Shown here piece by piece: positions 1 to 64,000 of a stretch of DNA of 64,000 bases (positions are counted from its first letter, which is position 1; each line of letters starts with the position of its first letter). Both the position numbers and the translations under genes were made by a program. The notes under the pieces are model-generated. The model was not told the DNA's origin. It saw only the letters and a program-made list of their open reading frames with translations, and did no database searches. Source of the DNA: Prochlorococcus marinus XMU1404 (GTDB taxonomy: Bacteria; Cyanobacteriota; Cyanobacteriia; PCC-6307; Cyanobiaceae); the NCBI RefSeq assembly GCF_017696175.1, contig NZ_JAAORE010000001.1, positions 1-64,000 on the forward strand, in the 5' to 3' direction.

Positions 1-1
1 A

Positions 2-17
2 TTCCACAGTTTCCACA
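2..17. other. Two DnaA-box-like sites at the origin-proximal edge
   Basis: Two TTCCACA cores sit nine bases apart (2-8 and 11-17, the second extended to TTTCCACA). They resemble the cyanobacterial DnaA box TTTTCCACA and lie just upstream of dnaN, where many cyanobacterial origins map. Only the window edge is visible, so the number of boxes and any unwinding element cannot be judged. Confidence 0.4.
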
Positions 18-143
18 AAAACTACTACTACTAATTTTTTTTAATTATTTAATTAATTATTTATATTAGAAGGTAAAAAAATAATTTATTGAATTTAATT
101 AACGATAAAAGTATATTGAGTGTGTAAAGAAATCCGATTGAAG

Positions 144-1301
144 ATGGAGATTATTTGTAATCAAAATGAGTTAAATAATGCTATTCAATTAGTAGGCAAA
201 GCAGTTGCTTCAAGACCAACACATCCTATTCTGGCCAATATACTTCTAACTGCTGATCAAGGCATAAATAAAATTAGCTTGACAGGATTTGATCTGAATT
301 TAGGTATTCAGTCTTCTTTTGATGGAACTGTCAACAAAAGTGGGGCTATTACCATACCTTCAAAACTTTTATCTGAAATAGTAAATAAGCTACCTAATGA
401 AACTCCAGTCTCTATAGAAGTTGAAGAGAATTCGGATAATGTTTTAATAAAAAGTGATAGAGGTTCTTTTAATCTTAAGGGTATACCATCAGATGACTAT
501 CCTAATTTACCATTTGTAGAAAGTGGTACTTCTTTAAATATTGATCCTAGTTCTTTTTTAAAAGCTTTAAAGTCTACAATTTTCGCAAGTAGTAATGATG
601 ATTCAAAGCAATTACTTACGGGAGTCAATTTTACTTTTAAAAAAAATTACTTAGAGTCTGCTTCTACAGATGGCCATAGATTAGCTGTCGCGTTAATTGA
701 TAATGAAGAAATTGTAGAAAATAACGATAATTTATATTTGGATGAAAGTGATTTATCAGTAACTATTCCAACTAGATCATTAAGAGAAATTGAAAAACTA
801 GTTACTTTAAAGAATTCAGAAAATTCAATAAAGCTTTTCTATGATAAAGGTCAAGTCGTTTTTATTTCTTCTAATCAAATTATTACAACAAGAACTCTTG
901 AAGGTACTTATCCAAATTATTCACAATTAATCCCAGATAGTTTTTCAAAGATTTTTAATTTTAATACTAAAAAATTAATCGATGCTTTAGAAAGAATTGC
1001 TGTTTTAGCTGATCAGCAGAGTAGTGTGGTTAAAATTAAATTAGGAAATGATGATTTAGCTTCAATAAGTGCAGATGCACAAGATATCGGAAATGCAAAT
1101 GAATCAATCCCAGTTTCTCATTCAGGAGAGGATTTTGATATTGCATTTAATGTTAGATATCTTTTAGAGGGTTTAAAAGTTATTGTGTCTGAAAATGTAC
1201 TTTTAAAGTGTAATCTTTCAACTACTCCAGCCGTTTTAGTACCAGAAGATAATCTTAATTCTTTTACCTATTTAGTTATGCCTGTTCAGGTTCGTTCTTA
1301 A
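144..1301 (+). CDS. dnaN: DNA polymerase III beta sliding clamp
   Basis: Processivity clamp that encircles DNA and tethers the replicative polymerase. The product is 385 aa, normal for the family, with three clamp-type repeats of about 120 residues. It opens with MEIICNQNELNNAIQLV and ends with a family-typical VMPVQVRS. An upstream in-frame GTG at 120 would add eight residues; the ATG at 144 starts exactly at the conserved N-terminus and was chosen. It lies one base before the next gene, so the two are probably co-transcribed. Its place after DnaA-box-like sites fits an origin-proximal dnaN. Confidence 0.97.
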   Translation: MEIICNQNELNNAIQLVGKAVASRPTHPILANILLTADQGINKISLTGFDLNLGIQSSFDGTVNKSGAITIPSKLLSEIVNKLPNETPVSIEVEENSDNVLIKSDRGSFNLKGIPSDDYPNLPFVESGTSLNIDPSSFLKALKSTIFASSNDDSKQLLTGVNFTFKKNYLESASTDGHRLAVALIDNEEIVENNDNLYLDESDLSVTIPTRSLREIEKLVTLKNSENSIKLFYDKGQVVFISSNQIITTRTLEGTYPNYSQLIPDSFSKIFNFNTKKLIDALERIAVLADQQSSVVKIKLGNDDLASISADAQDIGNANESIPVSHSGEDFDIAFNVRYLLEGLKVIVSENVLLKCNLSTTPAVLVPEDNLNSFTYLVMPVQVRS

Positions 1302-1302
1302 T

Positions 1303-2010
1303 TTGAAATTACCTAAAGAAATTTTATTAAGTGAATTACTAAATTATACTGTTAAGGGTAATACGGCCCTTAATTATGGGAATGGTGAAAATGTTTGGAT
1401 GCATCCCCCAGTCCATCGTATTTTAGGATGGTATTCTCGTCCTTCAAATTTTGATTTAAAAAGAAATGTTTGGAAATTAAATCAAATTAGTCAGATAATC
1501 GATAATGAAATCTATGTTAAAGGTGACCCTGCTATTTCTGATTTAGCAACTCTAAATAGATTTCCAACTTTAATAGAAGCAAATTTAATAAATATAAATG
1601 GTTCAAAAATAGGTGTCATAGCAGATTTTTTATTTGAAATGAAAACGGGTAAAATTAAATATTATTTAGTGTCTCGATCGAATCCTAAGATTCCTGGTTC
1701 TAGTAGATGGCAACTAAATATAGAAAACATTAATGATCAACAACCAGGTTTAGTATTTTGTGAAAGCGATTCTTTAGATGATTTATCTTTAGTAAAATCA
1801 AGTATTAAGAATGAATTTTTGCAAAAAGGAAAAAAAATTATAGATAGATTTGATGATATGAAAAATATAGCTTCAAATAGACTAGAGGATTGGCTTGAAG
1901 AAGATGAAGATATAAACCAAAACTTAGATTTTGAACAAAAAAGTTTTTATAATAACGGGAGAACACCGAAATCTTTCAGTGATAAAAGAGAAGATGACCC
2001 TTGGATCTAA
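1303..2010 (+). CDS. PRC-barrel-like conserved protein
   Basis: Soluble 235-aa protein with a TTG start one base after the dnaN stop. Residues about 85-125 (EANLININGSKIGVIADFLF, then KIKYYLVSRS) read like a PRC-barrel fold, a small beta-barrel found in photosynthesis and RNA-processing proteins. The C-terminal 60 residues are acidic and low in complexity, ending DDPWI. From memory, the same gene sits between dnaN and purL in sequenced Prochlorococcus and marine Synechococcus. Its job is unknown; the PRC-barrel call rests on pattern only. Confidence 0.8.
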   Translation: MKLPKEILLSELLNYTVKGNTALNYGNGENVWMHPPVHRILGWYSRPSNFDLKRNVWKLNQISQIIDNEIYVKGDPAISDLATLNRFPTLIEANLININGSKIGVIADFLFEMKTGKIKYYLVSRSNPKIPGSSRWQLNIENINDQQPGLVFCESDSLDDLSLVKSSIKNEFLQKGKKIIDRFDDMKNIASNRLEDWLEEDEDINQNLDFEQKSFYNNGRTPKSFSDKREDDPWI

Positions 2011-2013
2011 ATA

Positions 2014-4353
2014 ATGATAAATTCAGAAAATAACGATTTTTATGATCTTAATGAAGTACTCAAAGTTGAAAATTTAAAAATTAATGATTACGAAGAAATT
2101 TGCAAAAGATTGAAGAGAAAACCAAATAGGACTGAATTAGGGATGTTTGGAGTTATGTGGTCTGAACATTGTTGTTATAGAAATTCAAAACCTTTACTAT
2201 CTAAGTTTCCTACTAAAGGGAAAAACGTTTTGGTTGGTCCTGGAGAAAATGCCGGAGTTATTGATGTTGGAAATAATCAAAAACTTGTTTTTAAAATTGA
2301 AAGTCATAATCACCCTTCTGCTATTGAACCTTTTCAAGGGGCGGCAACAGGTGTGGGAGGAATATTAAGAGATATTTTCACAATGGGAGCAAGACCAATA
2401 GCTGTATTGAATTCATTGCGATTCGGAAATCTTGATAAATCATCAAATGTTGATTTGCTGCGGGGAGTGGTATCTGGTATTTCACATTATGGAAATTGTG
2501 TAGGTGTGCCTACCGTTGGAGGAGAAATTGACTTCGATGATAGTTATTCTGGAAATCCTTTGGTCAATGTGATGGCTTTAGGACTTTTAGAAACTAATGA
2601 GATCGTTTGTTCGGGAGCTAAAAATGTAGGATCACCAGTTTTATATGTTGGCAATACTACTGGCAGAGATGGAGTTGGTGGCGCAAGTTTCGCAAGTTCA
2701 GAATTAACTACCGCTTCATTAGATGATAGACCTGCAGTACAAGTAGGGGATCCGTTTATCGAGAAAAGTCTAATAGAAGCTTGTTTAGAAGCTTTTAAAA
2801 CAGGAGATGTAATTGCAGCTCAAGATATGGGTGCAGCAGGTTTAACCTGTAGTAGTGCAGAAATGGCTGCAAATGGAAATTTAGGAATATCTATTAATTT
2901 AGATTTAGTACCCTCTAGAGAAGATAATATGTCTTCATATCAATATTTACTATCAGAATCGCAAGAGAGAATGTTGTTTGTTGTAAAAGAAGAAAAGATT
3001 AATGACCTAATTGAAAAATTTAAAAAATGGGGATTATATGCGAATGTAATTGGTGAAGTAATAGAGTCTAATGAGGTAATTATTTCGCAGAATAATAAAA
3101 TTGTTGCTCAAATCCCTACTTCTGCTTTATCCGATGATACTCCTGTTAATTATCATACTGTGATTAAAAATCCACCTGATTATTTGTTAGAAAAATGGGA
3201 ATGGAAAGAAAGTAATTTACCGGAAATTAAAGATCATAAAATATTGTCATTGAAGGATAATAAAATTTTTTCTTATTCACAAATCATTTTAAAACTGCTA
3301 TCTAATCCTTCAATAGCTTCTAAAAGATGGATTTATAAACAATATGACTCTCAAGTGCAGTCAAATACAGTCTTTAAGCCTGGAGAATCAGATGCAGCTG
3401 TAATAAGATTAAGAGAACAAAATGAAAAAAATAAAAATAAAGTATTTTCTGGGGTTGCCGCTTCAGTTGACTGTAATAGCAGATGGGTTTCTCTTGATCC
3501 TTTTAGAGGAGCTGTAGCTGCAGTTGCAGAATCATCAAGAAACGTTAGTTGTGTTGGAGCTGAACCAGTAGCTATTACTAATAACTTAAATTTTTCTTCT
3601 CCTCACACTGAAATTGGGTATTGGCAACTTTCATCTTCATGTAATGGAATTTCTGAAGCTTGTAGAACTTTGGAAACTCCCGTTACAGGAGGAAATGTTT
3701 CCCTATACAATGAATCGAAAAATGAAGATAATAAAATAACTCCTATTAATCCTACTCCAGTTATTGGAATGGTTGGGACGATTGATAATGTTGAAAAAGC
3801 TATAAGCAGCGAATGGAAAAATATTGACGATCAAATCTGGTTAATTGGCTCTAATAAATCAGAAACAACAATTTCGGCCAGTTCTTATTTGGAATATTTT
3901 CATGGAGAAATTACAGGTCGACCCCCCCAAATAGATTTGTTAGATGAAAAGTTTTGCCAGAGTTTTTTAAGAAATGCGATCTTAAATAGCTTTGTAGTCT
4001 CTTCACACGATATTAGCGATGGTGGTTTAGCTATAGCCTTAGCAGAGTGCTGCATTTTGTCCTCAAAAGGTGCAACGATAGAATTAAACACAGATATTAA
4101 TAGGTACGATAATTTATTGTTTGCAGAAGGAGGTTCTAGAATTATTTTTTCAATTGATAAAACGAAAGAAAATCAATGGCTCGATTATCTTAAAAAAATC
4201 AATATATATACCAAATCAAGTATATACGTAAAAAAAATTGGATATGTTTCTACTGAAACCTTTAAAATAAAAATTCAAGACAAAAATATATGCAATATTA
4301 GGGTTGAGGAATTAACTCAAAAATTTAATAATAGTATTTCAGATCGCTTTTAA
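2014..4353 (+). CDS. purL: Phosphoribosylformylglycinamidine synthase, small-type PurL
   Basis: Catalyses the ATP-dependent conversion of FGAR to FGAM in purine synthesis. The product is 779 aa, the length of the small PurL, and has no C-terminal glutaminase domain, so it should need separate PurS and PurQ subunits, which are not in this window. Visible family motifs are WSEHCCYRNSKPLL near residue 50, ESHNHPSAIEPFQGAATGVG near 95-115 and the second-half DISDGGLAIALAECC near 670. The ATG follows the upstream stop by three bases. purF follows 46 bases on, making a purine pair. Confidence 0.97.
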   Translation: MINSENNDFYDLNEVLKVENLKINDYEEICKRLKRKPNRTELGMFGVMWSEHCCYRNSKPLLSKFPTKGKNVLVGPGENAGVIDVGNNQKLVFKIESHNHPSAIEPFQGAATGVGGILRDIFTMGARPIAVLNSLRFGNLDKSSNVDLLRGVVSGISHYGNCVGVPTVGGEIDFDDSYSGNPLVNVMALGLLETNEIVCSGAKNVGSPVLYVGNTTGRDGVGGASFASSELTTASLDDRPAVQVGDPFIEKSLIEACLEAFKTGDVIAAQDMGAAGLTCSSAEMAANGNLGISINLDLVPSREDNMSSYQYLLSESQERMLFVVKEEKINDLIEKFKKWGLYANVIGEVIESNEVIISQNNKIVAQIPTSALSDDTPVNYHTVIKNPPDYLLEKWEWKESNLPEIKDHKILSLKDNKIFSYSQIILKLLSNPSIASKRWIYKQYDSQVQSNTVFKPGESDAAVIRLREQNEKNKNKVFSGVAASVDCNSRWVSLDPFRGAVAAVAESSRNVSCVGAEPVAITNNLNFSSPHTEIGYWQLSSSCNGISEACRTLETPVTGGNVSLYNESKNEDNKITPINPTPVIGMVGTIDNVEKAISSEWKNIDDQIWLIGSNKSETTISASSYLEYFHGEITGRPPQIDLLDEKFCQSFLRNAILNSFVVSSHDISDGGLAIALAECCILSSKGATIELNTDINRYDNLLFAEGGSRIIFSIDKTKENQWLDYLKKINIYTKSSIYVKKIGYVSTETFKIKIQDKNICNIRVEELTQKFNNSISDRF

Positions 4354-4399
4354 TATGAAAACCATTTCTCAATTATCAAAATTTTCAAGAAATTAAGTT

Positions 4400-5860
4400 A
4401 TGTGTGGAATAGTTGGAATCGTTTCTTCAGATGATGTAAATCAACAAATTTATGATAGTCTTTTGCTTCTCCAGCATAGAGGTCAAGACTCAACTGGTAT
4501 AGCTACAATGGAAAATAATTTTTTTCATATACATAAGGCTAAAGGTCAGGTTAATACTGCTTATAGAACTAGAGATATGAGGAATTTAATTGGAAAAGTT
4601 GGATTGGGTCATGTTAGGTACGCAACAAAAGGATCAGCAGAAAGTGTTGAGGAAGCACAGCCTTTTTATGTTAATGCTCCTTATGGGATTGTTTTAATAC
4701 ACAATGGCAATTTGACTAATACTAGAGATTTAGAAAAACAATTATTTAATATTGATAAGCGACATACGAATTCGTCAAGCGATACTGAAATGTTGTTAAA
4801 TGTATTTGCGACAGAATTACAAGAACAAATTCATAATCAAGAATTGCAGCCTGATATTATTTTTGATGCTGTAAAATCTTTACATACAAGAATTCAGGGA
4901 TCATATGCTTCAATTGCATTAATTTCAGGACATGGTTTATTAGCATTTAGAGATCCTTTCGGTATTCGACCTTTAGTTATAGGAAAAAGACTTTCACTAA
5001 CTACAAAAAAAGATGAGTGGATGGTTGCTAGTGAATCTCTTGTGCTTGAGAATAATGATTATCAAATAGTTAGAGATGTAAATCCTGGAGAAGCTATTTT
5101 TATAAACCTTAATGGCGAATTTTTTTCTAAACAATGTTCTGAAAATCCCATTTTATTTCCATGTGCTTTTGAATACGTTTATCTAGCTAGGCCTGATTCA
5201 ATTATGAATGGAATTTCCGTTTATAAAGCACGTTTAAAAATGGGAGATTATTTATCTGAAACAATAAAACAAACAATTGATTCTGGAGATATTGATGTTG
5301 TAATGCCTATTCCTGATTCTTCTCGACCAGCGGCTATGCAAGTTGCTAGACAATTAGGTATTGAGTATAGAGAAGGTTTTTTTAAAAATAGATATGTTGG
5401 TAGAACTTTCATAATGCCTGGTCAACAGAAACGTAAGAAATCTGTAAGACAAAAATTGAATGCTATGAGTGCAGAGTTTAAAAATAAAAATGTTTTAATA
5501 GTAGATGACTCTATAGTAAGAGGTACTACTTCAAAAGAAATTGTCCAAATGGCAAAAGATGCAGGAGCAAATAAAGTTTTTTTCACTTCAGCAGCACCTC
5601 CTGTTCGTTTCCCTCATGTTTATGGAATTAACATGCCTAATAGAGATGAATTAATAGCTCATGATAGAACAATTAGTCAAATTGCTGATAAACTTGAAAT
5701 TGATAAATTGGTTTATCAAAATGTTGAAAATTTGCGAAAATCAATAATTAGTGATTCTCCAATAAAAGATTTGGAAATGAGTTGTTTTACTGGTTCATAT
5801 GTAACAGGAACAGTAAATCAAGAGTATTTAGATTGGGTAGAAAATGAATATAAGTCTTAG
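4400..5860 (+). CDS. purF: Amidophosphoribosyltransferase
   Basis: First committed enzyme of purine synthesis: PRPP plus glutamine gives phosphoribosylamine. The protein is 486 aa. It begins MCGIVGIV, so Cys2 becomes the N-terminal nucleophile of the Ntn glutaminase domain after Met removal. [13 protein letters not shown] lies in that domain. The phosphoribosyltransferase half carries the PRPP motif [18 protein letters not shown] near residue 365. It is probably co-transcribed with purL. Its 3' end overlaps the convergent topoisomerase gene by four bases. Confidence 0.97.
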
Positions 5861-8298
5861 TCAAGAAAACTTTCGAGTCTAAAACAATTTTCAAGATACT
5901 CGCCTTTATCTAATTTTAAAAAGTCAATTAAAAATGTTGTTTTATTAGACTTGAAATTTATTTTTTTAAAATCTAACCTAGCAGATTTATTTTTATTGGT
6001 TTCAATATCAAGGTAATAGTTACTAGGTAAAACTTTAAGAAAGTAATCGTTTTTTAGTTGGAATTTTTCATTTAGGTATCCCAAACTGTATTCATTTGCG
6101 TAATAAATTTCATCACTATTTATACAAAAGACTTTACCTTGCCTAGAAACTAAATAAATATTATCTCCATTTTGATACGGACAACAAGAAACAATTTTTT
6201 CAGTTGGTAAAAGTTTTGCAAGCAATAATCCTTGAGATTGTTTCGTGGTTGGCGTTAAAAATTTATTTGATAAATTGAATTTAAACATTCTTCCTATTGA
6301 GGTTAGGATAATTAAATTTTTTTCTTCGTTAGAAATAAATGAATCAATTGTTTTAATATTATTTTTTAATTTTGTTACCGAGAAAGATCTATTGCTTTTA
6401 ATCATTTCACCATCAAATAAAACTTTTTTAAATCTTCCATCAGAATTCAAAATACATAAATAATTCTTTACTCCTTTTTTAATTGAATGAAAATTTATTA
6501 TTTCATTTGGATTAATATTCCCAAGGTTTTTATTGTCCAATTTATAGTCATTATTAATATTAGTTTCCCAATCAATGTGAAAAACCTTTCCATTAACAGT
6601 TAGTCCAATTATTTTTATTTTTTTTTCGATATTACATATAAATTTTTGAATATTTTTATTATCAATGATTTTGTTTACATCTTCAAAGGATTTTTTGTAG
6701 TTATTTAAAATCATTTTTTTTAAATATAATCTATTGTCTATAAATAGTTTTGTTTTTTTATTGATAAGCTCTTCTAATATTTGATTATTGATAGTTTCTA
6801 ATTCTTCATTTTGATCTATATTTTTAAGGATTTTTGTCCTTCTTTTAACATTAAATTTTTTCTTTAATATTATTAATTCTTCTGTTAGTAATTTAAGTAG
6901 TATTTTTCTATCAGTTAATAATTTTTGAAAATAATCCTTTTTTTCTTTTAATTTTTTTATATCAAGAATTATTTGATTTCTTTCTAGATTTGTTAGCCTT
7001 TTGAGGGGCATATCTAAAACTGAATTTGCCTGTTTTTCACTTAAAAAGAAATGATTAATTAATTTTGATTTAGCTTCTGCAGAATTTTCTGAGCCTTCAA
7101 TAATCTCAATTACTTTTTTTATGTCTTTTGTCGCTTTTGATAAACCATTCAATATCTCAAGTTTTTCAAGAGTATTTATTAGAAAGTAATTAGTTCTTTT
7201 TCTAATTGTTTCTTCTCGAAATTCTAGAAAATAGCTAAGGTATTCTTTTAAGTTTAGTTGGACAGGTTTCCCTTTAATTAATGCTAAAAAAATGGCACCA
7301 AAGTTGGTTTGTAAAGTTGTTTTTTTATATAAATTAGAAATTACGAGTTCACTATTAGAATCTTTTTTTAACTCTATTACAATTCTCATTCCATCTCTGT
7401 CACTTTCATCCCTAATATCAGAGATCCCATTAATTTTGCCTGAATTAACAAGTTCTGCTAGTTTTTCAATCCAACCTGCTTTACTGATTTGAAAAGGAAG
7501 TTCTGTAATTATTAATGCATTTTTTTTATGTTTGCCCTTGCCTAAATTTATTTCTTCTGTATTTATAACTCCTCTTATTGTTACCGAACCTTTTCCTGTT
7601 TCATAAAGTTCTTCTATTGCTCGATTGAAAATTAATTCTCCTCCAGTTGGAAAATCAGGTCCCTTAATAATGTTAGAAAGTTTTTTATTAGTTAAATCTT
7701 TATTTTCTATTAAAGCAATTAAAGCATCCACTATTTCTTCAAGGTTATGAGGGGGAATGTTTGTTGCCATTCCAACAGCAATACCTGATGAGCCGTTTAA
7801 CAATAAAAATGGAAGTTGGGCTGGTAGGACCTCTGGTTCTTTTTGTGAACCGTCAAAGTTATTTGAAAAATTTACTGTCTCTAATCCAATTTCTTCTAGA
7901 AAGCCTTTGTGTGCAATTGGTGCTAATCTTGTTTCGGTGTATCTCATTGCGGCTGGTGGATCATTATCCACAGATCCAAAATTTCCATGACCGTCAAGGG
8001 TAGGATATCTAGTAGAAAAATTTTGTACTAGTCTTACCAACGCATCATATACTGCTTGATCTCCATGAGGATGGTACTTCCCTAGTACATCTCCAACAAC
8101 TCTTGCACATTTTCTAAATGGTTTATCGGGCGTTAAACCTAATTCATACATTGCAAAAAGTATTCTTCTCTGTACAGGTTTAAGACCGTCTCTTGCATCA
8201 GGAAGAGCTCGACCAACTATTACACTCATTGCATACTCTAGGTAAGAACGTTGCATTTCTTCTTGTAGAGAGATAGAAGTAAATTTTTTCTTATCCAT
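5857..8298 (-). CDS. parC: Type IIA topoisomerase A subunit, ParC-like
   Basis: DNA breakage-reunion subunit of a type IIA topoisomerase, 813 aa. The N-terminal half is well conserved: [37 protein letters not shown] and [16 protein letters not shown], whose Tyr120 is the active-site tyrosine. The C-terminal half is rich in Lys, Asn and Ile and diverged. It keeps traces of the beta-pinwheel ([29 protein letters not shown]) but shows no GyrA-box of the QRRGGKG type. That favours a ParC or second GyrA-like paralogue over the canonical wrapping GyrA. No parE/gyrB lies nearby. Confidence 0.85.
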
Positions 8299-8375
8299 CA
8301 GAGAGCAAAATTAAATATTTTTTGTTTAACTAAATTAAGACTAATAGGTAAATAAATATTTACCAGTATTGATAA

Positions 8376-9239
8376 TTAAGAAGATGCATTTATTTTGGAT
8401 TTCGCCAAGATAATATCTGTTTGAAGTTGATCATTCTGAAAAAGAATTTCTGTTGAGTTTTGTATTTTTTCACCCCACAATTGCTCTTTTCTATAGTCAT
8501 AATTCACATATTTGGGATCTTTTGTTAAAGCTTTTTTTGCAAGTTGAAGCGCTAAGTTAATATCTTTCATTCTTAAACACGAAGCAAGTCCTAGTAATGG
8601 CTCCGCGTTTTCTTGAATTGAGATCGCTTTTTCAAAATGTTTTATGGATAGACTGATGTTGTTTTCCTCGAAATAAGCTAAACCTTGATTATTTATCGCT
8701 TGCCAGAAATTAGGTTTAATCTTTATAGATTTATCAAATACCTTGATTGCCTCCGAGTAATTTTTTTCCATTAATAAAATATTTCCTAATTGAAAAATAG
8801 CTTTATGGTTATTTGGTTCAAAGCTTAAACCTTCCTCTAAAGCAGTTTTTGCATATTCAAGTTGTGAGATCTTAAGATAAACATTACTTTTGGCAAAATA
8901 TATTTCGCTATTGTTTGAACTGATTTTTTGGGCTTTATTTAGAGATATTAATGCTTTTTTATATAGTTTGTTAGCTACTTGTGCTTCAGCTAAAATTAAC
9001 CATAGTTTTTCGTCTGTTTTATTAATTTTTATAGCTAATTTTGCTAGGTTTAGACTTTTTTTATATTGTCCAAAATATAAAAGTTGATATGCATCTTTCC
9101 CAATAGATAAGCTTTCTGATTCTAAATTTTTTTTTGTTGGTAAATAATAATATGGGACAACTGATTTAGCTTGATCTACTTCAAAAAAGTAAAAACAAAT
9201 TAAAAAGATGCAAATTGTTTTGTTCAAGAATTTTTTCAT
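8376..9239 (-). CDS. Secreted or lumenal TPR-repeat protein
   Basis: Tetratricopeptide repeat protein of 287 aa. A Lys-rich start followed by a hydrophobic stretch (TICIFLICFYFFEV, residues 8-21) looks like a signal peptide or N-terminal anchor. From about residue 50 there are several TPR units with the usual alternating small and aromatic residues, for example ALISLNKAQKISSNNSEIYFA and AIFQLGNILLMEKNYSEAIK. TPRs act as protein-binding scaffolds; the partner is unknown. It is four bases downstream of queG on the same strand, so probably shares its transcript. Confidence 0.85.
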   Translation of the reverse strand: MKKFLNKTICIFLICFYFFEVDQAKSVVPYYYLPTKKNLESESLSIGKDAYQLLYFGQYKKSLNLAKLAIKINKTDEKLWLILAEAQVANKLYKKALISLNKAQKISSNNSEIYFAKSNVYLKISQLEYAKTALEEGLSFEPNNHKAIFQLGNILLMEKNYSEAIKVFDKSIKIKPNFWQAINNQGLAYFEENNISLSIKHFEKAISIQENAEPLLGLASCLRMKDINLALQLAKKALTKDPKYVNYDYRKEQLWGEKIQNSTEILFQNDQLQTDIILAKSKINASS

Positions 9240-9243
9240 ATTT

Positions 9244-10188
9244 TTATCTATTATTAAGATTTGCCATTATGTTTCTTCTCCACATCCATGGCTTAATTCT
9301 TTTTAATGTAGTCCCTTTAAGATTTTTTTTCCAAGTATTGTCATCCCAATTTAATGACTTATTATCAAGATTTTTAATCCATTCTTTTGGAGTAGTTTCA
9401 AAAGTATTGTTGTATGGAACTGATCTATTCCAAGGACATATATCTTGGCAAATATCGCATCCTGCAACCCACCCATTTAAATTTTTTTCTATCTTTTTTG
9501 GAATAGTTTTTTCCCTACTTTCTATGGTGTGATATGCAATACATAGGTCTGATTGTATTACAAAGGGTTCAACTATCGCTTTTGTAGGGCAATGTTCTAT
9601 ACATTTATCACATTTTCCGCAAAGTGATTGATGAGGTTTATCTGGTGATAGATCTTTAGTAAGGATCATAAAACCTAAAGTAAGCCAAGAACCATTTTTT
9701 TTAGATATTAAATTACTATTTTTACCTATCCAACCAAGCCCTGATTCTTCAGCCCATGCTTTTTCAAGAAGTGGCGAGGTGTCAATACATATTTTCCATT
9801 TGCAATTTGGAATTTCTTGGTTAATCCACTTGCCGATATTCTTTAACTTTTTGTAGATTACTTTATGGTAATCTTCTCCTTGACCAAATTTACCTATTTT
9901 GAAGCTTTCTTCTTTATTGTTGAGGGAATTAATATAAACAAAACCAACGCTTAGAACACTTTTTGCTCCTTCAAGCAGTGAGCCTATGTTTTTTCTTCTT
10001 TCTGCTTCCATCCATTTCATTTCTCCATGATAGTTATTAGATAACCATCTGTTTAAAGCATTAGTTCGTAATTTTAGGCGCGAACTACCTGGTATTGATG
10101 CAATTCCAGATATTGCAAAACCTTCACTAATTGCTTTTTCTTTTAACTTTTTACTTATTTCTATTTTGTCTTTAACAGTATTAATCAT
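9244..10188 (-). CDS. queG: Epoxyqueuosine reductase
   Basis: Reduces epoxyqueuosine to queuosine in the wobble position of GUN tRNAs, using cobalamin and two [4Fe-4S] clusters. The 314-aa protein has the ferredoxin-like cysteine sets CGKCDKCIEHCP near residues 190-201 and CDICQDICPWN near 244-254, with the family's ESGLGWIGKNSNLI before them. Gene order is queG then the TPR gene. The 147-base gap to the divergent DUF502 gene should hold both promoters, but no convincing boxes were picked out. Confidence 0.93.
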   Translation of the reverse strand: MINTVKDKIEISKKLKEKAISEGFAISGIASIPGSSRLKLRTNALNRWLSNNYHGEMKWMEAERRKNIGSLLEGAKSVLSVGFVYINSLNNKEESFKIGKFGQGEDYHKVIYKKLKNIGKWINQEIPNCKWKICIDTSPLLEKAWAEESGLGWIGKNSNLISKKNGSWLTLGFMILTKDLSPDKPHQSLCGKCDKCIEHCPTKAIVEPFVIQSDLCIAYHTIESREKTIPKKIEKNLNGWVAGCDICQDICPWNRSVPYNNTFETTPKEWIKNLDNKSLNWDDNTWKKNLKGTTLKRIKPWMWRRNIMANLNNR

Positions 10189-10335
10189 TTCTTTATTATG
10201 TACATTATTTAGTTTGAAAGTTATTTTTAAGTACAGAAACTAATAAATAATTTAAATTAATTAAAAAAAAATATAACCTAACTAAGTAAAAACAGTTAAA
10301 TTATTAGTAAAGTTAGTATAGTTAGAAACGTTATT

Positions 10336-11070
10336 TTGGTTGAATCTAATCAAAATCAAGATACAAACCTAGGATCTAGGCTCCAACAGGATCTGAAAAA
10401 TGATCTTATAGCTGGATTGTTGGTTGTAATTCCTTTAGCAACAACTATTTGGTTATCATCATTAGTTAGTAAATTCGTTTTAACATTAGTCACTTCTGTT
10501 CCTAAGCAATTAAATCCTTTTATTAATTTAAATCCTTTATTACAAGACTTAATAAATCTTGCCTTGGGTTTAACAGTTCCTTTATTAGCTATTTTGCTCA
10601 TAGGTTTAATGGCGAGAAATTTCGTAGGAAGATGGTTATTAGAATTTGGGGAAGGAACCTTATCAAAAATCCCAGTAGCAGGTGCAGTTTACAAAACTCT
10701 TAAACAGTTACTCGAAACTTTCCTTAGTAATAAATCAAATAGATTTAGAAGAGTTGTTTTAGTTGAATATCCACGTGAAGGATTATATAGCGTAGGCTTT
10801 GTTACAGGCGATGTGGGCCCTTCTCTACAACCAGAATTGGAAGAAAAGTTGCTAAGTATTTTTATACCTACTGCACCTAATCCAACCACTGGTTGGTATA
10901 CTTTGGTCCCTGAGTCTTCTGTTAAGGATTTGGATATTTCTGTTGAAGATGCTTTTAGAACTATAATCTCCGCTGGGATAGTTAATCCTGATGAAAAAAA
11001 TAATACAACAAACCCAACATTTTCCAAATTATTTTCTCAATTACGTGCTTCCACGAATCCCTCTTCTTAA
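10336..11070 (+). CDS. DUF502 family membrane protein
   Basis: A 244-aa protein of the DUF502 family. Two hydrophobic segments, about residues 24-50 and 72-95, make an N-terminal membrane hairpin. GEGTLSKIPVAGAVYKTLKQL and VEYPREGLYSVGFVTG follow, both characteristic of the family, then a soluble C-terminal domain. The start is TTG at 10336. It heads a plus-strand run: nusB begins three bases after its stop. The function of DUF502 proteins is not known to me. Confidence 0.88.
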   Translation: MVESNQNQDTNLGSRLQQDLKNDLIAGLLVVIPLATTIWLSSLVSKFVLTLVTSVPKQLNPFINLNPLLQDLINLALGLTVPLLAILLIGLMARNFVGRWLLEFGEGTLSKIPVAGAVYKTLKQLLETFLSNKSNRFRRVVLVEYPREGLYSVGFVTGDVGPSLQPELEEKLLSIFIPTAPNPTTGWYTLVPESSVKDLDISVEDAFRTIISAGIVNPDEKNNTTNPTFSKLFSQLRASTNPSS

Positions 11071-11073
11071 TTT

Positions 11074-11703
11074 ATGTATAGTAATAGATCTCTCTCTAGG
11101 GAATTGTCCTTAATTTCTTTGGGCTTGATAAAAGACAAAGGCAACTTTAAATTAAATAATTTTCAGATAGAAGAGATTGTTGAGTCGGCTTTGGATTCAT
11201 TAATAAATCATTGCAGAGATGAATTAGATAATTGTGAATTAGATTTAGAAGATGCATCACAAAAAATATTAGAAAGTGAATTACAAGAAGGGGTTGATTC
11301 CTCTTTTTCAAATGTTAGAGATCAATTAAAAAAGTCTTTAAAAAAAATTGAAACTGTAATGAATACACTTTCAGTATCTTTGGACTTTCCAAAATTAATA
11401 GTTTCTAGCGGACAAATTGATATTAGAGAGGATGTGAATCAGAGAATTAGTAATATTATCAATAATCTTAATAGTATTGATTCTAATATTGATGAAGCAA
11501 TGGATGGCTGGAGATTGCAAAGGTTACCAAGAATTGATCGAGATATTTTGCGTTTAGCCTACGTGGATATTAATTATCTGAATACACCGATTGCTGTAGC
11601 TTGTGATGAGGCTGTTAATTTAGCCAACAAATATAGTGATACGCAAGGAAGAAAATTTATTAATGGAGTATTGAGGAGATTACAAACAGTAAAATTGCCA
11701 TGA
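11074..11703 (+). CDS. nusB: Transcription antitermination factor NusB
   Basis: NusB binds boxA RNA with ribosomal protein S10 and supports rRNA antitermination. At 209 aa it is longer than the usual 130-150 aa. The diagnostic C-terminal block (RIDRDILRLAYVDI, PIAVACDEAVNLANKY, GRKFINGVLRRL) is intact at about residues 152-205. The N-terminal half (RSLSRELSLISLGLI, then an acidic helical insertion) carries the extra length, which I believe is usual for cyanobacterial NusB. It lies between DUF502 and ftsY in a likely operon. Confidence 0.92.
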   Translation: MYSNRSLSRELSLISLGLIKDKGNFKLNNFQIEEIVESALDSLINHCRDELDNCELDLEDASQKILESELQEGVDSSFSNVRDQLKKSLKKIETVMNTLSVSLDFPKLIVSSGQIDIREDVNQRISNIINNLNSIDSNIDEAMDGWRLQRLPRIDRDILRLAYVDINYLNTPIAVACDEAVNLANKYSDTQGRKFINGVLRRLQTVKLP

Positions 11704-11761
11704 TTATTTGATATAAATAAATAATATTTTAAAATTCATACAGTAAATATTATAAATATAA

Positions 11762-13051
11762 ATGACTAATACTAATTCTGATAATTCTAAAGAGTGGGCG
11801 GCACAAGCTTATGCACTTTTAAAACAAAAACAAGAAAAACAAAAACAAGAATTACAGAAGGAAGAGGAACAAAAACAACAATTACAGAAGGAAGAGGAAC
11901 AAAAACAACAATTACAGAAGGAAGAGGAACAAAAACAACAATTACAGAAGGAAGAGGAACAAAAACAAGAATTAATTGATAGTACTAATATAGAAAATCT
12001 TCCTAGATCTTTTAATACTTTAAATGAAACAACATTAGGAGAATTTGACGATAATTTTACTTGGTCAGCAATGGTATTAGCTGCTCAAGGAAAAAAAATA
12101 AATCAAATTTCTATAGATGAAATAGACTGGCTAACGAAATTAAAAAGAGGATTAGAAGAAACAAGAAAAGGATTTGTTACGGAATTATTGGATAAATTGG
12201 GAGATGATCCTCTTACACCTGAATCTCTTGATGACTTAGAGACGCTATTAATAAGGGCAGATGTTGGCATTAATTCAACTGATAAAGTTATAAATTCTCT
12301 AAGGAAAAAATTAAATGAAGAAGTAGTCGGAGGAGAAGCAGGAATAAAATTCTTAAAGGAGGAATTAAAATTAATTATCGATAAACCAATAAAAAATTCA
12401 GGCGTTGATCTTCTAGTTCCTAAAAAAGGTCATTTAAATGTTTGGTTATTAGTAGGAGTTAATGGTGTTGGCAAAACTACTACATTGGGAAAATTAGCAT
12501 ATTTATCATCAAGAAGTAATTATAAAACCTTGATAGCTGCTGCTGATACTTTTAGAGCTGCCGCAGTAGAACAATTAAAAGTATGGGGAGAGAGAAGTAA
12601 TGTGGATGTAATATGTAATCAATCCAAAAATGCTGATCCAGCTGCTGTAGTGTTTGATGCAATAAATTGTGCAAAAAAAAGAAATGTTGAATTATTACTA
12701 GTTGATACAGCTGGTAGATTGCAAACTAAAAATAATTTGATGGATGAATTAGCAAAAATAAAAAAAATAATAGACAAAAAAGTGCCTGATGCAATTGTTG
12801 AATCATTACTAGTTTTAGATGCAAGCCAAGGTCAAAATGGCTTAAAGCAAGCCAAAAGTTTTGCTAAATCAGCTAATCTTAGTGGAGCAATTATTACTAA
12901 ATTAGATGGCACTTCTAGAGGCGGTGTTTCTTTAGCCGTCTCTGCAGAAGTTAATTTGCCTATAAGATTTATTGGCGCTGGAGAGGGTATAAAAGATTTA
13001 AGACCTTTTAATAGTTATGAATTTGTGGAGGCTTTGCTTGCAGATAAATAA
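11762..13051 (+). CDS. ftsY: Signal recognition particle receptor FtsY
   Basis: SRP receptor GTPase that delivers ribosome-nascent chains to the membrane translocon; 429 aa. The NG domain is complete: P-loop GVNGVGKTTTLGKLA near residues 235-250, AADTFRAAAVEQL, DTAGRLQTKNNLMDEL and TKLDGTSRGG, ending FIGAGEGIKDLRPF. The N-terminal A region is unusual: residues about 20-72 are almost wholly Lys, Glu and Gln, built from four copies of a 10-residue unit. It is expected at the inner face of cytoplasmic or thylakoid membranes. Confidence 0.97.
   Translation: MTNTNSDNSKEWAAQAYALLKQKQEKQKQELQKEEEQKQQLQKEEEQKQQLQKEEEQKQQLQKEEEQKQELIDSTNIENLPRSFNTLNETTLGEFDDNFTWSAMVLAAQGKKINQISIDEIDWLTKLKRGLEETRKGFVTELLDKLGDDPLTPESLDDLETLLIRADVGINSTDKVINSLRKKLNEEVVGGEAGIKFLKEELKLIIDKPIKNSGVDLLVPKKGHLNVWLLVGVNGVGKTTTLGKLAYLSSRSNYKTLIAAADTFRAAAVEQLKVWGERSNVDVICNQSKNADPAAVVFDAINCAKKRNVELLLVDTAGRLQTKNNLMDELAKIKKIIDKKVPDAIVESLLVLDASQGQNGLKQAKSFAKSANLSGAIITKLDGTSRGGVSLAVSAEVNLPIRFIGAGEGIKDLRPFNSYEFVEALLADK
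11851..11970 (+). repeat. 30-bp tandem repeat within ftsY
   Basis: Four head-to-tail 30-bp units start at 11851, 11881, 11911 and 11941. Each encodes a 10-residue unit of the pattern LQKEEEQKQQ. The first three are identical and the fourth differs by one base near its end. Being a multiple of three, the unit can change in number by slippage without breaking the FtsY frame. Confidence 0.95.
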
Positions 13052-13118
13052 ATATTTAATTAAATTTTTTTAAAAATTTAAATTTAGTGTTAAAACATAT
13101 TTATCTATAAAGTTTGTT

Positions 13119-14462
13119 GTGAAAAATAATCAAAATGAAAAATTATTTTCAAACAAACTTATACAAAAATTCTTAGATAATGAATCTTCAGTAACTTTTG
13201 ATAATAAATATAAATTTGCTGAACTAGCTCCTTCATTAACTTATTATTTAAAATCTTTTTCCAACATAAATAAATTGCTGGACTATATATCCTTAATTCT
13301 TAAACATCTTTTTCCTGAAAAAATAATATTAATAATGCCTTTAAATTACAAAGGAGAAATATGGCATGAAAATATAAAAATTTCCTCTAATAATCAATTT
13401 TCAGAAATTCAAGATGACATTAATGGTTTTTTTAATCAATTTAATTTTTCAAAAAATTTCAAAATAAAAGAAATGATAACTTTCGAAAATACTTTAAAAA
13501 ATAAGTTTGAAAAATATAAAATTGAAAATAAAAAAATATTATCTAGAGGTAAATGTAGAGGATTTATTTATATTTTTAGCTTAGACTTATTAGGAGAATC
13601 TATTACTAACGATAGTAATTTTATTTTTATTCACAATTGTCTTGCTGTCGGATTAGAAAACTATTGCTTACTAAAAGAAAAGAAAAAGCATGAAAATGTA
13701 GATAGAGAAATTTCTACTGGCGCTGAAATTCAATCTCAACTATTACCAGACTATTGCCCAACTATTTATGGTGTAGATCTTGCTGCCCATTGTAGACCTG
13801 CTCTCCAGTTAGGCGGAGATTACTATGATTTTATGTGTTTAAAGACTAATATCTCAGAAAAAAGAAAAGAAAAGGCTAGATGGGCTTTAGTAGTAGGTGA
13901 TGTTATGGGCAAAGGTATTCCAGCCGGTCTTTTAATGACGATGCTGAGAGGAATGCTACGTGCCGAGGTGCTTACAGGTTTGCCTCCAGATAGGATTTTG
14001 CATGACTTGAACCAACTAGCAATTAATGATCTAGATCAATCACATAGATTTGTGACGTTATTTTATTCAGATTATGACCCTAGAACTAGAAAATTGAGAT
14101 TTGCCAATGCAGCACATAATCCTCCTTTGCTTTGGAAAAGTTCAGATCAGAAAATTATAAAATTAGATGCAGAAGGATTTGTACTTGGACTGCAAAAAGA
14201 CGCTAAATATAATTGTTGTGAAATCAAGCTTAATGAGAATGATTTAGTCCTTTATTATACTGATGGAGTAATTGATACCTCTAATTCTTTAGGTCAAAGA
14301 TTTGATGAGGAAAGGTTAATTAAAATATTAACAAAGTTGTGCAAGCAATCTTACACTTCCCAAGAAATTTTAAATAAAATATTTAAAAAATTAGATGATT
14401 TCACAGGACAAAATAGAGAACTTGAGGATGACGCATCTATTGTTGTATTTCAATTGAAATGA
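13119..14462 (+). CDS. PP2C/SpoIIE-type serine phosphatase (RsbU-like)
   Basis: A 447-aa protein with a poorly conserved, Lys/Asn-rich N-terminal half, possibly a degenerate GAF-like sensor at about residues 30-190, and a C-terminal PPM phosphatase domain. Metal-binding motifs are visible: QLGGDYYDFM near residue 228, VVGDVMGKGIPAGLLMTMLRG near 258-278, YYTDGVIDT near 385 and EDDASIVVFQL at the end. Such phosphatases act on anti-anti-sigma partners in sigma-factor switching; no partner kinase or antagonist is adjacent. The start is GTG. It lies between ftsY and argH. Confidence 0.88.
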   Translation: MKNNQNEKLFSNKLIQKFLDNESSVTFDNKYKFAELAPSLTYYLKSFSNINKLLDYISLILKHLFPEKIILIMPLNYKGEIWHENIKISSNNQFSEIQDDINGFFNQFNFSKNFKIKEMITFENTLKNKFEKYKIENKKILSRGKCRGFIYIFSLDLLGESITNDSNFIFIHNCLAVGLENYCLLKEKKKHENVDREISTGAEIQSQLLPDYCPTIYGVDLAAHCRPALQLGGDYYDFMCLKTNISEKRKEKARWALVVGDVMGKGIPAGLLMTMLRGMLRAEVLTGLPPDRILHDLNQLAINDLDQSHRFVTLFYSDYDPRTRKLRFANAAHNPPLLWKSSDQKIIKLDAEGFVLGLQKDAKYNCCEIKLNENDLVLYYTDGVIDTSNSLGQRFDEERLIKILTKLCKQSYTSQEILNKIFKKLDDFTGQNRELEDDASIVVFQLK

Positions 14463-14523
14463 ATATTTTTGTCACCTATTTAAAAAAATGCTTTATTAGA
14501 GATATCTTAAGTTACTAATCGAT

Positions 14524-15903
14524 ATGGCAAAAGTTTGGAGTAAAAGATTTGATAGTACACTTAATCCTTTTGTCGAAAAGTTTAATGCTTCAATTGGTTT
14601 TGATAGAAAACTTATTCTGGAAGATTTGCAATGCTCTATTGCACATGCAAAAATGCTTGGCAAAACTAAAGTTTTATCCACCTCTGAGACTTTGAAGATT
14701 ATTAATGGTCTTGAGTCAATTAAAGATGAATATTTGGAGGGAAAGTTTTCTCCTGGTCCACCTTCCGAAGATATTCATTATTGTATCGAAGAAAAACTAA
14801 TAAGTTTAATTGGTGAAACCGGAAAAAAATTACATACTGGTAGAAGCAGAAATGATCAAGTTGGTACGGATTTAAGATTGTGGCTAAGAAAAGAGATTGA
14901 CAATCTTGAAATTTTATTAACTGACTTGCAAAAATCTTTATTGCATCTTGCGAAATCTAATATTCATACTTTGATTCCTGGATATACACATATGCAAAGA
15001 GCGCAACCATTATCTTTGGCTCATCATTTATTGGCTTATTTAGAAATGTTTCAAAGAGATCGCGAAAGATTTAAAGAAGTCAGATCAAGAGTCAATATTT
15101 CCCCTTTAGGTGCTGCAGCTTTAGCTGGTACAAAAATAAAAATTGACAGGAACTTTACTGCTACGGAATTGGGTTTTGAAAAGATTTATAAAAATAGTAT
15201 TGATGCTGTCAGCGATAGAGATTTTTGTATAGAGTTTGTTTCTGCATCCGCATTAGCAATGTCTCATTTGAGCAAAATTTCGGAGGAAATAATTTTATGG
15301 GTAACTGATGAGTTTTCTTTCGCAAAATTAACAGATAAGTGTGCAACTGGCAGTAGCTTGATGCCCCAGAAAAAAAATCCAGATGTACCAGAATTGATAA
15401 GAGGTAAAACAGGAAGAGTTTATGGTCACCTTCAATCATTATTAACGATGGTCAAAGGGACACCACTTGCCTACAATAAGGATTTTCAAGAGGATAAAGA
15501 GCCAATATTTGATAGTGCTGAGACTATATCTTCTTGTATTAAAGCAATGACAATATTAATTAATGAGGGTATAGAATTTAATATTAAAAATTTATCTGAT
15601 TCGGTAGAAAATGATTTCTCTAATGCTACTGATTTGGCAGATTACTTAGTGGGCAAAAATGTTCCATTTAGGACTGCTTATCAAGTTGTGGGTGAAATTG
15701 TTAAATATTGCTTAGAGAGAAAAATGTTATTTAAAAATATCAAGATTGATGAATTTAAAAAATTTCATCCGGAATTCGATGAGGATGTTTATGCGGATCT
15801 TGTACCTTTTAATGTAGTTAAATCAAGAATTAGTGAAGGTGGAACAGGTTTTACGCAAGTAGAAAAGGAGTTAAATAACTGGCAAAAAAAATTGTTACTT
15901 TAA
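14524..15903 (+). CDS. argH: Argininosuccinate lyase
   Basis: Last step of arginine synthesis, splitting argininosuccinate to arginine and fumarate. The product is 459 aa, standard length. [18 protein letters not shown] near residue 102 and the fumarase/aspartase signature [16 protein letters not shown] near 278 are both intact, and [10 protein letters not shown] contains the catalytic histidine region. The ATG at 14524 follows a 61-base gap from the phosphatase gene. Confidence 0.97.
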
Positions 15904-16018
15904 ATCCAAATTATTTTTCTACAACAAGGGTATCTTTTGAAGTAGAATAGTAGAGTAGTGTTATCAAACTATTTTTGTAGTTTTTTTAATTAAGTAATTT
16001 TTCCTGGTTTAGTCTAAA

Positions 16019-16657
16019 GTGAGTATTTTTGTTGGCAACTTGCCTTTCCGTGCAGAGCGCGAAGATGTTTTACAACTGTTTGCCCCTTTTGGTGAAGTTT
16101 TAAATTGTTCCCTTCCTCTTGAAAGAGATACAGGAAGAAAAAGAGGGTTTGCATTTGTTGAAATGGCAGATGAAGCAACAGAGTCAACGGCAATTGATGG
16201 TTTACAAGGCACAGAACTTATGGGTAGGCCATTAAGAATTAACAAAGCAGAGCCAAGGGGTTCAGGTGGATCCCGTAGAGGAGGAAGAGGTGGCTACGGC
16301 GGCAATAATGGCGGTGGCTACGGCGGCAATAATGGCGGTGGCTACGGCGGCAATAATGGCGGTGGCTACGGCGGTAATAATGGTGGTGGCTACGGCGGCA
16401 ATAATGGCGGTGGCTACGGCGGTAATAATGGTGGTGGCTATGGCGGTGGCTACGGTGGTAATAATGGCGGTGGCTACGGTGGTGGTGCTGCAAATTCTGA
16501 ATCTAATGTTTCTTACACTAATAAATCTTCAGGTGCAGAAGGTTGGGAAGATAGAAGTTATGGAAACACTTCTGAAAACTCTGAATATGAAAGTGGTAGA
16601 AGCAGGAGAAAAAGAGGAGTATCCAATGAGGGTAACATCTCAAATGAAGAAAATTAG
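16019..16657 (+). CDS. Glycine-rich RRM RNA-binding protein
   Basis: Small RNA-binding protein of the cyanobacterial Rbp type, 212 aa. One RRM spans residues 1-80, with RNP2 IFVGNLPF (3-10) and RNP1 RGFAFVEM (42-49). It is followed by an RGG-like linker (GGSRRGGRGG) and a long low-complexity tract of GGYGGNNG repeats. The C-terminal tail is hydrophilic and charged. Start is GTG, placed directly on the RNP2 strand. Family members handle mRNA structure or stability, often under cold stress. Its 3' end overlaps dusA by four bases. Confidence 0.93.
   Translation: MSIFVGNLPFRAEREDVLQLFAPFGEVLNCSLPLERDTGRKRGFAFVEMADEATESTAIDGLQGTELMGRPLRINKAEPRGSGGSRRGGRGGYGGNNGGGYGGNNGGGYGGNNGGGYGGNNGGGYGGNNGGGYGGNNGGGYGGGYGGNNGGGYGGGAANSESNVSYTNKSSGAEGWEDRSYGNTSENSEYESGRSRRKRGVSNEGNISNEEN
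16289..16484 (+). repeat. 24-bp glycine-rich tandem repeat
   Basis: Six 24-bp units of the form ggtggctacggcggcaataa+tggc run from 16289 to 16432, differing only at third positions, then shortened variants continue to about 16484. They encode GGYGGNNG. The tract is strikingly GC-rich against its AT-rich surroundings because Gly and Tyr-Gly codons dominate. Confidence 0.93.
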
Positions 16658-17658
16658 TAACCCATTTCTTTAAGCTTAGAGGTTAAGTTAAAAAGGTACT
16701 CGATATCTAATTCCTTATTAATAGATTTAATTGAAATTTGATTCCTCCAAATTTTTGCTTTTGGAATACCCTCTACTAAATTGATGAGATGTTTACAAAT
16801 ATCCCAAGATTTTCCTCCATTAATTAAGTGCTTTTCTATGTATGGAACTAATGAGAAGATAATTTCTGATGCTGATTTGGGTTTTGTATGAATCCCATAA
16901 ATTTTTTGATCAATTTCAGACCATCTTAAGGGATGTTTATAAATTGATCTTCCGATCATTACGCCATCAAAATCACTAAGTGCGTCTAATGATTCATCAA
17001 TATTTTTAAAACCACCATTTATTTCTATTAATAATTCTGGATTTAATTTTTTCAATTTTTTTACAATGTCGTACTTAAGTGGAGGTATTGTTCTGTTCTG
17101 TTTTGGATTTAGACCTTTTAATATTGCTTTCCTTGCATGAACTGTAAATCTATCTGCACCAGCCTTTGCAATATGCCTTACGAAATTATTCAAATAAATG
17201 AAGCTATCATCGTTGTCTACACCAATTCTGTGTTTTATTGTAACCGGTAAATTGCAGTTATTTTTTAAAGACTCTATACATTTTGCTACTTTTTTAGGAT
17301 CTTTCATAAGTGAAGCCCCAAAATTTCCAGAACAGACTCTTGGACTTGGACAACCAACATTAAAGTTTATTTCGTCATAGCCCCAATCCTCCGCCATTTT
17401 CGCAGCCTCTTTAAGGATTTCAGGATCGTCTCCACCAAATTGAACTGATATTGGGTGTTCTTCATTATTAAAATCTAAAAATTTTTCTTTTTTATCCGTA
17501 TGAAATAAACTTTGAGCCACAATCATTTCCGTATACAAGAGAGCTTCAGAACTTATTTTTCTCATTATCATTCTGAAATGTTTATCAGTACAATCCATCA
17601 TTGGAGCAATACTTAATTTATGAATATTTTTAATAGAATCAGGATGTATGGAACTCAT
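16654..17658 (-). CDS. dusA: tRNA-dihydrouridine synthase
   Basis: FMN-dependent reduction of uridine to dihydrouridine in the tRNA D-loop; 334 aa. SIAPMMDCTDKHFR near residue 16, EINFNVGCPSPRV near 96 with the catalytic cysteine, and FTVHARKAILKGLNPKQNR near 172 are typical of the DusA branch, as is IPPLKYD. It is divergent from msrB, with 22 bases between the chosen starts, and convergent with the RNA-binding protein gene. Confidence 0.93.
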   Translation of the reverse strand: MSSIHPDSIKNIHKLSIAPMMDCTDKHFRMIMRKISSEALLYTEMIVAQSLFHTDKKEKFLDFNNEEHPISVQFGGDDPEILKEAAKMAEDWGYDEINFNVGCPSPRVCSGNFGASLMKDPKKVAKCIESLKNNCNLPVTIKHRIGVDNDDSFIYLNNFVRHIAKAGADRFTVHARKAILKGLNPKQNRTIPPLKYDIVKKLKKLNPELLIEINGGFKNIDESLDALSDFDGVMIGRSIYKHPLRWSEIDQKIYGIHTKPKSASEIIFSLVPYIEKHLINGGKSWDICKHLINLVEGIPKAKIWRNQISIKSINKELDIEYLFNLTSKLKEMGY

Positions 17659-17680
17659 TACTTTTTATGTGAGTAAATAT

Positions 17681-18175
17681 ATGAATCAATTTTTATCAAG
17701 AAGAACTTTTATTCTAATTCCTACTATGTCAATACTAAAAACATTTTTTAAGCCTATGCAAGTTTTAGCTTCTTCGATTGCTTCTAAAGAGGAGTGGAAT
17801 TTATCAAAAGAAGAATGGAAATCCAGACTAAGTCCAGAATCCTATTATATTTTGAGGGAGGAAGGCACTGAAAGAGCTTTCAGTAGCGAATTAAATAATG
17901 AGAAAAGAAAAGGGACTTTTCACTGCGCAGGATGTGATTTACCACTTTTTCTCTCAGATAAAAAGTTTGATAGTGGCACTGGATGGCCAAGCTTTTGGGA
18001 TCCAATTCAAGGATCAGTTGCAACAAAAGTTGATTTTAAGTTGATTGTTCCAAGAACCGAATATCACTGCTCTAGATGCGGAGGTCATCAAGGACACGTT
18101 TTTAATGATGGGCCACTTCCTACAGGCAAAAGATACTGTAATAACGGATTAGCATTAAGGTTTGTTCCTGAGTAA
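17681..18175 (+). CDS. msrB: Methionine-R-sulfoxide reductase B with probable Tat leader
   Basis: Reduces methionine-R-sulfoxide in proteins; 164 aa from this start. The C-terminal domain has two zinc CxxC pairs (CAGCDLPLF and CSRCGGHQGHVF), GTGWPSFW and the catalytic cysteine in KRYCNNGLALRF. The first 35 residues form a leader: SRRTFIL (6-12), hydrophobic ILIPTMSIL, then a VLA-S cleavage-like site near residue 30. An upstream ATG at 17648 would overlap dusA and dilute this leader, so 17681 is preferred. The protein probably acts in the periplasm or thylakoid lumen. Confidence 0.9.
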   Translation: MNQFLSRRTFILIPTMSILKTFFKPMQVLASSIASKEEWNLSKEEWKSRLSPESYYILREEGTERAFSSELNNEKRKGTFHCAGCDLPLFLSDKKFDSGTGWPSFWDPIQGSVATKVDFKLIVPRTEYHCSRCGGHQGHVFNDGPLPTGKRYCNNGLALRFVPE

Positions 18176-18182
18176 AAATTTG

Positions 18183-18205
18183 TGCGGCCTTCCGCAACTT
18201 GTTTT
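18183..18205 (+). terminator. Possible terminator after msrB
   Basis: A perfect TGCGG-CCTT-CCGCA hairpin (18183-18196) is followed by ACTTGTTTT. It is the only GC-rich stem in the msrB-grpE gap and lies eight bases after the msrB stop. The T tract is interrupted, so activity is uncertain. It does not resemble a CIRCE element. Confidence 0.45.
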
Positions 18206-18250
18206 GTGCATCACTTTATTGGAAAATAGTTTTATTAAATTTTTAGAAAA

Positions 18251-18970
18251 ATGATTGAAAATCAATCAGACAATATTGATACTAAAGAAAATGATGTTTC
18301 TAATCAGGATAATGCCCCTGAGGATACTTCTTCTGCTGAAGATAAAATAATCGAAAATGATGAATTATCAACAGAAAAAAAAGAAGAATTAAATACCGAA
18401 GAATTAAAAAATACTATCTCCAATAATGATGCAAGGTTAGAACAGTTAGAAAAAGAGCACGAAACATTAAAAAATCAATATGTAAGAATTTCAGCAGACT
18501 TTGATAATTTTAGAAAAAGGCAGTCTAGAGATCAGGATGATTTAAAAGTCCAACTTGTTTCTAAAACTTTAACTGCAATACTCCCAATCGTTGATAATTT
18601 TGAAAGAGCAAGACAACAATTAAAACCAGAAAGTGAAGAAGCTCAAGCCCTTCATAGAAGTTATCAAGGATTGTATAAACAATTGGTAGAAGTTTTAAAA
18701 CAACAAGGAGTTGCCCCCATGAGAGTTGTTGGCCAGCAATTTGATCCAAATTTGCATGAAGCTGTATTAAGAGAGCCTAGTGAAGAGTTTAAAGAAGATT
18801 TTATTGTGGAAGAATTACAGCGAGGATATCATTTAGAGGGAAAGGTTTTGAGACATGCTTTGGTTAAAGTTTCCATGGGGCCAGGTAAACAAAATTCACA
18901 AGATGAAGTAGAAAAGGATACAGTTGAAGAGAGTATTGATTCAGAGGAAAATACTTCTGAAGATGTATAA
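18251..18970 (+). CDS. grpE: Nucleotide exchange factor GrpE
   Basis: Co-chaperone that releases ADP from DnaK; 239 aa. An acidic, disordered N-terminus (about residues 1-60) leads into a long coiled coil, then the conserved core ([14 protein letters not shown] near 76, [14 protein letters not shown] near 115) and the beta-wing block [15 protein letters not shown]. dnaJ follows after 29 bases, so the two form a heat-shock pair. No CIRCE-type inverted repeat was seen upstream. Confidence 0.97.
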
Positions 18971-18999
18971 ATTCCAAATTTTTACTTGAGCGTTGTTTA

Positions 19000-20124
19000 A
19001 TGGCTGATTTTTATCAAATACTTGGAGTTTCACGAGATGCTGATGCTGATACCTTAAAAAGGGCTTATAGAAAATTAGCAAGACAATATCATCCTGACGT
19101 TAATAAAGAACCTGGTGCTGAAGATAAATTCAAAGAAATTGGTAAGGCTTATGAAGCATTAGCTGATCCTGAAACTAGAGCAAGATATGATCAGTTTGGA
19201 GAGGCTGGTCTTGGAGGTGCGGCTGGAATGCCTGATATGGGCGATATGGGTGGGTTTGCAGATTTATTTGAAACCTTTTTTAATGGCTTTGGAGGGCAAA
19301 CTCCACAGGGAGGAAGAACTCAAAGAAGAGGTCCTCAACAAGGAGATGATTTAAGATATGACCTTAATGTTGATTTTAAAGATGCAATATTTGGCCAACA
19401 AAGAGAAATTACAATTCCTCATCTTGAGACATGTGAAGTATGTAGGGGAACAGGTGCCAAACCAGGAACCGGACCAAAAACTTGCACAACTTGTGGAGGA
19501 AGTGGACAAGTTAGAAGAGCCACGAGAACACCTTTTGGGAATTTCACACAAGTAGCTGAATGTCCTTCATGTAATGGAACTGGTCAAATAATCTCAGATC
19601 CATGTACAAGTTGCGGTGGTAATGGAGTAAAGCAAGTCAGGAAAAAATTACGAATTAATATTCCTGCAGGAGTTGATACTGGTACTAAATTAAGAGTTTC
19701 CGGAGAGGGAAATGTTGGTTTGAAAGGAGGCCCACCTGGGGATCTTTATGTTTTTATCAAGGTGAAGAATGATTCGAAATTAAAAAGAGATGGTGTGACT
19801 ATTTATTCAGAAATTGTTGTGAGTTATTTACAGGCAATTTTAGGAGATACTGTTGAAATTACTACAGTTGATGGCAAAGTTAATTTAAAAATTCCAAGTG
19901 GTACGCAACCAAATACAACTCTTTCACTTGAGAATAAAGGGGTACCTAGACTTGGTAATCCAGTTGCCAGAGGAAATCATGAAGTTCTAGTAAAGGTAAA
20001 ATTGCCAACTCGTATAACTGATGAAGAGCGAAATCTTTTAGAGGATTTAGCTTCTCAGTATTCAGATAAAAATATCAATTCTAATAGTGGACTATTTAGT
20101 AAATTATTTGGTAAAGAATCTTAA
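19000..20124 (+). CDS. dnaJ: Chaperone DnaJ (type I)
   Basis: Hsp40 co-chaperone that stimulates DnaK; 374 aa. The J domain (residues 1-65) carries YHPDVNKE, followed by a Gly/Phe-rich linker. The zinc domain has four CxxCxGxG-type repeats ([32 protein letters not shown]), then the substrate-binding C-terminal domain. Its stop overlaps the start codon of the TusA-like gene by one base (TAATG), which implies translational coupling. Confidence 0.97.
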
Positions 20125-20354
20125 TGACTTTTTTAAAGTATTTGGATCTGAAATCTGTTCCATGTCCTTTAAATGTCGTCAAGATTAAATTGGCTTTAGA
20201 GAAGTTATCCAAAAATGAACAACTTATTGTTGAATTAGATAAAGGTGAACCAGAAGAAATGGTATTAAAAAATTTAAAAGAGATGGGATGTTTCTATGAA
20301 CAAATCAATGAATATGAAAAATTCTTAAAAATAAAAATACTGAATGAAAACTAA
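20124..20354 (+). CDS. TusA/SirA-like sulfur-carrier family protein
   Basis: A 76-aa protein of the TusA family. LDLKSVPCPLNVVKIKLAL places the family cysteine at Cys14 in the CPxP-like motif, here CPL. TusA proteins pass sulfur for tRNA thiolation or cofactor synthesis, but cyanobacterial members next to dnaJ are not characterised, so the role is open. It is coupled to dnaJ (one-base overlap) and overlaps rsgA by 11 bases. Confidence 0.85.
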   Translation: MTFLKYLDLKSVPCPLNVVKIKLALEKLSKNEQLIVELDKGEPEEMVLKNLKEMGCFYEQINEYEKFLKIKILNEN

Positions 20355-21261
20355 TAGTAAACATTTAGGTTTAGTTACGAAAAAATTTAATGAATTTTTC
20401 TTTGTTGACCTAAAAAATAAAGAAAACTTTGGAAATAGCGAAAGATTTTTATGTAAGGTAAGAAAGTCTATAAATTTCAAAGATCAATTTATTTATGTTG
20501 GAGATGAAGTAGAAATTGATAATATTGATTTAACAAGCAAACGGGCAGTAATATCAAGTCTAAAAAAAAGACAAAATTTATTAAAAAGACCATCAGTTGC
20601 AAATATTTCTAACATTTATATTACTTTTTCAGTTGAAGAGCCAAAGTTAAATTTATCTCAAGTTAATAGGTTTTTGATATCAGCAGAATCTATGGGGGTA
20701 GAAGTGTCATTAGTTTTGACAAAGTGTGATTTAATATCAGACAAAAAACAGATTTTTTTACTTGATAAATTCAAGAAATGGGGTTATCAAGCAATTATTT
20801 TAAATTTATATAAATCTGATCACTTTGAAGATTTATTTGCTCAGTTAAAGAAAAAAAAGTGTTCGATTTTTATGGGCCCATCAGGTGTTGGTAAAACTAC
20901 TTTGCTTAACAAGATAATTCCAGGTCTTCAAAATAGTACTGCTCCAGTTTCCAATAAAATTAAGAGAGGGAAAAACACTACTCGAAATGTTGAGTTATTT
21001 TCCATATCTAATCAAAGTTATATTGTTGATACACCAGGTTTTAATATGCAACCTCTAGAGGTTGATATTAAGATGATACCAAATCTTTATTCGGAAATAT
21101 ATAAACAAGTAATCGATGAAGGAATTAGGTGTAAATTTCGGGACTGCTTACATTTGAATGATGAGGGCTGTAATTTAAATAAATCTTTTGAAAGATATTC
21201 TTTTTATAAAGAAATGATCGAGTCTTCTAAGAGTCACTATTATCAAAACCTGGAAGATTAA
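20344..21261 (+). CDS. rsgA: Ribosome small-subunit biogenesis GTPase RsgA
   Basis: Circularly permuted GTPase that helps late 30S maturation; 305 aa. The motif order is G4 (LVLTKCDLI near 120), G1 ([14 protein letters not shown] near 180), then G3 ([10 protein letters not shown]), the permuted order of the family. An N-terminal OB-like domain precedes it, and a C-terminal zinc knuckle ([17 protein letters not shown]) follows. It ends the grpE-dnaJ-tusA-like run and overlaps the convergent ybaB gene by 35 bases. Confidence 0.95.
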
Positions 21262-21577
21262 GATTTAATCCACCAGTTAAATCATTCATTCTTTCTTTCA
21301 TAGTGGTAGTAGATAATTCATGAGCTTTTTGAATGGCTTGTAATATGTTTTGCTCAATTTTTTCTTTATTTGAATTTAAAATATTTTCTTGCACTTCCAC
21401 CTTTAAAGGAACTTGGTTCCCACTTATCCAGACTTTTACCATTTCATCATCACTTTCCCCTTCAATCTCCATATTTTCAAGTTCATCTTGTAATTTTTGA
21501 GCATCTTGTTGTATTTGTTTAGCTTTTTTAAAAGCTTCTGTAAGTTGTCCAAAGTTAGGAAGTCCAAAACCCGCCAT
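21227..21577 (-). CDS. YbaB/EbfC nucleoid-associated protein
   Basis: DNA-binding protein of the YbaB/EbfC family; 116 aa, with the central [23 protein letters not shown] helix and a [16 protein letters not shown] strand block. The start at 21577 ([12 protein letters not shown]) is the family-typical N-terminus; an upstream start adds 13 unrelated residues reaching into murB. It follows murB by 16 bases and is probably the last gene of a murC-murB-ybaB operon. Confidence 0.92.
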
Positions 21578-21593
21578 TTTAAAAAAAGTTTCT

Positions 21594-22487
21594 TTAATTA
21601 GGATAGTCAAAACCAATCATTCTTACTTCCGGTTGTAGATAAATTCCTTTTTTTTGTAGTACTTTTTGTTGAATTACAGTTATTAATTCATAAATATCTC
21701 TTGAACTTGCTGAAGAATTGTTAATTATAAAATTTGAATGCATTGTAGAAATTTCTGCTCCCCCAATTTTAAATCCCCTCAAACCCATATCATCAATTAA
21801 TTTCGCTGCATAATTATTTTCAGGATTTTTAAAAACACTACCAAAACTTGGTAGATGATATGGTTGCGTTTCCGTTTTTAATTTAAGGTTATTTTTGGTT
21901 GTTTGAATTAATTGTTCTAGATTCCCATTAGGTTCAAAATGTAGCTTTGCACTAATAATTGTCAAATCATTATTTTGAAAAGAGCTAAATCTATACTCAA
22001 AAGTGATATCTTTTTTTTCAATTTGAAGTTCTTCATTAGTTTTATTATTTATAACTTTTACGGAAATAAGATTTTTTGCTAGAGATATATTACCTGTACC
22101 AGCATTCATATAAATTGCCCCTCCTAATGTTCCTGGAATTCCGACAGCCCATTCACCTCCTTGCAATCCATTTTTAGCAAGAGCATTAGATAATGTTGGA
22201 AGCATAACTCCTGCTTCTGCCTCAACAATTCCTGAAGATGGCTCTATCTTTAATGACTTCATTTTTTTTGTACAGATAACTAACCCTTTTATGAAAATAT
22301 TATTTATTAAAAGATTTGAACCCGCCCCAATTATTTGACATCTTTGTTTGTTGAAATTAGCCCATTTTATTAGATATGAAAATTCTTCTAAATTTCTTGG
22401 CTCAGCAAAATATTCAGCAACTCCTCCTACTTTGATAGTTGTATAACAACTTAGATTACAGTTCTCAGAAAAAATTTTTTTATTCAT
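21594..22487 (-). CDS. murB: UDP-N-acetylenolpyruvoylglucosamine reductase
   Basis: FAD enzyme giving UDP-MurNAc in peptidoglycan synthesis; 297 aa. [16 protein letters not shown] near residue 17, IGAGSNLLI near 55 and [15 protein letters not shown] near 120 are the FAD-binding motifs. [21 protein letters not shown] near 216 contains the substrate-site serine and is type II-like in length. It sits 16 bases after murC. Confidence 0.96.
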
Positions 22488-22503
22488 AAATTATTTTAGT
22501 ATT

Positions 22504-23913
22504 TTAATTGTTTTCCCCATTTAAAATTGACCAGAAATTATGACAGTCACCAGCTCCCATATTCAAAATTAAATCTCCTTTTTGAGTTAAGTCATAAAAA
22601 TTCTTTGTAATTTCATAGTAATTATTTATGTAACTAACATTCTTGTTTTGTTTAAAAATCAGATCAGTGATAATTTTTGAATTTATTTGATCTTCGTTTA
22701 CTTCTCCTGCTCCATAAATACTAGTTATATAAATAACATCTGCTTTTGATAATTCTTCTGCGAATTCTTTAGTAAATTGCTTTACTCGAGAGTATCTATG
22801 AGGCTGGAATATAACTATTAATCTACTTTTATAAAAGTCATTATTATTTTTTCCCTTTATAAATAATCTTCCCAATTTAATCGTCTCTTTTATTTCGTTG
22901 GGATGATGTGCATAGTCATCATATAAATGTCTTCCATCTATTTGGCCTCTGAATTCAAATCTTTTTTTTGGTAGTTTGAGGTATTTTATATTTTTCTTAA
23001 TTTCTAAAAAATCTACACCTATCATTCTTGAAGCCGCTATGGCAGCTGTGATATTGGATAAGTTGTGTAAGCCTGCAACGGGAATATTTAAACAACTAAT
23101 GAAATGTCCATTTTCATAATATTTTCCAATCGTATGACTTTTATATATTTCAGTCGGAATTATTGCATAAGCTACGTTTTTAGCTGTATTGTTTGACCAC
23201 TTAAAATTAGAATAAAAATTATTTCTTGAGGTTTCACAATCAAAATTAAGTAGTAATTTTTTAGAGTTTCTAGCGAAACTTTTAAAAGAAGATATGACTT
23301 CACTTAAATTAGAAAAATGATCACAATGATCAAAATCAATGTTATTGATTATTCCGATATCAGAATTATATTTGTTAATTGACCCATCAGATTCATCAAC
23401 TTCAGCTACTAAGTATTTTGTATTTTCTAAATGACAATTAGAGTCGTAAATAGGAATTATTCCTCCGGTTATTGAAGAAGAATTACGTGTACATAACTCA
23501 AGTATTGTAGATAGAAATGTACTGGTTGACGTTTTTCCGTGGCTGCCGGCTACCGCCAATGTAGTATAAGTGCGCATTAGCATTGCAAGTATCTCGGAAC
23601 GATGTTTTATTGATAAATTTTTTTCTCTGCAGTACGAAAATTCTTCATTTTCGGGCTTGATTGCAGAGCTTACAACAAAATTAATCAATTTGTTGGAAAA
23701 TTTTGAAATAACAAATTCAATATTTTGTCGAATTTGAGAAGGAAAGATTACTGCACCTAATTCCTCTAATTTTTTAGTTTCATCGTTTTTAACTAAATCA
23801 GATCCTGAAACTGAACAACCTTTTTTAAGTAAACCTATTGCCAATGCTGACATTCCAATACCTCCAATTCCAATAAAATGAAAATGACTTTTCAACAGTA
23901 ATTTTTTATCCAA
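22504..23913 (-). CDS. murC: UDP-N-acetylmuramate-L-alanine ligase
   Basis: Adds L-Ala to UDP-MurNAc; 469 aa. The N-terminal Rossmann motif is FHFIGIGGIGMSALAIGL, the ATP-binding motif is VAGSHGKTSTSTFLS near residue 116, and LYDDYAHHPNEIKETI near 330 is the MurC-specific C-terminal signature. It is the first gene of the murC-murB-ybaB run. The 193-base gap to gap2 must hold divergent promoters. Confidence 0.97.
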   Translation of the reverse strand: MDKKLLLKSHFHFIGIGGIGMSALAIGLLKKGCSVSGSDLVKNDETKKLEELGAVIFPSQIRQNIEFVISKFSNKLINFVVSSAIKPENEEFSYCREKNLSIKHRSEILAMLMRTYTTLAVAGSHGKTSTSTFLSTILELCTRNSSSITGGIIPIYDSNCHLENTKYLVAEVDESDGSINKYNSDIGIINNIDFDHCDHFSNLSEVISSFKSFARNSKKLLLNFDCETSRNNFYSNFKWSNNTAKNVAYAIIPTEIYKSHTIGKYYENGHFISCLNIPVAGLHNLSNITAAIAASRMIGVDFLEIKKNIKYLKLPKKRFEFRGQIDGRHLYDDYAHHPNEIKETIKLGRLFIKGKNNNDFYKSRLIVIFQPHRYSRVKQFTKEFAEELSKADVIYITSIYGAGEVNEDQINSKIITDLIFKQNKNVSYINNYYEITKNFYDLTQKGDLILNMGAGDCHNFWSILNGENN

Positions 23914-24106
23914 TGTTTATCTTTTACTTAAATCAAAATAACTTCTAGGTGAAATTTTGCTATTTTTTCTTAAAAAAAAAATGTTTTTTTTCTTGAATTA
24001 ATACAAAACAAGACTTATTTGCTTAATAAATCAAAAAAACCTTACGTTATTGCACAAAATTCAGTATGATCAGCAACTTAGGTTAATCATTTAGAAATTA
24101 TTAATT

Positions 24107-25129
24107 ATGACTTTGCGTGTTGCAATTAACGGCTTTGGTAGAATTGGTCGAAACTTTATGCGTTGTTGGCTTAGTAGAGGAGCTTATACCAATATCGAAG
24201 TAGTTGGAATTAATGTTACCTCAGATCCTAAGACTAATGCTCATCTATTAAAGTATGACTCAGTCCTTGGTCAACTTGATGGTGTTGATATTAAATACAC
24301 TGATGATACTTTTGTAATTAATAACAAGACAATTAAATGTTTCTCTGATAGAAACCCAATGAATCTACCTTGGAAAGACTGGGGTGTAGATTTGGTTATT
24401 GAATCTACTGGAGTATTTAATACAGACGTAGGTGCAAGTAAGCACTTAGATGTAGGGGCAAAAAAAGTCATCTTAACTGCTCCTGGTAAAGGCGATGGTG
24501 TTGGTACTTATGTAGTGGGAGTTAATGCTGATACATATAAACACAAAGATTATGATATTTTGAGTAATGCTAGTTGTACAACGAACTGTTTAGCGCCAGT
24601 TGTTAAAGTTTTAGACCAAACTTTTGGGATTAATAAAGGTTTGATGACTACAATTCATAGTTATACAGGGGATCAAAGAATTTTAGATAATAGTCATAGA
24701 GATCTAAGAAGGGCTAGAGCCGCTGCTACTAATATTGTTCCTACTTCTACAGGAGCTGCAAAAGCAGTAGCTCTGGTATACCCAGAAATGAAAGGCAAAT
24801 TAACAGGAATTGCAATGAGAGTTCCAACTCCTAACGTTTCAGCAGTAGATTTTGTTTTTGAATCTTCTCGATCTGTCACAGCTGAAGAAGTCAACAACGC
24901 TCTCAAGGAAGCATCTCTAAGCTCAATGAAGGGCATTATTAAGTATGGAGATGAACCACTAGTGTCAAGCGATTATGCAGGTACTAATGAATCATCAATT
25001 GTGGATAGTGACCTTACTATGTGTATCGGAGATAACCTTGTAAAGGTGCTTGCATGGTATGACAATGAATGGGGTTATAGTCAGAGAGTTGTAGATCTAG
25101 CAGAGATTGTTGCTAAAAATTGGGAGTAA
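24107..25129 (+). CDS. gap2: Glyceraldehyde-3-phosphate dehydrogenase, Calvin-cycle type
   Basis: NAD(P)H-using GAPDH; 340 aa. The Rossmann motif [17 protein letters not shown] opens the protein, [13 protein letters not shown] near residue 150 has the catalytic cysteine, and [17 protein letters not shown] closes it. The start and overall length fit the photosynthetic Gap2 rather than glycolytic Gap1. It converges on thiL with no gap between stops. Confidence 0.95.
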
Positions 25130-26116
25130 TTAAAAGTGTTTGTAAGGTGTGTTATTAAATAATTTGTTTTTTTTATTATCTTTAAATTCTATTGATGGTT
25201 CACCATCAGCAAAAAAACCAATCTCGTTAATATTTTTATCAAGTTTAGATAAATTATTTGCCCATTTTTTTGGCAATGAAAAAATTAATTCATAATCTTC
25301 ACCTCCAAAGAAATAATATTCGTCCCATTTATCTCCTTTAGGCCAATCCTTATCTTTAGGCATTTTTTCATAATTAATAATTGCTTTACATTTGCTTGCT
25401 ATTGCTAAATCTTGTAAGGCTTGAAATAGACCATCACTGCTATCAGTACATCCTATTCTCCTTATATTTTTATTGGAGCGAGTTTTGAGGAGATTATTTA
25501 GAAAATTTGGGTAAACTCTAGGGCGACAAAAATGTTCAATAGATTTAATGATTAATCTTTTATTAAGAGAAAATTCATTATCGAAATTAATTTTATTTTG
25601 TATCAAAAATCCTAGTTTACTGAGACCATGAATTCCTGTAGTTAATATTATATCTCCAGGTTTACAAGCGTTTCTTCGTAATTCAAGTTCACCTTGAACT
25701 CCAAAGGCCGTAATTGAAATGATTTTTTCATCCCCTCTTGAGCAATCTCCTCCTAGAATCACCCCGCCATATTCTTTCAATGCTTTATTTATTCCTTTGT
25801 ATAATTTTTCAACCCAATTCCACTCAGTTCTAGCAGGTAGAACTAGGCTTATTGTAATACCTATAGTTTTCTTGCTTCCACTGGATAATAAGTCAGAGAT
25901 GTTGCTTACAACTGCTTTCCACCCAATGTCCCCTGGGCAAATAGTAAAGTCATTGAAATGAACATTTTCCACCAAAGAATCAGTATTAACAAGTAAATTT
26001 TCATTTTTAGTTTTGATTAAAGCGCAATCATCTGAAATTTGGTTCTTAGGCATAAATTTTCCTAGCCTATTGATGAGCTCTTTTTCCCCTATATCTTCTA
26101 ATAATTCTTTAGGCAT
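25130..26116 (-). CDS. thiL: Thiamine-monophosphate kinase
   Basis: Phosphorylates thiamine monophosphate to the diphosphate; 328 aa of the PurM-like ATP-grasp fold. DDCALIKTKNENLLVNTDSLVENVHF near residues 30-55 and GWKAVVSNISDLLSSG are metal and ATP-binding segments; GCTDSSDGLFQAL near 215 and FFGGEDYELIFSLP near 270 complete the family pattern. It overlaps the upstream cyclophilin gene by eight bases, so the two are probably co-translated. Confidence 0.93.
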   Translation of the reverse strand: MPKELLEDIGEKELINRLGKFMPKNQISDDCALIKTKNENLLVNTDSLVENVHFNDFTICPGDIGWKAVVSNISDLLSSGSKKTIGITISLVLPARTEWNWVEKLYKGINKALKEYGGVILGGDCSRGDEKIISITAFGVQGELELRRNACKPGDIILTTGIHGLSKLGFLIQNKINFDNEFSLNKRLIIKSIEHFCRPRVYPNFLNNLLKTRSNKNIRRIGCTDSSDGLFQALQDLAIASKCKAIINYEKMPKDKDWPKGDKWDEYYFFGGEDYELIFSLPKKWANNLSKLDKNINEIGFFADGEPSIEFKDNKKNKLFNNTPYKHF

Positions 26117-27200
26117 TTAATTTTAGGTTTTCAATCCCTTCCAGAACATCAATTGAGATGATTGTGTCATCTTTGGATAGCTGTTCTAATACATCAAAAC
26201 CATCAACAACATAGCCAAAGGCAGCATTTCTACCGTCGATTAAATTACGACCTGCTGGATTCAATTCTGCTTCATACAAAAAGAAGAAAAATTGAGACGA
26301 CCCATCATCAACTGCTGTATTTGAGTGAGACCATCCCAGTGTGCCCAGTGTTGCAAAAGGTAATGTTGGTGTCTCTGTATACATTCCTAAATCTTCAAAT
26401 GTTTGATTATAAAAAGTATCATTTTCATTAGGAATCCTTATTTCGAGGGGAACGTGACGTTCTTCATTCGTCTCAGGATCTAAATAACCAATTGCTTCAC
26501 CAATTGGATCACCTGTTTGTAGAACAAAAAATTCTTCTGCTCTGTTAATGGGTAAATCTTTATAAAAATTTTTTGTAGATAAATCTATAAATGCTCCTGC
26601 TGTTAGAGGGGCATTAAATCCATCCACAATAGCTTTCATATCACCTTTTGAGGTTTTTATATTAACTTTTGCTCTACCTAGTAATCTTGGTAGATTGTCA
26701 AATTCATCAGGAATTGCATAGGGAAATTGATTTGGTAGAAAATATTCTTCTAATCCACCTATTTTGTCTAAGGCTTCTTTTCGGGTCGCTACAAATGAGA
26801 ATTTATCCTTTAATTTGGCATGATCTAGAAGGCTATTCAAATCTTCTTTGAGCTCTAAAAATGTTTCTCCAGCAATATTTTGTTTATCATTTGGTAAATC
26901 TTTAATAATTCGACTTTGATATTTTTTGAGCAAAGATTGACATTTTGTAACAGTTTTCGTAAGAGCAGGCCATCTCCCTCCCCTTACAAGGTCACTAGTG
27001 TCTTCCAATTTGTGTTGAAGTTCTTGTAACTCAACTTGCTTGATGGGGAGTGCGTTTCTGAGGATTGCGCTAGGGTCTTTCACTGCATTTCCAGTAGGTA
27101 AATCAGCTAGAACTTCAATTGGTTTTGATAGAAAAACCTGAAAAATTATTATTAATAGACTTAGGAAAAGTTTGTTCTGATTTGATAAGAATTTTTGCAT
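26109..27200 (-). CDS. Lumenal cyclophilin-type PPIase, TLP40/CYP38-like
   Basis: A 363-aa exported protein. Residues 1-32 form a signal peptide ([14 protein letters not shown], cleavage near VLA-D). Residues about 60-150 are a helical bundle like the PsbQ-like domain of CYP38, and the cyclophilin domain follows ([20 protein letters not shown] to the C-terminus, with [13 protein letters not shown] and [10 protein letters not shown]). Plant homologues help photosystem II assembly; the same lumenal role is inferred here. It is divergent from efp, with 43 bases between starts. Confidence 0.9.
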
Positions 27201-27243
27201 AGCACTCTTGCAGGTTTATGATCCTTGGGGATGTAATACAGGA

Positions 27244-27804
27244 ATGATTTCCAGTAACGATTTTCGCACAGGAACCACTATCGAATTAGATGGACAAGTT
27301 TGGCGCGTTGTAGAATTTCTACATGTCAAGCCTGGTAAGGGTTCTGCCTTCGTGCGAACAAAATTAAAATCAGTTCAAAGCGGCAACGTAGTTGAAAAAA
27401 CTTTTCGAGCCGGAGAATCAGTACAGCAGGCTATCCTTGAGAAGTCTAACCTGCAACACACTTATGTGGAGCAAGGAGATTATGTTTTTATGGATATGAC
27501 AAGTTTTGAAGAGACAAGACTTTCTGTTGAACAAATAGGTAAAGGTGCAAAGTATTTGAAAGAAGGAATGGAAGTTAATGTTATTTTTCATAATGGTAAG
27601 GTTTTAGAAGTTGAACTTCCTATATCAATTACCTTAAAAGTTACAGAGACTGATCCTGGAGTAAAAGGTGATACTGCTAGTGGGGGCACAAAACCAGCTA
27701 TTCTGGAAACAGGTGCTCAAGTTATGGTTCCTTTATTTATTTCTGTGGGAGAAATGATTAAGGTTGATACTCGTAACGATAGTTATCTTGGACGTGAAAA
27801 TTAA
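27244..27804 (+). CDS. efp: Translation elongation factor P
   Basis: Relieves ribosome stalling at proline stretches; 186 aa, the standard length. The domain I loop [10 protein letters not shown] carries Lys32 at the tip, and the C-terminal block [20 protein letters not shown] fits the family signature. An upstream TTG frame adds 12 residues but the ATG at 27244 ([10 protein letters not shown]) matches the family start. Its stop overlaps the accB start codon (TAATG). No modification enzyme lies next to it. Confidence 0.97.
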
Positions 27805-28307
27805 TGGCTATGAAATTAGATCATGAAGACTTAAATCACTTAATAGAGAAAATCTCAAAAAGTGATATTCAAGAATTTTCTCTAGAGGGAGAAGACTTTA
27901 AACTTGAAATAAAGAGAAACTTGTTTGACCAAAATCAATCTAACAATAATCTACTTTCAAATAATTCATTTGATAGGCAAACAATTACTAATCAAAAACC
28001 TATTAACGATACACCGATAGTTAATGAGCCTGACGCGCCTCAGGTAGCCCCTCCTGGGCGTACAGATCTCACTGAAATTACTTCTCCTATGGTTGGGACG
28101 TTTTATAGGGCTGCAGCGCCTGGGGAGGATCCATTCGTCGAAGTAGGAAATAATATTAAGGTTGGTCAAACTATTTGTATTTTGGAAGCTATGAAGTTGA
28201 TGAATGAAATTGAGTCTGAATTTAATGCTGAAATAGTAGAGATTCTTGTTGAAAATGGAACGCCAGTTGAATTTGGTCAAGTTTTAATGCGTGTTAAGCA
28301 GTCTTGA
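27804..28307 (+). CDS. accB: Biotin carboxyl carrier protein of acetyl-CoA carboxylase
   Basis: Carries the carboxylated biotin in fatty acid synthesis; 167 aa. An N-terminal helical region (HLIEKISKSDIQEFSLEGED) and a Pro/Asn-rich linker precede the biotinyl domain. Biotin is attached at Lys131 in CILEAMKLMNEIE, and the thumb-like ITSPMVGTFYRAAAPG segment is present. It is coupled to efp by a one-base overlap and overlaps the convergent pdxA by 24 bases. Confidence 0.97.
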   Translation: MAMKLDHEDLNHLIEKISKSDIQEFSLEGEDFKLEIKRNLFDQNQSNNNLLSNNSFDRQTITNQKPINDTPIVNEPDAPQVAPPGRTDLTEITSPMVGTFYRAAAPGEDPFVEVGNNIKVGQTICILEAMKLMNEIESEFNAEIVEILVENGTPVEFGQVLMRVKQS

Positions 28308-29318
28308 ATTTTTAGTAATTTCTACAGCTGCTTTTATAGCCTCAACCATGCTTTGAGATTGAGCTATACCTTTGCCGGCAATATCAAATCCCGTTCCATG
28401 ATCTGGAGATGTTCTTATAAAAGGTAAACCTATTGTGGTATTTACTGAGTAATTGAGAGCGATAACTTTCATTGGTATTAAACCTTGATCATGATACATA
28501 GCAAGAATGCCGTCATGTCGTTCAGCATTTTTGTTTCTCCAAGCTTTTGCGGAAGAATTCCAGCAACTATCTGGAGATAAAGGCCCTAATAATTTAATAT
28601 TTTTATTCTTAGCATTCCAATCTATTAGTGCATGATTGAGCCAGTCTTTTTCTTCATTACCCAAGATCCCTTCTTCGCCAGCATGAGGGTTTAATCCGGC
28701 AACTTTAAAAGTAGGTTGATCAACGTAGGTATTACAAAAATCTTTTAAAAGATCAAGTTTAGAATAAATTAATTCTGTATTTAATTTCTTGGGAACCTCA
28801 GAAAGAGCAATGTGCGTTGTAGCTAATAAAGTATTGAATCTCCAACCTGTAATTGGTGACTTTGCGGTGAACAACATTCCAACATTTTTTATTCCGCACG
28901 CTTTTGCTAATACTTCAGTTTGCCCAGAGAAGTAATGACCTGCTAAGCACCATGATTTTTTACAAATTGGTCCAGTTACAAGTGCTGAATTAGGATATCG
29001 TTTTACAATTTCAATTGCCTTTGTTAAATAATAGAAACTTGAATTTCCATAACTTGATTTAGATTCATTCGTAGATGAAGAAATTTCGAGATCGTGAATC
29101 TTTAAATTTTTGGGATTTGCGAGGTTTTCTAAACCTAAAGATCTGAGGTGTTTATATGTATTTTGTAGATTATTTTTTGAACCTACTAATATAAAGTCAA
29201 TATTTTTAGGCAACTCATTAGAGCAAAGAGCTTTTAAGATTATTTCAGGTCCAATTCCAGACTCATCTCCAACACTTAATATTATTTTAAATTTATTATT
29301 TATATTTTGGAAATTCAT
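28284..29318 (-). CDS. pdxA: 4-hydroxythreonine-4-phosphate dehydrogenase
   Basis: Step in the DXP-dependent route to pyridoxal phosphate; 344 aa. SVGDESGIGPEIILKAL opens the protein, GHYFSGQTEVLAKACG near residue 127 and GLNPHAGEEGILGNEE near 210 contain metal-binding histidines, and AMYHDQGLIPMKVI near 275 completes the set. It is downstream of an epimerase-like gene on the same strand (22-base gap). Confidence 0.95.
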   Translation of the reverse strand: MNFQNINNKFKIILSVGDESGIGPEIILKALCSNELPKNIDFILVGSKNNLQNTYKHLRSLGLENLANPKNLKIHDLEISSSTNESKSSYGNSSFYYLTKAIEIVKRYPNSALVTGPICKKSWCLAGHYFSGQTEVLAKACGIKNVGMLFTAKSPITGWRFNTLLATTHIALSEVPKKLNTELIYSKLDLLKDFCNTYVDQPTFKVAGLNPHAGEEGILGNEEKDWLNHALIDWNAKNKNIKLLGPLSPDSCWNSSAKAWRNKNAERHDGILAMYHDQGLIPMKVIALNYSVNTTIGLPFIRTSPDHGTGFDIAGKGIAQSQSMVEAIKAAVEITKNSRLLNTH

Positions 29319-29340
29319 AAAAAGTTTTTAAATTGATTTT

Positions 29341-30219
29341 TTAAATGTTCAAAAAGCAATTTTTTAAGCCTAATTTATAGTTTTTATAAATTAGTTTATA
29401 CCCAAGGGTTTCGCATAAAAGTTTATTAGAAACTCTTCTATTTTCCATCCAAAAAGATTGAGCGATTGGTGATAATTCCTCTTTTGCATCCTCAAATGAT
29501 ATTGGTTGTGGCATTTTTAAACTAAGTAAATCGTAGCAATATTGAATAACCTCTATTTGAGAACAAGGTTCATCATCTGCAATATTAATAATTTGATGAA
29601 ACTTTAAGGTATTTTTGTTATCTAACAGATAGATAATTGCATTTGCAATATCAGCAACATGAATTCTTGAAAATACTTGATTTTTTTTGGAGATAACCCG
29701 AATTTTTTTATTTCTTATTGCTTCAAAAGTGGATCTTCCAGGTCCATAAATACCTGGTAAGCGAAAAATTTGTACTGGTAATCCAGATTCAATCCATTCT
29801 TTCTCGCAACTTAACCTTTTGTGACTTCTATATTGAAAAGGGTTTGGTTGATCAGTCTCGGAAACCCAATCACCTTTGGTGTTCCCATATACTCCTGTTG
29901 TAGACAAATATCCAACCCATTCAAGGGATAAACTTTTTAGCTTTTTTTTGAGACTTCCCAGTACTGGATCGTTGCCATTTTTGTCGGGAGGTATGCAGCT
30001 AAGAATATGTGTGACTCCATCAAAAATCTTTTCATCTGGGATAATGTTATTTTCACTATTAAAGACAAAACTATTTGGATTTTTGTCTCTAGATCTTGAA
30101 CTTGTTAAAGCAGTACAACCTAATTGCCTTATGGCCTTGGCAAAAAAAGTACCGCTAAAACCACATCCTAAGATTAGAAATTTATTTTTATCACTCAGAG
30201 AACTTGCGATGTTATTCAT
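29341..30219 (-). CDS. NAD(P)-binding epimerase/dehydratase-like protein
   Basis: A 292-aa extended short-chain dehydrogenase-like protein. The Rossmann motif is LILGCGFSGTFFAKAI near residues 15-30, later YLSTTGVYGNTKGDWV near 104 stands where the SDR active-site Tyr region would be, and FRLPGIYGPGRS near 157 is typical of epimerase-type members. The classical YxxxK is not clean (YRSHKRLSCE), so the reaction is uncertain. It likely shares a transcript with pdxA. Confidence 0.8.
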   Translation of the reverse strand: MNNIASSLSDKNKFLILGCGFSGTFFAKAIRQLGCTALTSSRSRDKNPNSFVFNSENNIIPDEKIFDGVTHILSCIPPDKNGNDPVLGSLKKKLKSLSLEWVGYLSTTGVYGNTKGDWVSETDQPNPFQYRSHKRLSCEKEWIESGLPVQIFRLPGIYGPGRSTFEAIRNKKIRVISKKNQVFSRIHVADIANAIIYLLDNKNTLKFHQIINIADDEPCSQIEVIQYCYDLLSLKMPQPISFEDAKEELSPIAQSFWMENRRVSNKLLCETLGYKLIYKNYKLGLKNCFLNI

Positions 30220-30251
30220 TCGACGTTAAGGTAGTACATATGTATTAATTA

Positions 30252-30482
30252 ATGATGAAAACAGCTTTTAAATCTGATTTAAAATCAAAAACTTTCTCAA
30301 TTAACGAAGGTTGTATTCATCTTAAAGAAAAAGAAATCAGTTTATTTAATTCTAAATTCTATCAAAAAATATTTGTTCTTCTCACTGTATTTTCGACATT
30401 TTTAATATTTCCAGAGACCCCAAAAGAGCTGGAAAACATATGCGAAAGTTATAACTCTAAAAAAACATGTAATGTTTGGTAG
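30252..30482 (+). CDS. Small membrane protein with C-terminal Cys pair
   Basis: A 76-aa protein with one transmembrane helix (about residues 41-54, FVLLTVFSTFLIF) and a short tail PETPKELENICESYNSK+KTCNVW that contains C-x8-C. Two adjacent ATG codons (30252, 30255) are equally good. I do not recognise the family with certainty. The tail resembles that of the small protein at 36968. It converges with the HNH gene with no intervening base. Confidence 0.7.
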   Translation: MMKTAFKSDLKSKTFSINEGCIHLKEKEISLFNSKFYQKIFVLLTVFSTFLIFPETPKELENICESYNSKKTCNVW

Positions 30483-30881
30483 TCAAGCTGCTTTATATTC
30501 TGATTCATCTTTCTCGTAGTTTTTGATTATATTAAAATTGGGATTAGCCCATTGTAGTAATCTTATGGCTAATCGTAAATCTCCTTCTAACCATGCTCTA
30601 ATGGCCATTGCTCTTCGCGGATCATAAAATTTTTGTCGTCTATACCAATATAAAGCATTTTCATCTGATTTATCTCCATTACAGGAAAGACATGCTGGTA
30701 CACAGTTTTCTGTTGTACTTAAGCCACCTTGACTACGTGGTAAAACATGGTCAATAGATTCGGATGGTTTTCCACAATATATACAACTTTTACCAGTAAA
30801 TCTATGAATAGATTTTCGCCATTGCCTCAATCTGAACTTAGGACATAAATCCTCTAGAAACACCGCATCATTAATATGCAT
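30483..30881 (-). CDS. HNH endonuclease
   Basis: A 132-aa protein with a zinc-bound HNH fold: CIYCGKPSESIDHVLPRSQG places Cys33/Cys36 and the catalytic His45, and ENCVPACLSCNGDKSD places Cys64/Cys67. The flanking YWYRRQKFYDPRRAMAIRAW block is not part of the nuclease core. From memory, compact HNH proteins of this kind are conserved as single-copy genes in cyanobacteria, so this is not necessarily mobile. Target and role are unknown. Confidence 0.88.
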   Translation of the reverse strand: MHINDAVFLEDLCPKFRLRQWRKSIHRFTGKSCIYCGKPSESIDHVLPRSQGGLSTTENCVPACLSCNGDKSDENALYWYRRQKFYDPRRAMAIRAWLEGDLRLAIRLLQWANPNFNIIKNYEKDESEYKAA

Positions 30882-31045
30882 TCAGATTATTTAATTAAAT
30901 AAATAATGGCTTGTATATATTAAAAGTCAATATTTTTTATAATTTTTTAGTGGAATTTCACCTTCAAAAATATAATTTAGTGCTGATAGATACAAAAAAA
31001 ATTACAAAATTTTATTTAAAAGGTATTCTCTTTATGAAAACCTTT

Positions 31046-31498
31046 TTAGTAACTATATCTATCAATGCTTTCTTGAGTAAAATCTTCATTAGTTTCTTCT
31101 AATTCTTTTTCTAATCTTTTTCTTTTATCAACTCTTTCTTTTTCCTCTTTTTCTTTTGCCTCTTTTTCTTTTTCTAAATTTCTTAATAGTTTTCTATTTG
31201 GATGAAGATTATCTAGATATTCAATGCAATATCCGAACTTTTCTCTTTCTCTAATAACTGTTTCTGTGATTTGCGCTGCTGCATTTTTGGGTGAAACTTT
31301 AAATAATCCTCCTCGTTGTTTTTTTATATATGTATATGCTGCATCCCAGCTACTTTCATGGTCATTTCCACCATCTCTCATAGTACAAAATATTTCTGCT
31401 CCAAATGTACTTGCATTTACTTTGGATGTTATAAAAGTCCAAGGAGTAAATATTCCTAAAGTTAAAAGTATTAGTTTTTTCTGCTTGAATCTTTGCAT
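31046..31498 (-). CDS. Exported protein with charged coiled-coil tail
   Basis: A 150-aa protein with a signal peptide (KLILLTLGIFTPWTFITSKVNAS, residues 8-30). The conserved middle is FGAEIFCTMRDGGNDHESSW followed by AAYTYIKKQRGGLFK and AAAQITETVIRERE, with two cysteines (about 38 and 91) that could pair. The tail, residues about 105-135, is almost pure Lys/Glu and probably a helix. It looks like a conserved picocyanobacterial family of unknown function. Location is inferred to be periplasm or lumen. Confidence 0.75.
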   Translation of the reverse strand: MQRFKQKKLILLTLGIFTPWTFITSKVNASTFGAEIFCTMRDGGNDHESSWDAAYTYIKKQRGGLFKVSPKNAAAQITETVIREREKFGYCIEYLDNLHPNRKLLRNLEKEKEAKEKEEKERVDKRKRLEKELEETNEDFTQESIDRYSY

Positions 31499-31553
31499 TT
31501 AACTTTTTCCTCTATTTAAAAATATCTTTTTTTAGGCATATGTCTATATAAAT

Positions 31554-32066
31554 TTAAGATTTAATTACTCCAAACAAATTTAAGCATTTCACAACTAGTG
31601 GAAGGATTAACAGTACTGTAATCAGTCTTACTGCATGCAGAGTTGCTACTGCAGCTCCTACTCCATATTCTGAACCTACCAGACTCATGCCGCTAATACC
31701 TCCAGGAGCAGCCCCTAGAATTGTTGTTATTACATCTATTTTAAGTAATCTGCTTGTCCATAATCCAACTGTCAATCCCGTTATAACTAAAGTAAAAGTT
31801 ATTAAAATAGCAGGTTTCCACAAGATTTGAAGATCAACTATTGAGTCTTTAGTTAAGGATGTACCAATAACTGTTCCAATTCCAATTTCTAATAAAGTTC
31901 TCGTACCAATTGGCCATTCTGCTACATCGATTTTGCCACTGATACTAAGTATGCTTGCGCCTATCAAAGCGCCTGCAAGTGGAGCCGCAGGTATACCTGT
32001 TTTTAGGGCTAAAGCTCCAAAGACCCCACCTGCAATTAAATAAAAAATAAGATTTATGTTTGGCAT
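31554..32066 (-). CDS. Half-length AbrB-type (AmoA/DUF) membrane protein
   Basis: A 170-aa, very hydrophobic protein with about five membrane segments. The block TTILGAAPGGISGMSLVGSE and the following VGAAVATLHAVRLITVLLILP matches the repeat of the AbrB membrane-protein family (distinct from the AbrB transcription factor). Usual members are about 350 aa and carry two such repeats; this one has a single repeat, so it may work as a dimer. Substrate unknown. Confidence 0.8.
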   Translation of the reverse strand: MPNINLIFYLIAGGVFGALALKTGIPAAPLAGALIGASILSISGKIDVAEWPIGTRTLLEIGIGTVIGTSLTKDSIVDLQILWKPAILITFTLVITGLTVGLWTSRLLKIDVITTILGAAPGGISGMSLVGSEYGVGAAVATLHAVRLITVLLILPLVVKCLNLFGVIKS

Positions 32067-32199
32067 AGATTTGAGAGATGTTTGGACATAATAATTAGAA
32101 AGAATTTTTTTTGCTTGGGTATATAGTCAAATTATATTTTTGTTTTTCTCTCATAATGTCCCTTTTTGTTGGCATAATATTATAAAAGCATTAACTTTT

Positions 32200-32397
32200 A
32201 TGTCTTCTCAAATTTCATATAAAGCTAATAGAACCCACATAAAGAAAAAATTATCTTTTATTGAGGGTGGACATCAGCTTGAAAAATTAGAGTTTGCTCT
32301 AGCTATAGCTCAAACTAATGGAGATGAAAAAAAATCAATTCTTCTAAGAAAGAAGATTGTTGAATTAGGCGGAAACGTTGAAGAGCCAGGCACTTAA
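32200..32397 (+). CDS. Small hypothetical protein
   Basis: A 65-aa soluble protein: MSSQISYKANRTHIKKKLSF, then a helical ALAIAQTNGDEKKSILLRKKI stretch, ending EEPGT. The ATG at 32200 is preferred because the 20 residues added by an earlier ATG are hydrophobic and unlike the rest. I do not recognise it. Its stop lies one base from the stop of the convergent aminotransferase. Confidence 0.6.
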   Translation: MSSQISYKANRTHIKKKLSFIEGGHQLEKLEFALAIAQTNGDEKKSILLRKKIVELGGNVEEPGT

Positions 32398-32398
32398 C

Positions 32399-33562
32399 TC
32401 ATTTTGAATCAAGATATTTAGATGCCATTACTAATGCTGCACCAGCTTCTTGAGCTGATATTTTTCCTAGATCAAGGAGAACTTTACTAATAGCCGAAAT
32501 TATTGTCATGATATCTCTATCATTTATATAACCTAAGTGACCGATTCTAAATATTTTTCCTTTCAAGTGATCTTGACCACCAGCCAGTAAAATATCAAAT
32601 TTATTTTTTATTATCTTTCTAAATTCTTCTGCATCTATTTCTCCTGTGTTTATTGCAGTAATTGAAGGGCTTAAATATTTTTCATCAGCGAATAATTTTA
32701 GATTTAATGTCTTTATTGCATTGCTAATAGCTAATTTATGTTTATTATGTCTGCGAAAAATGTTTTCTAAGCCTTCATCTCGCATCATCTTTAAAGCTTC
32801 ATCTAAAGCAAAAACCAAATTAACTGCTGGTGTATAAGGATTACTGTTACTTAAAAGACTTTTTCTGTAGGCTTTTAAATTCAAATAAAATTTTGGTAAA
32901 TTAGATTTTTCAGCAGCTTCCCATGCTTTCTCGCTCATTGCGATAAAACTAAGACCCGGAGGTATCATATAACCCTTTTGTGATCCAGAAGCAACAATAT
33001 CTAATTGCCATTCATCTGTTGGTACATTACAGGCTCCAAGACTTGTTACGCAGTCAACAATAGATAACGCTGTGTTATGTTCTCGAATATATGAGCTTAT
33101 AGTTTCTAGATCATTAATTACTCCTGTGGAGGTTTCAGAATGAGTTAAAATGACAGCCTTTATTTCTTTGTGTTTATCTTCTTCTAATACTTTTTTGAAT
33201 TCTTCTGGATTAAGTGGAGTGCCCCACTCAGACTCAATTTTTATTACTTCCAATCCAAATTCCTGAGCAACTTTTACCCATCTTTCGCCAAATTTTCCAT
33301 TTTCTCCACAAATTACTTTGTCACCTTTACTTAAGGTATTTATTATTCCAGCTTCCATTGCGGCAGTTCCACTCCCAGTAATTGTTAGAACATCATTTTG
33401 AGTTTGATGAAGCCACTTTAAATTTTTAGTGGTACTTTCTATGAGCGTTTGGAATTCTTTACTGCGATGGCCTATTGGATGCTTGCATAATGCGTGTAAA
33501 ACTTTTTCTGGAACTGGTGTAGGTCCAGGAATCATCAATGATAATTTTTGTTGTATGGCCAC
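32399..33562 (-). CDS. Alanine/serine-glyoxylate aminotransferase-type PLP enzyme
   Basis: Class V aminotransferase, 387 aa. MIPGPTPVPEKVLHALCKHPIG opens the protein as in serine-glyoxylate and serine-pyruvate aminotransferases. The PLP lysine lies in ASGSQKGYMIPPG near residue 195, and IVDCVTSLGA near 168 holds the cofactor Asp. A role in photorespiratory glyoxylate use is likely by family. In cyanobacteria this family has also been labelled soluble hydrogenase small subunit; nothing here supports a hydrogenase. Confidence 0.9.
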   Translation of the reverse strand: MAIQQKLSLMIPGPTPVPEKVLHALCKHPIGHRSKEFQTLIESTTKNLKWLHQTQNDVLTITGSGTAAMEAGIINTLSKGDKVICGENGKFGERWVKVAQEFGLEVIKIESEWGTPLNPEEFKKVLEEDKHKEIKAVILTHSETSTGVINDLETISSYIREHNTALSIVDCVTSLGACNVPTDEWQLDIVASGSQKGYMIPPGLSFIAMSEKAWEAAEKSNLPKFYLNLKAYRKSLLSNSNPYTPAVNLVFALDEALKMMRDEGLENIFRRHNKHKLAISNAIKTLNLKLFADEKYLSPSITAINTGEIDAEEFRKIIKNKFDILLAGGQDHLKGKIFRIGHLGYINDRDIMTIISAISKVLLDLGKISAQEAGAALVMASKYLDSK

Positions 33563-33622
33563 TTTTTATTAAATAGGTCATTCTTAGATTAGTTCTCATT
33601 ATGTATTTTTCAATTACTTGAT

Positions 33623-34741
33623 TTGAAAAAAGGATTTTCTTTACCTTTGTGGGTCGCAGGAGCTGCTAGATCAGCATTAAAGAAACTCTTGGGGTTTCCA
33701 TTTGATAATTATGAACTAATAAAAATTCCTAATGAAAAAAAAGAAATAAAAATCGAGATACATTCTGTTGGTTTAATAAAAGATAATTCGTATGCATTAG
33801 GAATTTCTTTTGCAAAATCTGGTTTAGATCTTGACGTTACACAAAACTTAGAAATATGGACAATTGTTTCTTTAGAAAAAATCTTTTTTGATAATCCTAC
33901 TCAAACAAATTCAATAAATATTATTGCAGGATCTGGTGTGGGTATTAATCAAAATACACATGAGATAAGCATTTCTGATTTTGCTAAAGAAGTTTTATAT
34001 GCAAATTTATTGGATACTATTCCAGATGGTTTTAATTTGAATTTAGAAATTATTTTCCCAAATGGGAAGTTTTTAGCGGAAAGAACTAGTAACAAGTCAT
34101 TTGGTATTGTAGATGGATTATCAATTATCGGAACTTCTGCTGAGACTTATTCGAGCGCTTCTCCTGATCAGTTAGAAGAGGCAAAAAATAAGCTGTCAAA
34201 GTTAATTAAAAATGATTTCAAAGGGAAAGTCGTTTTTGTTATTGGTGAAAATGGCTTAAATTTGGCAAAAACTTGTAAAATAAACTTGCCAACTATAAAA
34301 GTTGGTAACTGGATAGGACCATTAATAGTTGATGCTGCAATAAAAAATGTTCAAACAGTAATTCTTTTTGGTTATCACGGAAAATTAATTAAATTAGCAG
34401 GCGGTATATTTCATACACATAATCATTTAGCTGATGGAAGAATTGAGGTTCTTGTTTATTTAGCAGTTAAAGAAAAAATACCACCTGAAATAATAGTCAA
34501 ATTATCTCACTTTAATACTGTTGAAGATGCTTTATTATTTCTTGAAGGATTTGATAAATCTACAGCTGAAAAATTATTCCAAAAATTATCAAATACAATT
34601 GAAACGCGTTCTTTTGAATATGTTAATAGGTATGTAAAAACAGATATGAAAATTGCATCAATTATTTTTGATAGAAAAAGGAAAATAAGGTGGTCGGGAA
34701 CCAATGGAAATGAATATATTTCTTATTTTCAAAAAGATTAA
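33623..34741 (+). CDS. cbiD: Cobalt-precorrin-5B C1-methyltransferase
   Basis: Methylates C1 in the anaerobic cobalamin pathway; 372 aa. LPLWVAGAARSALKKLLG stands in place of the usual GxTTGTCAAAAAKAA opening, NIIAGSGVGINQN near residue 93 and ILFGYHGKLIKLAGGIFHTH near 250 are family blocks. The start is TTG at 33623. No cobalamin riboswitch was seen in the 60-base gap upstream. It fits pseudo- or cobalamin production in these organisms and the cobalamin-requiring queG here. Confidence 0.88.
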   Translation: MKKGFSLPLWVAGAARSALKKLLGFPFDNYELIKIPNEKKEIKIEIHSVGLIKDNSYALGISFAKSGLDLDVTQNLEIWTIVSLEKIFFDNPTQTNSINIIAGSGVGINQNTHEISISDFAKEVLYANLLDTIPDGFNLNLEIIFPNGKFLAERTSNKSFGIVDGLSIIGTSAETYSSASPDQLEEAKNKLSKLIKNDFKGKVVFVIGENGLNLAKTCKINLPTIKVGNWIGPLIVDAAIKNVQTVILFGYHGKLIKLAGGIFHTHNHLADGRIEVLVYLAVKEKIPPEIIVKLSHFNTVEDALLFLEGFDKSTAEKLFQKLSNTIETRSFEYVNRYVKTDMKIASIIFDRKRKIRWSGTNGNEYISYFQKD

Positions 34742-34789
34742 TGTTTAATTGATTATGCTTTTGTAAATAAATTAAGCTAACTTTTATAC

Positions 34790-36376
34790 ATGAGTCAAAA
34801 ATTTTTAAACAAAGAAAGAGATCCTTCAATATTAATTTTAGATTTCGGATCTCAATATTCTGAATTAATTGCAAGAAGAATCAGGGAAGCTAATGTTTTT
34901 TCTCTTGTAGTAAGTAACTATATTTCAATAAAGGATATTCTTGACATTAATCCTAAAGGTATAATTTTGAGTGGAGGACCAAATTCGGTATATGAGGAAG
35001 ATGCGCCTAAGTGTAGTGAACAAATTTTTGATCTAGGTATTCCCATTCTTGGTATTTGCTATGGAATGCAATTAATGGTTAAAGAACTTGGAGGATCTGT
35101 AACTTCCGCAACTAAAAAAGCTGAGTACGGGAGAGCTCCAATAAATATAGATTTAGAAAGTGATCTCTTTTCTAACGTAAAAGATAAATCGACAATGTGG
35201 ATGAGTCATGGCGATTCAATAAATTGTTTGCCTGATGGATTTAATAAAATTGCGCATACCGAGAATACACTTCATGCAGCTATCTCAGATGATAGAAAAA
35301 AATTATATGGAGTACAATTTCATCCTGAAGTTATTCATTCAGATTATGGAATGACAGTAATTAAAAATTTTGTCTACAAAATTTCTGGTTGTATAGATGA
35401 TTGGACAACAGAAACCTTTTTAGAGGAGACAATTCCGACAATCAGAGAGCAAGTTGGCAATAAGAAAGTTTTGCTTGCCTTGTCAGGAGGCGTTGATTCT
35501 TCAACTCTTGCTTTTTTGCTTAATAAAGCGGTTGGGAAACAGCTTACATGCATGTTTATAGACCAAGGTTTCATGAGAAAAGGTGAACCTGAATTTTTAA
35601 TGAATTTTTTTGATAAGAAATTTCATATTAAGGTTGAATATATCAATGCTAGGGAAAGGTTTATCGCTAAATTAAAAGGGATAACCGATCCCGAGCAAAA
35701 AAGGAAAATTATTGGTGAAGAATTTATAAGAGTATTTGAAGAAGAAAGTAATAGATTGGGACCTTTTCAGTACCTAGCACAAGGTACTCTTTATCCTGAT
35801 GTTATTGAAAGTGCCGGTACTAACATTGATCCTAAGACAGGTGAGAGAATAGCTGTAAAAATAAAGAGTCATCACAATGTGGGGGGATTACCAAAAGATT
35901 TACAGTTTAAATTAGTAGAGCCATTACGAAAACTTTTTAAGGATGAAGTAAGAAAATTGGGAGCTGCTTTAGGCTTGCCGGATGAAATTATAAAAAGGCA
36001 TCCATTCCCAGGGCCAGGGTTAGCTATAAGAATTTTAGGAGAAGTGACTAATGAAAAACTTGATTGTTTAAGAGATGCAGACTGGATAGTAAGAGACGAA
36101 ATTAAAAAAGCGGAACTTTACAATGATATTTGGCAAGCTTTTGCAGTATTGTTACCGGTTAAAACTGTAGGAGTTATGGGAGATAAAAGGACTTATGCAT
36201 GGCCAATAGTTCTACGTTGTGTATCTAGTGAAGATGGTATGACCGCAGACTGGTCAAAAATTCCTTTTCAAATCTTAGAAAGAATTTCGAATAGAATCGT
36301 TAATGAAGTAGATTCAGTCAATAGAGTTGTTTATGATATTACAAGCAAACCTCCAGGAACTATTGAGTGGGAATAG
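34790..36376 (+). CDS. guaA: GMP synthase (glutamine-hydrolysing)
   Basis: Converts XMP to GMP; 528 aa. The glutaminase half has [17 protein letters not shown] near residue 85 with the nucleophile cysteine and YGVQFHPEV near 172. The synthetase half has the PP-loop [17 protein letters not shown] near 230 and ends in the nearly invariant KPPGTIEWE. The last seven codons, including stop, recur at 37285. An integration event here would leave the protein intact, and it does look intact. Confidence 0.97.
36356..36376 (+). repeat. guaA 3'-end copy 1 (att-like)
   Basis: Last six codons and stop of guaA (GTIEWE-stop). This 21-bp segment matches 37285-37305 at 17 of 21 positions, and all four differences are third-codon positions. 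Confidence 0.7.
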
Positions 36377-36406
36377 TCAATAGGGTCAATATCCAGTTAT
36401 AGAAAC

Positions 36407-36426
36407 AAAAAGGAGGTTTCCCTCAG
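36407..36426 (+). repeat. Direct repeat R, left copy
   Basis: The sequence aaaaaggaggtttccctcag lies 30 bases after the guaA stop. It recurs with one base deleted at 37189-37207. GAGG-TTTC-CCTC inside it can form a short hairpin. No other copy was noticed in the window. Confidence 0.75.
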
Positions 36427-36488
36427 ACTAAAAATTTTGTCACTATAAAGAAATCGTAGAGTTTTGAATTTTTCTACACCTTAGTAAA

Positions 36489-36806
36489 TTAGTTTTTTAT
36501 TTTTTTAATTTTTTCTAAATTCCATTTATCAAATATTAATTTCATTTCTCTTTCGTAGTATCTTACTTTCTTTGAGAAAGGTAGTTGTTGAATAATTATC
36601 CCAAAGGGAAATTTAAAAAAAGAAGAAACATAAACAATATAAAACTCAATAAAGGAAGGTTTTTTAGGAAGAGGTAAATTTTTTAAATATGCCCAATCAA
36701 TGCACGGTTTGAGTTGCTTATCACTAGCAGCAATATTTTGTCGACATCTCCAGTAAGAGAATAGATAAATGCTAATAAAAATCGGTAAAGGAAGAAGTCG
36801 CAACAT
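36489..36806 (-). CDS. Small membrane-anchored hypothetical protein
   Basis: A 105-aa protein. The N-terminus is hydrophobic (LLPLPIFISIYLFSYW, residues 3-18), a second hydrophobic stretch lies at about residues 53-73 (SFIEFYIVYVSSFFKFPFGI), and the C-terminus is basic (EKIKKIKN). No family recognised. It lies inside the 929-bp segment bounded by the two guaA ends, on the strand opposite to guaA. Confidence 0.6.
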   Translation of the reverse strand: MLRLLPLPIFISIYLFSYWRCRQNIAASDKQLKPCIDWAYLKNLPLPKKPSFIEFYIVYVSSFFKFPFGIIIQQLPFSKKVRYYEREMKLIFDKWNLEKIKKIKN

Positions 36807-36967
36807 TAAATATCAAGGATAATTTTTCTTCTCATTAATTCTATAAATGATAGTTTGGTTTTATGAAAATTCTTGATGATACCCCAAAGCATTTCTACTC
36901 GGGTAATAATACTCTATGAATTTCAAGTTAATAGGAGGACAATATAGATATAGATCTAGGAGGTCTT

Positions 36968-37150
36968 ATGAAACTATTCAATCAATTCAATGTCCTTCCA
37001 AGATACCTAACAGCATTTAATTATGCAGGGTTAAACTTGAATGAGACTCCACAAGAACTTGAGAAATGTACCCCTGAGTTTCAAAACTTTTGGGATAAAG
37101 AATGTAGAGAACATCCAACAAATCAAAATTGTTTAATTTACTGTGACTGA
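36968..37150 (+). CDS. Small Cys-rich protein with strong ribosome-binding site
   Basis: A 60-aa soluble protein: MKLFNQFNVLPRYLTAFNYA, then ETPQELEKCTPEFQNFWDKE and CREHPTNQNCLIYCD. Four cysteines include a C-x8-C pair near the end, like the small protein at 30252. An AGGAGG (36958-36963) sits four bases before the ATG, far stronger than most starts in this window, and a second AGGAGG lies at 36933. Function unknown; it lies within the guaA-end-bounded segment. Confidence 0.65.
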   Translation: MKLFNQFNVLPRYLTAFNYAGLNLNETPQELEKCTPEFQNFWDKECREHPTNQNCLIYCD

Positions 37151-37188
37151 GTAATTAATTTTGAGTTTTTATTAAATACAATCTGCCT

Positions 37189-37219
37189 AAAAAGAGGTTT
37201 CCCTCAGGTTTCCCTCAGG
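37189..37219 (+). repeat. Direct repeat R, right copy, with tandem duplication
   Basis: aaaaagaggtttccctcag (37189-37207) repeats 36407-36426 less one base. Its core unit ggtttccctca occurs twice in tandem, at 37196-37206 and 37207-37217. It lies 66 bases before the second guaA end. Confidence 0.75.
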
Positions 37220-37284
37220 AAAATGTGTGTTATTATGGGTTCAAACATGTTGGTATCACTACGTTTATGACTGCCTTATTTCTT

Positions 37285-37305
37285 GGTACTATAGAGTGGG
37301 AGTAA
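37285..37305 (+). repeat. guaA 3'-end copy 2 (att-like)
   Basis: Seven codons reading GTIEWE-stop, matching the end of guaA 929 bp upstream with only third-position differences. The preceding codons do not continue the match to guaA. An ATG at 37267 would make a 12-codon ORF ending here, not called as a gene. Confidence 0.7.
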
Positions 37306-37377
37306 GTTATAAAAATTTTAAAAATATTTATGACTCTTATATAAAAATGAAATTCTATAAATGACATTTAAAACGTA

Positions 37378-38091
37378 ATGAGTGAGATTATTAAATTAAG
37401 TCGATCTACTGTAGAAAAATATCTTAGCTGTCCTAGATGTTGTGTGCTTGATAAAAAATATAAAATAAATCCACCCTCATTACCTTTCACATTAAATATT
37501 GCTGTGGATAATTTATGTAAGAATGAATTTGATTATTATAGAGGCATTCAGGAGCCACATCCTTTGTTGATTGAACATGGTATTGATGCTGTCCCTTTTA
37601 AACACAAAAGTCTAGAATATTGGAGAAGTAATTTTCGAGGGATAAGGTATAAGTCAAAGGAACATCATTATGATTTCGGCGGAGCTGTAGATGATATTTG
37701 GCAGAAAAAAAATGGTGATCTTATTATTGTTGATGTAAAAGCAACATCAAGAAATCATTTTGATTGGTCAGAGACTTTTAATAAATACGAATATGCAAAA
37801 GCTTATAAGAGACAATTGGAAATGTATCAGTGGTTATTTAAAAAAAACGGTTTTAACGTTGCCAAAGAAGCTTATCTTTTATACTTTAATGGCAAGAAAA
37901 ATGAAAAGCTGTTTAATAATCAATTAAATTTTGATGTACATCTAATTAGATTAGATTGTGATACAACATGGGTAGAACAAAAGATAATTGATACAGTCAA
38001 TTTATTACGTTCGGATACATTCCCTAAACCATCAGTAAATTGTGAATATTGTAATTATTTGAAAAGGCGTTGGCAGTTATCGATAACTTGA
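37378..38091 (+). CDS. Stand-alone PD-(D/E)XK nuclease, Cas4/RecB-like
   Basis: A 237-aa nuclease-like protein. SCPRCC gives Cys18, Cys21 and Cys22 near the N-terminus. GGAVDDIW (Asp105), LIIVDVKATS (Asp119, Lys121) and RQLEMYQW (Gln146, Tyr150) make up the PD-(D/E)XK core with its QxxxY helix, and CEYC (Cys222, Cys225) lies near the end. This is the layout of Cas4/AddB-type Fe-S nucleases, but no cas1, cas2 or CRISPR array is present. I recall similar lone proteins in phages and in candidate phyla. It lies 72 bases after the second guaA end. Confidence 0.85.
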   Translation: MSEIIKLSRSTVEKYLSCPRCCVLDKKYKINPPSLPFTLNIAVDNLCKNEFDYYRGIQEPHPLLIEHGIDAVPFKHKSLEYWRSNFRGIRYKSKEHHYDFGGAVDDIWQKKNGDLIIVDVKATSRNHFDWSETFNKYEYAKAYKRQLEMYQWLFKKNGFNVAKEAYLLYFNGKKNEKLFNNQLNFDVHLIRLDCDTTWVEQKIIDTVNLLRSDTFPKPSVNCEYCNYLKRRWQLSIT

Positions 38092-38171
38092 CACTCAATG
38101 AATTTTTTTTTAATTTCTGGAAAAATAGTGAATAAAAGATAATCTTTAATTAGAATATAAAAATTAGACTT

Positions 38172-38780
38172 TTGATAAAATCTAAAAATTCTGAAAGAAA
38201 GATAACTAATCATCTTCAACAAGATGTAGTTAAAGTTGCTGGTAAAACAATTTTTATTAATCCATTTTTATATTGGCGGAGGTTCGACGAAAATACCAAT
38301 AGATGGCTTCGCGAACCTGGGCAAATGTCAGAGGAGCAAATTCAGCCTAATAGAAATCGTTTTTATCCAGAAATAGAGTGGGTTGATTTAAGTCTTGAGC
38401 AAAAGCTTATAAAAGATGCAACTGTTGAGATGTTTTTAAAAACTCTTGAATTGATAAGTACATTTCATCCTTCTCTTAGTTCAGGTCAGTTACTAGAGAT
38501 TGAGAGAAAAATGGCGGTCATAAAAAAAATTCCTTTTGAAAAGTGGGTTACAAAATCTTTCGCTAAAAAAGCGAGATTATTAGAAAATGAAAAAAGAAAA
38601 TTTCAAAGAGAAAGGTTTTTTAGTAGTTGGAGGGAATGGTTTAGTCTTGAAAATACTCAAAAGGCTGTTTTGCCATTAATAGTTACTATATTTATCTCAT
38701 CATTCATTGGATGGTCATTAGGAATATCAAAAAATAGTTGTAATCCTTATTTTGAACAAAACATAAATCAATCAAATTAA
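38172..38780 (+). CDS. Conserved hypothetical protein with C-terminal membrane anchor
   Basis: A 202-aa protein with a TTG start. The body is soluble and rich in charged and aromatic residues (FINPFLYWRRFDENTNRWLR near residue 28). A single transmembrane helix lies at about 165-185 (AVLPLIVTIFISSFIGWSLG), followed by a short tail with one cysteine. It looks like a tail-anchored picocyanobacterial family. No catalytic motif seen. Confidence 0.65.
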   Translation: MIKSKNSERKITNHLQQDVVKVAGKTIFINPFLYWRRFDENTNRWLREPGQMSEEQIQPNRNRFYPEIEWVDLSLEQKLIKDATVEMFLKTLELISTFHPSLSSGQLLEIERKMAVIKKIPFEKWVTKSFAKKARLLENEKRKFQRERFFSSWREWFSLENTQKAVLPLIVTIFISSFIGWSLGISKNSCNPYFEQNINQSN

Positions 38781-38894
38781 TTTGGTTATGGTATTTTTCA
38801 GTATCAAAATAAATTATTTATATTATTTTGAAAAAATAAATTTTTTATTTAAAATTGAATTAAATGAAATAATGAATTTAAACATCATAAGTTT

Positions 38895-39038
38895 ATGAGT
38901 GAAAATTTGACTTCAAATAATACTGAAAATAATAACTTTCATCGAAATACTGAAGAGAGTGATTATAACAATTTATCAACTAGACTTAAAGAAATTAAAA
39001 CAACCATAGCTTTATTGGAAAAAATAATATTTAAATAA
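38895..39038 (+). CDS. Small hypothetical protein upstream of PBP2
   Basis: A 47-aa ORF with an ATG at 38895: Ser/Asn-rich first half, then a helix-prone LSTRLKEIKTTIALLEKIIF segment. It ends 11 bases before the PBP2 start on the same strand. Too short for a family call; kept because of the close spacing and clean start. Confidence 0.4.
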   Translation: MSENLTSNNTENNNFHRNTEESDYNNLSTRLKEIKTTIALLEKIIFK

Positions 39039-39049
39039 AATTTATATTT

Positions 39050-40840
39050 TTGGTAAAAACTAGTCCTAATAAAAAACTTATTTCATTAAAAAGACAACCT
39101 TTAGTCTTACTCATTTTTTCTTCTATTTCATTTTTATTGATTTTATTTAGGTTAATCTTTTTGCAACTTTTAAATTATGAATCTTTTAAAGAAATGTCAG
39201 ATGAGAATAGGATTAGACTAATTGCTTCGCAACCAATACGTGGTCGAATACTCGATAAAAGTGGTCATGTTTTAGCAGATAGTAGAGTTAAATATTCCTT
39301 AATAATAAAGCCTCAATCTATTAATAAAAGCAATTGGGAAAAGCATAAATTAAAAATTTCTGAATTTTTAAATATTGATAGCAACTTAATTCAAAAAAAA
39401 TATCTTGATGGCCTAAATAATCAAAAACTTTCAGTAACTATTCTTGATGATTTAAATATAGATCAATTAATTAAATTTAAGGAAAATGAAGATGATTTAC
39501 TAAGTTTTCACATAGCTACGAGATTAATTAGAAATTATCCTTATCGATCAGTTGCTGCTCATGTAATTGGTTATACTCAGCCAATTACTGAATCAGAATA
39601 TAAGTTTTTATCTAAAAAGGGTTATAAATTAAATGATCTGATAGGGAGAACTGGAATCGAACATGTTTACGAAGATTTTATAAGAGGTGAATGGGGTGGA
39701 GAAATGGTTGAAGTAAATTCTTTAGGTAAATTTCAAAGATCCTTGGGTATAAAACCTCCAAAACAAGGAAAAGATATTGAATTGACCATTGATATTAATT
39801 TGCAATTAGTTGCCGAGGAAGTTCTTAAAGATAAAAAAGCTGGAGCGATAATAGTTATGGATCCAAGAGATGGTGCAATAAGAGCAATGGCAAGTAGTCC
39901 AACTTTTGATTTGAATTTTTTTTCAAAGGATTTTAAGCCTGCAAAAGAATATAATAAGTTATTTAATTCTCCTGAAAAACCTCTTTTTAATAGAGCATTA
40001 AATGCTTATGATCCAGGAAGTGTTTGGAAAATCGTAACTGCTTTAGCTGGCTTGGAAAGTGGTAAATTTCCGCGTGAGATTTTGCTTGAGACAAAACCAT
40101 GTATCACTTATGGGAGCCAATGTTTTAGAGAGCATAATGATTTAGGATTTGGAGTGATAGGTTATGAAGATGCTTTGAGAGTTTCAAGTAATACATTTTT
40201 TTATCAGGTCGGATATGGTGTAGGCGTTGATGAAATTAATAAGGTCTCAAAAAAGCTTGGTTTTAGTTCTTTATCTGGAATTGAAATTTCTGAACAAGAG
40301 AATATAGGATTAGTAGCTAGTAGTCAATGGGCTAAAAATGGTAGGGGATGGGGAGAGCCAGGCAGAACTCCTTGGGTTCCTGAAGATATTGCGAGTATGT
40401 CTATTGGTCAATTTGTAGTTCAAGTTACTCCTATCCAAATAGCTAGAGCATATGCTGCGGTTGCAAATGGAGGTTATTTAGTTAAACCTCATTTAGCTAA
40501 AAAAGATGGAGATGATTTTTCTGATAAAACACCTATTAAAATTGATATTGATCCTAAAAATATTCAATTGATAAAAAGTGGTCTCAGGAAAGTAGTAGAA
40601 TCAGGTACAGGCGTATCAATGAATTACGGAGTATCAAATTTACCTCCAGTTTCAGGTAAAACTGGAACTGCCGAAGATGGTGAAGGTGGTTTGGATCATG
40701 CTTGGTTTGTTTGCTTTACTCCTTCTGAAAATAGTGAATTGCTTGTAGTTGCATTTGCACAAAATACTCCTGGTGGAGGCTCCGTTCATGCACTTCCTAT
40801 GGCAAGAGAAATATTAAAAGTTTGGAATGAAAAAAAATGA
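39050..40840 (+). CDS. mrdA: Penicillin-binding protein 2 (transpeptidase)
   Basis: Class B PBP that cross-links peptidoglycan, expected in the elongation complex; 596 aa. One membrane anchor lies near residues 17-38 (PLVLLIFSSISFLLILFRLI). The transpeptidase domain has the SxxK motif in DPGSVWKIVTAL, SSN in VSSNTFFYQ and KTG in SGKTGTAEDG. RGRILDKSGHVLADS and LIGRTGIEHVYED fit PBP2 better than FtsI. Start is TTG. Confidence 0.9.
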   Translation: MVKTSPNKKLISLKRQPLVLLIFSSISFLLILFRLIFLQLLNYESFKEMSDENRIRLIASQPIRGRILDKSGHVLADSRVKYSLIIKPQSINKSNWEKHKLKISEFLNIDSNLIQKKYLDGLNNQKLSVTILDDLNIDQLIKFKENEDDLLSFHIATRLIRNYPYRSVAAHVIGYTQPITESEYKFLSKKGYKLNDLIGRTGIEHVYEDFIRGEWGGEMVEVNSLGKFQRSLGIKPPKQGKDIELTIDINLQLVAEEVLKDKKAGAIIVMDPRDGAIRAMASSPTFDLNFFSKDFKPAKEYNKLFNSPEKPLFNRALNAYDPGSVWKIVTALAGLESGKFPREILLETKPCITYGSQCFREHNDLGFGVIGYEDALRVSSNTFFYQVGYGVGVDEINKVSKKLGFSSLSGIEISEQENIGLVASSQWAKNGRGWGEPGRTPWVPEDIASMSIGQFVVQVTPIQIARAYAAVANGGYLVKPHLAKKDGDDFSDKTPIKIDIDPKNIQLIKSGLRKVVESGTGVSMNYGVSNLPPVSGKTGTAEDGEGGLDHAWFVCFTPSENSELLVVAFAQNTPGGGSVHALPMAREILKVWNEKK

Positions 40841-40862
40841 TATTAATTTTAAGTTTTAAAGT

Positions 40863-41387
40863 TTATGTTCTTAATCTTTTCATTTGTAACAGTCTTTGAA
40901 TAATATCTTCAATAGTTTTGGTATCTATCGGTTTACTATATGAAGATAAAAGTTGTCTCCCTAATACCTGGCTTCCTAAATGCACTAGTTGAATGCGTAA
41001 TGAAGTAAGTAATTCTAAGCCTATGCCGCCAGAAAATGTTGCGATTGCAATTGGTTGACCATTAAATAAATTTCTAAAGTCATCTCCCGAAATAGAGAGC
41101 CACGCTATGAAGTTAGAGAGAATAGGAGGTATAGATCCATTATATTCAGGAGCACAAATCACCCATTTTTTAATCGCGAAAAGCTTTTTTTTAATTTCTT
41201 TTATTTCAGCTGGAATATTTTCTTTACTGTGAATTCGTGGATTAAATAGTGGAATGTCAAGAGTGGTAAGATCCAAAATTTCAGAACTTACTTTCATTTC
41301 AATACTTTTTTCTAGAAATTTTTCAGAAAGTTCTAGATTTTTACCGCAACTAGCCGAAATGATTATTAGATCTTTTGATTCAGTCAT
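40863..41387 (-). CDS. NADPH-dependent FMN reductase-like flavoprotein
   Basis: A 174-aa flavodoxin-like protein of the NADPH-dependent FMN reductase family. IIISASCGKNLELSEKFLEK starts the phosphate-binding loop, and VICAPEYNGSIPPILSNFIAW near residue 77 is the diagnostic block (PEYNGS). It lies 17 bases after flv1 on the same strand, so it may reduce flavin for, or be co-expressed with, the flavodiiron pair. That link is inferred from position only. Confidence 0.88.
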   Translation of the reverse strand: MTESKDLIIISASCGKNLELSEKFLEKSIEMKVSSEILDLTTLDIPLFNPRIHSKENIPAEIKEIKKKLFAIKKWVICAPEYNGSIPPILSNFIAWLSISGDDFRNLFNGQPIAIATFSGGIGLELLTSLRIQLVHLGSQVLGRQLLSSYSKPIDTKTIEDIIQRLLQMKRLRT

Positions 41388-41404
41388 AAATTAAATAAAT
41401 AAAT

Positions 41405-43207
41405 TTAATAGTTAGCACCAGTTTTACGGTGATGCACTGCTGTTAAACTATCGGATTTTAATATATTACCGTGAAGGACTTCGGCGTATATCACCCAATG
41501 ATCTCCACATTCCATTCTCTCTTTTACAGAAGCATCTAACCATGCTAGAGAATCTGGAATAATTATCTGTTCATTAGGCGTTAATTTAATATTTAATCCT
41601 TCAAATCTATCTTCTCCTGGAGAAAAGGGTTTAGTGAATCTTTTCAAAGGTTCTTTAAAATCTTTTTCACTTAAAATATTTAAAGCAAAAGAATCTCCAA
41701 TTTGAAGGAGAGACTCTACCGATCTATCTTTTGCTACTGCAATACTTAATCCAGGCGGGGAAAAACTTGCTTGACTAACCCAAGATGCAAGCATAGCCCC
41801 TCTGATATTGTTCTCATCTTTTCCTTTGGATGCAGTTAGAACGCAAAGTGAGCCAATTACCCTTCCAAGAGCTTGTAACTTTGGATCCGTTTTGCTTGTT
41901 ATCATTCCTGTATCTGACTTTCTGGGTTTTTTCTTTGCCTTTTTTATAATTTTTCTCCCAAAGTGAGTTCCTATTTCTTCTAACTCTTTAATCTTGGGTT
42001 TATTTGGACTGAATTTAATTCTTATAGGGTCAAAACTAAACTTAAAACCACCGTCTTTTAGTTTTGATTCAAGTAAATCAATTGCTTCCCCGCTCCAGCC
42101 AAAACTACCAAAAATCCCTACCGGTTTATCTCTATTACCCTCTGATAACAATGTTCCAAGTGCGCTGACTATAGGAGTTGGGGCGTGACCACCTAGTGTG
42201 GGAGATCCTATTAAATATCCATCGGCATTTTGGATAGATTTTATAAGTTCATCATTAGGCGTGAATTCACAATTAATACTTTCGACTTCAACTGAAGTTC
42301 TATTTATACCTTTAGCTAATGCATCACCTATTGAGGCTGTATTTCCATATGCACTTGCATATATCAGAGCGATTTTAGGATTATTTGTTGTGAGATTTTC
42401 GCCCCATCTAATGTAGTCATTTAAAAAGCTCTTTAAGCTATATTCGATAGCGGGACCGTGTAACGGTGCAATAGTTTTAATGTCGTAATCTGCAATTTTT
42501 TCAGTTATTGATACTACTTGATTAGACATAGGTGCCATTAAGCAATCATAAAAATGTTTCCTATCAATTTCTGTACTAACTCGATTTGTTTCAGACCAAT
42601 CTTCAGATGCAATATGAGCCGAGAAAATTTTTTCACTTATAAGTATTTCTTGATTACGTTCATAAATTATCAAACCCCCAGGCCAACGTGCTGTTGGAAT
42701 AGGAACCAACTCCAATGAAATGTTATCTAATTCTAAATTAAGTTCTTTTTTGATTATGTTTATTTCAGGTAATTTAATTTCAACAAAGTTTTTTAAGGTA
42801 GGATTTCTTTGATTCCAAAGTTCGCTAATAAGTTTATAACCTGGATTAGAGCAAGTAATAGTAGTGTTTTGAAATTGGGTACTTATATTTTTTATAGTTT
42901 CAATAATTTGTGGATTGATATGTCCAGATATGACGTTAATTTTTTTTAATTTATATTGATTAAAAACGTTAAAGATTATCTCATTAAATGAATTTAAATA
43001 TTGCTTTTCAGGTGGATGAATAATAAAAAGTTCTTCATTATTTCTTATTAAAAAAGTGTTAAAAGAGGTTCCTTTTTCGAGATTAAATTCAAGTTCAAAT
43101 TTTTCTTTATTGTGGTCTAAAAATCGGATACAAGTAAAATTGTCGGTAATTTCAAATTTTGATAAGTTTTGATTTTTTAATAGTAAGCTTGTATGAATTT
43201 CGATCAT
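41405..43207 (-). CDS. flv1: Flavodiiron protein Flv1 (non-canonical diiron site)
   Basis: Cyanobacterial class C flavodiiron protein, 600 aa: metallo-beta-lactamase-like domain (about 30-260), flavodoxin domain (about 275-420, ALIYASAYGNTASIGDALA) and flavin reductase domain (about 440-600, SWVSQASFSPPGLSIAVAKD). In the diiron site the usual HxExDH reads HINPQI (His96, Asn98, Gln100, Ile101), a later ligand His is Arg (PTARWPGG), and the ligand Asp is Lys (SEKIF). Such replacements mark Flv1, which pairs with Flv3 in O2 photoreduction to water. Confidence 0.9.
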   Translation of the reverse strand: MIEIHTSLLLKNQNLSKFEITDNFTCIRFLDHNKEKFELEFNLEKGTSFNTFLIRNNEELFIIHPPEKQYLNSFNEIIFNVFNQYKLKKINVISGHINPQIIETIKNISTQFQNTTITCSNPGYKLISELWNQRNPTLKNFVEIKLPEINIIKKELNLELDNISLELVPIPTARWPGGLIIYERNQEILISEKIFSAHIASEDWSETNRVSTEIDRKHFYDCLMAPMSNQVVSITEKIADYDIKTIAPLHGPAIEYSLKSFLNDYIRWGENLTTNNPKIALIYASAYGNTASIGDALAKGINRTSVEVESINCEFTPNDELIKSIQNADGYLIGSPTLGGHAPTPIVSALGTLLSEGNRDKPVGIFGSFGWSGEAIDLLESKLKDGGFKFSFDPIRIKFSPNKPKIKELEEIGTHFGRKIIKKAKKKPRKSDTGMITSKTDPKLQALGRVIGSLCVLTASKGKDENNIRGAMLASWVSQASFSPPGLSIAVAKDRSVESLLQIGDSFALNILSEKDFKEPLKRFTKPFSPGEDRFEGLNIKLTPNEQIIIPDSLAWLDASVKERMECGDHWVIYAEVLHGNILKSDSLTAVHHRKTGANY

Positions 43208-43224
43208 TTTTAAAAATTATTTTT

Positions 43225-45000
43225 CTAATAGTGATTGGCAACTTTCCTGTGATGAACAGCTGTTTTGCATGACAAATCTGAGACATTGCCATCTTCGACA
43301 ATTCCGTAAATTATCCAATGATCTGGAGTTTCTAATCTGGAGCTCACTTTACAATCTAAAAAGGCAAGTGAATCTGAGAGGACTGGTCCTCCCTCTGCGA
43401 TGTTGCTAATTATATCTACATCAGCAAATCTATCAGCTCCTGGAGCAAATCTTTTTAAAAAATGTCTGAACATTTTTTGATAGTTATCTTCTCTCAAGAT
43501 ATTCACAACAAAACCTTTGCCAACTTGCATATATGATTCAATGGCTCTATCTTTTGCTACAGCAACTGTAATACCTGGTGGAGAAAAACTTGCTTGACTA
43601 ACCCAACTAGCTACCATCGCACTTTGTCTAAATGTTGAACCTTCTCCTTGGCTCGATGTAACTACATATAATCCTCCACTTAACCTACCTAAAGCTTTAT
43701 CTAAATTTGAATCAAGGCTTTTCATAGAGGCAATATTTTTCTTTTTGTTGATCAATTGACCCAAGTCAGTTCCAGCTTCTTCGAATTGTTGATAAACAAT
43801 AGGATCTGGAATGTTTTTAACTCTTAAAGGAGAGAAAGCTTCTTTTTGTCCAAGTTCTCTTAATTTATTTGCTAAAGAATCTATTGGTTCATCATTTCCA
43901 CCAAATGCATCATAGATAGCTGTAAATTGTTTTGGTTTTAGCGCTGCAAATAAAGTACCAAGAGATTCTTTTAATTCATTATCTGAATTTACTGGCCATG
44001 TGGGTATGACTACTGCTTTTGATTCCGAAATTAAGCTTGTTAATTCTTGGGGGTCAGATGATCTTAAATCAATTAATTGGACCTGTGCATCTGCTTTACT
44101 TATTCCATGAGATATTGATTGACTTAGTCGATCACAATAACCATAGTCGCTTATATAGCAGACCGATACAAAATCATTACCTTTGCTTTTATTGCTACTC
44201 CATTCTAGATATTTCCCTTTCCAAAAATTAACTTGATTATGAAGCAATGGCCCATGACCTACGGCTATAGTTTTTAATTCAGGTAGCTTATCTATTCTTT
44301 TAATTGCCTGCAGAACGCTTCTAGCGTTTGGACCCATTAGGCAATCGTAATAAAAACGAAAATCATCATATATTTCTTTTTGATCAGTGTCAAAAAATTC
44401 TTCAGAACAATAATGGAGTCCAAATGCATCGCATGTGTAGAGAACATGAGTGCTGTGGTCATATGAAAAAATTGTATCTGGCCAATGTAAATTTGGTGCG
44501 CTTATAAATTCAATATTATGTTCTAAACCGCTATTAGGATTAGTTCCGAGATTTAAAAATTCTCCACTTTTGACTTCTAGACGCTTAAAGGGAATATGTA
44601 TTTGGTCTTCAATAAATTTAAGAGCTAATTTTGATCCAACGATTATGATATTTTGGTTTAATTCTAAAAGATTACCTATTAAACCAGAATGATCAGGTTC
44701 TGTATGGCTTGTAATTAGATAATCTACTTCTTGTGGATTTACCTTTTTGAGTAATTCTTCAAACCATAATTCCTCGAACTTTGCATGACTAGTATCAATA
44801 ATTGCTAGTTTTTCGCCTTTAATTATAAAACTATTGTAAGTTGTTCCATTTCTTAAGCCAAATTCAATATCAAATCTACTGCGATCCCAATCCAAAGATC
44901 TTATGGCACAAGAATCATCAGTAAAGTTTTGAGATTGAACGGTCAACTTGTTATTTATTTGTGCCAATTTAGAATTACTTGTCTGGGCAGAGGCTAGCAT
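43225..45000 (-). CDS. flv3: Flavodiiron protein Flv3 (canonical diiron site)
   Basis: Partner of Flv1, 591 aa, same three-domain order. The diiron ligands are intact: SHTEPDHSG (His99, Glu101, Asp103, His104), APNLHWPDTI, YTCDAFGLH and VGHGPLLH. Flavodoxin domain about 290-420 and flavin reductase domain about 435-591 (SWVSQASFSPPGITVAVAKD). It lies 17 bases upstream of flv1 on the same strand, so the two are in one operon. The protein accepts electrons from the photosynthetic chain and reduces O2 without releasing reactive species. Confidence 0.92.
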   Translation of the reverse strand: MLASAQTSNSKLAQINNKLTVQSQNFTDDSCAIRSLDWDRSRFDIEFGLRNGTTYNSFIIKGEKLAIIDTSHAKFEELWFEELLKKVNPQEVDYLITSHTEPDHSGLIGNLLELNQNIIIVGSKLALKFIEDQIHIPFKRLEVKSGEFLNLGTNPNSGLEHNIEFISAPNLHWPDTIFSYDHSTHVLYTCDAFGLHYCSEEFFDTDQKEIYDDFRFYYDCLMGPNARSVLQAIKRIDKLPELKTIAVGHGPLLHNQVNFWKGKYLEWSSNKSKGNDFVSVCYISDYGYCDRLSQSISHGISKADAQVQLIDLRSSDPQELTSLISESKAVVIPTWPVNSDNELKESLGTLFAALKPKQFTAIYDAFGGNDEPIDSLANKLRELGQKEAFSPLRVKNIPDPIVYQQFEEAGTDLGQLINKKKNIASMKSLDSNLDKALGRLSGGLYVVTSSQGEGSTFRQSAMVASWVSQASFSPPGITVAVAKDRAIESYMQVGKGFVVNILREDNYQKMFRHFLKRFAPGADRFADVDIISNIAEGGPVLSDSLAFLDCKVSSRLETPDHWIIYGIVEDGNVSDLSCKTAVHHRKVANHY

Positions 45001-45120
45001 AGGACAAATCGCGTTATAGAATAACTTTAGTTATGTAGAATATAAATTCGCGTGATTATTCTTGCGAAATAACCGAAATTACGCTTTTCTTTAATTTTTT
45101 GTTCTTTTTATTCTGGATAA

Positions 45121-47766
45121 ATGACATCTCAACTAATAAAAAAAATAGTTACTGGAGATGAAATAAGAAGTGCTTTTTTAAAATTTTACAGTGAAAAATT
45201 ACATAAAATCATTCCAAGTGCATCTTTAATTCCAGATGATCCTACGGTTATGCTCACAATTGCTGGAATGCTACCTTTTAAACCAGTTTTTTTAGGTTTA
45301 AAAGAAAGACCATCTAAAAGGGCTACATCTAGCCAAAAGTGTATTAGAACAAACGATATAGAAAACGTTGGAGTTACAGCCAGACATCACACTTTTTTTG
45401 AAATGCTTGGTAATTTCTCTTTTGGAGATTATTTTAAACTAGAGGCAATTCAGTGGGCTTGGGAATTAGTTACTAATATTTATCAACTTTCAGCTGAAAA
45501 TATAATTGTGAGTGTCTTTCACGAAGATGGAGAGTCTGTAAAAATTTGGAGAGATGAAATTGGTATTCATCCAGAAAGGATAGTAAAACTAGGCGAGAAA
45601 GATAATTTTTGGTCTTCTGGGAAAACAGGCCCATGTGGCCCTTGTTCAGAACTTTATTATGATTTTTATCCTGAAAAAGGTCTGCAGAATATCGATTTAG
45701 AAGATGGAGATCGTTTTATTGAATTTTATAATCTTGTTTTTATGCAATATAATCGCGATCCTAATGGAAAATTGACAGATTTAAAATTTAAAAATATTGA
45801 TACAGGAATGGGCCTTGAAAGGATGGCTCAAATTTTGCAAGAAAAGCAAAATAATTATGAGACAGATTTAATTTTTCCTATCATTCAAAAAACGTGTGAG
45901 ATTGCAAATATTGATTATTTTTCTTCACATGATAAAAACAAAATTTCTTTAAAAATCATTGGAGATCATACAAGAGCTGTTATTCATTTAATTTCTGATG
46001 GAGTAGCAGCAAGTAATCTCGGCAGGGGGTATATATTAAGAAGGCTTATTAGAAGAATGGTTAGACATGGGAGATTATTAGGCATAACAAATGAATTTTT
46101 ACCCCATATTGCTACTGTCGGGATCAATTTAATGCAAAATAATTATCCTGATTTAAAAAATAATATTGATTTAATTTTGAATGAGATAAAAATTGAAGAA
46201 GTAAGGTTTAGGGAAACTCTTGAAAGGGGAGAGAAATTGCTAGAGGAGTTAATTTCTTCAGGAAAAAAATTAATTTCTGGTTTTAAAGCTTTTGAACTTT
46301 ATGATACTTATGGATTTCCTCTAGAACTTACTGTAGAAATTGCTGAAGAAAATAGTATCAGTGTAGATGTAAAGGGTTTTGAAGAAGAAATGAATGCACA
46401 AAAAGAGAGGGCGAAAGCTGCTTCAAGTAATATTGATTTGACATTGGAGGGATCATTAGAGCGAGAAATAGATCTTTTTAACAAAACTGTTTTTAATGGT
46501 TATGATTCACTTCTTTCGGAAGCTGAAATAAAAGGTATATTCTTGGATTCAACATTAGTTAATCAAGCAAGTGAAGGTCAGAAAGTTTTAATTGTTCTTG
46601 ATCAGACAACTTTTTATGGAGAATCTGGCGGTCAAGTTGGTGATATTGGAACGATATTTTCAAAAGATGTAGAGGTTTTAGTTGATAATGTTATTCGAAA
46701 GAAAAATGTTTTTTTACATTATGGAACTATCAAAAAAGGAATATTAACTATTGGACAAAAAGTTAAGACTAATGTCAAATCCTCACATAGAGCTAAGGCT
46801 GCTGCAAATCATACAGCTACGCATTTATTGCAATCTGCTCTCAAATCAATTGTTGATGAAAGTGTTGGACAAAAAGGTTCATTAGTAGCCTTTAATAAAT
46901 TAAGATTTGACTTTAATTCTTCTAATCCTATTTCTAAAGATCAAATTTCTAAAATTGAGAGTCTAATTAACTCTTGGATTATGGAAAATCATATCCTAGA
47001 AATAAAAAATATGTCTAAGAGTGAGGCTCTTGAAAAGGGGGCAATGGCCATGTTTGGAGAAAAATATGATGACGAAGTACGCGTTGTTAATGTGCCAGGA
47101 GTTTCAATGGAACTTTGTGGTGGCACACATGTTAAAACTACATCCGAATTAGGCTCTTTCAAAATAATTAGTGAGGAAGGCATCTCAGCCGGAGTAAGAA
47201 GGATCGAAGCATTATCAGGCCAATCAGCATTCGACTATTTCAGTGATAGAAATGCTTTAGTAAATCAACTAAGTGATTTGTTAAAAGCAAATCCTAATCA
47301 ACTTTTTGAAAGGGTTAATAATTTGCAAGCAGAGCTTATTAATAAGAATAAAGAGATACAAAAAATGAAAGATGAAATTGCATATTTTAAATACTCTTCC
47401 ATAAAATCATCCGCAGAAATAGTAAATTCTTTTTCAATTTTAGTAAATCAGATTGATGGCTTAGATGGGAATTCTTTGCAATCTGCAGCACTTAATTTAA
47501 CTTCTCATTTGGGAAATAAAGCAATAGTGATTCTTGGGGGAATACCAAATCCAGAAAATAGAAAGTTGTTATTTGTGGTTTCTTTAGGTGATGATGCAGT
47601 AAAAATAGGATTGCATGCAGGTAAATTAATTAATGAGATTGCAAGAATTTGTTCGGGAGGTGGAGGAGGAAAGCCTAACTTTGCTCAAGCAGGTGCTAAA
47701 GATATTGATAAGTTAAGTGATGCTTTAGATTATGCTAAAAATTATTTGCATAAAAACATTAGATAG
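45121..47766 (+). CDS. alaS: Alanyl-tRNA synthetase
   Basis: Class II synthetase charging tRNA-Ala; 881 aa. The catalytic domain holds [20 protein letters not shown] and [18 protein letters not shown]. The editing domain has [11 protein letters not shown] near residue 565 and the zinc-binding [13 protein letters not shown] near 665. The C-terminal C-Ala domain ends with [17 protein letters not shown]. It converges on speA with no gap. Confidence 0.97.
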
Positions 47767-49713
47767 TCATTCTGATAAATAACTACTTTTTCTGAGACTA
47801 ATTTCGATTTGATCCATTAATTTCCTTGCTTCTTCAATAGTTAATTTTTTTTGATCAATTGCTGATTCAGTATTAATTCTTATAGATTCGACCAAAGAAG
47901 CTGAACTGTAATCTAATAATTGTAAAATTTCAGATTTACTGTCCTCTTTAATAATATTTTTGACCTTATATGAATCATCTTGATTTATATCTATATGAAC
48001 AACGTTTGTACTGCCAAATAAATTGTGCAAGTTTCCTAGTGCTTCTTGATAGGCTCCAGTCATAAAAATTCCAATTAGATAATCTTTATCTTCCTCTGGC
48101 TTATGTAAATTTAGTAATGATTTAATTTCTCCATCATCAATAAAATTATTTAGTTTCCCATCTGAATCACAAGTTAAATCTGCAAAGTTGCCTTTGCAGA
48201 ACGGCTCCTCTAAGTGCCTATGTATTGGTACTATTGGAAAAATCTGATTTATTGCCCAGCTATCGGGAATAGATTTAAAGATAGATAAATTTGCATAATA
48301 AGTTGATGCTAAAGTTTCTGTAATTTCAGATAAATCAGGGTGATTGATTTCATCATTATTCAGGTTATTGGAAATTTCTTTTGCGCAAGCCCAAGTAAGT
48401 TCTTCGGCATAAGCTCTTTCTGCTAAACTTAAAAATCCTAATCTAAAAGCGACTAAGCAATCTTCTTTAAACTTTTTTGCATCATTCCATAGTTCAATGA
48501 TTTGAGATAAATTTATTTTTTTATTTTTAAGTTTTTTTAATTCGTAGAAAGTTTCAAGTAAATTTGAAATTATTAATTGTTGATTTTTTTTATCAACAAT
48601 TTGTAGTTTGGAACTGACATGGCTTGTTCCTAAGACATTAAAAATCAAAACTGAACAATGACTAATTATTGCTCTTCCACTTTCTGAGATTATGGTTGGA
48701 TGCTTGATATTATTTATTTCACATGAATCCTTAATAGTTGCAATTACATCGTTAGCATAATTTTGAAGAGAATAATTAGTAGAGGTGTTGGAGGAGGTTT
48801 TAGTTCCATCAAAATCTATTCCTAATCCTCCTCCAACGTCGATATATTGCATTGGGGCTCCTAGCTTACACAGTTCAACATATATTTGACTCGCTTCTTG
48901 TAATGCGTCTTTGATCACAGCAATATCACTTATTTGACTGCCTATATGAAAATGGAGCAATTTCATTTCGTTGATAAGATCTGCTTCTTTTAGTTCTTTT
49001 ATTGTCAACATAATTTCTGGGATTGATAATCCAAATTTGGAATTATCTCCAATAGATTTACCCCACCTCCCACTACTTTTACTTGATAACTTTGCTCTAA
49101 TTCCTATCAATGGAGTCGCGTTAAGTTCTTGAACTGCTTGAATAATTCTTTTTACTTCATCTCGTTGTTCAATAACTATTATTGGATTTTTGCCGAGTTT
49201 TCTGGCCAAAGTAGCAATCTCAATATATTTTTTATCTTTATATCCATTGCATATTAATAATGAATTTTGGTTTTCAAGAAGTGCAAGGCCAATTAATAGT
49301 TCTGATTTACTTCCTACTTCTAAACCAAAATTCCATTGGCTACCAAACTCTATTATCTTTTCTAGTACATTTTTCTGTTGATTACATTTGACAGGAAAAA
49401 CGCCTTGATAAATGTTCTTATATTTATAGGTTTTTATTGCTTTTAAAAAAGAGTCATGTAATGCATTTAAGCGATCTTTCAAGATATCATTAAATCTTAT
49501 GATTAATGGAGGATTTATTTCTCTACTCTTAAGCTCTTTGACAAGTTTAAAAAGATCTATCTTATTTTCAGATTTTATATCTTTAGTTACTGATATATTT
49601 CCTTTGGAATTTATAGAAAAATATTTATCTCCCCATTTGTCTATGTTATAAGTCGAAATACTATCTTCAATAGTCCAAATATTCTTTAATTTTTTCGGTT
49701 CAAAATTGGTCAA
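47767..49713 (-). CDS. speA: Biosynthetic arginine decarboxylase
   Basis: PLP enzyme converting arginine to agmatine for polyamines; 648 aa. The PLP lysine is in VFPVKCNQQKNVLEKI near residue 107, HFHIGSQISDI near 255 and YIDVGGGLGIDFDGTKTSSN near 288 are TIM-barrel motifs, and GAYQEALGNLHNLFG lies near the C-terminus. The family and length fit SpeA rather than ornithine or lysine decarboxylases. Confidence 0.95.
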   Translation of the reverse strand: MTNFEPKKLKNIWTIEDSISTYNIDKWGDKYFSINSKGNISVTKDIKSENKIDLFKLVKELKSREINPPLIIRFNDILKDRLNALHDSFLKAIKTYKYKNIYQGVFPVKCNQQKNVLEKIIEFGSQWNFGLEVGSKSELLIGLALLENQNSLLICNGYKDKKYIEIATLARKLGKNPIIVIEQRDEVKRIIQAVQELNATPLIGIRAKLSSKSSGRWGKSIGDNSKFGLSIPEIMLTIKELKEADLINEMKLLHFHIGSQISDIAVIKDALQEASQIYVELCKLGAPMQYIDVGGGLGIDFDGTKTSSNTSTNYSLQNYANDVIATIKDSCEINNIKHPTIISESGRAIISHCSVLIFNVLGTSHVSSKLQIVDKKNQQLIISNLLETFYELKKLKNKKINLSQIIELWNDAKKFKEDCLVAFRLGFLSLAERAYAEELTWACAKEISNNLNNDEINHPDLSEITETLASTYYANLSIFKSIPDSWAINQIFPIVPIHRHLEEPFCKGNFADLTCDSDGKLNNFIDDGEIKSLLNLHKPEEDKDYLIGIFMTGAYQEALGNLHNLFGSTNVVHIDINQDDSYKVKNIIKEDSKSEILQLLDYSSASLVESIRINTESAIDQKKLTIEEARKLMDQIEISLRKSSYLSE

Positions 49714-49835
49714 TTTATGTCTTAGTGATTAATAAATGTTTTTGAAAATAACTCAAAACAATATCTTTTATTTTAATGATTACTTGCCAAGTTACCACCT
49801 AAAAGTTGAATATACATAGAGTGATTACTAACTAA

Positions 49836-50294
49836 ATGACCAAAGAGAGAACCTTTATTGCAATTAAACCAGATGGCGTTCAAAGAGGATATGTTTCTGA
49901 GATTATTGGCAGATTTGAAAAAAAAGGATTTAAATTGGTTGGATTAAAGCAATTAATTCCTTCAAAAGAACTTGCTCAAAATCATTATGGAGTACATAGA
50001 CAAAGACCCTTTTTTGGTGATTTAGTAGACTTTATTTCAAGTGGCCCTGTTGTGGCAATGGTGTGGGAAGGCGAAGGAGTTATTTTGAGTGCTAGAAAAC
50101 TAATAGGCGCAACAAAACCTCTGGAAGCAGAGCCTGGAACAATTAGAGGTGATTTAGCTATTGATATTGGGAGGAATATTATTCATGGGTCTGATGGAGA
50201 AGATACAGCAAAATTTGAAATTGATCTATGGTTCAACAAAGAGGAATTATGTGAATGGGAAACCTCTGATTCGAAATGGCGATCTGAAAATTAA
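49836..50294 (+). CDS. ndk: Nucleoside diphosphate kinase
   Basis: Transfers gamma-phosphate between nucleotides; 152 aa. [20 protein letters not shown] opens the protein, and the catalytic histidine lies in [12 protein letters not shown] near residue 115. It converges on the thiO-like gene with a three-base gap. Confidence 0.97.
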
Positions 50295-50297
50295 AAT

Positions 50298-51407
50298 TTA
50301 AATCGCAAATCTATCTAAACTAAATTTTTCTAAAAAGCTTTTTTCTATTTCTTTGAGATTTTTATTTTGAACTAATTTTAACAGAAGATCACTTGTTATT
50401 GCAGAAAATAAAACTCCATTTCTGTAATGTCCTGTAGCTATAAAAAGATTTTCAATTTTTGATTTTCCAATTATTGGTTTTAGATCTGGTGTGCAAGGTC
50501 TAAATCCCCACCAATGTTCCATTTGTGGCCAATTAATAGCTTCTGGCAATAAGGAGCGAATGCCTTCTTGCAGTTGTTTTATTCCATTAGGAGTATTACC
50601 TTGATTAAATTTTGAATCTTTTTCAACTGTCGCTCCAACTACAATAAGTCCATCATCACGGGGAACTAGATAAGTTTTTGGACCAAAAATAACTCTTTTC
50701 AAAAAATTTGTTGGACCTTGTATTGATAGCATTTGTCCCTTTACAGGAAAGACTGGAATCTTATTAAAAATTTTTTTACTCCAAGCACCGCTGCATATAA
50801 TTGCTTTTTCGCAGTTAATTTTTTTTATTTCCCCAGTGGCACACAAAACTGTTGCACCTGTAATTTTGTTTTTTTCGAATGTCAAATCCTTTACTTCTGA
50901 TCCCTCATGAAATTCGACTCCATGCAAGGAGCATGCTCTCTCAAGAGCACGCATTAGTCTTCTTCGGTTATCTATTTGACCATCTTGTTCAAAAAGTAAA
51001 CCATATTTCCAAATAGAATTCATTCCATTAATTTCTGTTTGAAGATCTTTGTGATTTAAATATTTTCCATATTCATAAGTTGGAAACTCTTCAAGATCTT
51101 CTTTGTTTTTAAAAGGAACTACTATGCCACATTTTTTTAAACCGCATTTAATATTACTATCTTGTTCAATACTTTTTATCCACTTTGGAATTAGATTTTG
51201 ACTTTCTTGGCCAAATTTTAGTAATTCATCTTCGAGCCCTTCGGCATGAGTAGCTAACATTCCTGCAGCAACAAATCCAGCTGATTCATTTCTGTTTTTG
51301 CTTAAAACTAAAACTTTGAAGTTATTTCTAGAAAATTCATAAGCAATAGATAAACCTAAAAGTCCACCGCCAATGATTAATATTGAATTTTTGGTTTCTT
51401 GTGCCAT
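50298..51407 (-). CDS. thiO: FAD-dependent glycine/D-amino-acid oxidase, ThiO-like
   Basis: DAO-family flavoenzyme, 369 aa. The FAD-binding motif is IIGGGLLGLSIAYEFSR near residue 11. RVIFGPKTYLVPRDDGLIVVGATVE near 237 and WWGFRPCTPDLKPIIG near 310 are DAO features, and FIATGHYRNGVLFSAITSDLL near 333 is typical of ThiO, which makes glycine imine for the thiazole of thiamine. A generic D-amino acid oxidase role cannot be excluded. Confidence 0.82.
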   Translation of the reverse strand: MAQETKNSILIIGGGLLGLSIAYEFSRNNFKVLVLSKNRNESAGFVAAGMLATHAEGLEDELLKFGQESQNLIPKWIKSIEQDSNIKCGLKKCGIVVPFKNKEDLEEFPTYEYGKYLNHKDLQTEINGMNSIWKYGLLFEQDGQIDNRRRLMRALERACSLHGVEFHEGSEVKDLTFEKNKITGATVLCATGEIKKINCEKAIICSGAWSKKIFNKIPVFPVKGQMLSIQGPTNFLKRVIFGPKTYLVPRDDGLIVVGATVEKDSKFNQGNTPNGIKQLQEGIRSLLPEAINWPQMEHWWGFRPCTPDLKPIIGKSKIENLFIATGHYRNGVLFSAITSDLLLKLVQNKNLKEIEKSFLEKFSLDRFAI

Positions 51408-51486
51408 TTAAAAATTAATATTTTTATTTGTGTTTTGGTCCTCTTTTCCTTTATATCCAATAATATTAATAAAGAGACTTTTGATA

Positions 51487-52959
51487 ATGAACAATTTGGA
51501 ATCTTGGGAAGCTGTGATTGGTTTGGAAACTCATGTACAGCTTAATACGAAAAGTAAAATATTCACATCTGCCTCAACAGCTTTTGGTGATGCACCAAAT
51601 ACGCATATAGATCCTGTAGTTTGTGGGTTACCGGGAACTCTTCCAGTTTTGAATGAGACTGTTCTTGAGTATGCTGTAAAAACTTCGTTAGCACTAAATT
51701 TAAAAGTTTCAGAACATTGTAAATTTGACAGAAAACAATATTTTTATCCTGATCTGCCAAAAAATTATCAAATTTCACAATTTGATGAGCCACTAGCTGA
51801 AAATGGCTGGTTAGAGGTTGAAATAATTGAAAAGGACAAAGAACCTTATATCAAAAAAATTGGTATTGAAAGGCTACATATGGAAGAAGACGCTGGAAAA
51901 CTAGTCCATTCAGGAAGTGATAGATTAGCTGGCTCTAAGTATTCTTTAGTTGATTACAATCGTGCCGGAATAGCACTTTGTGAGATTGTAAGTAAACCAG
52001 ATATTAGATCAGGTAAAGAGGCATCTGAATATGCTTCAGAGATTAGAAGAACAGTTAGATATCTAGGAGTATCAGACGGAAATATGCAAGAGGGTTCATT
52101 ACGCTGTGATGTGAATATTTCAGTTAGAAAAGGACCTAATGCTCCTTTTGGTACCAAAGTGGAAATAAAAAATATGAATTCATTTTCTGCAATTCAAAAG
52201 GCTTGCGATTATGAAATAGCCAGACAAATAGAAGTTTATGAAAATGGAGGAAAAATTTTCCAAGAAACAAGGTTATGGGATGAAGCTAAGCAATTAACGA
52301 AAAGTATGAGAATGAAGGAAGGTAGCAGTGACTATAGATATTTTCCTGATCCTGACTTAGGTCCAATTGAAATAACAAAAGCCCAACAAGAAATATGGTT
52401 TAAAGAACTACCAGAATTACCACCAAAGAAAAGAAATAAATATGTAAGTCAATTTGGGTTGTCTGCATATGATGCAAGGGTAATTTCTGATGAAATAAGC
52501 ATGGCAAACTTTTTTGAAGAAACAGTAGCAAATGGTGCCGAGGCCAAACTAGCTTCGAATTGGGTAACAAGCGATATTGTGGGTTATTTAAAATCAAACA
52601 AACTAAGTTTTAGTGAATTAAAGCTTAGTCCTGAAAATCTTGCTGAAATGATTAGCATGATTTCAAAAAATATAATTAGTGGAAAAATTGCAAAAGAAAT
52701 TTTACCTGAACTTATTCAAAAAAATATTTCTCCGAAAAAATTAGTTGAAGAAAAAGGGTTGGCAATGATATCTGATTCTTCAAGTATTTTACCAATAATT
52801 GATGAACTTATAAATGCACATCCAAATGAAGTTCAAGCATTTAAAAATGGCAAAACTAAGTTACTTGGTTTTTTTGTTGGTCAACTTATGAAAAAAACAA
52901 AAGGTAAAGCTGACCCTAAACTTGCAAATAAACTTCTTATGGAAAAATTGAATAGCTAA
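51487..52959 (+). CDS. gatB: Aspartyl/glutamyl-tRNA amidotransferase subunit B
   Basis: Part of GatCAB, which amidates Glu-tRNA-Gln and Asp-tRNA-Asn; 490 aa. GLETHVQLNTKSKIF, KQYFYPDLPKNYQISQF and LHMEEDAGKLVHSG are the kinase-domain motifs, and the C-terminal helical tail ends ANKLLMEKLNS. An upstream ATG at 51430 adds 19 hydrophobic residues; the ATG at 51487 (MNNLESWEAVIGLE) matches the family start. gatA and gatC are not in the window. Confidence 0.95.
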   Translation: MNNLESWEAVIGLETHVQLNTKSKIFTSASTAFGDAPNTHIDPVVCGLPGTLPVLNETVLEYAVKTSLALNLKVSEHCKFDRKQYFYPDLPKNYQISQFDEPLAENGWLEVEIIEKDKEPYIKKIGIERLHMEEDAGKLVHSGSDRLAGSKYSLVDYNRAGIALCEIVSKPDIRSGKEASEYASEIRRTVRYLGVSDGNMQEGSLRCDVNISVRKGPNAPFGTKVEIKNMNSFSAIQKACDYEIARQIEVYENGGKIFQETRLWDEAKQLTKSMRMKEGSSDYRYFPDPDLGPIEITKAQQEIWFKELPELPPKKRNKYVSQFGLSAYDARVISDEISMANFFEETVANGAEAKLASNWVTSDIVGYLKSNKLSFSELKLSPENLAEMISMISKNIISGKIAKEILPELIQKNISPKKLVEEKGLAMISDSSSILPIIDELINAHPNEVQAFKNGKTKLLGFFVGQLMKKTKGKADPKLANKLLMEKLNS

Positions 52960-52962
52960 AGC

Positions 52963-53580
52963 TTAAAGAAGCTCTTTTATAGCATTGATCCATTTATTTT
53001 GATCATCCGAATTATCTAAAATGATATCTGAAAATTTTCTTTTTTCTTCAAAACTTAATTGAAAATTTATCAATTCATATGCTTCTTTTTCGCTAATTTT
53101 ATCTCTTGTGATAAGTCTGTTTTTTTGTAGCTCTTTAGGACATTTAACTAACCATATTTCAGTGCAAATATCTTCAAATTTTGCTTCAAACAATAATGGA
53201 ATAACCAATACTATTGTTTGATTATTTCTGTATTGACTGCATTCTTCTATCATTCTTTCTTTAATTAAAGGGTGAAGTAGTTTTTCAATCCATTCCTTGC
53301 TTGCTGAATGTTTAAAAATAATTTTCCTTAAAAGTTTTCTGTTTATTTCTCTTTCTGAATTGCTCTTATTATCAATAATTTTATTTCCAAAATAATCTAA
53401 AATTTTCTTATATCCATATGTGTTTGGTTTGATTAATTCTCTTGAAAAATGATCTGCATCTAATATTGGTATGTTTTTATGTTTTCTAATGTAATTAGTT
53501 ATGGTTGTTTTCCCACTTGCAATACCTCCTGTTAAACCAATCCTTCTTTGGTTGTTTTTTGATTTTTGAAGAATACCCAT
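52963..53580 (-). CDS. coaE: Dephospho-CoA kinase
   Basis: Last step of CoA synthesis; 205 aa. The P-loop is GLTGGIASGKTTITNYI near residue 16-32, ILDADHFSRELI near 38 is the DADxxxR-like motif, and LVIPLLFEAKFEDICTEIWLV near 125 is the core. It converges on gatB with three bases between stops. Confidence 0.95.
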   Translation of the reverse strand: MGILQKSKNNQRRIGLTGGIASGKTTITNYIRKHKNIPILDADHFSRELIKPNTYGYKKILDYFGNKIIDNKSNSEREINRKLLRKIIFKHSASKEWIEKLLHPLIKERMIEECSQYRNNQTIVLVIPLLFEAKFEDICTEIWLVKCPKELQKNRLITRDKISEKEAYELINFQLSFEEKRKFSDIILDNSDDQNKWINAIKELL

Positions 53581-53656
53581 ATAATTAATAATAATCTAAT
53601 TACTTAGTTTCTTTAGTATTAAAGAGTAGTTAGTATAAATTAAAATACCAAAAAGT

Positions 53657-54895
53657 TTGAGCCAGTTAGATTCCAATTGGTCGTTTGTTGATGACAGTAA
53701 GGTTACACCCAAGGGGTTTCTTTTTGCTGGGATATCTGCTGGTTTAAAAGCTTCTAATAAAAAAGATTTAGCACTAATACTCGCTCCAGAAGGAAGTATT
53801 TTTAGTGGGATGTTTACCCAATCAATAGTTCGAGCTTCTTGTGTGGATATTTGTGAGGAAAGGATTAAAACAACTTCAGGTTTTGCAAGAGCAATACTAA
53901 TTAATTCTGGTCAAGCAAATGCATGTACAGGAAATCTTGGCATTCAACATTTTCAAATTGCTACAGGAAAGATTGCGGAACTTTTAGGAATAAAAGAAGA
54001 AGAAGTTTTAATGTGTTCAACTGGAGTAATTGGTGTTCCAATACAGATAAATGATTTAGTAAAAAATTTACCGAATTTAGTTAGTGATTTAAAGGGTAAT
54101 AATTTTCAAAATGCAGCAGAAGCAATTTTAACTACTGATTTGACTTTGAAAAAAGTGTCTATAGAGACGATTATTCAAGGTAGAAAAATAAAAATAGCAG
54201 GATTTGCAAAAGGTTCAGGAATGATTTACCCTAACATGGCTACAATGCTTGCTTTTCTAACCTGTGATGCGGGTATTCAAAAAGAAGAATGGGACAAAAT
54301 GATTGCTATCGCGGTTAAAAAATCTTTTAATGCAATTTCAGTTGATGGAGAGACAAGCACAAATGATTCTTTTGTTGGAATAAATGCAGGAGAGAAAATT
54401 GAAAAAAGGTTTTTCCCAATTATCCAACAAGGGATTGATATTGTATGTCAGAACTTGGCAAAAAATATTGCAAGGGATGGAGAGGGAGCAAATTGTTTAT
54501 TAGAAGTTTTGGTTCAAGGAGCAAAAAATATAGATGATGCAATTATGCTCGCGAAATCTATTTGTAATTCTGCCTTGGTAAAAACTGCGATACATGGTTG
54601 TGATCCGAATTGGGGACGAATCATTTCTGCTGCAGGTAATTCTGGAGTTAAATTTAATTTAAATGACGTTGACTTGTTTATAGGAAACGCTCAGATTTTG
54701 GAAAACGGCAAGTTAAATAAATATGATCCACAAAAAGTCACAGACTATATTAAGTCCAGAATGAAAGGTAGATATTTAGTTGATGATATTGTAAAAATTA
54801 TGATTAATCTAAATTCTGGCGAATCGAAAGGCACAGCTTGGGGGTGCGATCTTTCTAAAAAATATGTTGAAATAAATAGCGAATATACTACTTAA
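53657..54895 (+). CDS. argJ: Bifunctional ornithine acetyltransferase / N-acetylglutamate synthase
   Basis: Arginine pathway enzyme that recycles acetyl from N-acetylornithine; 412 aa with a TTG start. It self-cleaves at an Ala-Thr bond in GSGMIYPNMATMLAFL near residue 195. FVGINAGEK and GCDPNWGRIISAAGNSG near 315 fit the family. Together with argH it provides two arginine genes in the window, not clustered. It overlaps the next convergent gene by eight bases. Confidence 0.95.
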   Translation: MSQLDSNWSFVDDSKVTPKGFLFAGISAGLKASNKKDLALILAPEGSIFSGMFTQSIVRASCVDICEERIKTTSGFARAILINSGQANACTGNLGIQHFQIATGKIAELLGIKEEEVLMCSTGVIGVPIQINDLVKNLPNLVSDLKGNNFQNAAEAILTTDLTLKKVSIETIIQGRKIKIAGFAKGSGMIYPNMATMLAFLTCDAGIQKEEWDKMIAIAVKKSFNAISVDGETSTNDSFVGINAGEKIEKRFFPIIQQGIDIVCQNLAKNIARDGEGANCLLEVLVQGAKNIDDAIMLAKSICNSALVKTAIHGCDPNWGRIISAAGNSGVKFNLNDVDLFIGNAQILENGKLNKYDPQKVTDYIKSRMKGRYLVDDIVKIMINLNSGESKGTAWGCDLSKKYVEINSEYTT

Positions 54896-55130
54896 GTTTT
54901 AGTAAATCTAATGGTAGATATTCATTCATATAAAGAAACAGTATTGTTAAAGTTCCAATTACAGAGCCTATAAAACCTCCAAAAAAATTAACTAATAATC
55001 CAGATTGTCTAATTATTGCTTCTTCGTTTTTTTCTTCTTCAAAATTAGGCGAATCAACTACTTTTAAGCGCTGATTGGTTGTTGGTTGTTTAAGTTGTTG
55101 GTGTCGGATGAGGGCTTCGAAATCAGGCAT
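54888..55130 (-). CDS. Small membrane protein overlapping parA-like gene
   Basis: An 80-aa protein. MPDFEALIRHQQLKQPTTNQ leads a charged N-terminal half, then one transmembrane helix at about residues 48-66 (FFGGFIGSVIGTLTILFLY) and a short tail. Its first 67 bases overlap the 3' end of the ParA-like gene in another frame, so they are probably translationally coupled. An ATG at 55154 would lengthen the overlap. The function is unknown; a membrane partner for the ParA is suggested by position only. Confidence 0.65.
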   Translation of the reverse strand: MPDFEALIRHQQLKQPTTNQRLKVVDSPNFEEEKNEEAIIRQSGLLVNFFGGFIGSVIGTLTILFLYMNEYLPLDLLKLK

Positions 55131-55735
55131 GGAATTTGTGAGGCAATTGAACAATAAGCAGACCAGCCCGTCATTCGACGAGGGTCTGATCTACCTAAAT
55201 CGTCTACAGCTTCAAATACAGCATTGCCCGAGGCTTCTGCTTTATCAAATGCTGAAAGTAAAGGTACAAATGTATCAAAAACATATAAACCAAAATTTTC
55301 TAGAGCTGCTTTGGCTTGTTGTGCTGCTTTTTGCTGTCTAAGATCAACTTTTACTATTACTACAGCATGGTTAACTTTTAAGTTGCCTAATAAATTAGCT
55401 AGTTCAACAGTTAATTCTACTGATCTTGCTTTTGCAGTTGTAGGTAAGATAACTAAATCTGAACCATACGCTAAGTGTTTAAGTTCTTCTTGATCACTGC
55501 TAGCCTGGCCATCAGTTATTACAATTTCTGATGATCTTGATGCTTTAGCAGCTGAACTGACGGGGAAAACTGGAAATGGAAGCTTGCCTCTTGATGCGTA
55601 TGCCAAAGCAGATCTATTCTTGTCGGCATCAACTATGCAAACTTTTTTACCTTCAGAATGCCAAACACTTGCAAGATGAATACTTGTACAGGTCTTAGCT
55701 ACCCCACCTTTTTGTCCGCAAACGGTAATGAACAA
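55064..55735 (-). CDS. ParA/MinD-type ATPase, orphan
   Basis: A 223-aa ATPase of the ParA family. The deviant Walker A box is CGQKGGVAKTCTS: signature Lys9 and P-loop Lys14 are kept, but Ala13 replaces the usual Gly. Walker A' is VCIVDADKNRSALAYA and the Walker B-like strand is EIVITDGQASSDQ. The tail is Asn/Pro/Gln-rich. No parB or parS-like cluster is nearby. In cyanobacteria such ATPases position plasmids, chromosomes or carboxysomes; which applies here is open. Confidence 0.85.
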   Translation of the reverse strand: MFITVCGQKGGVAKTCTSIHLASVWHSEGKKVCIVDADKNRSALAYASRGKLPFPVFPVSSAAKASRSSEIVITDGQASSDQEELKHLAYGSDLVILPTTAKARSVELTVELANLLGNLKVNHAVVIVKVDLRQQKAAQQAKAALENFGLYVFDTFVPLLSAFDKAEASGNAVFEAVDDLGRSDPRRMTGWSAYCSIASQIPCLISKPSSDTNNLNNQQPISA

Positions 55736-55885
55736 TTTTTTATTTTTATTTCTCTTACTTTGGAGAAGAATTTCTTAATGTCAAGAGAAATTGATTTTTA
55801 ATGCTTTAAAACTTATTTTTTGAAATATTTTAAACAAGTTAATATTTTTAGATAACCTTATAAGGTTCCTTATTTAAATTGGCTA

Positions 55886-56848
55886 GTGAAGAAAAGAATT
55901 GGATTAGGTACGTGGTCTTGGGGGAATAAGCTTTTCTGGAATTACCAATCTACAAATGACGATGATTTACGTGAGACATATAATGAAGCGTTACGAAGAG
56001 GTTTCGATCTAATTGATACTGCAGATTCTTACGGTACTGGGAATCTTCAGGGTAGAAGTGAATTGTTGATAGGAAAATTTTTACTAAATACTCCTTCAGC
56101 AAAGAAAAAAAGAATTCAAGTAGCAACCAAACTTGCACCTTATCCCTGGAGAATAGGCAACAGAGGTTTTAATAAACCTTTTTTGAAAAGTTTAGAAAGA
56201 CTTAATAATAAATTAGATATAGTGCAATTACATTGGTCAACTGCAAAATACAATCCTTGGCAGGAATTAGGGCTCTTGAATAATCTTTGCGATTTAAAAG
56301 ATGAAGGCTTTGATTTTCAAATAGGCTTATCAAATATAGGCCCTAAAAGATTGATAAAATTAATTAATTTCTTAGCAAAAAGAGATCAGAGCCTAAAGAG
56401 TGTTCAAATACAGTTTTCTTTGCTTGCTCCCGATTTAGGAAAACAATATCAGGTAAAAAAAATTTGCGATGAAAATAATATTGATTTCTTTGCTTATAGT
56501 CCTTTGTCCTTTGGAATACTTTGTATTGATCCAGATAAAGAACAGAACAAAGAAAAAAGTTTTATTCGCAATGCATTATTTGAAAACTATAAAAAACCAA
56601 CATATGAATTGCGAAGGTGTTTAAAAAGAATTGCAAATCAAAGATCAGTTTCCCAAGCGCAAGTAGCAATTAATTGGTGTTGTTATCAAGGAGCTATTCC
56701 GCTCGTTGGAATGCGAAAAAAATCTCAAGTTATAGATGTATCGAATGTATTCAAGTGGAATTTAAATAAAAGTGAATTTAAAGTACTTCAGGAATTTTCA
56801 AAAAAATGTTTAAAAAAAATGCCTAAAAATCCTTTTTCAAGTATTTAG
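55886..56848 (+). CDS. Aldo/keto reductase family protein
   Basis: TIM-barrel NADPH oxidoreductase, 320 aa, with a GTG start. LGTWSWGNKLFW and GFDLIDTADSYGTGNLQGRSE near residues 38-58 contain the catalytic Asp and Tyr, VATKLAPYPWR gives the Lys, and LDIVQLHWST the active-site His. The substrate is unknown. It lies on the plus strand, diverging from parA (150-base gap). Confidence 0.92.
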   Translation: MKKRIGLGTWSWGNKLFWNYQSTNDDDLRETYNEALRRGFDLIDTADSYGTGNLQGRSELLIGKFLLNTPSAKKKRIQVATKLAPYPWRIGNRGFNKPFLKSLERLNNKLDIVQLHWSTAKYNPWQELGLLNNLCDLKDEGFDFQIGLSNIGPKRLIKLINFLAKRDQSLKSVQIQFSLLAPDLGKQYQVKKICDENNIDFFAYSPLSFGILCIDPDKEQNKEKSFIRNALFENYKKPTYELRRCLKRIANQRSVSQAQVAINWCCYQGAIPLVGMRKKSQVIDVSNVFKWNLNKSEFKVLQEFSKKCLKKMPKNPFSSI

Positions 56849-56856
56849 TTAAATTT

Positions 56857-56994
56857 TTAGCTAGAAATCTTTTTATTTTTTTTAATTTGACAACTACTAT
56901 TCCATAGTTCATTGGGAAATTTTTCGCCAGTGAATCTAATAACTTTAGGTTTCAGATTTATTATCAAGTCATCTAGGTTTTTATTAGGTTCCAT
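56857..56994 (-). CDS. Small conserved-looking protein (45 aa)
   Basis: A 45-codon ORF reading MEPNKNLDDLIINLKPKVIR, then FTGEKFPNELW and a basic tail KKNKKISS. The ATG is at 56994. It ends nine bases from the convergent aldo/keto reductase and fills most of the gap to ssrA. Composition is protein-like rather than a random AT-rich frame. No family recognised. Confidence 0.5.
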   Translation of the reverse strand: MEPNKNLDDLIINLKPKVIRFTGEKFPNELWNSSCQIKKNKKISS

Positions 56995-57150
56995 TGTGTA
57001 GGATTTGGGTTTCTAATAAGATAAATTAATTTACAATCAATCTTCTCAGTATTTATACTCATAAAATTAAAAAATTTTTTTTTAATACAAGCAACTGCAG
57101 CAATATTTACACAATCATAAATTATCTATTACAACTTCTTAGTTATTTTA

Positions 57151-57176
57151 AAAAAGTGGAGTCCTTCCAGACTCCC
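57151..57176 (-). terminator. Rho-independent terminator of ssrA
   Basis: On the minus strand GGAGTC-TGGAAG-GACTCC is followed by AC and a T run (complement of the A run at 57151-57156). It closes the ssrA transcript and may also form the last helix of the coding piece. Confidence 0.8.
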
Positions 57177-57417
57177 CGTATCATTTGGTTGATAAGGCTG
57201 ATATGACCCCATCTCCTTAAGGATCAAGCAGCAACTGGTGCTGTTTGACGGGAGAAACTAACGATTTTGTTAGCATTTGTGTTTTTGCTCTAACCGAGCC
57301 GGCTTCAGTCACCTTCCTTATGCCCCGTCGAAACCATTACAACCCCAAATAGTGGAGTTGAGCGGAATCGAACCGCTGTCCGAAACATCGGTTGAGATCA
57401 CCTAGTCCAATTGGACA
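57159..57417 (-). ncRNA. ssrA: Permuted two-piece tmRNA
   Basis: Rescues stalled ribosomes with SmpB. On the minus strand the acceptor piece comes first: T arm AGCGG-TTCGATT-CCGCT and acceptor half CAACTCC plus discriminator A, ending at 57354. Six bases later (57347) the coding piece begins with GGGGTTG, able to pair with CAACTCC, and continues TAATGGTTTCGACGGGGC. The gene is thus circularly permuted, as known for marine picocyanobacteria and alphaproteobacteria. CCA is not encoded (CTA follows), so it must be added later. The 5' limit is approximate, near a 12-bp palindrome at 57406-57417. Confidence 0.93.
57225..57275 (-). other. tmRNA proteolysis-tag reading frame
   Basis: Sixteen codons from 57275 down to 57228 read ANKIVSFSRQTAPVAA, followed by TGA at 57225-57227. 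The hydrophobic -APVAA end is typical of ClpXP/ClpAP-type degrons. Confidence 0.93.
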
Positions 57418-57423
57418 TTTATA
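57418..57423 (-). promoter_or_regulatory. Possible -10 box of ssrA
   Basis: TATAAA on the minus strand lies just before the palindrome that begins the acceptor piece. A start about seven bases on would fall at 57411 or so. No good -35 was seen at the expected spacing. Confidence 0.3.
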
Positions 57424-57474
57424 TTCTGACAGGCAAAATGGTTATTGAATAGTTTTTTTTAAGTTTTATCGTAT

Positions 57475-58599
57475 ATGAATGTAGTTGCATCAGCTCCAGA
57501 GGGACTAGAGAAATCTTTAGCTGAGGAAATTTCAAATTTAGGCGGCTTTAATATTAATACCTATAAAAGATTTATTAATTTTGAATGTGATTTTGAAACT
57601 TTTTATAGAGTTCATTTCTATTCCAGATTAGCTTTTCGTTTTTATAGAGAAATTGCAAGTTTTAATTGCTATGACAAGCAATCTTTATATGCGGGGGTTA
57701 GAGATTCATTTGATTGGTTAAACTGGTTGCACTTTGATAAAACGTTTAATGTTCAAGTAACTGGGAGAACATCTTCTTTAAGTCATACTCATTTCACAGC
57801 TCTTGAAGTAAAAAATTCTATAACTGATTTGCAACAGGCAGTTTGGAATAAAAGATCAAATATTTCTCTAGATAATCCTGATTTTATAATTCATCTGCAT
57901 TTAAATAATAATAAAGCAATTCTCAGTCTTCAAAGCAGCTTAGAAAGCTTACACAAAAGAGGCTATAGACCCGCAATTGGGTATGCTCCATTAAAAGAAA
58001 ATTTAGCTTCTGGATTGATAAATATGACTCAATGGAATGGCAAAGTTCCATTAATAGATTTTATGTGTGGTTCGGGTACTTTTTTAATTGAGGCAGTCAA
58101 CCAATTCCTTGGAGTTCCCATAAATATTGATCAGGCATATCTTTTTGAAAATTGGTTAGACTTTAGGCAAGATATTTATCTTAATGAAAAAAATAAGGCA
58201 AAAAAGAAAATCATAAATTATGAAAAATTACCAACAATAATAGGGTGTGAAATTAATAAAAATGTCTTTGAGCAGGCGAATCTAAACATATCATTAGCTG
58301 GACTCGAGAATTATATTGAGCTTATAAATAATGATTTTTTAGAACTCCAATTAAGTTGCACACCTGGGATCATCATATGTAATCCTCCATACGGCAAAAA
58401 ATTAGGCGATGAAAATGAATTGATTAGTTTATATGAACAAATGGGAATCTTTCTAAAGAACAATTTTTCAGCTTGGGAATTTTGGCTCCTAAGTGGAAAT
58501 CCAAAACTAACAAAATATTTGAAAATGAAATCTTCATTGAAAATTCCTGTTAGTAATGGGGGGATAGATTGTAGATGGATAAAGTATTTAATTAGGTAA
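57475..58599 (+). CDS. THUMP-domain RNA N2-guanine methyltransferase (RlmL/Trm-like)
   Basis: SAM-dependent methyltransferase, 374 aa. An N-terminal ferredoxin-like/THUMP region (VVASAPEGLEKSLAEEISNL, to about residue 150) precedes the Rossmann-like domain with LIDFMCGSGTFLIEAVNQF near 196 and the catalytic IIICNPPYGKKLG near 302. It matches the N-terminal methyltransferase half of RlmL, which modifies 23S rRNA; a tRNA target is possible. It is divergent from ssrA, with about 57 bases between. Confidence 0.88.
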   Translation: MNVVASAPEGLEKSLAEEISNLGGFNINTYKRFINFECDFETFYRVHFYSRLAFRFYREIASFNCYDKQSLYAGVRDSFDWLNWLHFDKTFNVQVTGRTSSLSHTHFTALEVKNSITDLQQAVWNKRSNISLDNPDFIIHLHLNNNKAILSLQSSLESLHKRGYRPAIGYAPLKENLASGLINMTQWNGKVPLIDFMCGSGTFLIEAVNQFLGVPINIDQAYLFENWLDFRQDIYLNEKNKAKKKIINYEKLPTIIGCEINKNVFEQANLNISLAGLENYIELINNDFLELQLSCTPGIIICNPPYGKKLGDENELISLYEQMGIFLKNNFSAWEFWLLSGNPKLTKYLKMKSSLKIPVSNGGIDCRWIKYLIR

Positions 58600-58600
58600 A

Positions 58601-59002
58601 TTATTTTTTGCCTAAAACGGCCTTTGTTGTCTTGCCTAAACCTTCTAATGTTTGAGGAAGATATGGTCCTTTGGCTAATTTTCCTCCAAGCTTCAAACTT
58701 AGGCCTGCAAGAAATAAATCGATAAATATTATGAGTAATAAATTATATTCAATATTCCAGTTATTATATTTCGCTAGAAAAAGATAAAAAATAATATGGA
58801 TGCAAATTAGTACTAATAATAATAATGTACTGCCAATTGCTAAAAATATTCCACCACTAATTAATCTTCTTTTTTCTCTATCTACTTCTTGAAGAGCTAT
58901 TCTGACATGCAAATCCATCACTGAACTTGCGATGGCTGAAATTCTGGAGGCCGTATTTGCAAAGTTTTTATTTTTTGGTTTTTCCATATTATTTTCTGCC
59001 AC
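58601..59002 (-). CDS. Holin-X-like (DUF1469-type) membrane protein
   Basis: A 133-aa protein with two membrane helices at about residues 48-72 and 82-105 and a basic tail GLGKTTKAVLGKK. The N-terminus is amphipathic (ISAIASSVMDLHVRIALQEVDREKRR). This layout fits the Actinobacterial Holin-X / phage holin-like superfamily, common in cyanobacteria and not evidence of a prophage. It overlaps the upstream gene by 14 bases. Confidence 0.72.
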   Translation of the reverse strand: MAENNMEKPKNKNFANTASRISAIASSVMDLHVRIALQEVDREKRRLISGGIFLAIGSTLLLLVLICIHIIFYLFLAKYNNWNIEYNLLLIIFIDLFLAGLSLKLGGKLAKGPYLPQTLEGLGKTTKAVLGKK

Positions 59003-59450
59003 TGTTTAGGAGACTTCCTATTAGTAAACCAATACCAGCTGCAATAGCAATAGATAATAGTGGTTTTTTTCTTATTGGACTTTCTATTTTTGGTCTAAGT
59101 GTATTGTTAAGCTCTTCTAATAATTCTTCTAATTGACTTTCAATAGGCTCAATTTTTTCTGATATTTCCCAATTGTTTTCTCTTATTGAATCAATGATTT
59201 CAAATAGTTGGCTTTTTATTCCAATTGCTGAGGTTCCACTATGGCTAGCTATTACTTCAACTAAATCATCAATACTCCCTTTTGTGGCTTCAAGGGTTTG
59301 TTGTGCAATGTTAGGCCATTTTTCTTTTATTAAAGGTATTAAACTGTCAATTTTTTCAAGTAACCATTTTTCCAAGATAACTTCTTTTTCAGGAAGATCA
59401 GATTTATCTTCTTTTTCTTCTACTTCTTTGGGAGTATGGTAAGTCTCCAT
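58989..59450 (-). CDS. DUF883/YqjD-like helical protein with C-terminal membrane segment
   Basis: A 153-aa acidic helical protein ending in KKPLLSIAIAAGIGLLIGSLL, a glycine-rich membrane segment like that of ElaB/YqjD (DUF883) proteins, which tether ribosomes or the envelope in other bacteria. It overlaps the next gene by 14 bases; the two are a conserved-looking pair (YqjD-like then Holin-X-like), as in many proteobacterial yqj operons. Confidence 0.7.
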   Translation of the reverse strand: METYHTPKEVEEKEDKSDLPEKEVILEKWLLEKIDSLIPLIKEKWPNIAQQTLEATKGSIDDLVEVIASHSGTSAIGIKSQLFEIIDSIRENNWEISEKIEPIESQLEELLEELNNTLRPKIESPIRKKPLLSIAIAAGIGLLIGSLLNSGRK

Positions 59451-59620
59451 TATTCAAACTTATTTATTTTAAGATTAGACCCTATTTTCTTAATTTGGAA
59501 CCCTTATTTAAAGAATTGTGCGATTTATATAGAATAAAAACATATAAAAGTTTATTTACATTTTATTCATCTACTCTGTTCTGTAAGAAGGTTTTGTTAA
59601 GCTATTACTGAATTTATTAA

Positions 59621-59776
59621 ATGAGTTTAAATTTCATCATGGATATTACATTTGCATCATTAATTTTTGCATCTCGCACAATCCCTACAGATTTTGGATT
59701 AGTAGCTGCAGCTATCGCTGGAGCTGGAAGTTTGCTATTTATTGCTTTAAGATTTGTTCCTGATGCAAGTAATTAA
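59621..59776 (+). CDS. Micro membrane protein (45-51 aa)
   Basis: ORF of 51 codons from ATG 59621, or 45 from the in-frame ATG 59639 (MDITFASLIFASRTIPTDFG). One transmembrane helix follows (LVAAAIAGAGSLLFIALRFV) and the tail is PDASN. Size and layout recall low-mass photosystem or NDH subunits, but I could not match it to psb, psa, pet or ndh members I know. It stands alone between divergent neighbours. Confidence 0.6.
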   Translation: MSLNFIMDITFASLIFASRTIPTDFGLVAAAIAGAGSLLFIALRFVPDASN

Positions 59777-59858
59777 ATAACAGGAAACATCTCTTAGAAA
59801 ATAAATCTTTACTCAACTTTGTTTTGAAAATAGATTCGATTTATTTATCAACTAGATA

Positions 59859-60221
59859 ATGAATAAATGGGTTTTGCTTGAACATAAAGTTTATTCTGCT
59901 GAAGCTTTAGATATTCATTATGATTTTCTTGTTGAAAATGGGATAGATTGTTTAACTTGGAAATTTTTAAAACTACCTTTATTAAATCAAGCTTCTATAG
60001 AAATTTCTAAGCAGCCAAATCATAGACTTTTATGGCTGTCCAGGATAGAACATGAACTTTCTGATAATAGAGGGTTTGTAAAAAGAATTGATCATGGAAT
60101 ATTTAAAAATGTTTCTGATAAATTGGACTCTGAATATTATCGATTCATTTTGGATGGTGAACTTCTTTCTGGTTTGTTTGAAATTTCGGGTAATTCTTGT
60201 AGATTGAGCAAAAATTATTAA
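59859..60221 (+). CDS. Protein resembling the LigD 3'-phosphoesterase domain
   Basis: A 120-aa protein with no assigned function. HYDFLVENGIDCLTWKF (His20, Asp22) resembles the HYDFRLE...SWA motif of the phosphoesterase domain of bacterial NHEJ ligase LigD, RIEHEL (His65) its EDHPL, and RFILDGELLSGLFEI its FxLxGxKLxGxF end. The family arginine after HYDF is replaced by Leu24, so activity is doubtful. No ligase or Ku gene is adjacent. smc follows 76 bases on. Confidence 0.55.
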   Translation: MNKWVLLEHKVYSAEALDIHYDFLVENGIDCLTWKFLKLPLLNQASIEISKQPNHRLLWLSRIEHELSDNRGFVKRIDHGIFKNVSDKLDSEYYRFILDGELLSGLFEISGNSCRLSKNY

Positions 60222-60297
60222 TATTCATTTATAAATAAACGTAATATTTCTATTGAGAATTTTTGCAAATTAGTTATTCTTATTTAGCTATTGAGAC

Positions 60298-63200
60298 TTG
60301 AGATTGGTACATATCAATCAGGTCGAGTTTGAAAATTTTAAATCTTTTGGGGGAAATGTAAAAATTCCTCTTGAAGAAGGTTTCACAGTGGTTACAGGCC
60401 CTAACGGTTCTGGGAAAAGTAATATTTTAGATGGAATTTTATTCTGTTTAGGTCTAGCTAATAGTAGAGGGATGAGGGCTGAAAGATTACCAGATCTAAT
60501 AAATAACTCCAAAGTTAAAGAGGGTAAGTCATCAGAAACATCTGTATCAGTAAAATTTAATATTCAAGATTGGTCTCCCAGAGAGGATCTTCCGCCTTTG
60601 GAACTAGAAGAAGATGAAATTTCCCTTAATAAAGGTCAAAAAGAATGGGTAGTTTCTAGAAAATTAAGGCTTATGCCAGGTGGTTCTTATGCTTCTACTT
60701 ATACTTCTGATGGCAAACAATGTACCTTGCAACAAATACAGAGAATATTAAGAGATATTAGTGTTGATCCTGAGGGCAGCAATGTTGTTATGCAGGGTGA
60801 TGTAACAAGAATAGTATCAATGAATAATAAGGAGAGGAGAAATCTTATTGATGAATTAGCAGGAGTCGCACTTTTTGATACAAGAATAGAACAAACTAAT
60901 GCAAAATTAAATGACGTTTTCGAAAGACAAGAAAGATGTGAAATTTTAGAAAATGAATTGCAATCTAGTAAAAATAAGCTTGAAAAAGAATGTGAAAAAG
61001 CAAAGCGATATAAAGAGTTAAAGGCAAAACTATTAAAAATAAGGGAATTAGAGAAAGTTCTTATTTTTGAAAAACAAGTTAAACATGTTGAATCTATAGA
61101 AAGAAAAGAAAGTGAAATTGAAAAAAAGAAAATTTTATTTAATAAACAAAAAGAATCTATTAGTAAAGAAATATTAGTCTTAGAAGATGCTTTGAAAATA
61201 CTTGTTGATGAGCTTAAGGAGAAAGGCGAGGATAAATTGATTAAAGTGAATTCTGATATTGGAAGTATTAATTCTAGCTTGAGAGAACTTGATAGGATAT
61301 CAAGTCTGAATAAAGAAGAAGGTATTAAATTACAAAAGCAGAGAGATGAAATTGCAATTTCTAAAAGAAATATTGAGTCAGAAAAGATGAGAAAAGAAAA
61401 TTTCGATGATAATTTTTTAAATCAATTGAACTTGCAAATTGATGATCTCACTTCAAAACACAAACTATCCAGAAAAAAACTTTCTGATGCTGCTGGAGAA
61501 TCTGGAGAATTCTCAAAACAAAGTATCAAATTAAATACTGAGCTTGAAAGTATAAAAAATCAAATTAATCCTTTGGAAATAAAAAAAAGGAAAATTGAAG
61601 AAGAAACTATCCAAAATAATATACAAAAAGATGAGATATTGTCACAGATCGAATGCTTAGACTTAGAAAAGCAGAAACTTTTGCAGGGAAATCAAAGTAA
61701 AAAAGAGACATCCGATACACAGAATAAAAACTTGGCAAGTAACAGCGCAGAAATTAATTCTTTAGAAAATGAAATCGATTTATTAATTAAAACTAAATCA
61801 AGGCTAAATAACGAGCAATTAAGGCTTGAAAAGGATTTATCTAGATTGGAAAGCAGGAAGGAAGCTTTAAACGAATCTAGAGGTTCATATGCCCTCAGAA
61901 TTCTCTTAGAGGCAGGGTTAGAGGGTATACATGGTTATGTAGCTCAACTTGGAGAGGTCAGTGAGAAAAATAGATATGCATTAGAAATTGCTGCTGGAAA
62001 TAGGTTAGGACAAATTGTTGTTGATAATGATCATATTGCTGCTAAAGCAATAGAAATTCTTAAAAAGAAGAAAGCGGGAAGATTAACTTTTTTACCTTTA
62101 AATAGAATTAAAAGTCAAAAAAAGAATTATGCAATTTCAAGATTTGAAAATAACAGGGAGAATGGATTTATTGATAAAGCTATTAATCTAATTACTTTTG
62201 ATGAAGTCTATTCAGATGTTTTTCGATATGTTTTTGGAGATACTTTGGTTTTTTCAGACTTATCCTCAGCTAGGTTATCTACACAAAAAAATAGGTTGGT
62301 CACCTTAAGTGGTGAATTACTAGAAGCAAGTGGTGCTATTACAGGAGGTAGCAAGTTAAATAAAGATTTGGCTTATAGGTTTGGAATTAATAATGATATT
62401 GATGATTCTAGTCCTCTAAAAGAAAGATTATTAATTATCGAAGAAGCTTTAAAAGAGTCAAATAATGATTTGATAATAAAAAATAATAGACTTAGTAAAT
62501 TAAATTCTAACCGCAGTCAAATTATTGAGGATTGTGCCTCATTTAATAAAGAAATTGAAGTAAATCAAGATTCCCTTAAAGTTGTCTCGCAAAGAATTGA
62601 GGATTGTAAATCGAGATTAAATAAACTTGATACTGCTAATAATTTATTAGTTAACGAGTTAGATCATTTAAAAAATGAATTGAAGCCTTATCACGATAAG
62701 TTTAATCAACTACAAACCATTCAAAAGGCAAATTATGAAAAAAATCAAAAATCATCATTAATAGCTTTTAATGACGATTTTAATAATCTTGATAAAAAAC
62801 TTGAATTACTTATTAAGGAGAGAAATACATTACTAGATAAAAAGAATCAATTTGCTTTAGATAAAGAGCGTATCAATAATTCATTAAAAATTACTTTACT
62901 ACAAGAAAAAAACTTGCAGGAATCTATTAAACAACTCGCAATTGCTCATAGTGAATGGATAGAAAAAAGAGATGAATTTAAAAAAGAGCTTTTAGATCTC
63001 GATAATCAAAAAAATTCTCTAGAAAGGGATTTAGGTTTATTGAGAAGGAAAAGAGATGAATTAAACTCTTCAATTTCAAATAAAAGGCAAGAATATAATA
63101 ACTATCTGTTGAAGCTTGAATATCTTGAAAGGGATATGCATTCTCTTAAAGAAGAGATGAGGAGCGAGAAAATAAAATTAGAAAATTATAAAAAAGATCT

Positions 63201-63888
63201 ACCTAATCCTTCGCCGCATTTTGGAGAATATGAAGGAAAAACTCTTGATTTTTTGCAATCAGAAATCTCGATCATAAATGGAAAACTACAAAGCTTAGAA
63301 CCTGTGAATATGTTGGCTCTTGATGAATTAGAAGAATTAATTGAGAGATTAAATGGTTTGCGAGAAAAATTGGAAATTTTATCTAATGAAAGATCTGAAT
63401 TATTGCTGAGAATAGAAACTGTATCGACGATGCGTCAAGAGGCTTTTATGCAAGCATTTAAAGAAGTTGATAAACACTTTAGAGAAATTTTTGCCAATTT
63501 ATCTGACGGAGATGGTTTTCTTCAACTTGAAAATCCTAATTCTCCTTTAGAAGGAGGATTAACTTTAGTGGCTCATCCTAAGGGAAAAAATGTCAGAAGA
63601 TTAGCCTCTATGTCAGGTGGTGAAAAATCATTAACTGCTTTAAGTTTTTTATTTGCTTTGCAGAAGTATAAACCTTCACCTTTTTATGCATTAGATGAGG
63701 TTGATAGTTTCTTAGATGGCATAAATGTTGAAAGGTTGTCAAAATTAATATCTAATCAGTCATCAAATGCTCAATTTATAGTCGTAAGTCATAGAAGGCC
63801 TATGATTAGTGCGTCTGAACGCACAATTGGTGTTGCGCAAGCAAGAGGTGCTAATACTCAAGTTCTTGGGTTACCAAATGCTGCATAA
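60298..63888 (+). CDS. smc: Chromosome segregation protein SMC
   Basis: Condensin ATPase, 1196 aa with a TTG start (a second TTG at 60304 gives MVHINQVEFENFKSFG and is equally likely). Walker A is VTGPNGSGKSNILDGILFCL near residue 33. Two long coiled coils flank a hinge at about 530-665 (GIHGYVAQLGEVSEKNRYAL). The ABC signature MSGGEKSLTALSFLFALQ and Walker B FYALDEVDSFLDG lie near 1110-1145. It loads and compacts DNA near the origin. scpA and scpB are not in the window. Confidence 0.96.
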   Translation: MRLVHINQVEFENFKSFGGNVKIPLEEGFTVVTGPNGSGKSNILDGILFCLGLANSRGMRAERLPDLINNSKVKEGKSSETSVSVKFNIQDWSPREDLPPLELEEDEISLNKGQKEWVVSRKLRLMPGGSYASTYTSDGKQCTLQQIQRILRDISVDPEGSNVVMQGDVTRIVSMNNKERRNLIDELAGVALFDTRIEQTNAKLNDVFERQERCEILENELQSSKNKLEKECEKAKRYKELKAKLLKIRELEKVLIFEKQVKHVESIERKESEIEKKKILFNKQKESISKEILVLEDALKILVDELKEKGEDKLIKVNSDIGSINSSLRELDRISSLNKEEGIKLQKQRDEIAISKRNIESEKMRKENFDDNFLNQLNLQIDDLTSKHKLSRKKLSDAAGESGEFSKQSIKLNTELESIKNQINPLEIKKRKIEEETIQNNIQKDEILSQIECLDLEKQKLLQGNQSKKETSDTQNKNLASNSAEINSLENEIDLLIKTKSRLNNEQLRLEKDLSRLESRKEALNESRGSYALRILLEAGLEGIHGYVAQLGEVSEKNRYALEIAAGNRLGQIVVDNDHIAAKAIEILKKKKAGRLTFLPLNRIKSQKKNYAISRFENNRENGFIDKAINLITFDEVYSDVFRYVFGDTLVFSDLSSARLSTQKNRLVTLSGELLEASGAITGGSKLNKDLAYRFGINNDIDDSSPLKERLLIIEEALKESNNDLIIKNNRLSKLNSNRSQIIEDCASFNKEIEVNQDSLKVVSQRIEDCKSRLNKLDTANNLLVNELDHLKNELKPYHDKFNQLQTIQKANYEKNQKSSLIAFNDDFNNLDKKLELLIKERNTLLDKKNQFALDKERINNSLKITLLQEKNLQESIKQLAIAHSEWIEKRDEFKKELLDLDNQKNSLERDLGLLRRKRDELNSSISNKRQEYNNYLLKLEYLERDMHSLKEEMRSEKIKLENYKKDLPNPSPHFGEYEGKTLDFLQSEISIINGKLQSLEPVNMLALDELEELIERLNGLREKLEILSNERSELLLRIETVSTMRQEAFMQAFKEVDKHFREIFANLSDGDGFLQLENPNSPLEGGLTLVAHPKGKNVRRLASMSGGEKSLTALSFLFALQKYKPSPFYALDEVDSFLDGINVERLSKLISNQSSNAQFIVVSHRRPMISASERTIGVAQARGANTQVLGLPNAA

Positions 63889-63933
63889 ACACACTTTTTT
63901 AAATTTATACGTCAGAATGATAAAAAGCTATTT

Positions 63934-64000
63934 ATGAGTTTGTCTAACACATCTGCTAATAAGAATAGCCCTAACTCGGTTCCTAGTGAACGTTTATGGT
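63934..64000 (+). CDS. Start of a further CDS (truncated by window edge)
   Basis: The ATG at 63934 opens a frame reading MSLSNTSANKNSPNSVPSER, Ser/Asn-rich, that runs off the window edge. The start is plausible because it follows smc by 45 bases on the same strand. No function can be assigned from this fragment. Confidence 0.5.
   Translation, partial: MSLSNTSANKNSPNSVPSERLW

Follow-up and report, generated by a model that had tools for sequence, protein, structure and literature searches.

The window, the whole stretch of 64,000 nucleotides of the Prochlorococcus marinus XMU1404 genome that was analysed, contains guaA, a second copy of the guaA 3′ end, two small genes between the two ends and, beyond a short host spacer, a host nuclease gene referred to here as pdx (Table 1). 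An earlier reading made from the sequence alone (the sequence-only reading) had placed the second end 929 bp downstream of the first, and its coordinates, its offset and the identity of 17 of 21 bases were all confirmed; guaA terminates with GGAACTATTGAGTGGGAATAG and the second end reads GGTACTATAGAGTGGGAGTAA, with the four differences (GGA/GGT, ATT/ATA, GAA/GAG and TAG/TAA) all at third codon positions, as had been stated. The degenerate 21-mer GGNACNATNGARTGGGARTRR matched twice in the window versus no match in 100 dinucleotide shuffles, and across the whole 1.67-Mb genome it occurred twice on one strand and not on the other, with no occurrence of the reversed control pattern. Relatives of guaA in same-genus genomes had 87–94 % identity among the matches listed.

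Table 1. Features of the guaA–pdx region, in coordinates of the window
Feature	Position	Strand	Remark
guaA (GMP synthase), target gene	34790..36376	+	528-aa ORF; end stays GTIEWE-stop
attL, guaA-proximal att copy	36356..36376	+	host left half, element-type right half
Putative crossover core GAGTGGGA	36365-36372 (attL), 37294-37301 (attR)	+	
Inserted 929-bp unit	36377..37305	+	missing from 39 empty sites
Left-end repeat AGGTTTCCCTCAG, single box	36414..36426	+	same-class relatives have a tandem pair here
105-aa cargo gene, no assigned function	36489..36806	-	in 8/82 fills
AGGAGG ribosome binding site of 60-aa gene	36958..36963	+	
60-aa cargo gene, no assigned function; tail CREHPTNQNCLIYCD	36968..37150	+	in 12/82 fills
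Right-end tandem pair, 11-bp repeats GTTTCCCTCAG, putative integrase arm sites	37195..37218	+	
attR, distal att copy	37285..37305	+	element left half, host right half with original stop
72-bp host spacer	37306..37377	+	directly 3′ of guaA in empty-site genomes
pdx, host PD-(D/E)XK / Cas4-like nuclease, right flank	37378..38091	+	PF12705 8e-10, PF01930 1e-6

The two small genes are the only cargo of the window unit, and both behave as genes under purifying selection, with a pooled pN/pS of 0.115 over 12 genomes for the 60-aa gene and 0.269 over 8 genomes for the 105-aa gene. The AGGAGG stretch precedes the 60-aa gene in 11 of 12 relatives, and the 105-aa protein matched no family at the cut-off. 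The reported absence of an integrase between the two copies held in tblastn searches of the unit with four integrases from the hotspot and in Pfam searches of both open reading frames. Between positions 36300 and 37500, Rfam gave no match at the gathering threshold, promoter-like sites were not above those in shuffles and a single terminator-like site was predicted. The tmRNA at 57133–57442 was the sole RNA gene that ARAGORN found in the window, with no tRNA gene. A MITE of a DDE transposon was considered and rejected, as no pair of terminal inverted repeats spanned both ends of the unit among the 25 of 28 pairs listed.

A search of 200 same-genus genomes matched guaA in 170 and pdx in 157. 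Both genes were present in 134 genomes among the matches listed (150 for each gene), and the 121 with guaA and pdx on one contig and strand were used, the other 13 being left out. The guaA–pdx gap was empty (44–75 bp) in 39 of the 121 genomes and filled (111–19,153 bp) in 82, both counted among the matches listed and with kinship ignored. Fifteen fills measured no more than 400 bp, 7 up to 1.5 kb, 37 up to 5 kb and 23 were larger; the fill of G496 (111 bp, with no guaA-end copy) was borderline and was counted as filled. The sequence-only reading had called for insert-free strains in which guaA has one end only, for strains whose cargo between the two ends is of another kind and for an integrase at the site in some of them, and all three were found; fixed content shared by all relatives with no empty-site strain, which it had named as contrary evidence, did not occur. 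In G268 (C1:36100-60500; L150, L151), guaA and pdx stand on opposite strands and 22.6 kb apart, an arrangement that points to an inversion there.

All 82 fills (309,827 bp) were scanned for further guaA ends with three substitutions allowed. This gave 101 copies, every one of them on the guaA strand, and ten mononucleotide shuffle sets gave none nine times and two once. At least one copy was present in 68 fills and none in the remaining 14, and a copy stood no more than 130 bp from pdx in 42 fills but not in the other 40. The units delimited by consecutive ends occur singly or in tandem arrays, for example with five ends in 15.5 kb in G025 and five in 4.2 kb in G551, counting guaA's own end. 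The 101 units ranged from 138 to 8327 bp, with a median of 1737 bp. The shortest, 20 units of 138–160 bp from 20 genomes, are hardly more than two ends placed back to back. One such unit, of 148 bp in G529, has ends that resemble those of the window unit, which reads as a unit of the G529 type with a two-gene cargo between its repeats. Elsewhere in the family, several genomes of genus g79 had three or four guaA-end matches each, which may reflect a more active hotspot than that in the genus of the window.

The origin of the two copies was assessed from their terminal bases. The earlier idea that one copy came from a related guaA can be refined in that each copy is a hybrid of host and element, the attL copy of the window having an element-type ending (...GGGAATAG) and the attR copy ending like the empty sites (...GGGAGTAA). 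The last five guaA bases were AGTAA at 33 of 36 empty sites versus 5 of 70 filled sites, and AGTAA was also present in 32 of 39 terminal distal copies (Fisher tests 1e-18 and 1e-15, kinship ignored; the counts leave out 12 filled and 3 empty sites with more divergent guaA of approximately 87–88 % identity, on a hand-made list). This distribution indicates that insertion gives guaA the tail of the element and shifts the host tail to the far end. In the distal copies, the bases vary to the left of the core but are native to its right, so that the exchange can be bracketed to about GAGTGGGA, the predicted crossover core, which was delimited before any comparison with the GIsul2 site described below.

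The short direct repeats noted in the window proved to be real, and their description can be refined in that they are part of a family of element ends that are matched but have diversified. They lie between the two guaA ends of the window as repeats of GGTTTCCCTCAG, with one copy of AGGTTTCCCTCAG on the left and two on the right that overlap by two bases. Tandem pairs with a period of 11 were present, at a threshold of at least 90 %, at the left end in 50 of 140 cases and at the right end in 56 of 101, whereas periods of 8–10 and 12–14 gave at most 2 pairs. In the 88 of 101 units that had GTTT-type boxes on both sides, the left and right boxes differed, at their best match, by a mean of 1.33 bases; for permuted left and right ends the mean was 3.43 bases, the lowest of 1000 permutations being 2.98. 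The end classes include CCCTC, to which the window unit belongs, CACGT, CCCGT, CACAC and GTCAC. In 10 of 15 integrase-bearing loci, at least one tandem pair preceded the integrase gene, at a position of roughly +36 or +97 relative to the core (script threshold). By analogy with lambda-type integrases, we infer that the 11-bp repeats are arm (binding) sites of an integrase. Among the right ends, 47 of 101 had a box that differed at no more than one of ten bases from that of a sampled integrase element. The arm class of the window was absent from the sampled integrase elements, the nearest box being 2 of 10 bases off. With one mismatch allowed, the window repeat pair was found at 29 sites in 16 of the 200 genomes, and among the matches listed 26 of these sites adjoin guaA or share a contig with pdx and lie on its guaA-facing side; the three sites without placement are in G478 (two) and G487 (one).

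A tyrosine recombinase (PF00589) begins approximately 200–1000 bp after guaA in G009, G027, G498 and G021; it matches phrog_1 as well as PF00589. A profile of these four integrases matched in 40 of 400 family genomes, from which 30 loci were taken, 12 with at least 50 % identity and 18 more distant. The integrase directly follows guaA in 10 of the 12 close loci, the other two being fragments, of which one follows a guaA-end copy, and none of the 18 distant loci had guaA in the locus (flanks of about 1.5 kb). Named records with the integrase directly after guaA are Prochlorococcus AG-347-G20, AH-716-K03, AG-355-P18 and AG-321-E21 and Synechococcus AG-679-A04, and the integrase of Synechococcus AG-679-C18 is a distant one, 5.4 kb from guaA. 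Only 2 of the 82 fills contained an integrase by tblastn with the four hotspot integrases; any movement of the units in the other 80 would presumably be in trans. No integrase of the guaA clade was found in the genome of the window, whose single PF00589 match, a 389-aa frame at C1:506475, was taken as a host gene because many other same-genus genomes have such frames. With one left box only and no mobile-type integrase in its genome, the window unit is probably immobile at present.

Recurrent partners in 14 integrase loci were an approximately 320-aa protein (11 loci), a small serine recombinase (10), a 200–266-aa protein (9) and a DUF5906-type protein (3). The approximately 320-aa protein matched no family, and its model was helical and of low confidence (pTM 0.37). 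An invariant HxH motif characterizes the 200–266-aa protein (integrase elements L187–L190, L223, L225, L227, L229 and L230), for which an HUH Rep is a possible identity and is given here as a lead; the fold search did not support it, the model being poor (mean pLDDT 61) and the structural matches listed being general ferredoxin-like folds with no Rep.

Searches of viral contigs with one integrase protein and with an integrase profile found no relative of that enzyme, and none of the element end was found there. The guaA-end pattern matched 24 stretches in viral contigs, of which 18 had an upstream translation corresponding to the guaA end of other organisms and none showed, by script, a nearby 11-bp tandem repeat of the GTTT type. 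Four AT-rich viral contigs of IMG/VR (L175, L176, L185 and L186) carry the guaA end of another organism, which could indicate that marine bacteria of other kinds harbour prophages or islands at guaA. The GenBank phage matches to the integrase were nine Thermus phage records at 24 % identity, and plasmids gave one weak match to the picocyanobacterial integrase and none that was close.

Insertion at guaA is of a known kind. Staphylococcal pathogenicity islands are located at guaA and SCC arrays at rlmH; the units described here are similar in targeting the 3′ end of a conserved gene and in forming tandem and incomplete elements, but differ in hosts, enzymes and cargo. In enterobacteria, GIsul2 inserts at the guaA 3′ end at 5′-GAGTGGGA-3′, and its integrase works at the guaA end in E. 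coli and moved an integrase-less CR2-sul2 unit with att sites in a recA− strain (PMC9376610, available text). The two systems are alike, as judged from sequence, in guaA 3′ insertion, a repeated core, empty sites and the bracketed core, and the common core points to more than one adoption of the guaA GAGTGGGA as an insertion target. They differ in hosts and cargo and in that the picocyanobacterial integrase has no close plasmid match, and integrase-less arrays with matched 11-bp arm repeats are not part of the GIsul2 description in the available text of PMC9376610. The window unit is also unlike an autonomous guaA element in having no integrase of its own, although one is present after guaA elsewhere.

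Other mobile systems were compared through the available text of their descriptions. Tycheposons have a tyrosine recombinase and exchange cargo in Prochlorococcus genomic islands at seven tRNA genes (PMC10872708, PMC10187409); the first two features are common to the guaA element, which stands at a protein gene and not at a tRNA gene. The integrase of Flamholz et al. occurs in Prochlorococcus and Synechococcus islands at tRNA-Phe or tRNA-Cys, often near a small serine recombinase, and is reported to be missed by PHROGs profiles (PMC10187409). Such a recombinase was likewise present in 10 of the 14 guaA integrase loci, not in the window unit, whereas the target is guaA and the integrase does match phrog_1. 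Integrase-less cassette arrays (CALIN) and MITEs have been described as hitchers (PMC11389934), and the guaA units resemble them in their many enzyme-less members, some of only 138–160 bp, with a presumed helper in trans, but have the guaA end as their common site rather than attC or terminal inverted repeats.

Taken from the sequence comparisons, the 929 bp are very probably a mobile cassette of the non-autonomous kind, integrated at the 3′ end of guaA and inserted, as we infer, by an integrase acting in trans and perhaps now fixed. An autonomous guaA element would enter the cell and its integrase would bind the 11-bp repeats and recombine the GAGTGGGA of the element with that of guaA, leaving guaA unbroken and GTIEWE-stop kept each time. 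The same enzyme could excise and insert, in trans, cassettes with compatible ends, and repeated insertion at the same core would build the tandem arrays. Elements with an integrase would be rare or soon lost and the cassettes would remain. More broadly, the guaA end could be the docking site of a system of mostly integrase-less units, some reduced nearly to attP, in which diversified end classes each answer their own helper integrase at one common 8-bp guaA core, an integron-like trade in cargo without integrons; on this wider proposal we are evenly divided. Counted against the cassette reading were the 80 of 82 fills that lack an integrase, the 14 of 82 fills with no copy and the 40 of 82 with none near pdx, the occurrence of the window arm class in no sampled integrase element, the left arm without a tandem pair, the presence of the same cargo pair beside tRNA-Asn and the lack of a viral-contig relative.

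Several of these points would also fit an element of the same origin whose site-specific movement has ceased, an old insertion with contents since swapped by homologous recombination through the conserved flanks and with copies that are scars. An integrase in only 2 of 82 fills, the incomplete left arm of the window, the 14 copy-less fills and the occurrence of cargo with different end classes are all consistent with this, but the matched ends within units, the many near-identical minimal units and the long arrays bounded at the same core argue that site-specific events have recurred in the lineage, even if the window strain had none, and we regard cessation of movement as possible though rather unlikely. 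The duplicate end is short and the window has no integrase, as would be expected if illegitimate recombination had simply duplicated the guaA end and no mobile element were involved; given the empty sites, varied cargo, tandem arrays, single orientation and adjacent integrases elsewhere, this is scarcely credible.

The cassettes might also lead the life of phage satellites, travelling in cyanophage particles or vesicles with an integrase borne by a satellite or phage. Their small size and lack of transfer genes fit such a life, and tycheposons are among the phage satellites described from marine bacteria (PMC11389934, available text). The scans of viral contigs, in which neither the integrase nor the element end had a relative, and of GenBank phages, which gave only the Thermus integrases at 24 % identity, speak somewhat against it, and we hold this route to be doubtful.

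Titles and abstracts of the open-licence literature included no paper on guaA insertion in picocyanobacteria. Within that literature, and as far as can be told from it, the guaA-tied picocyanobacterial integrase clade and the dominance of integrase-less, class-marked units are new, with an overlap with the elements of Hackl et al. 2023 possible. Prochlorococcus is very abundant in the ocean, and how genes pass between its streamlined genomes is still an open question. In the available text of the cited literature, the described routes use tRNA genes; the guaA hotspot, filled in 82 of 121 comparable genomes and mostly by enzyme-less units, offers a precise and testable site for such trade.

The 60-aa and 105-aa genes were found in units of different end classes (CCCTC and CACAC), which indicates that cargo and ends are exchanged separately. 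The pair also adjoins tRNA-Asn in G004 (C1:123200-124149, L264) and G001 (C2:117448-118386, L265), in both of which the guaA site is empty. The pair is therefore not bound to guaA, and it appears as if it moves between two hotspots, guaA and tRNA-Asn. The tail of the 60-aa protein (CREHPTNQNCLIYCD) is spaced like that of the genome's own CP12 (CDANPDEPECLVYDD; L232:1495-1713), the common spacing being C-x3-P-x4-C-L-[IV]-Y-x-D. The CP12 tail binds GAPDH. No profile match supported a kinship of the 60-aa protein with CP12.

Among the other cargo, a cluster of TPR proteins was present in 32 of the 82 fills, and several of these proteins appear, on reading of the sequences, to have a sulfotransferase-like part; the same reading points to a DNA methylase, acyltransferases and a second mreB and murA. 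The second mreB-like gene lies in the guaA fills of G325, G385, G407, G416, G447, G534 and G568. Each of these seven genomes has two mreB-like copies, compared with one in each of three comparison genomes, and five of the seven also have a murA-like frame at guaA.
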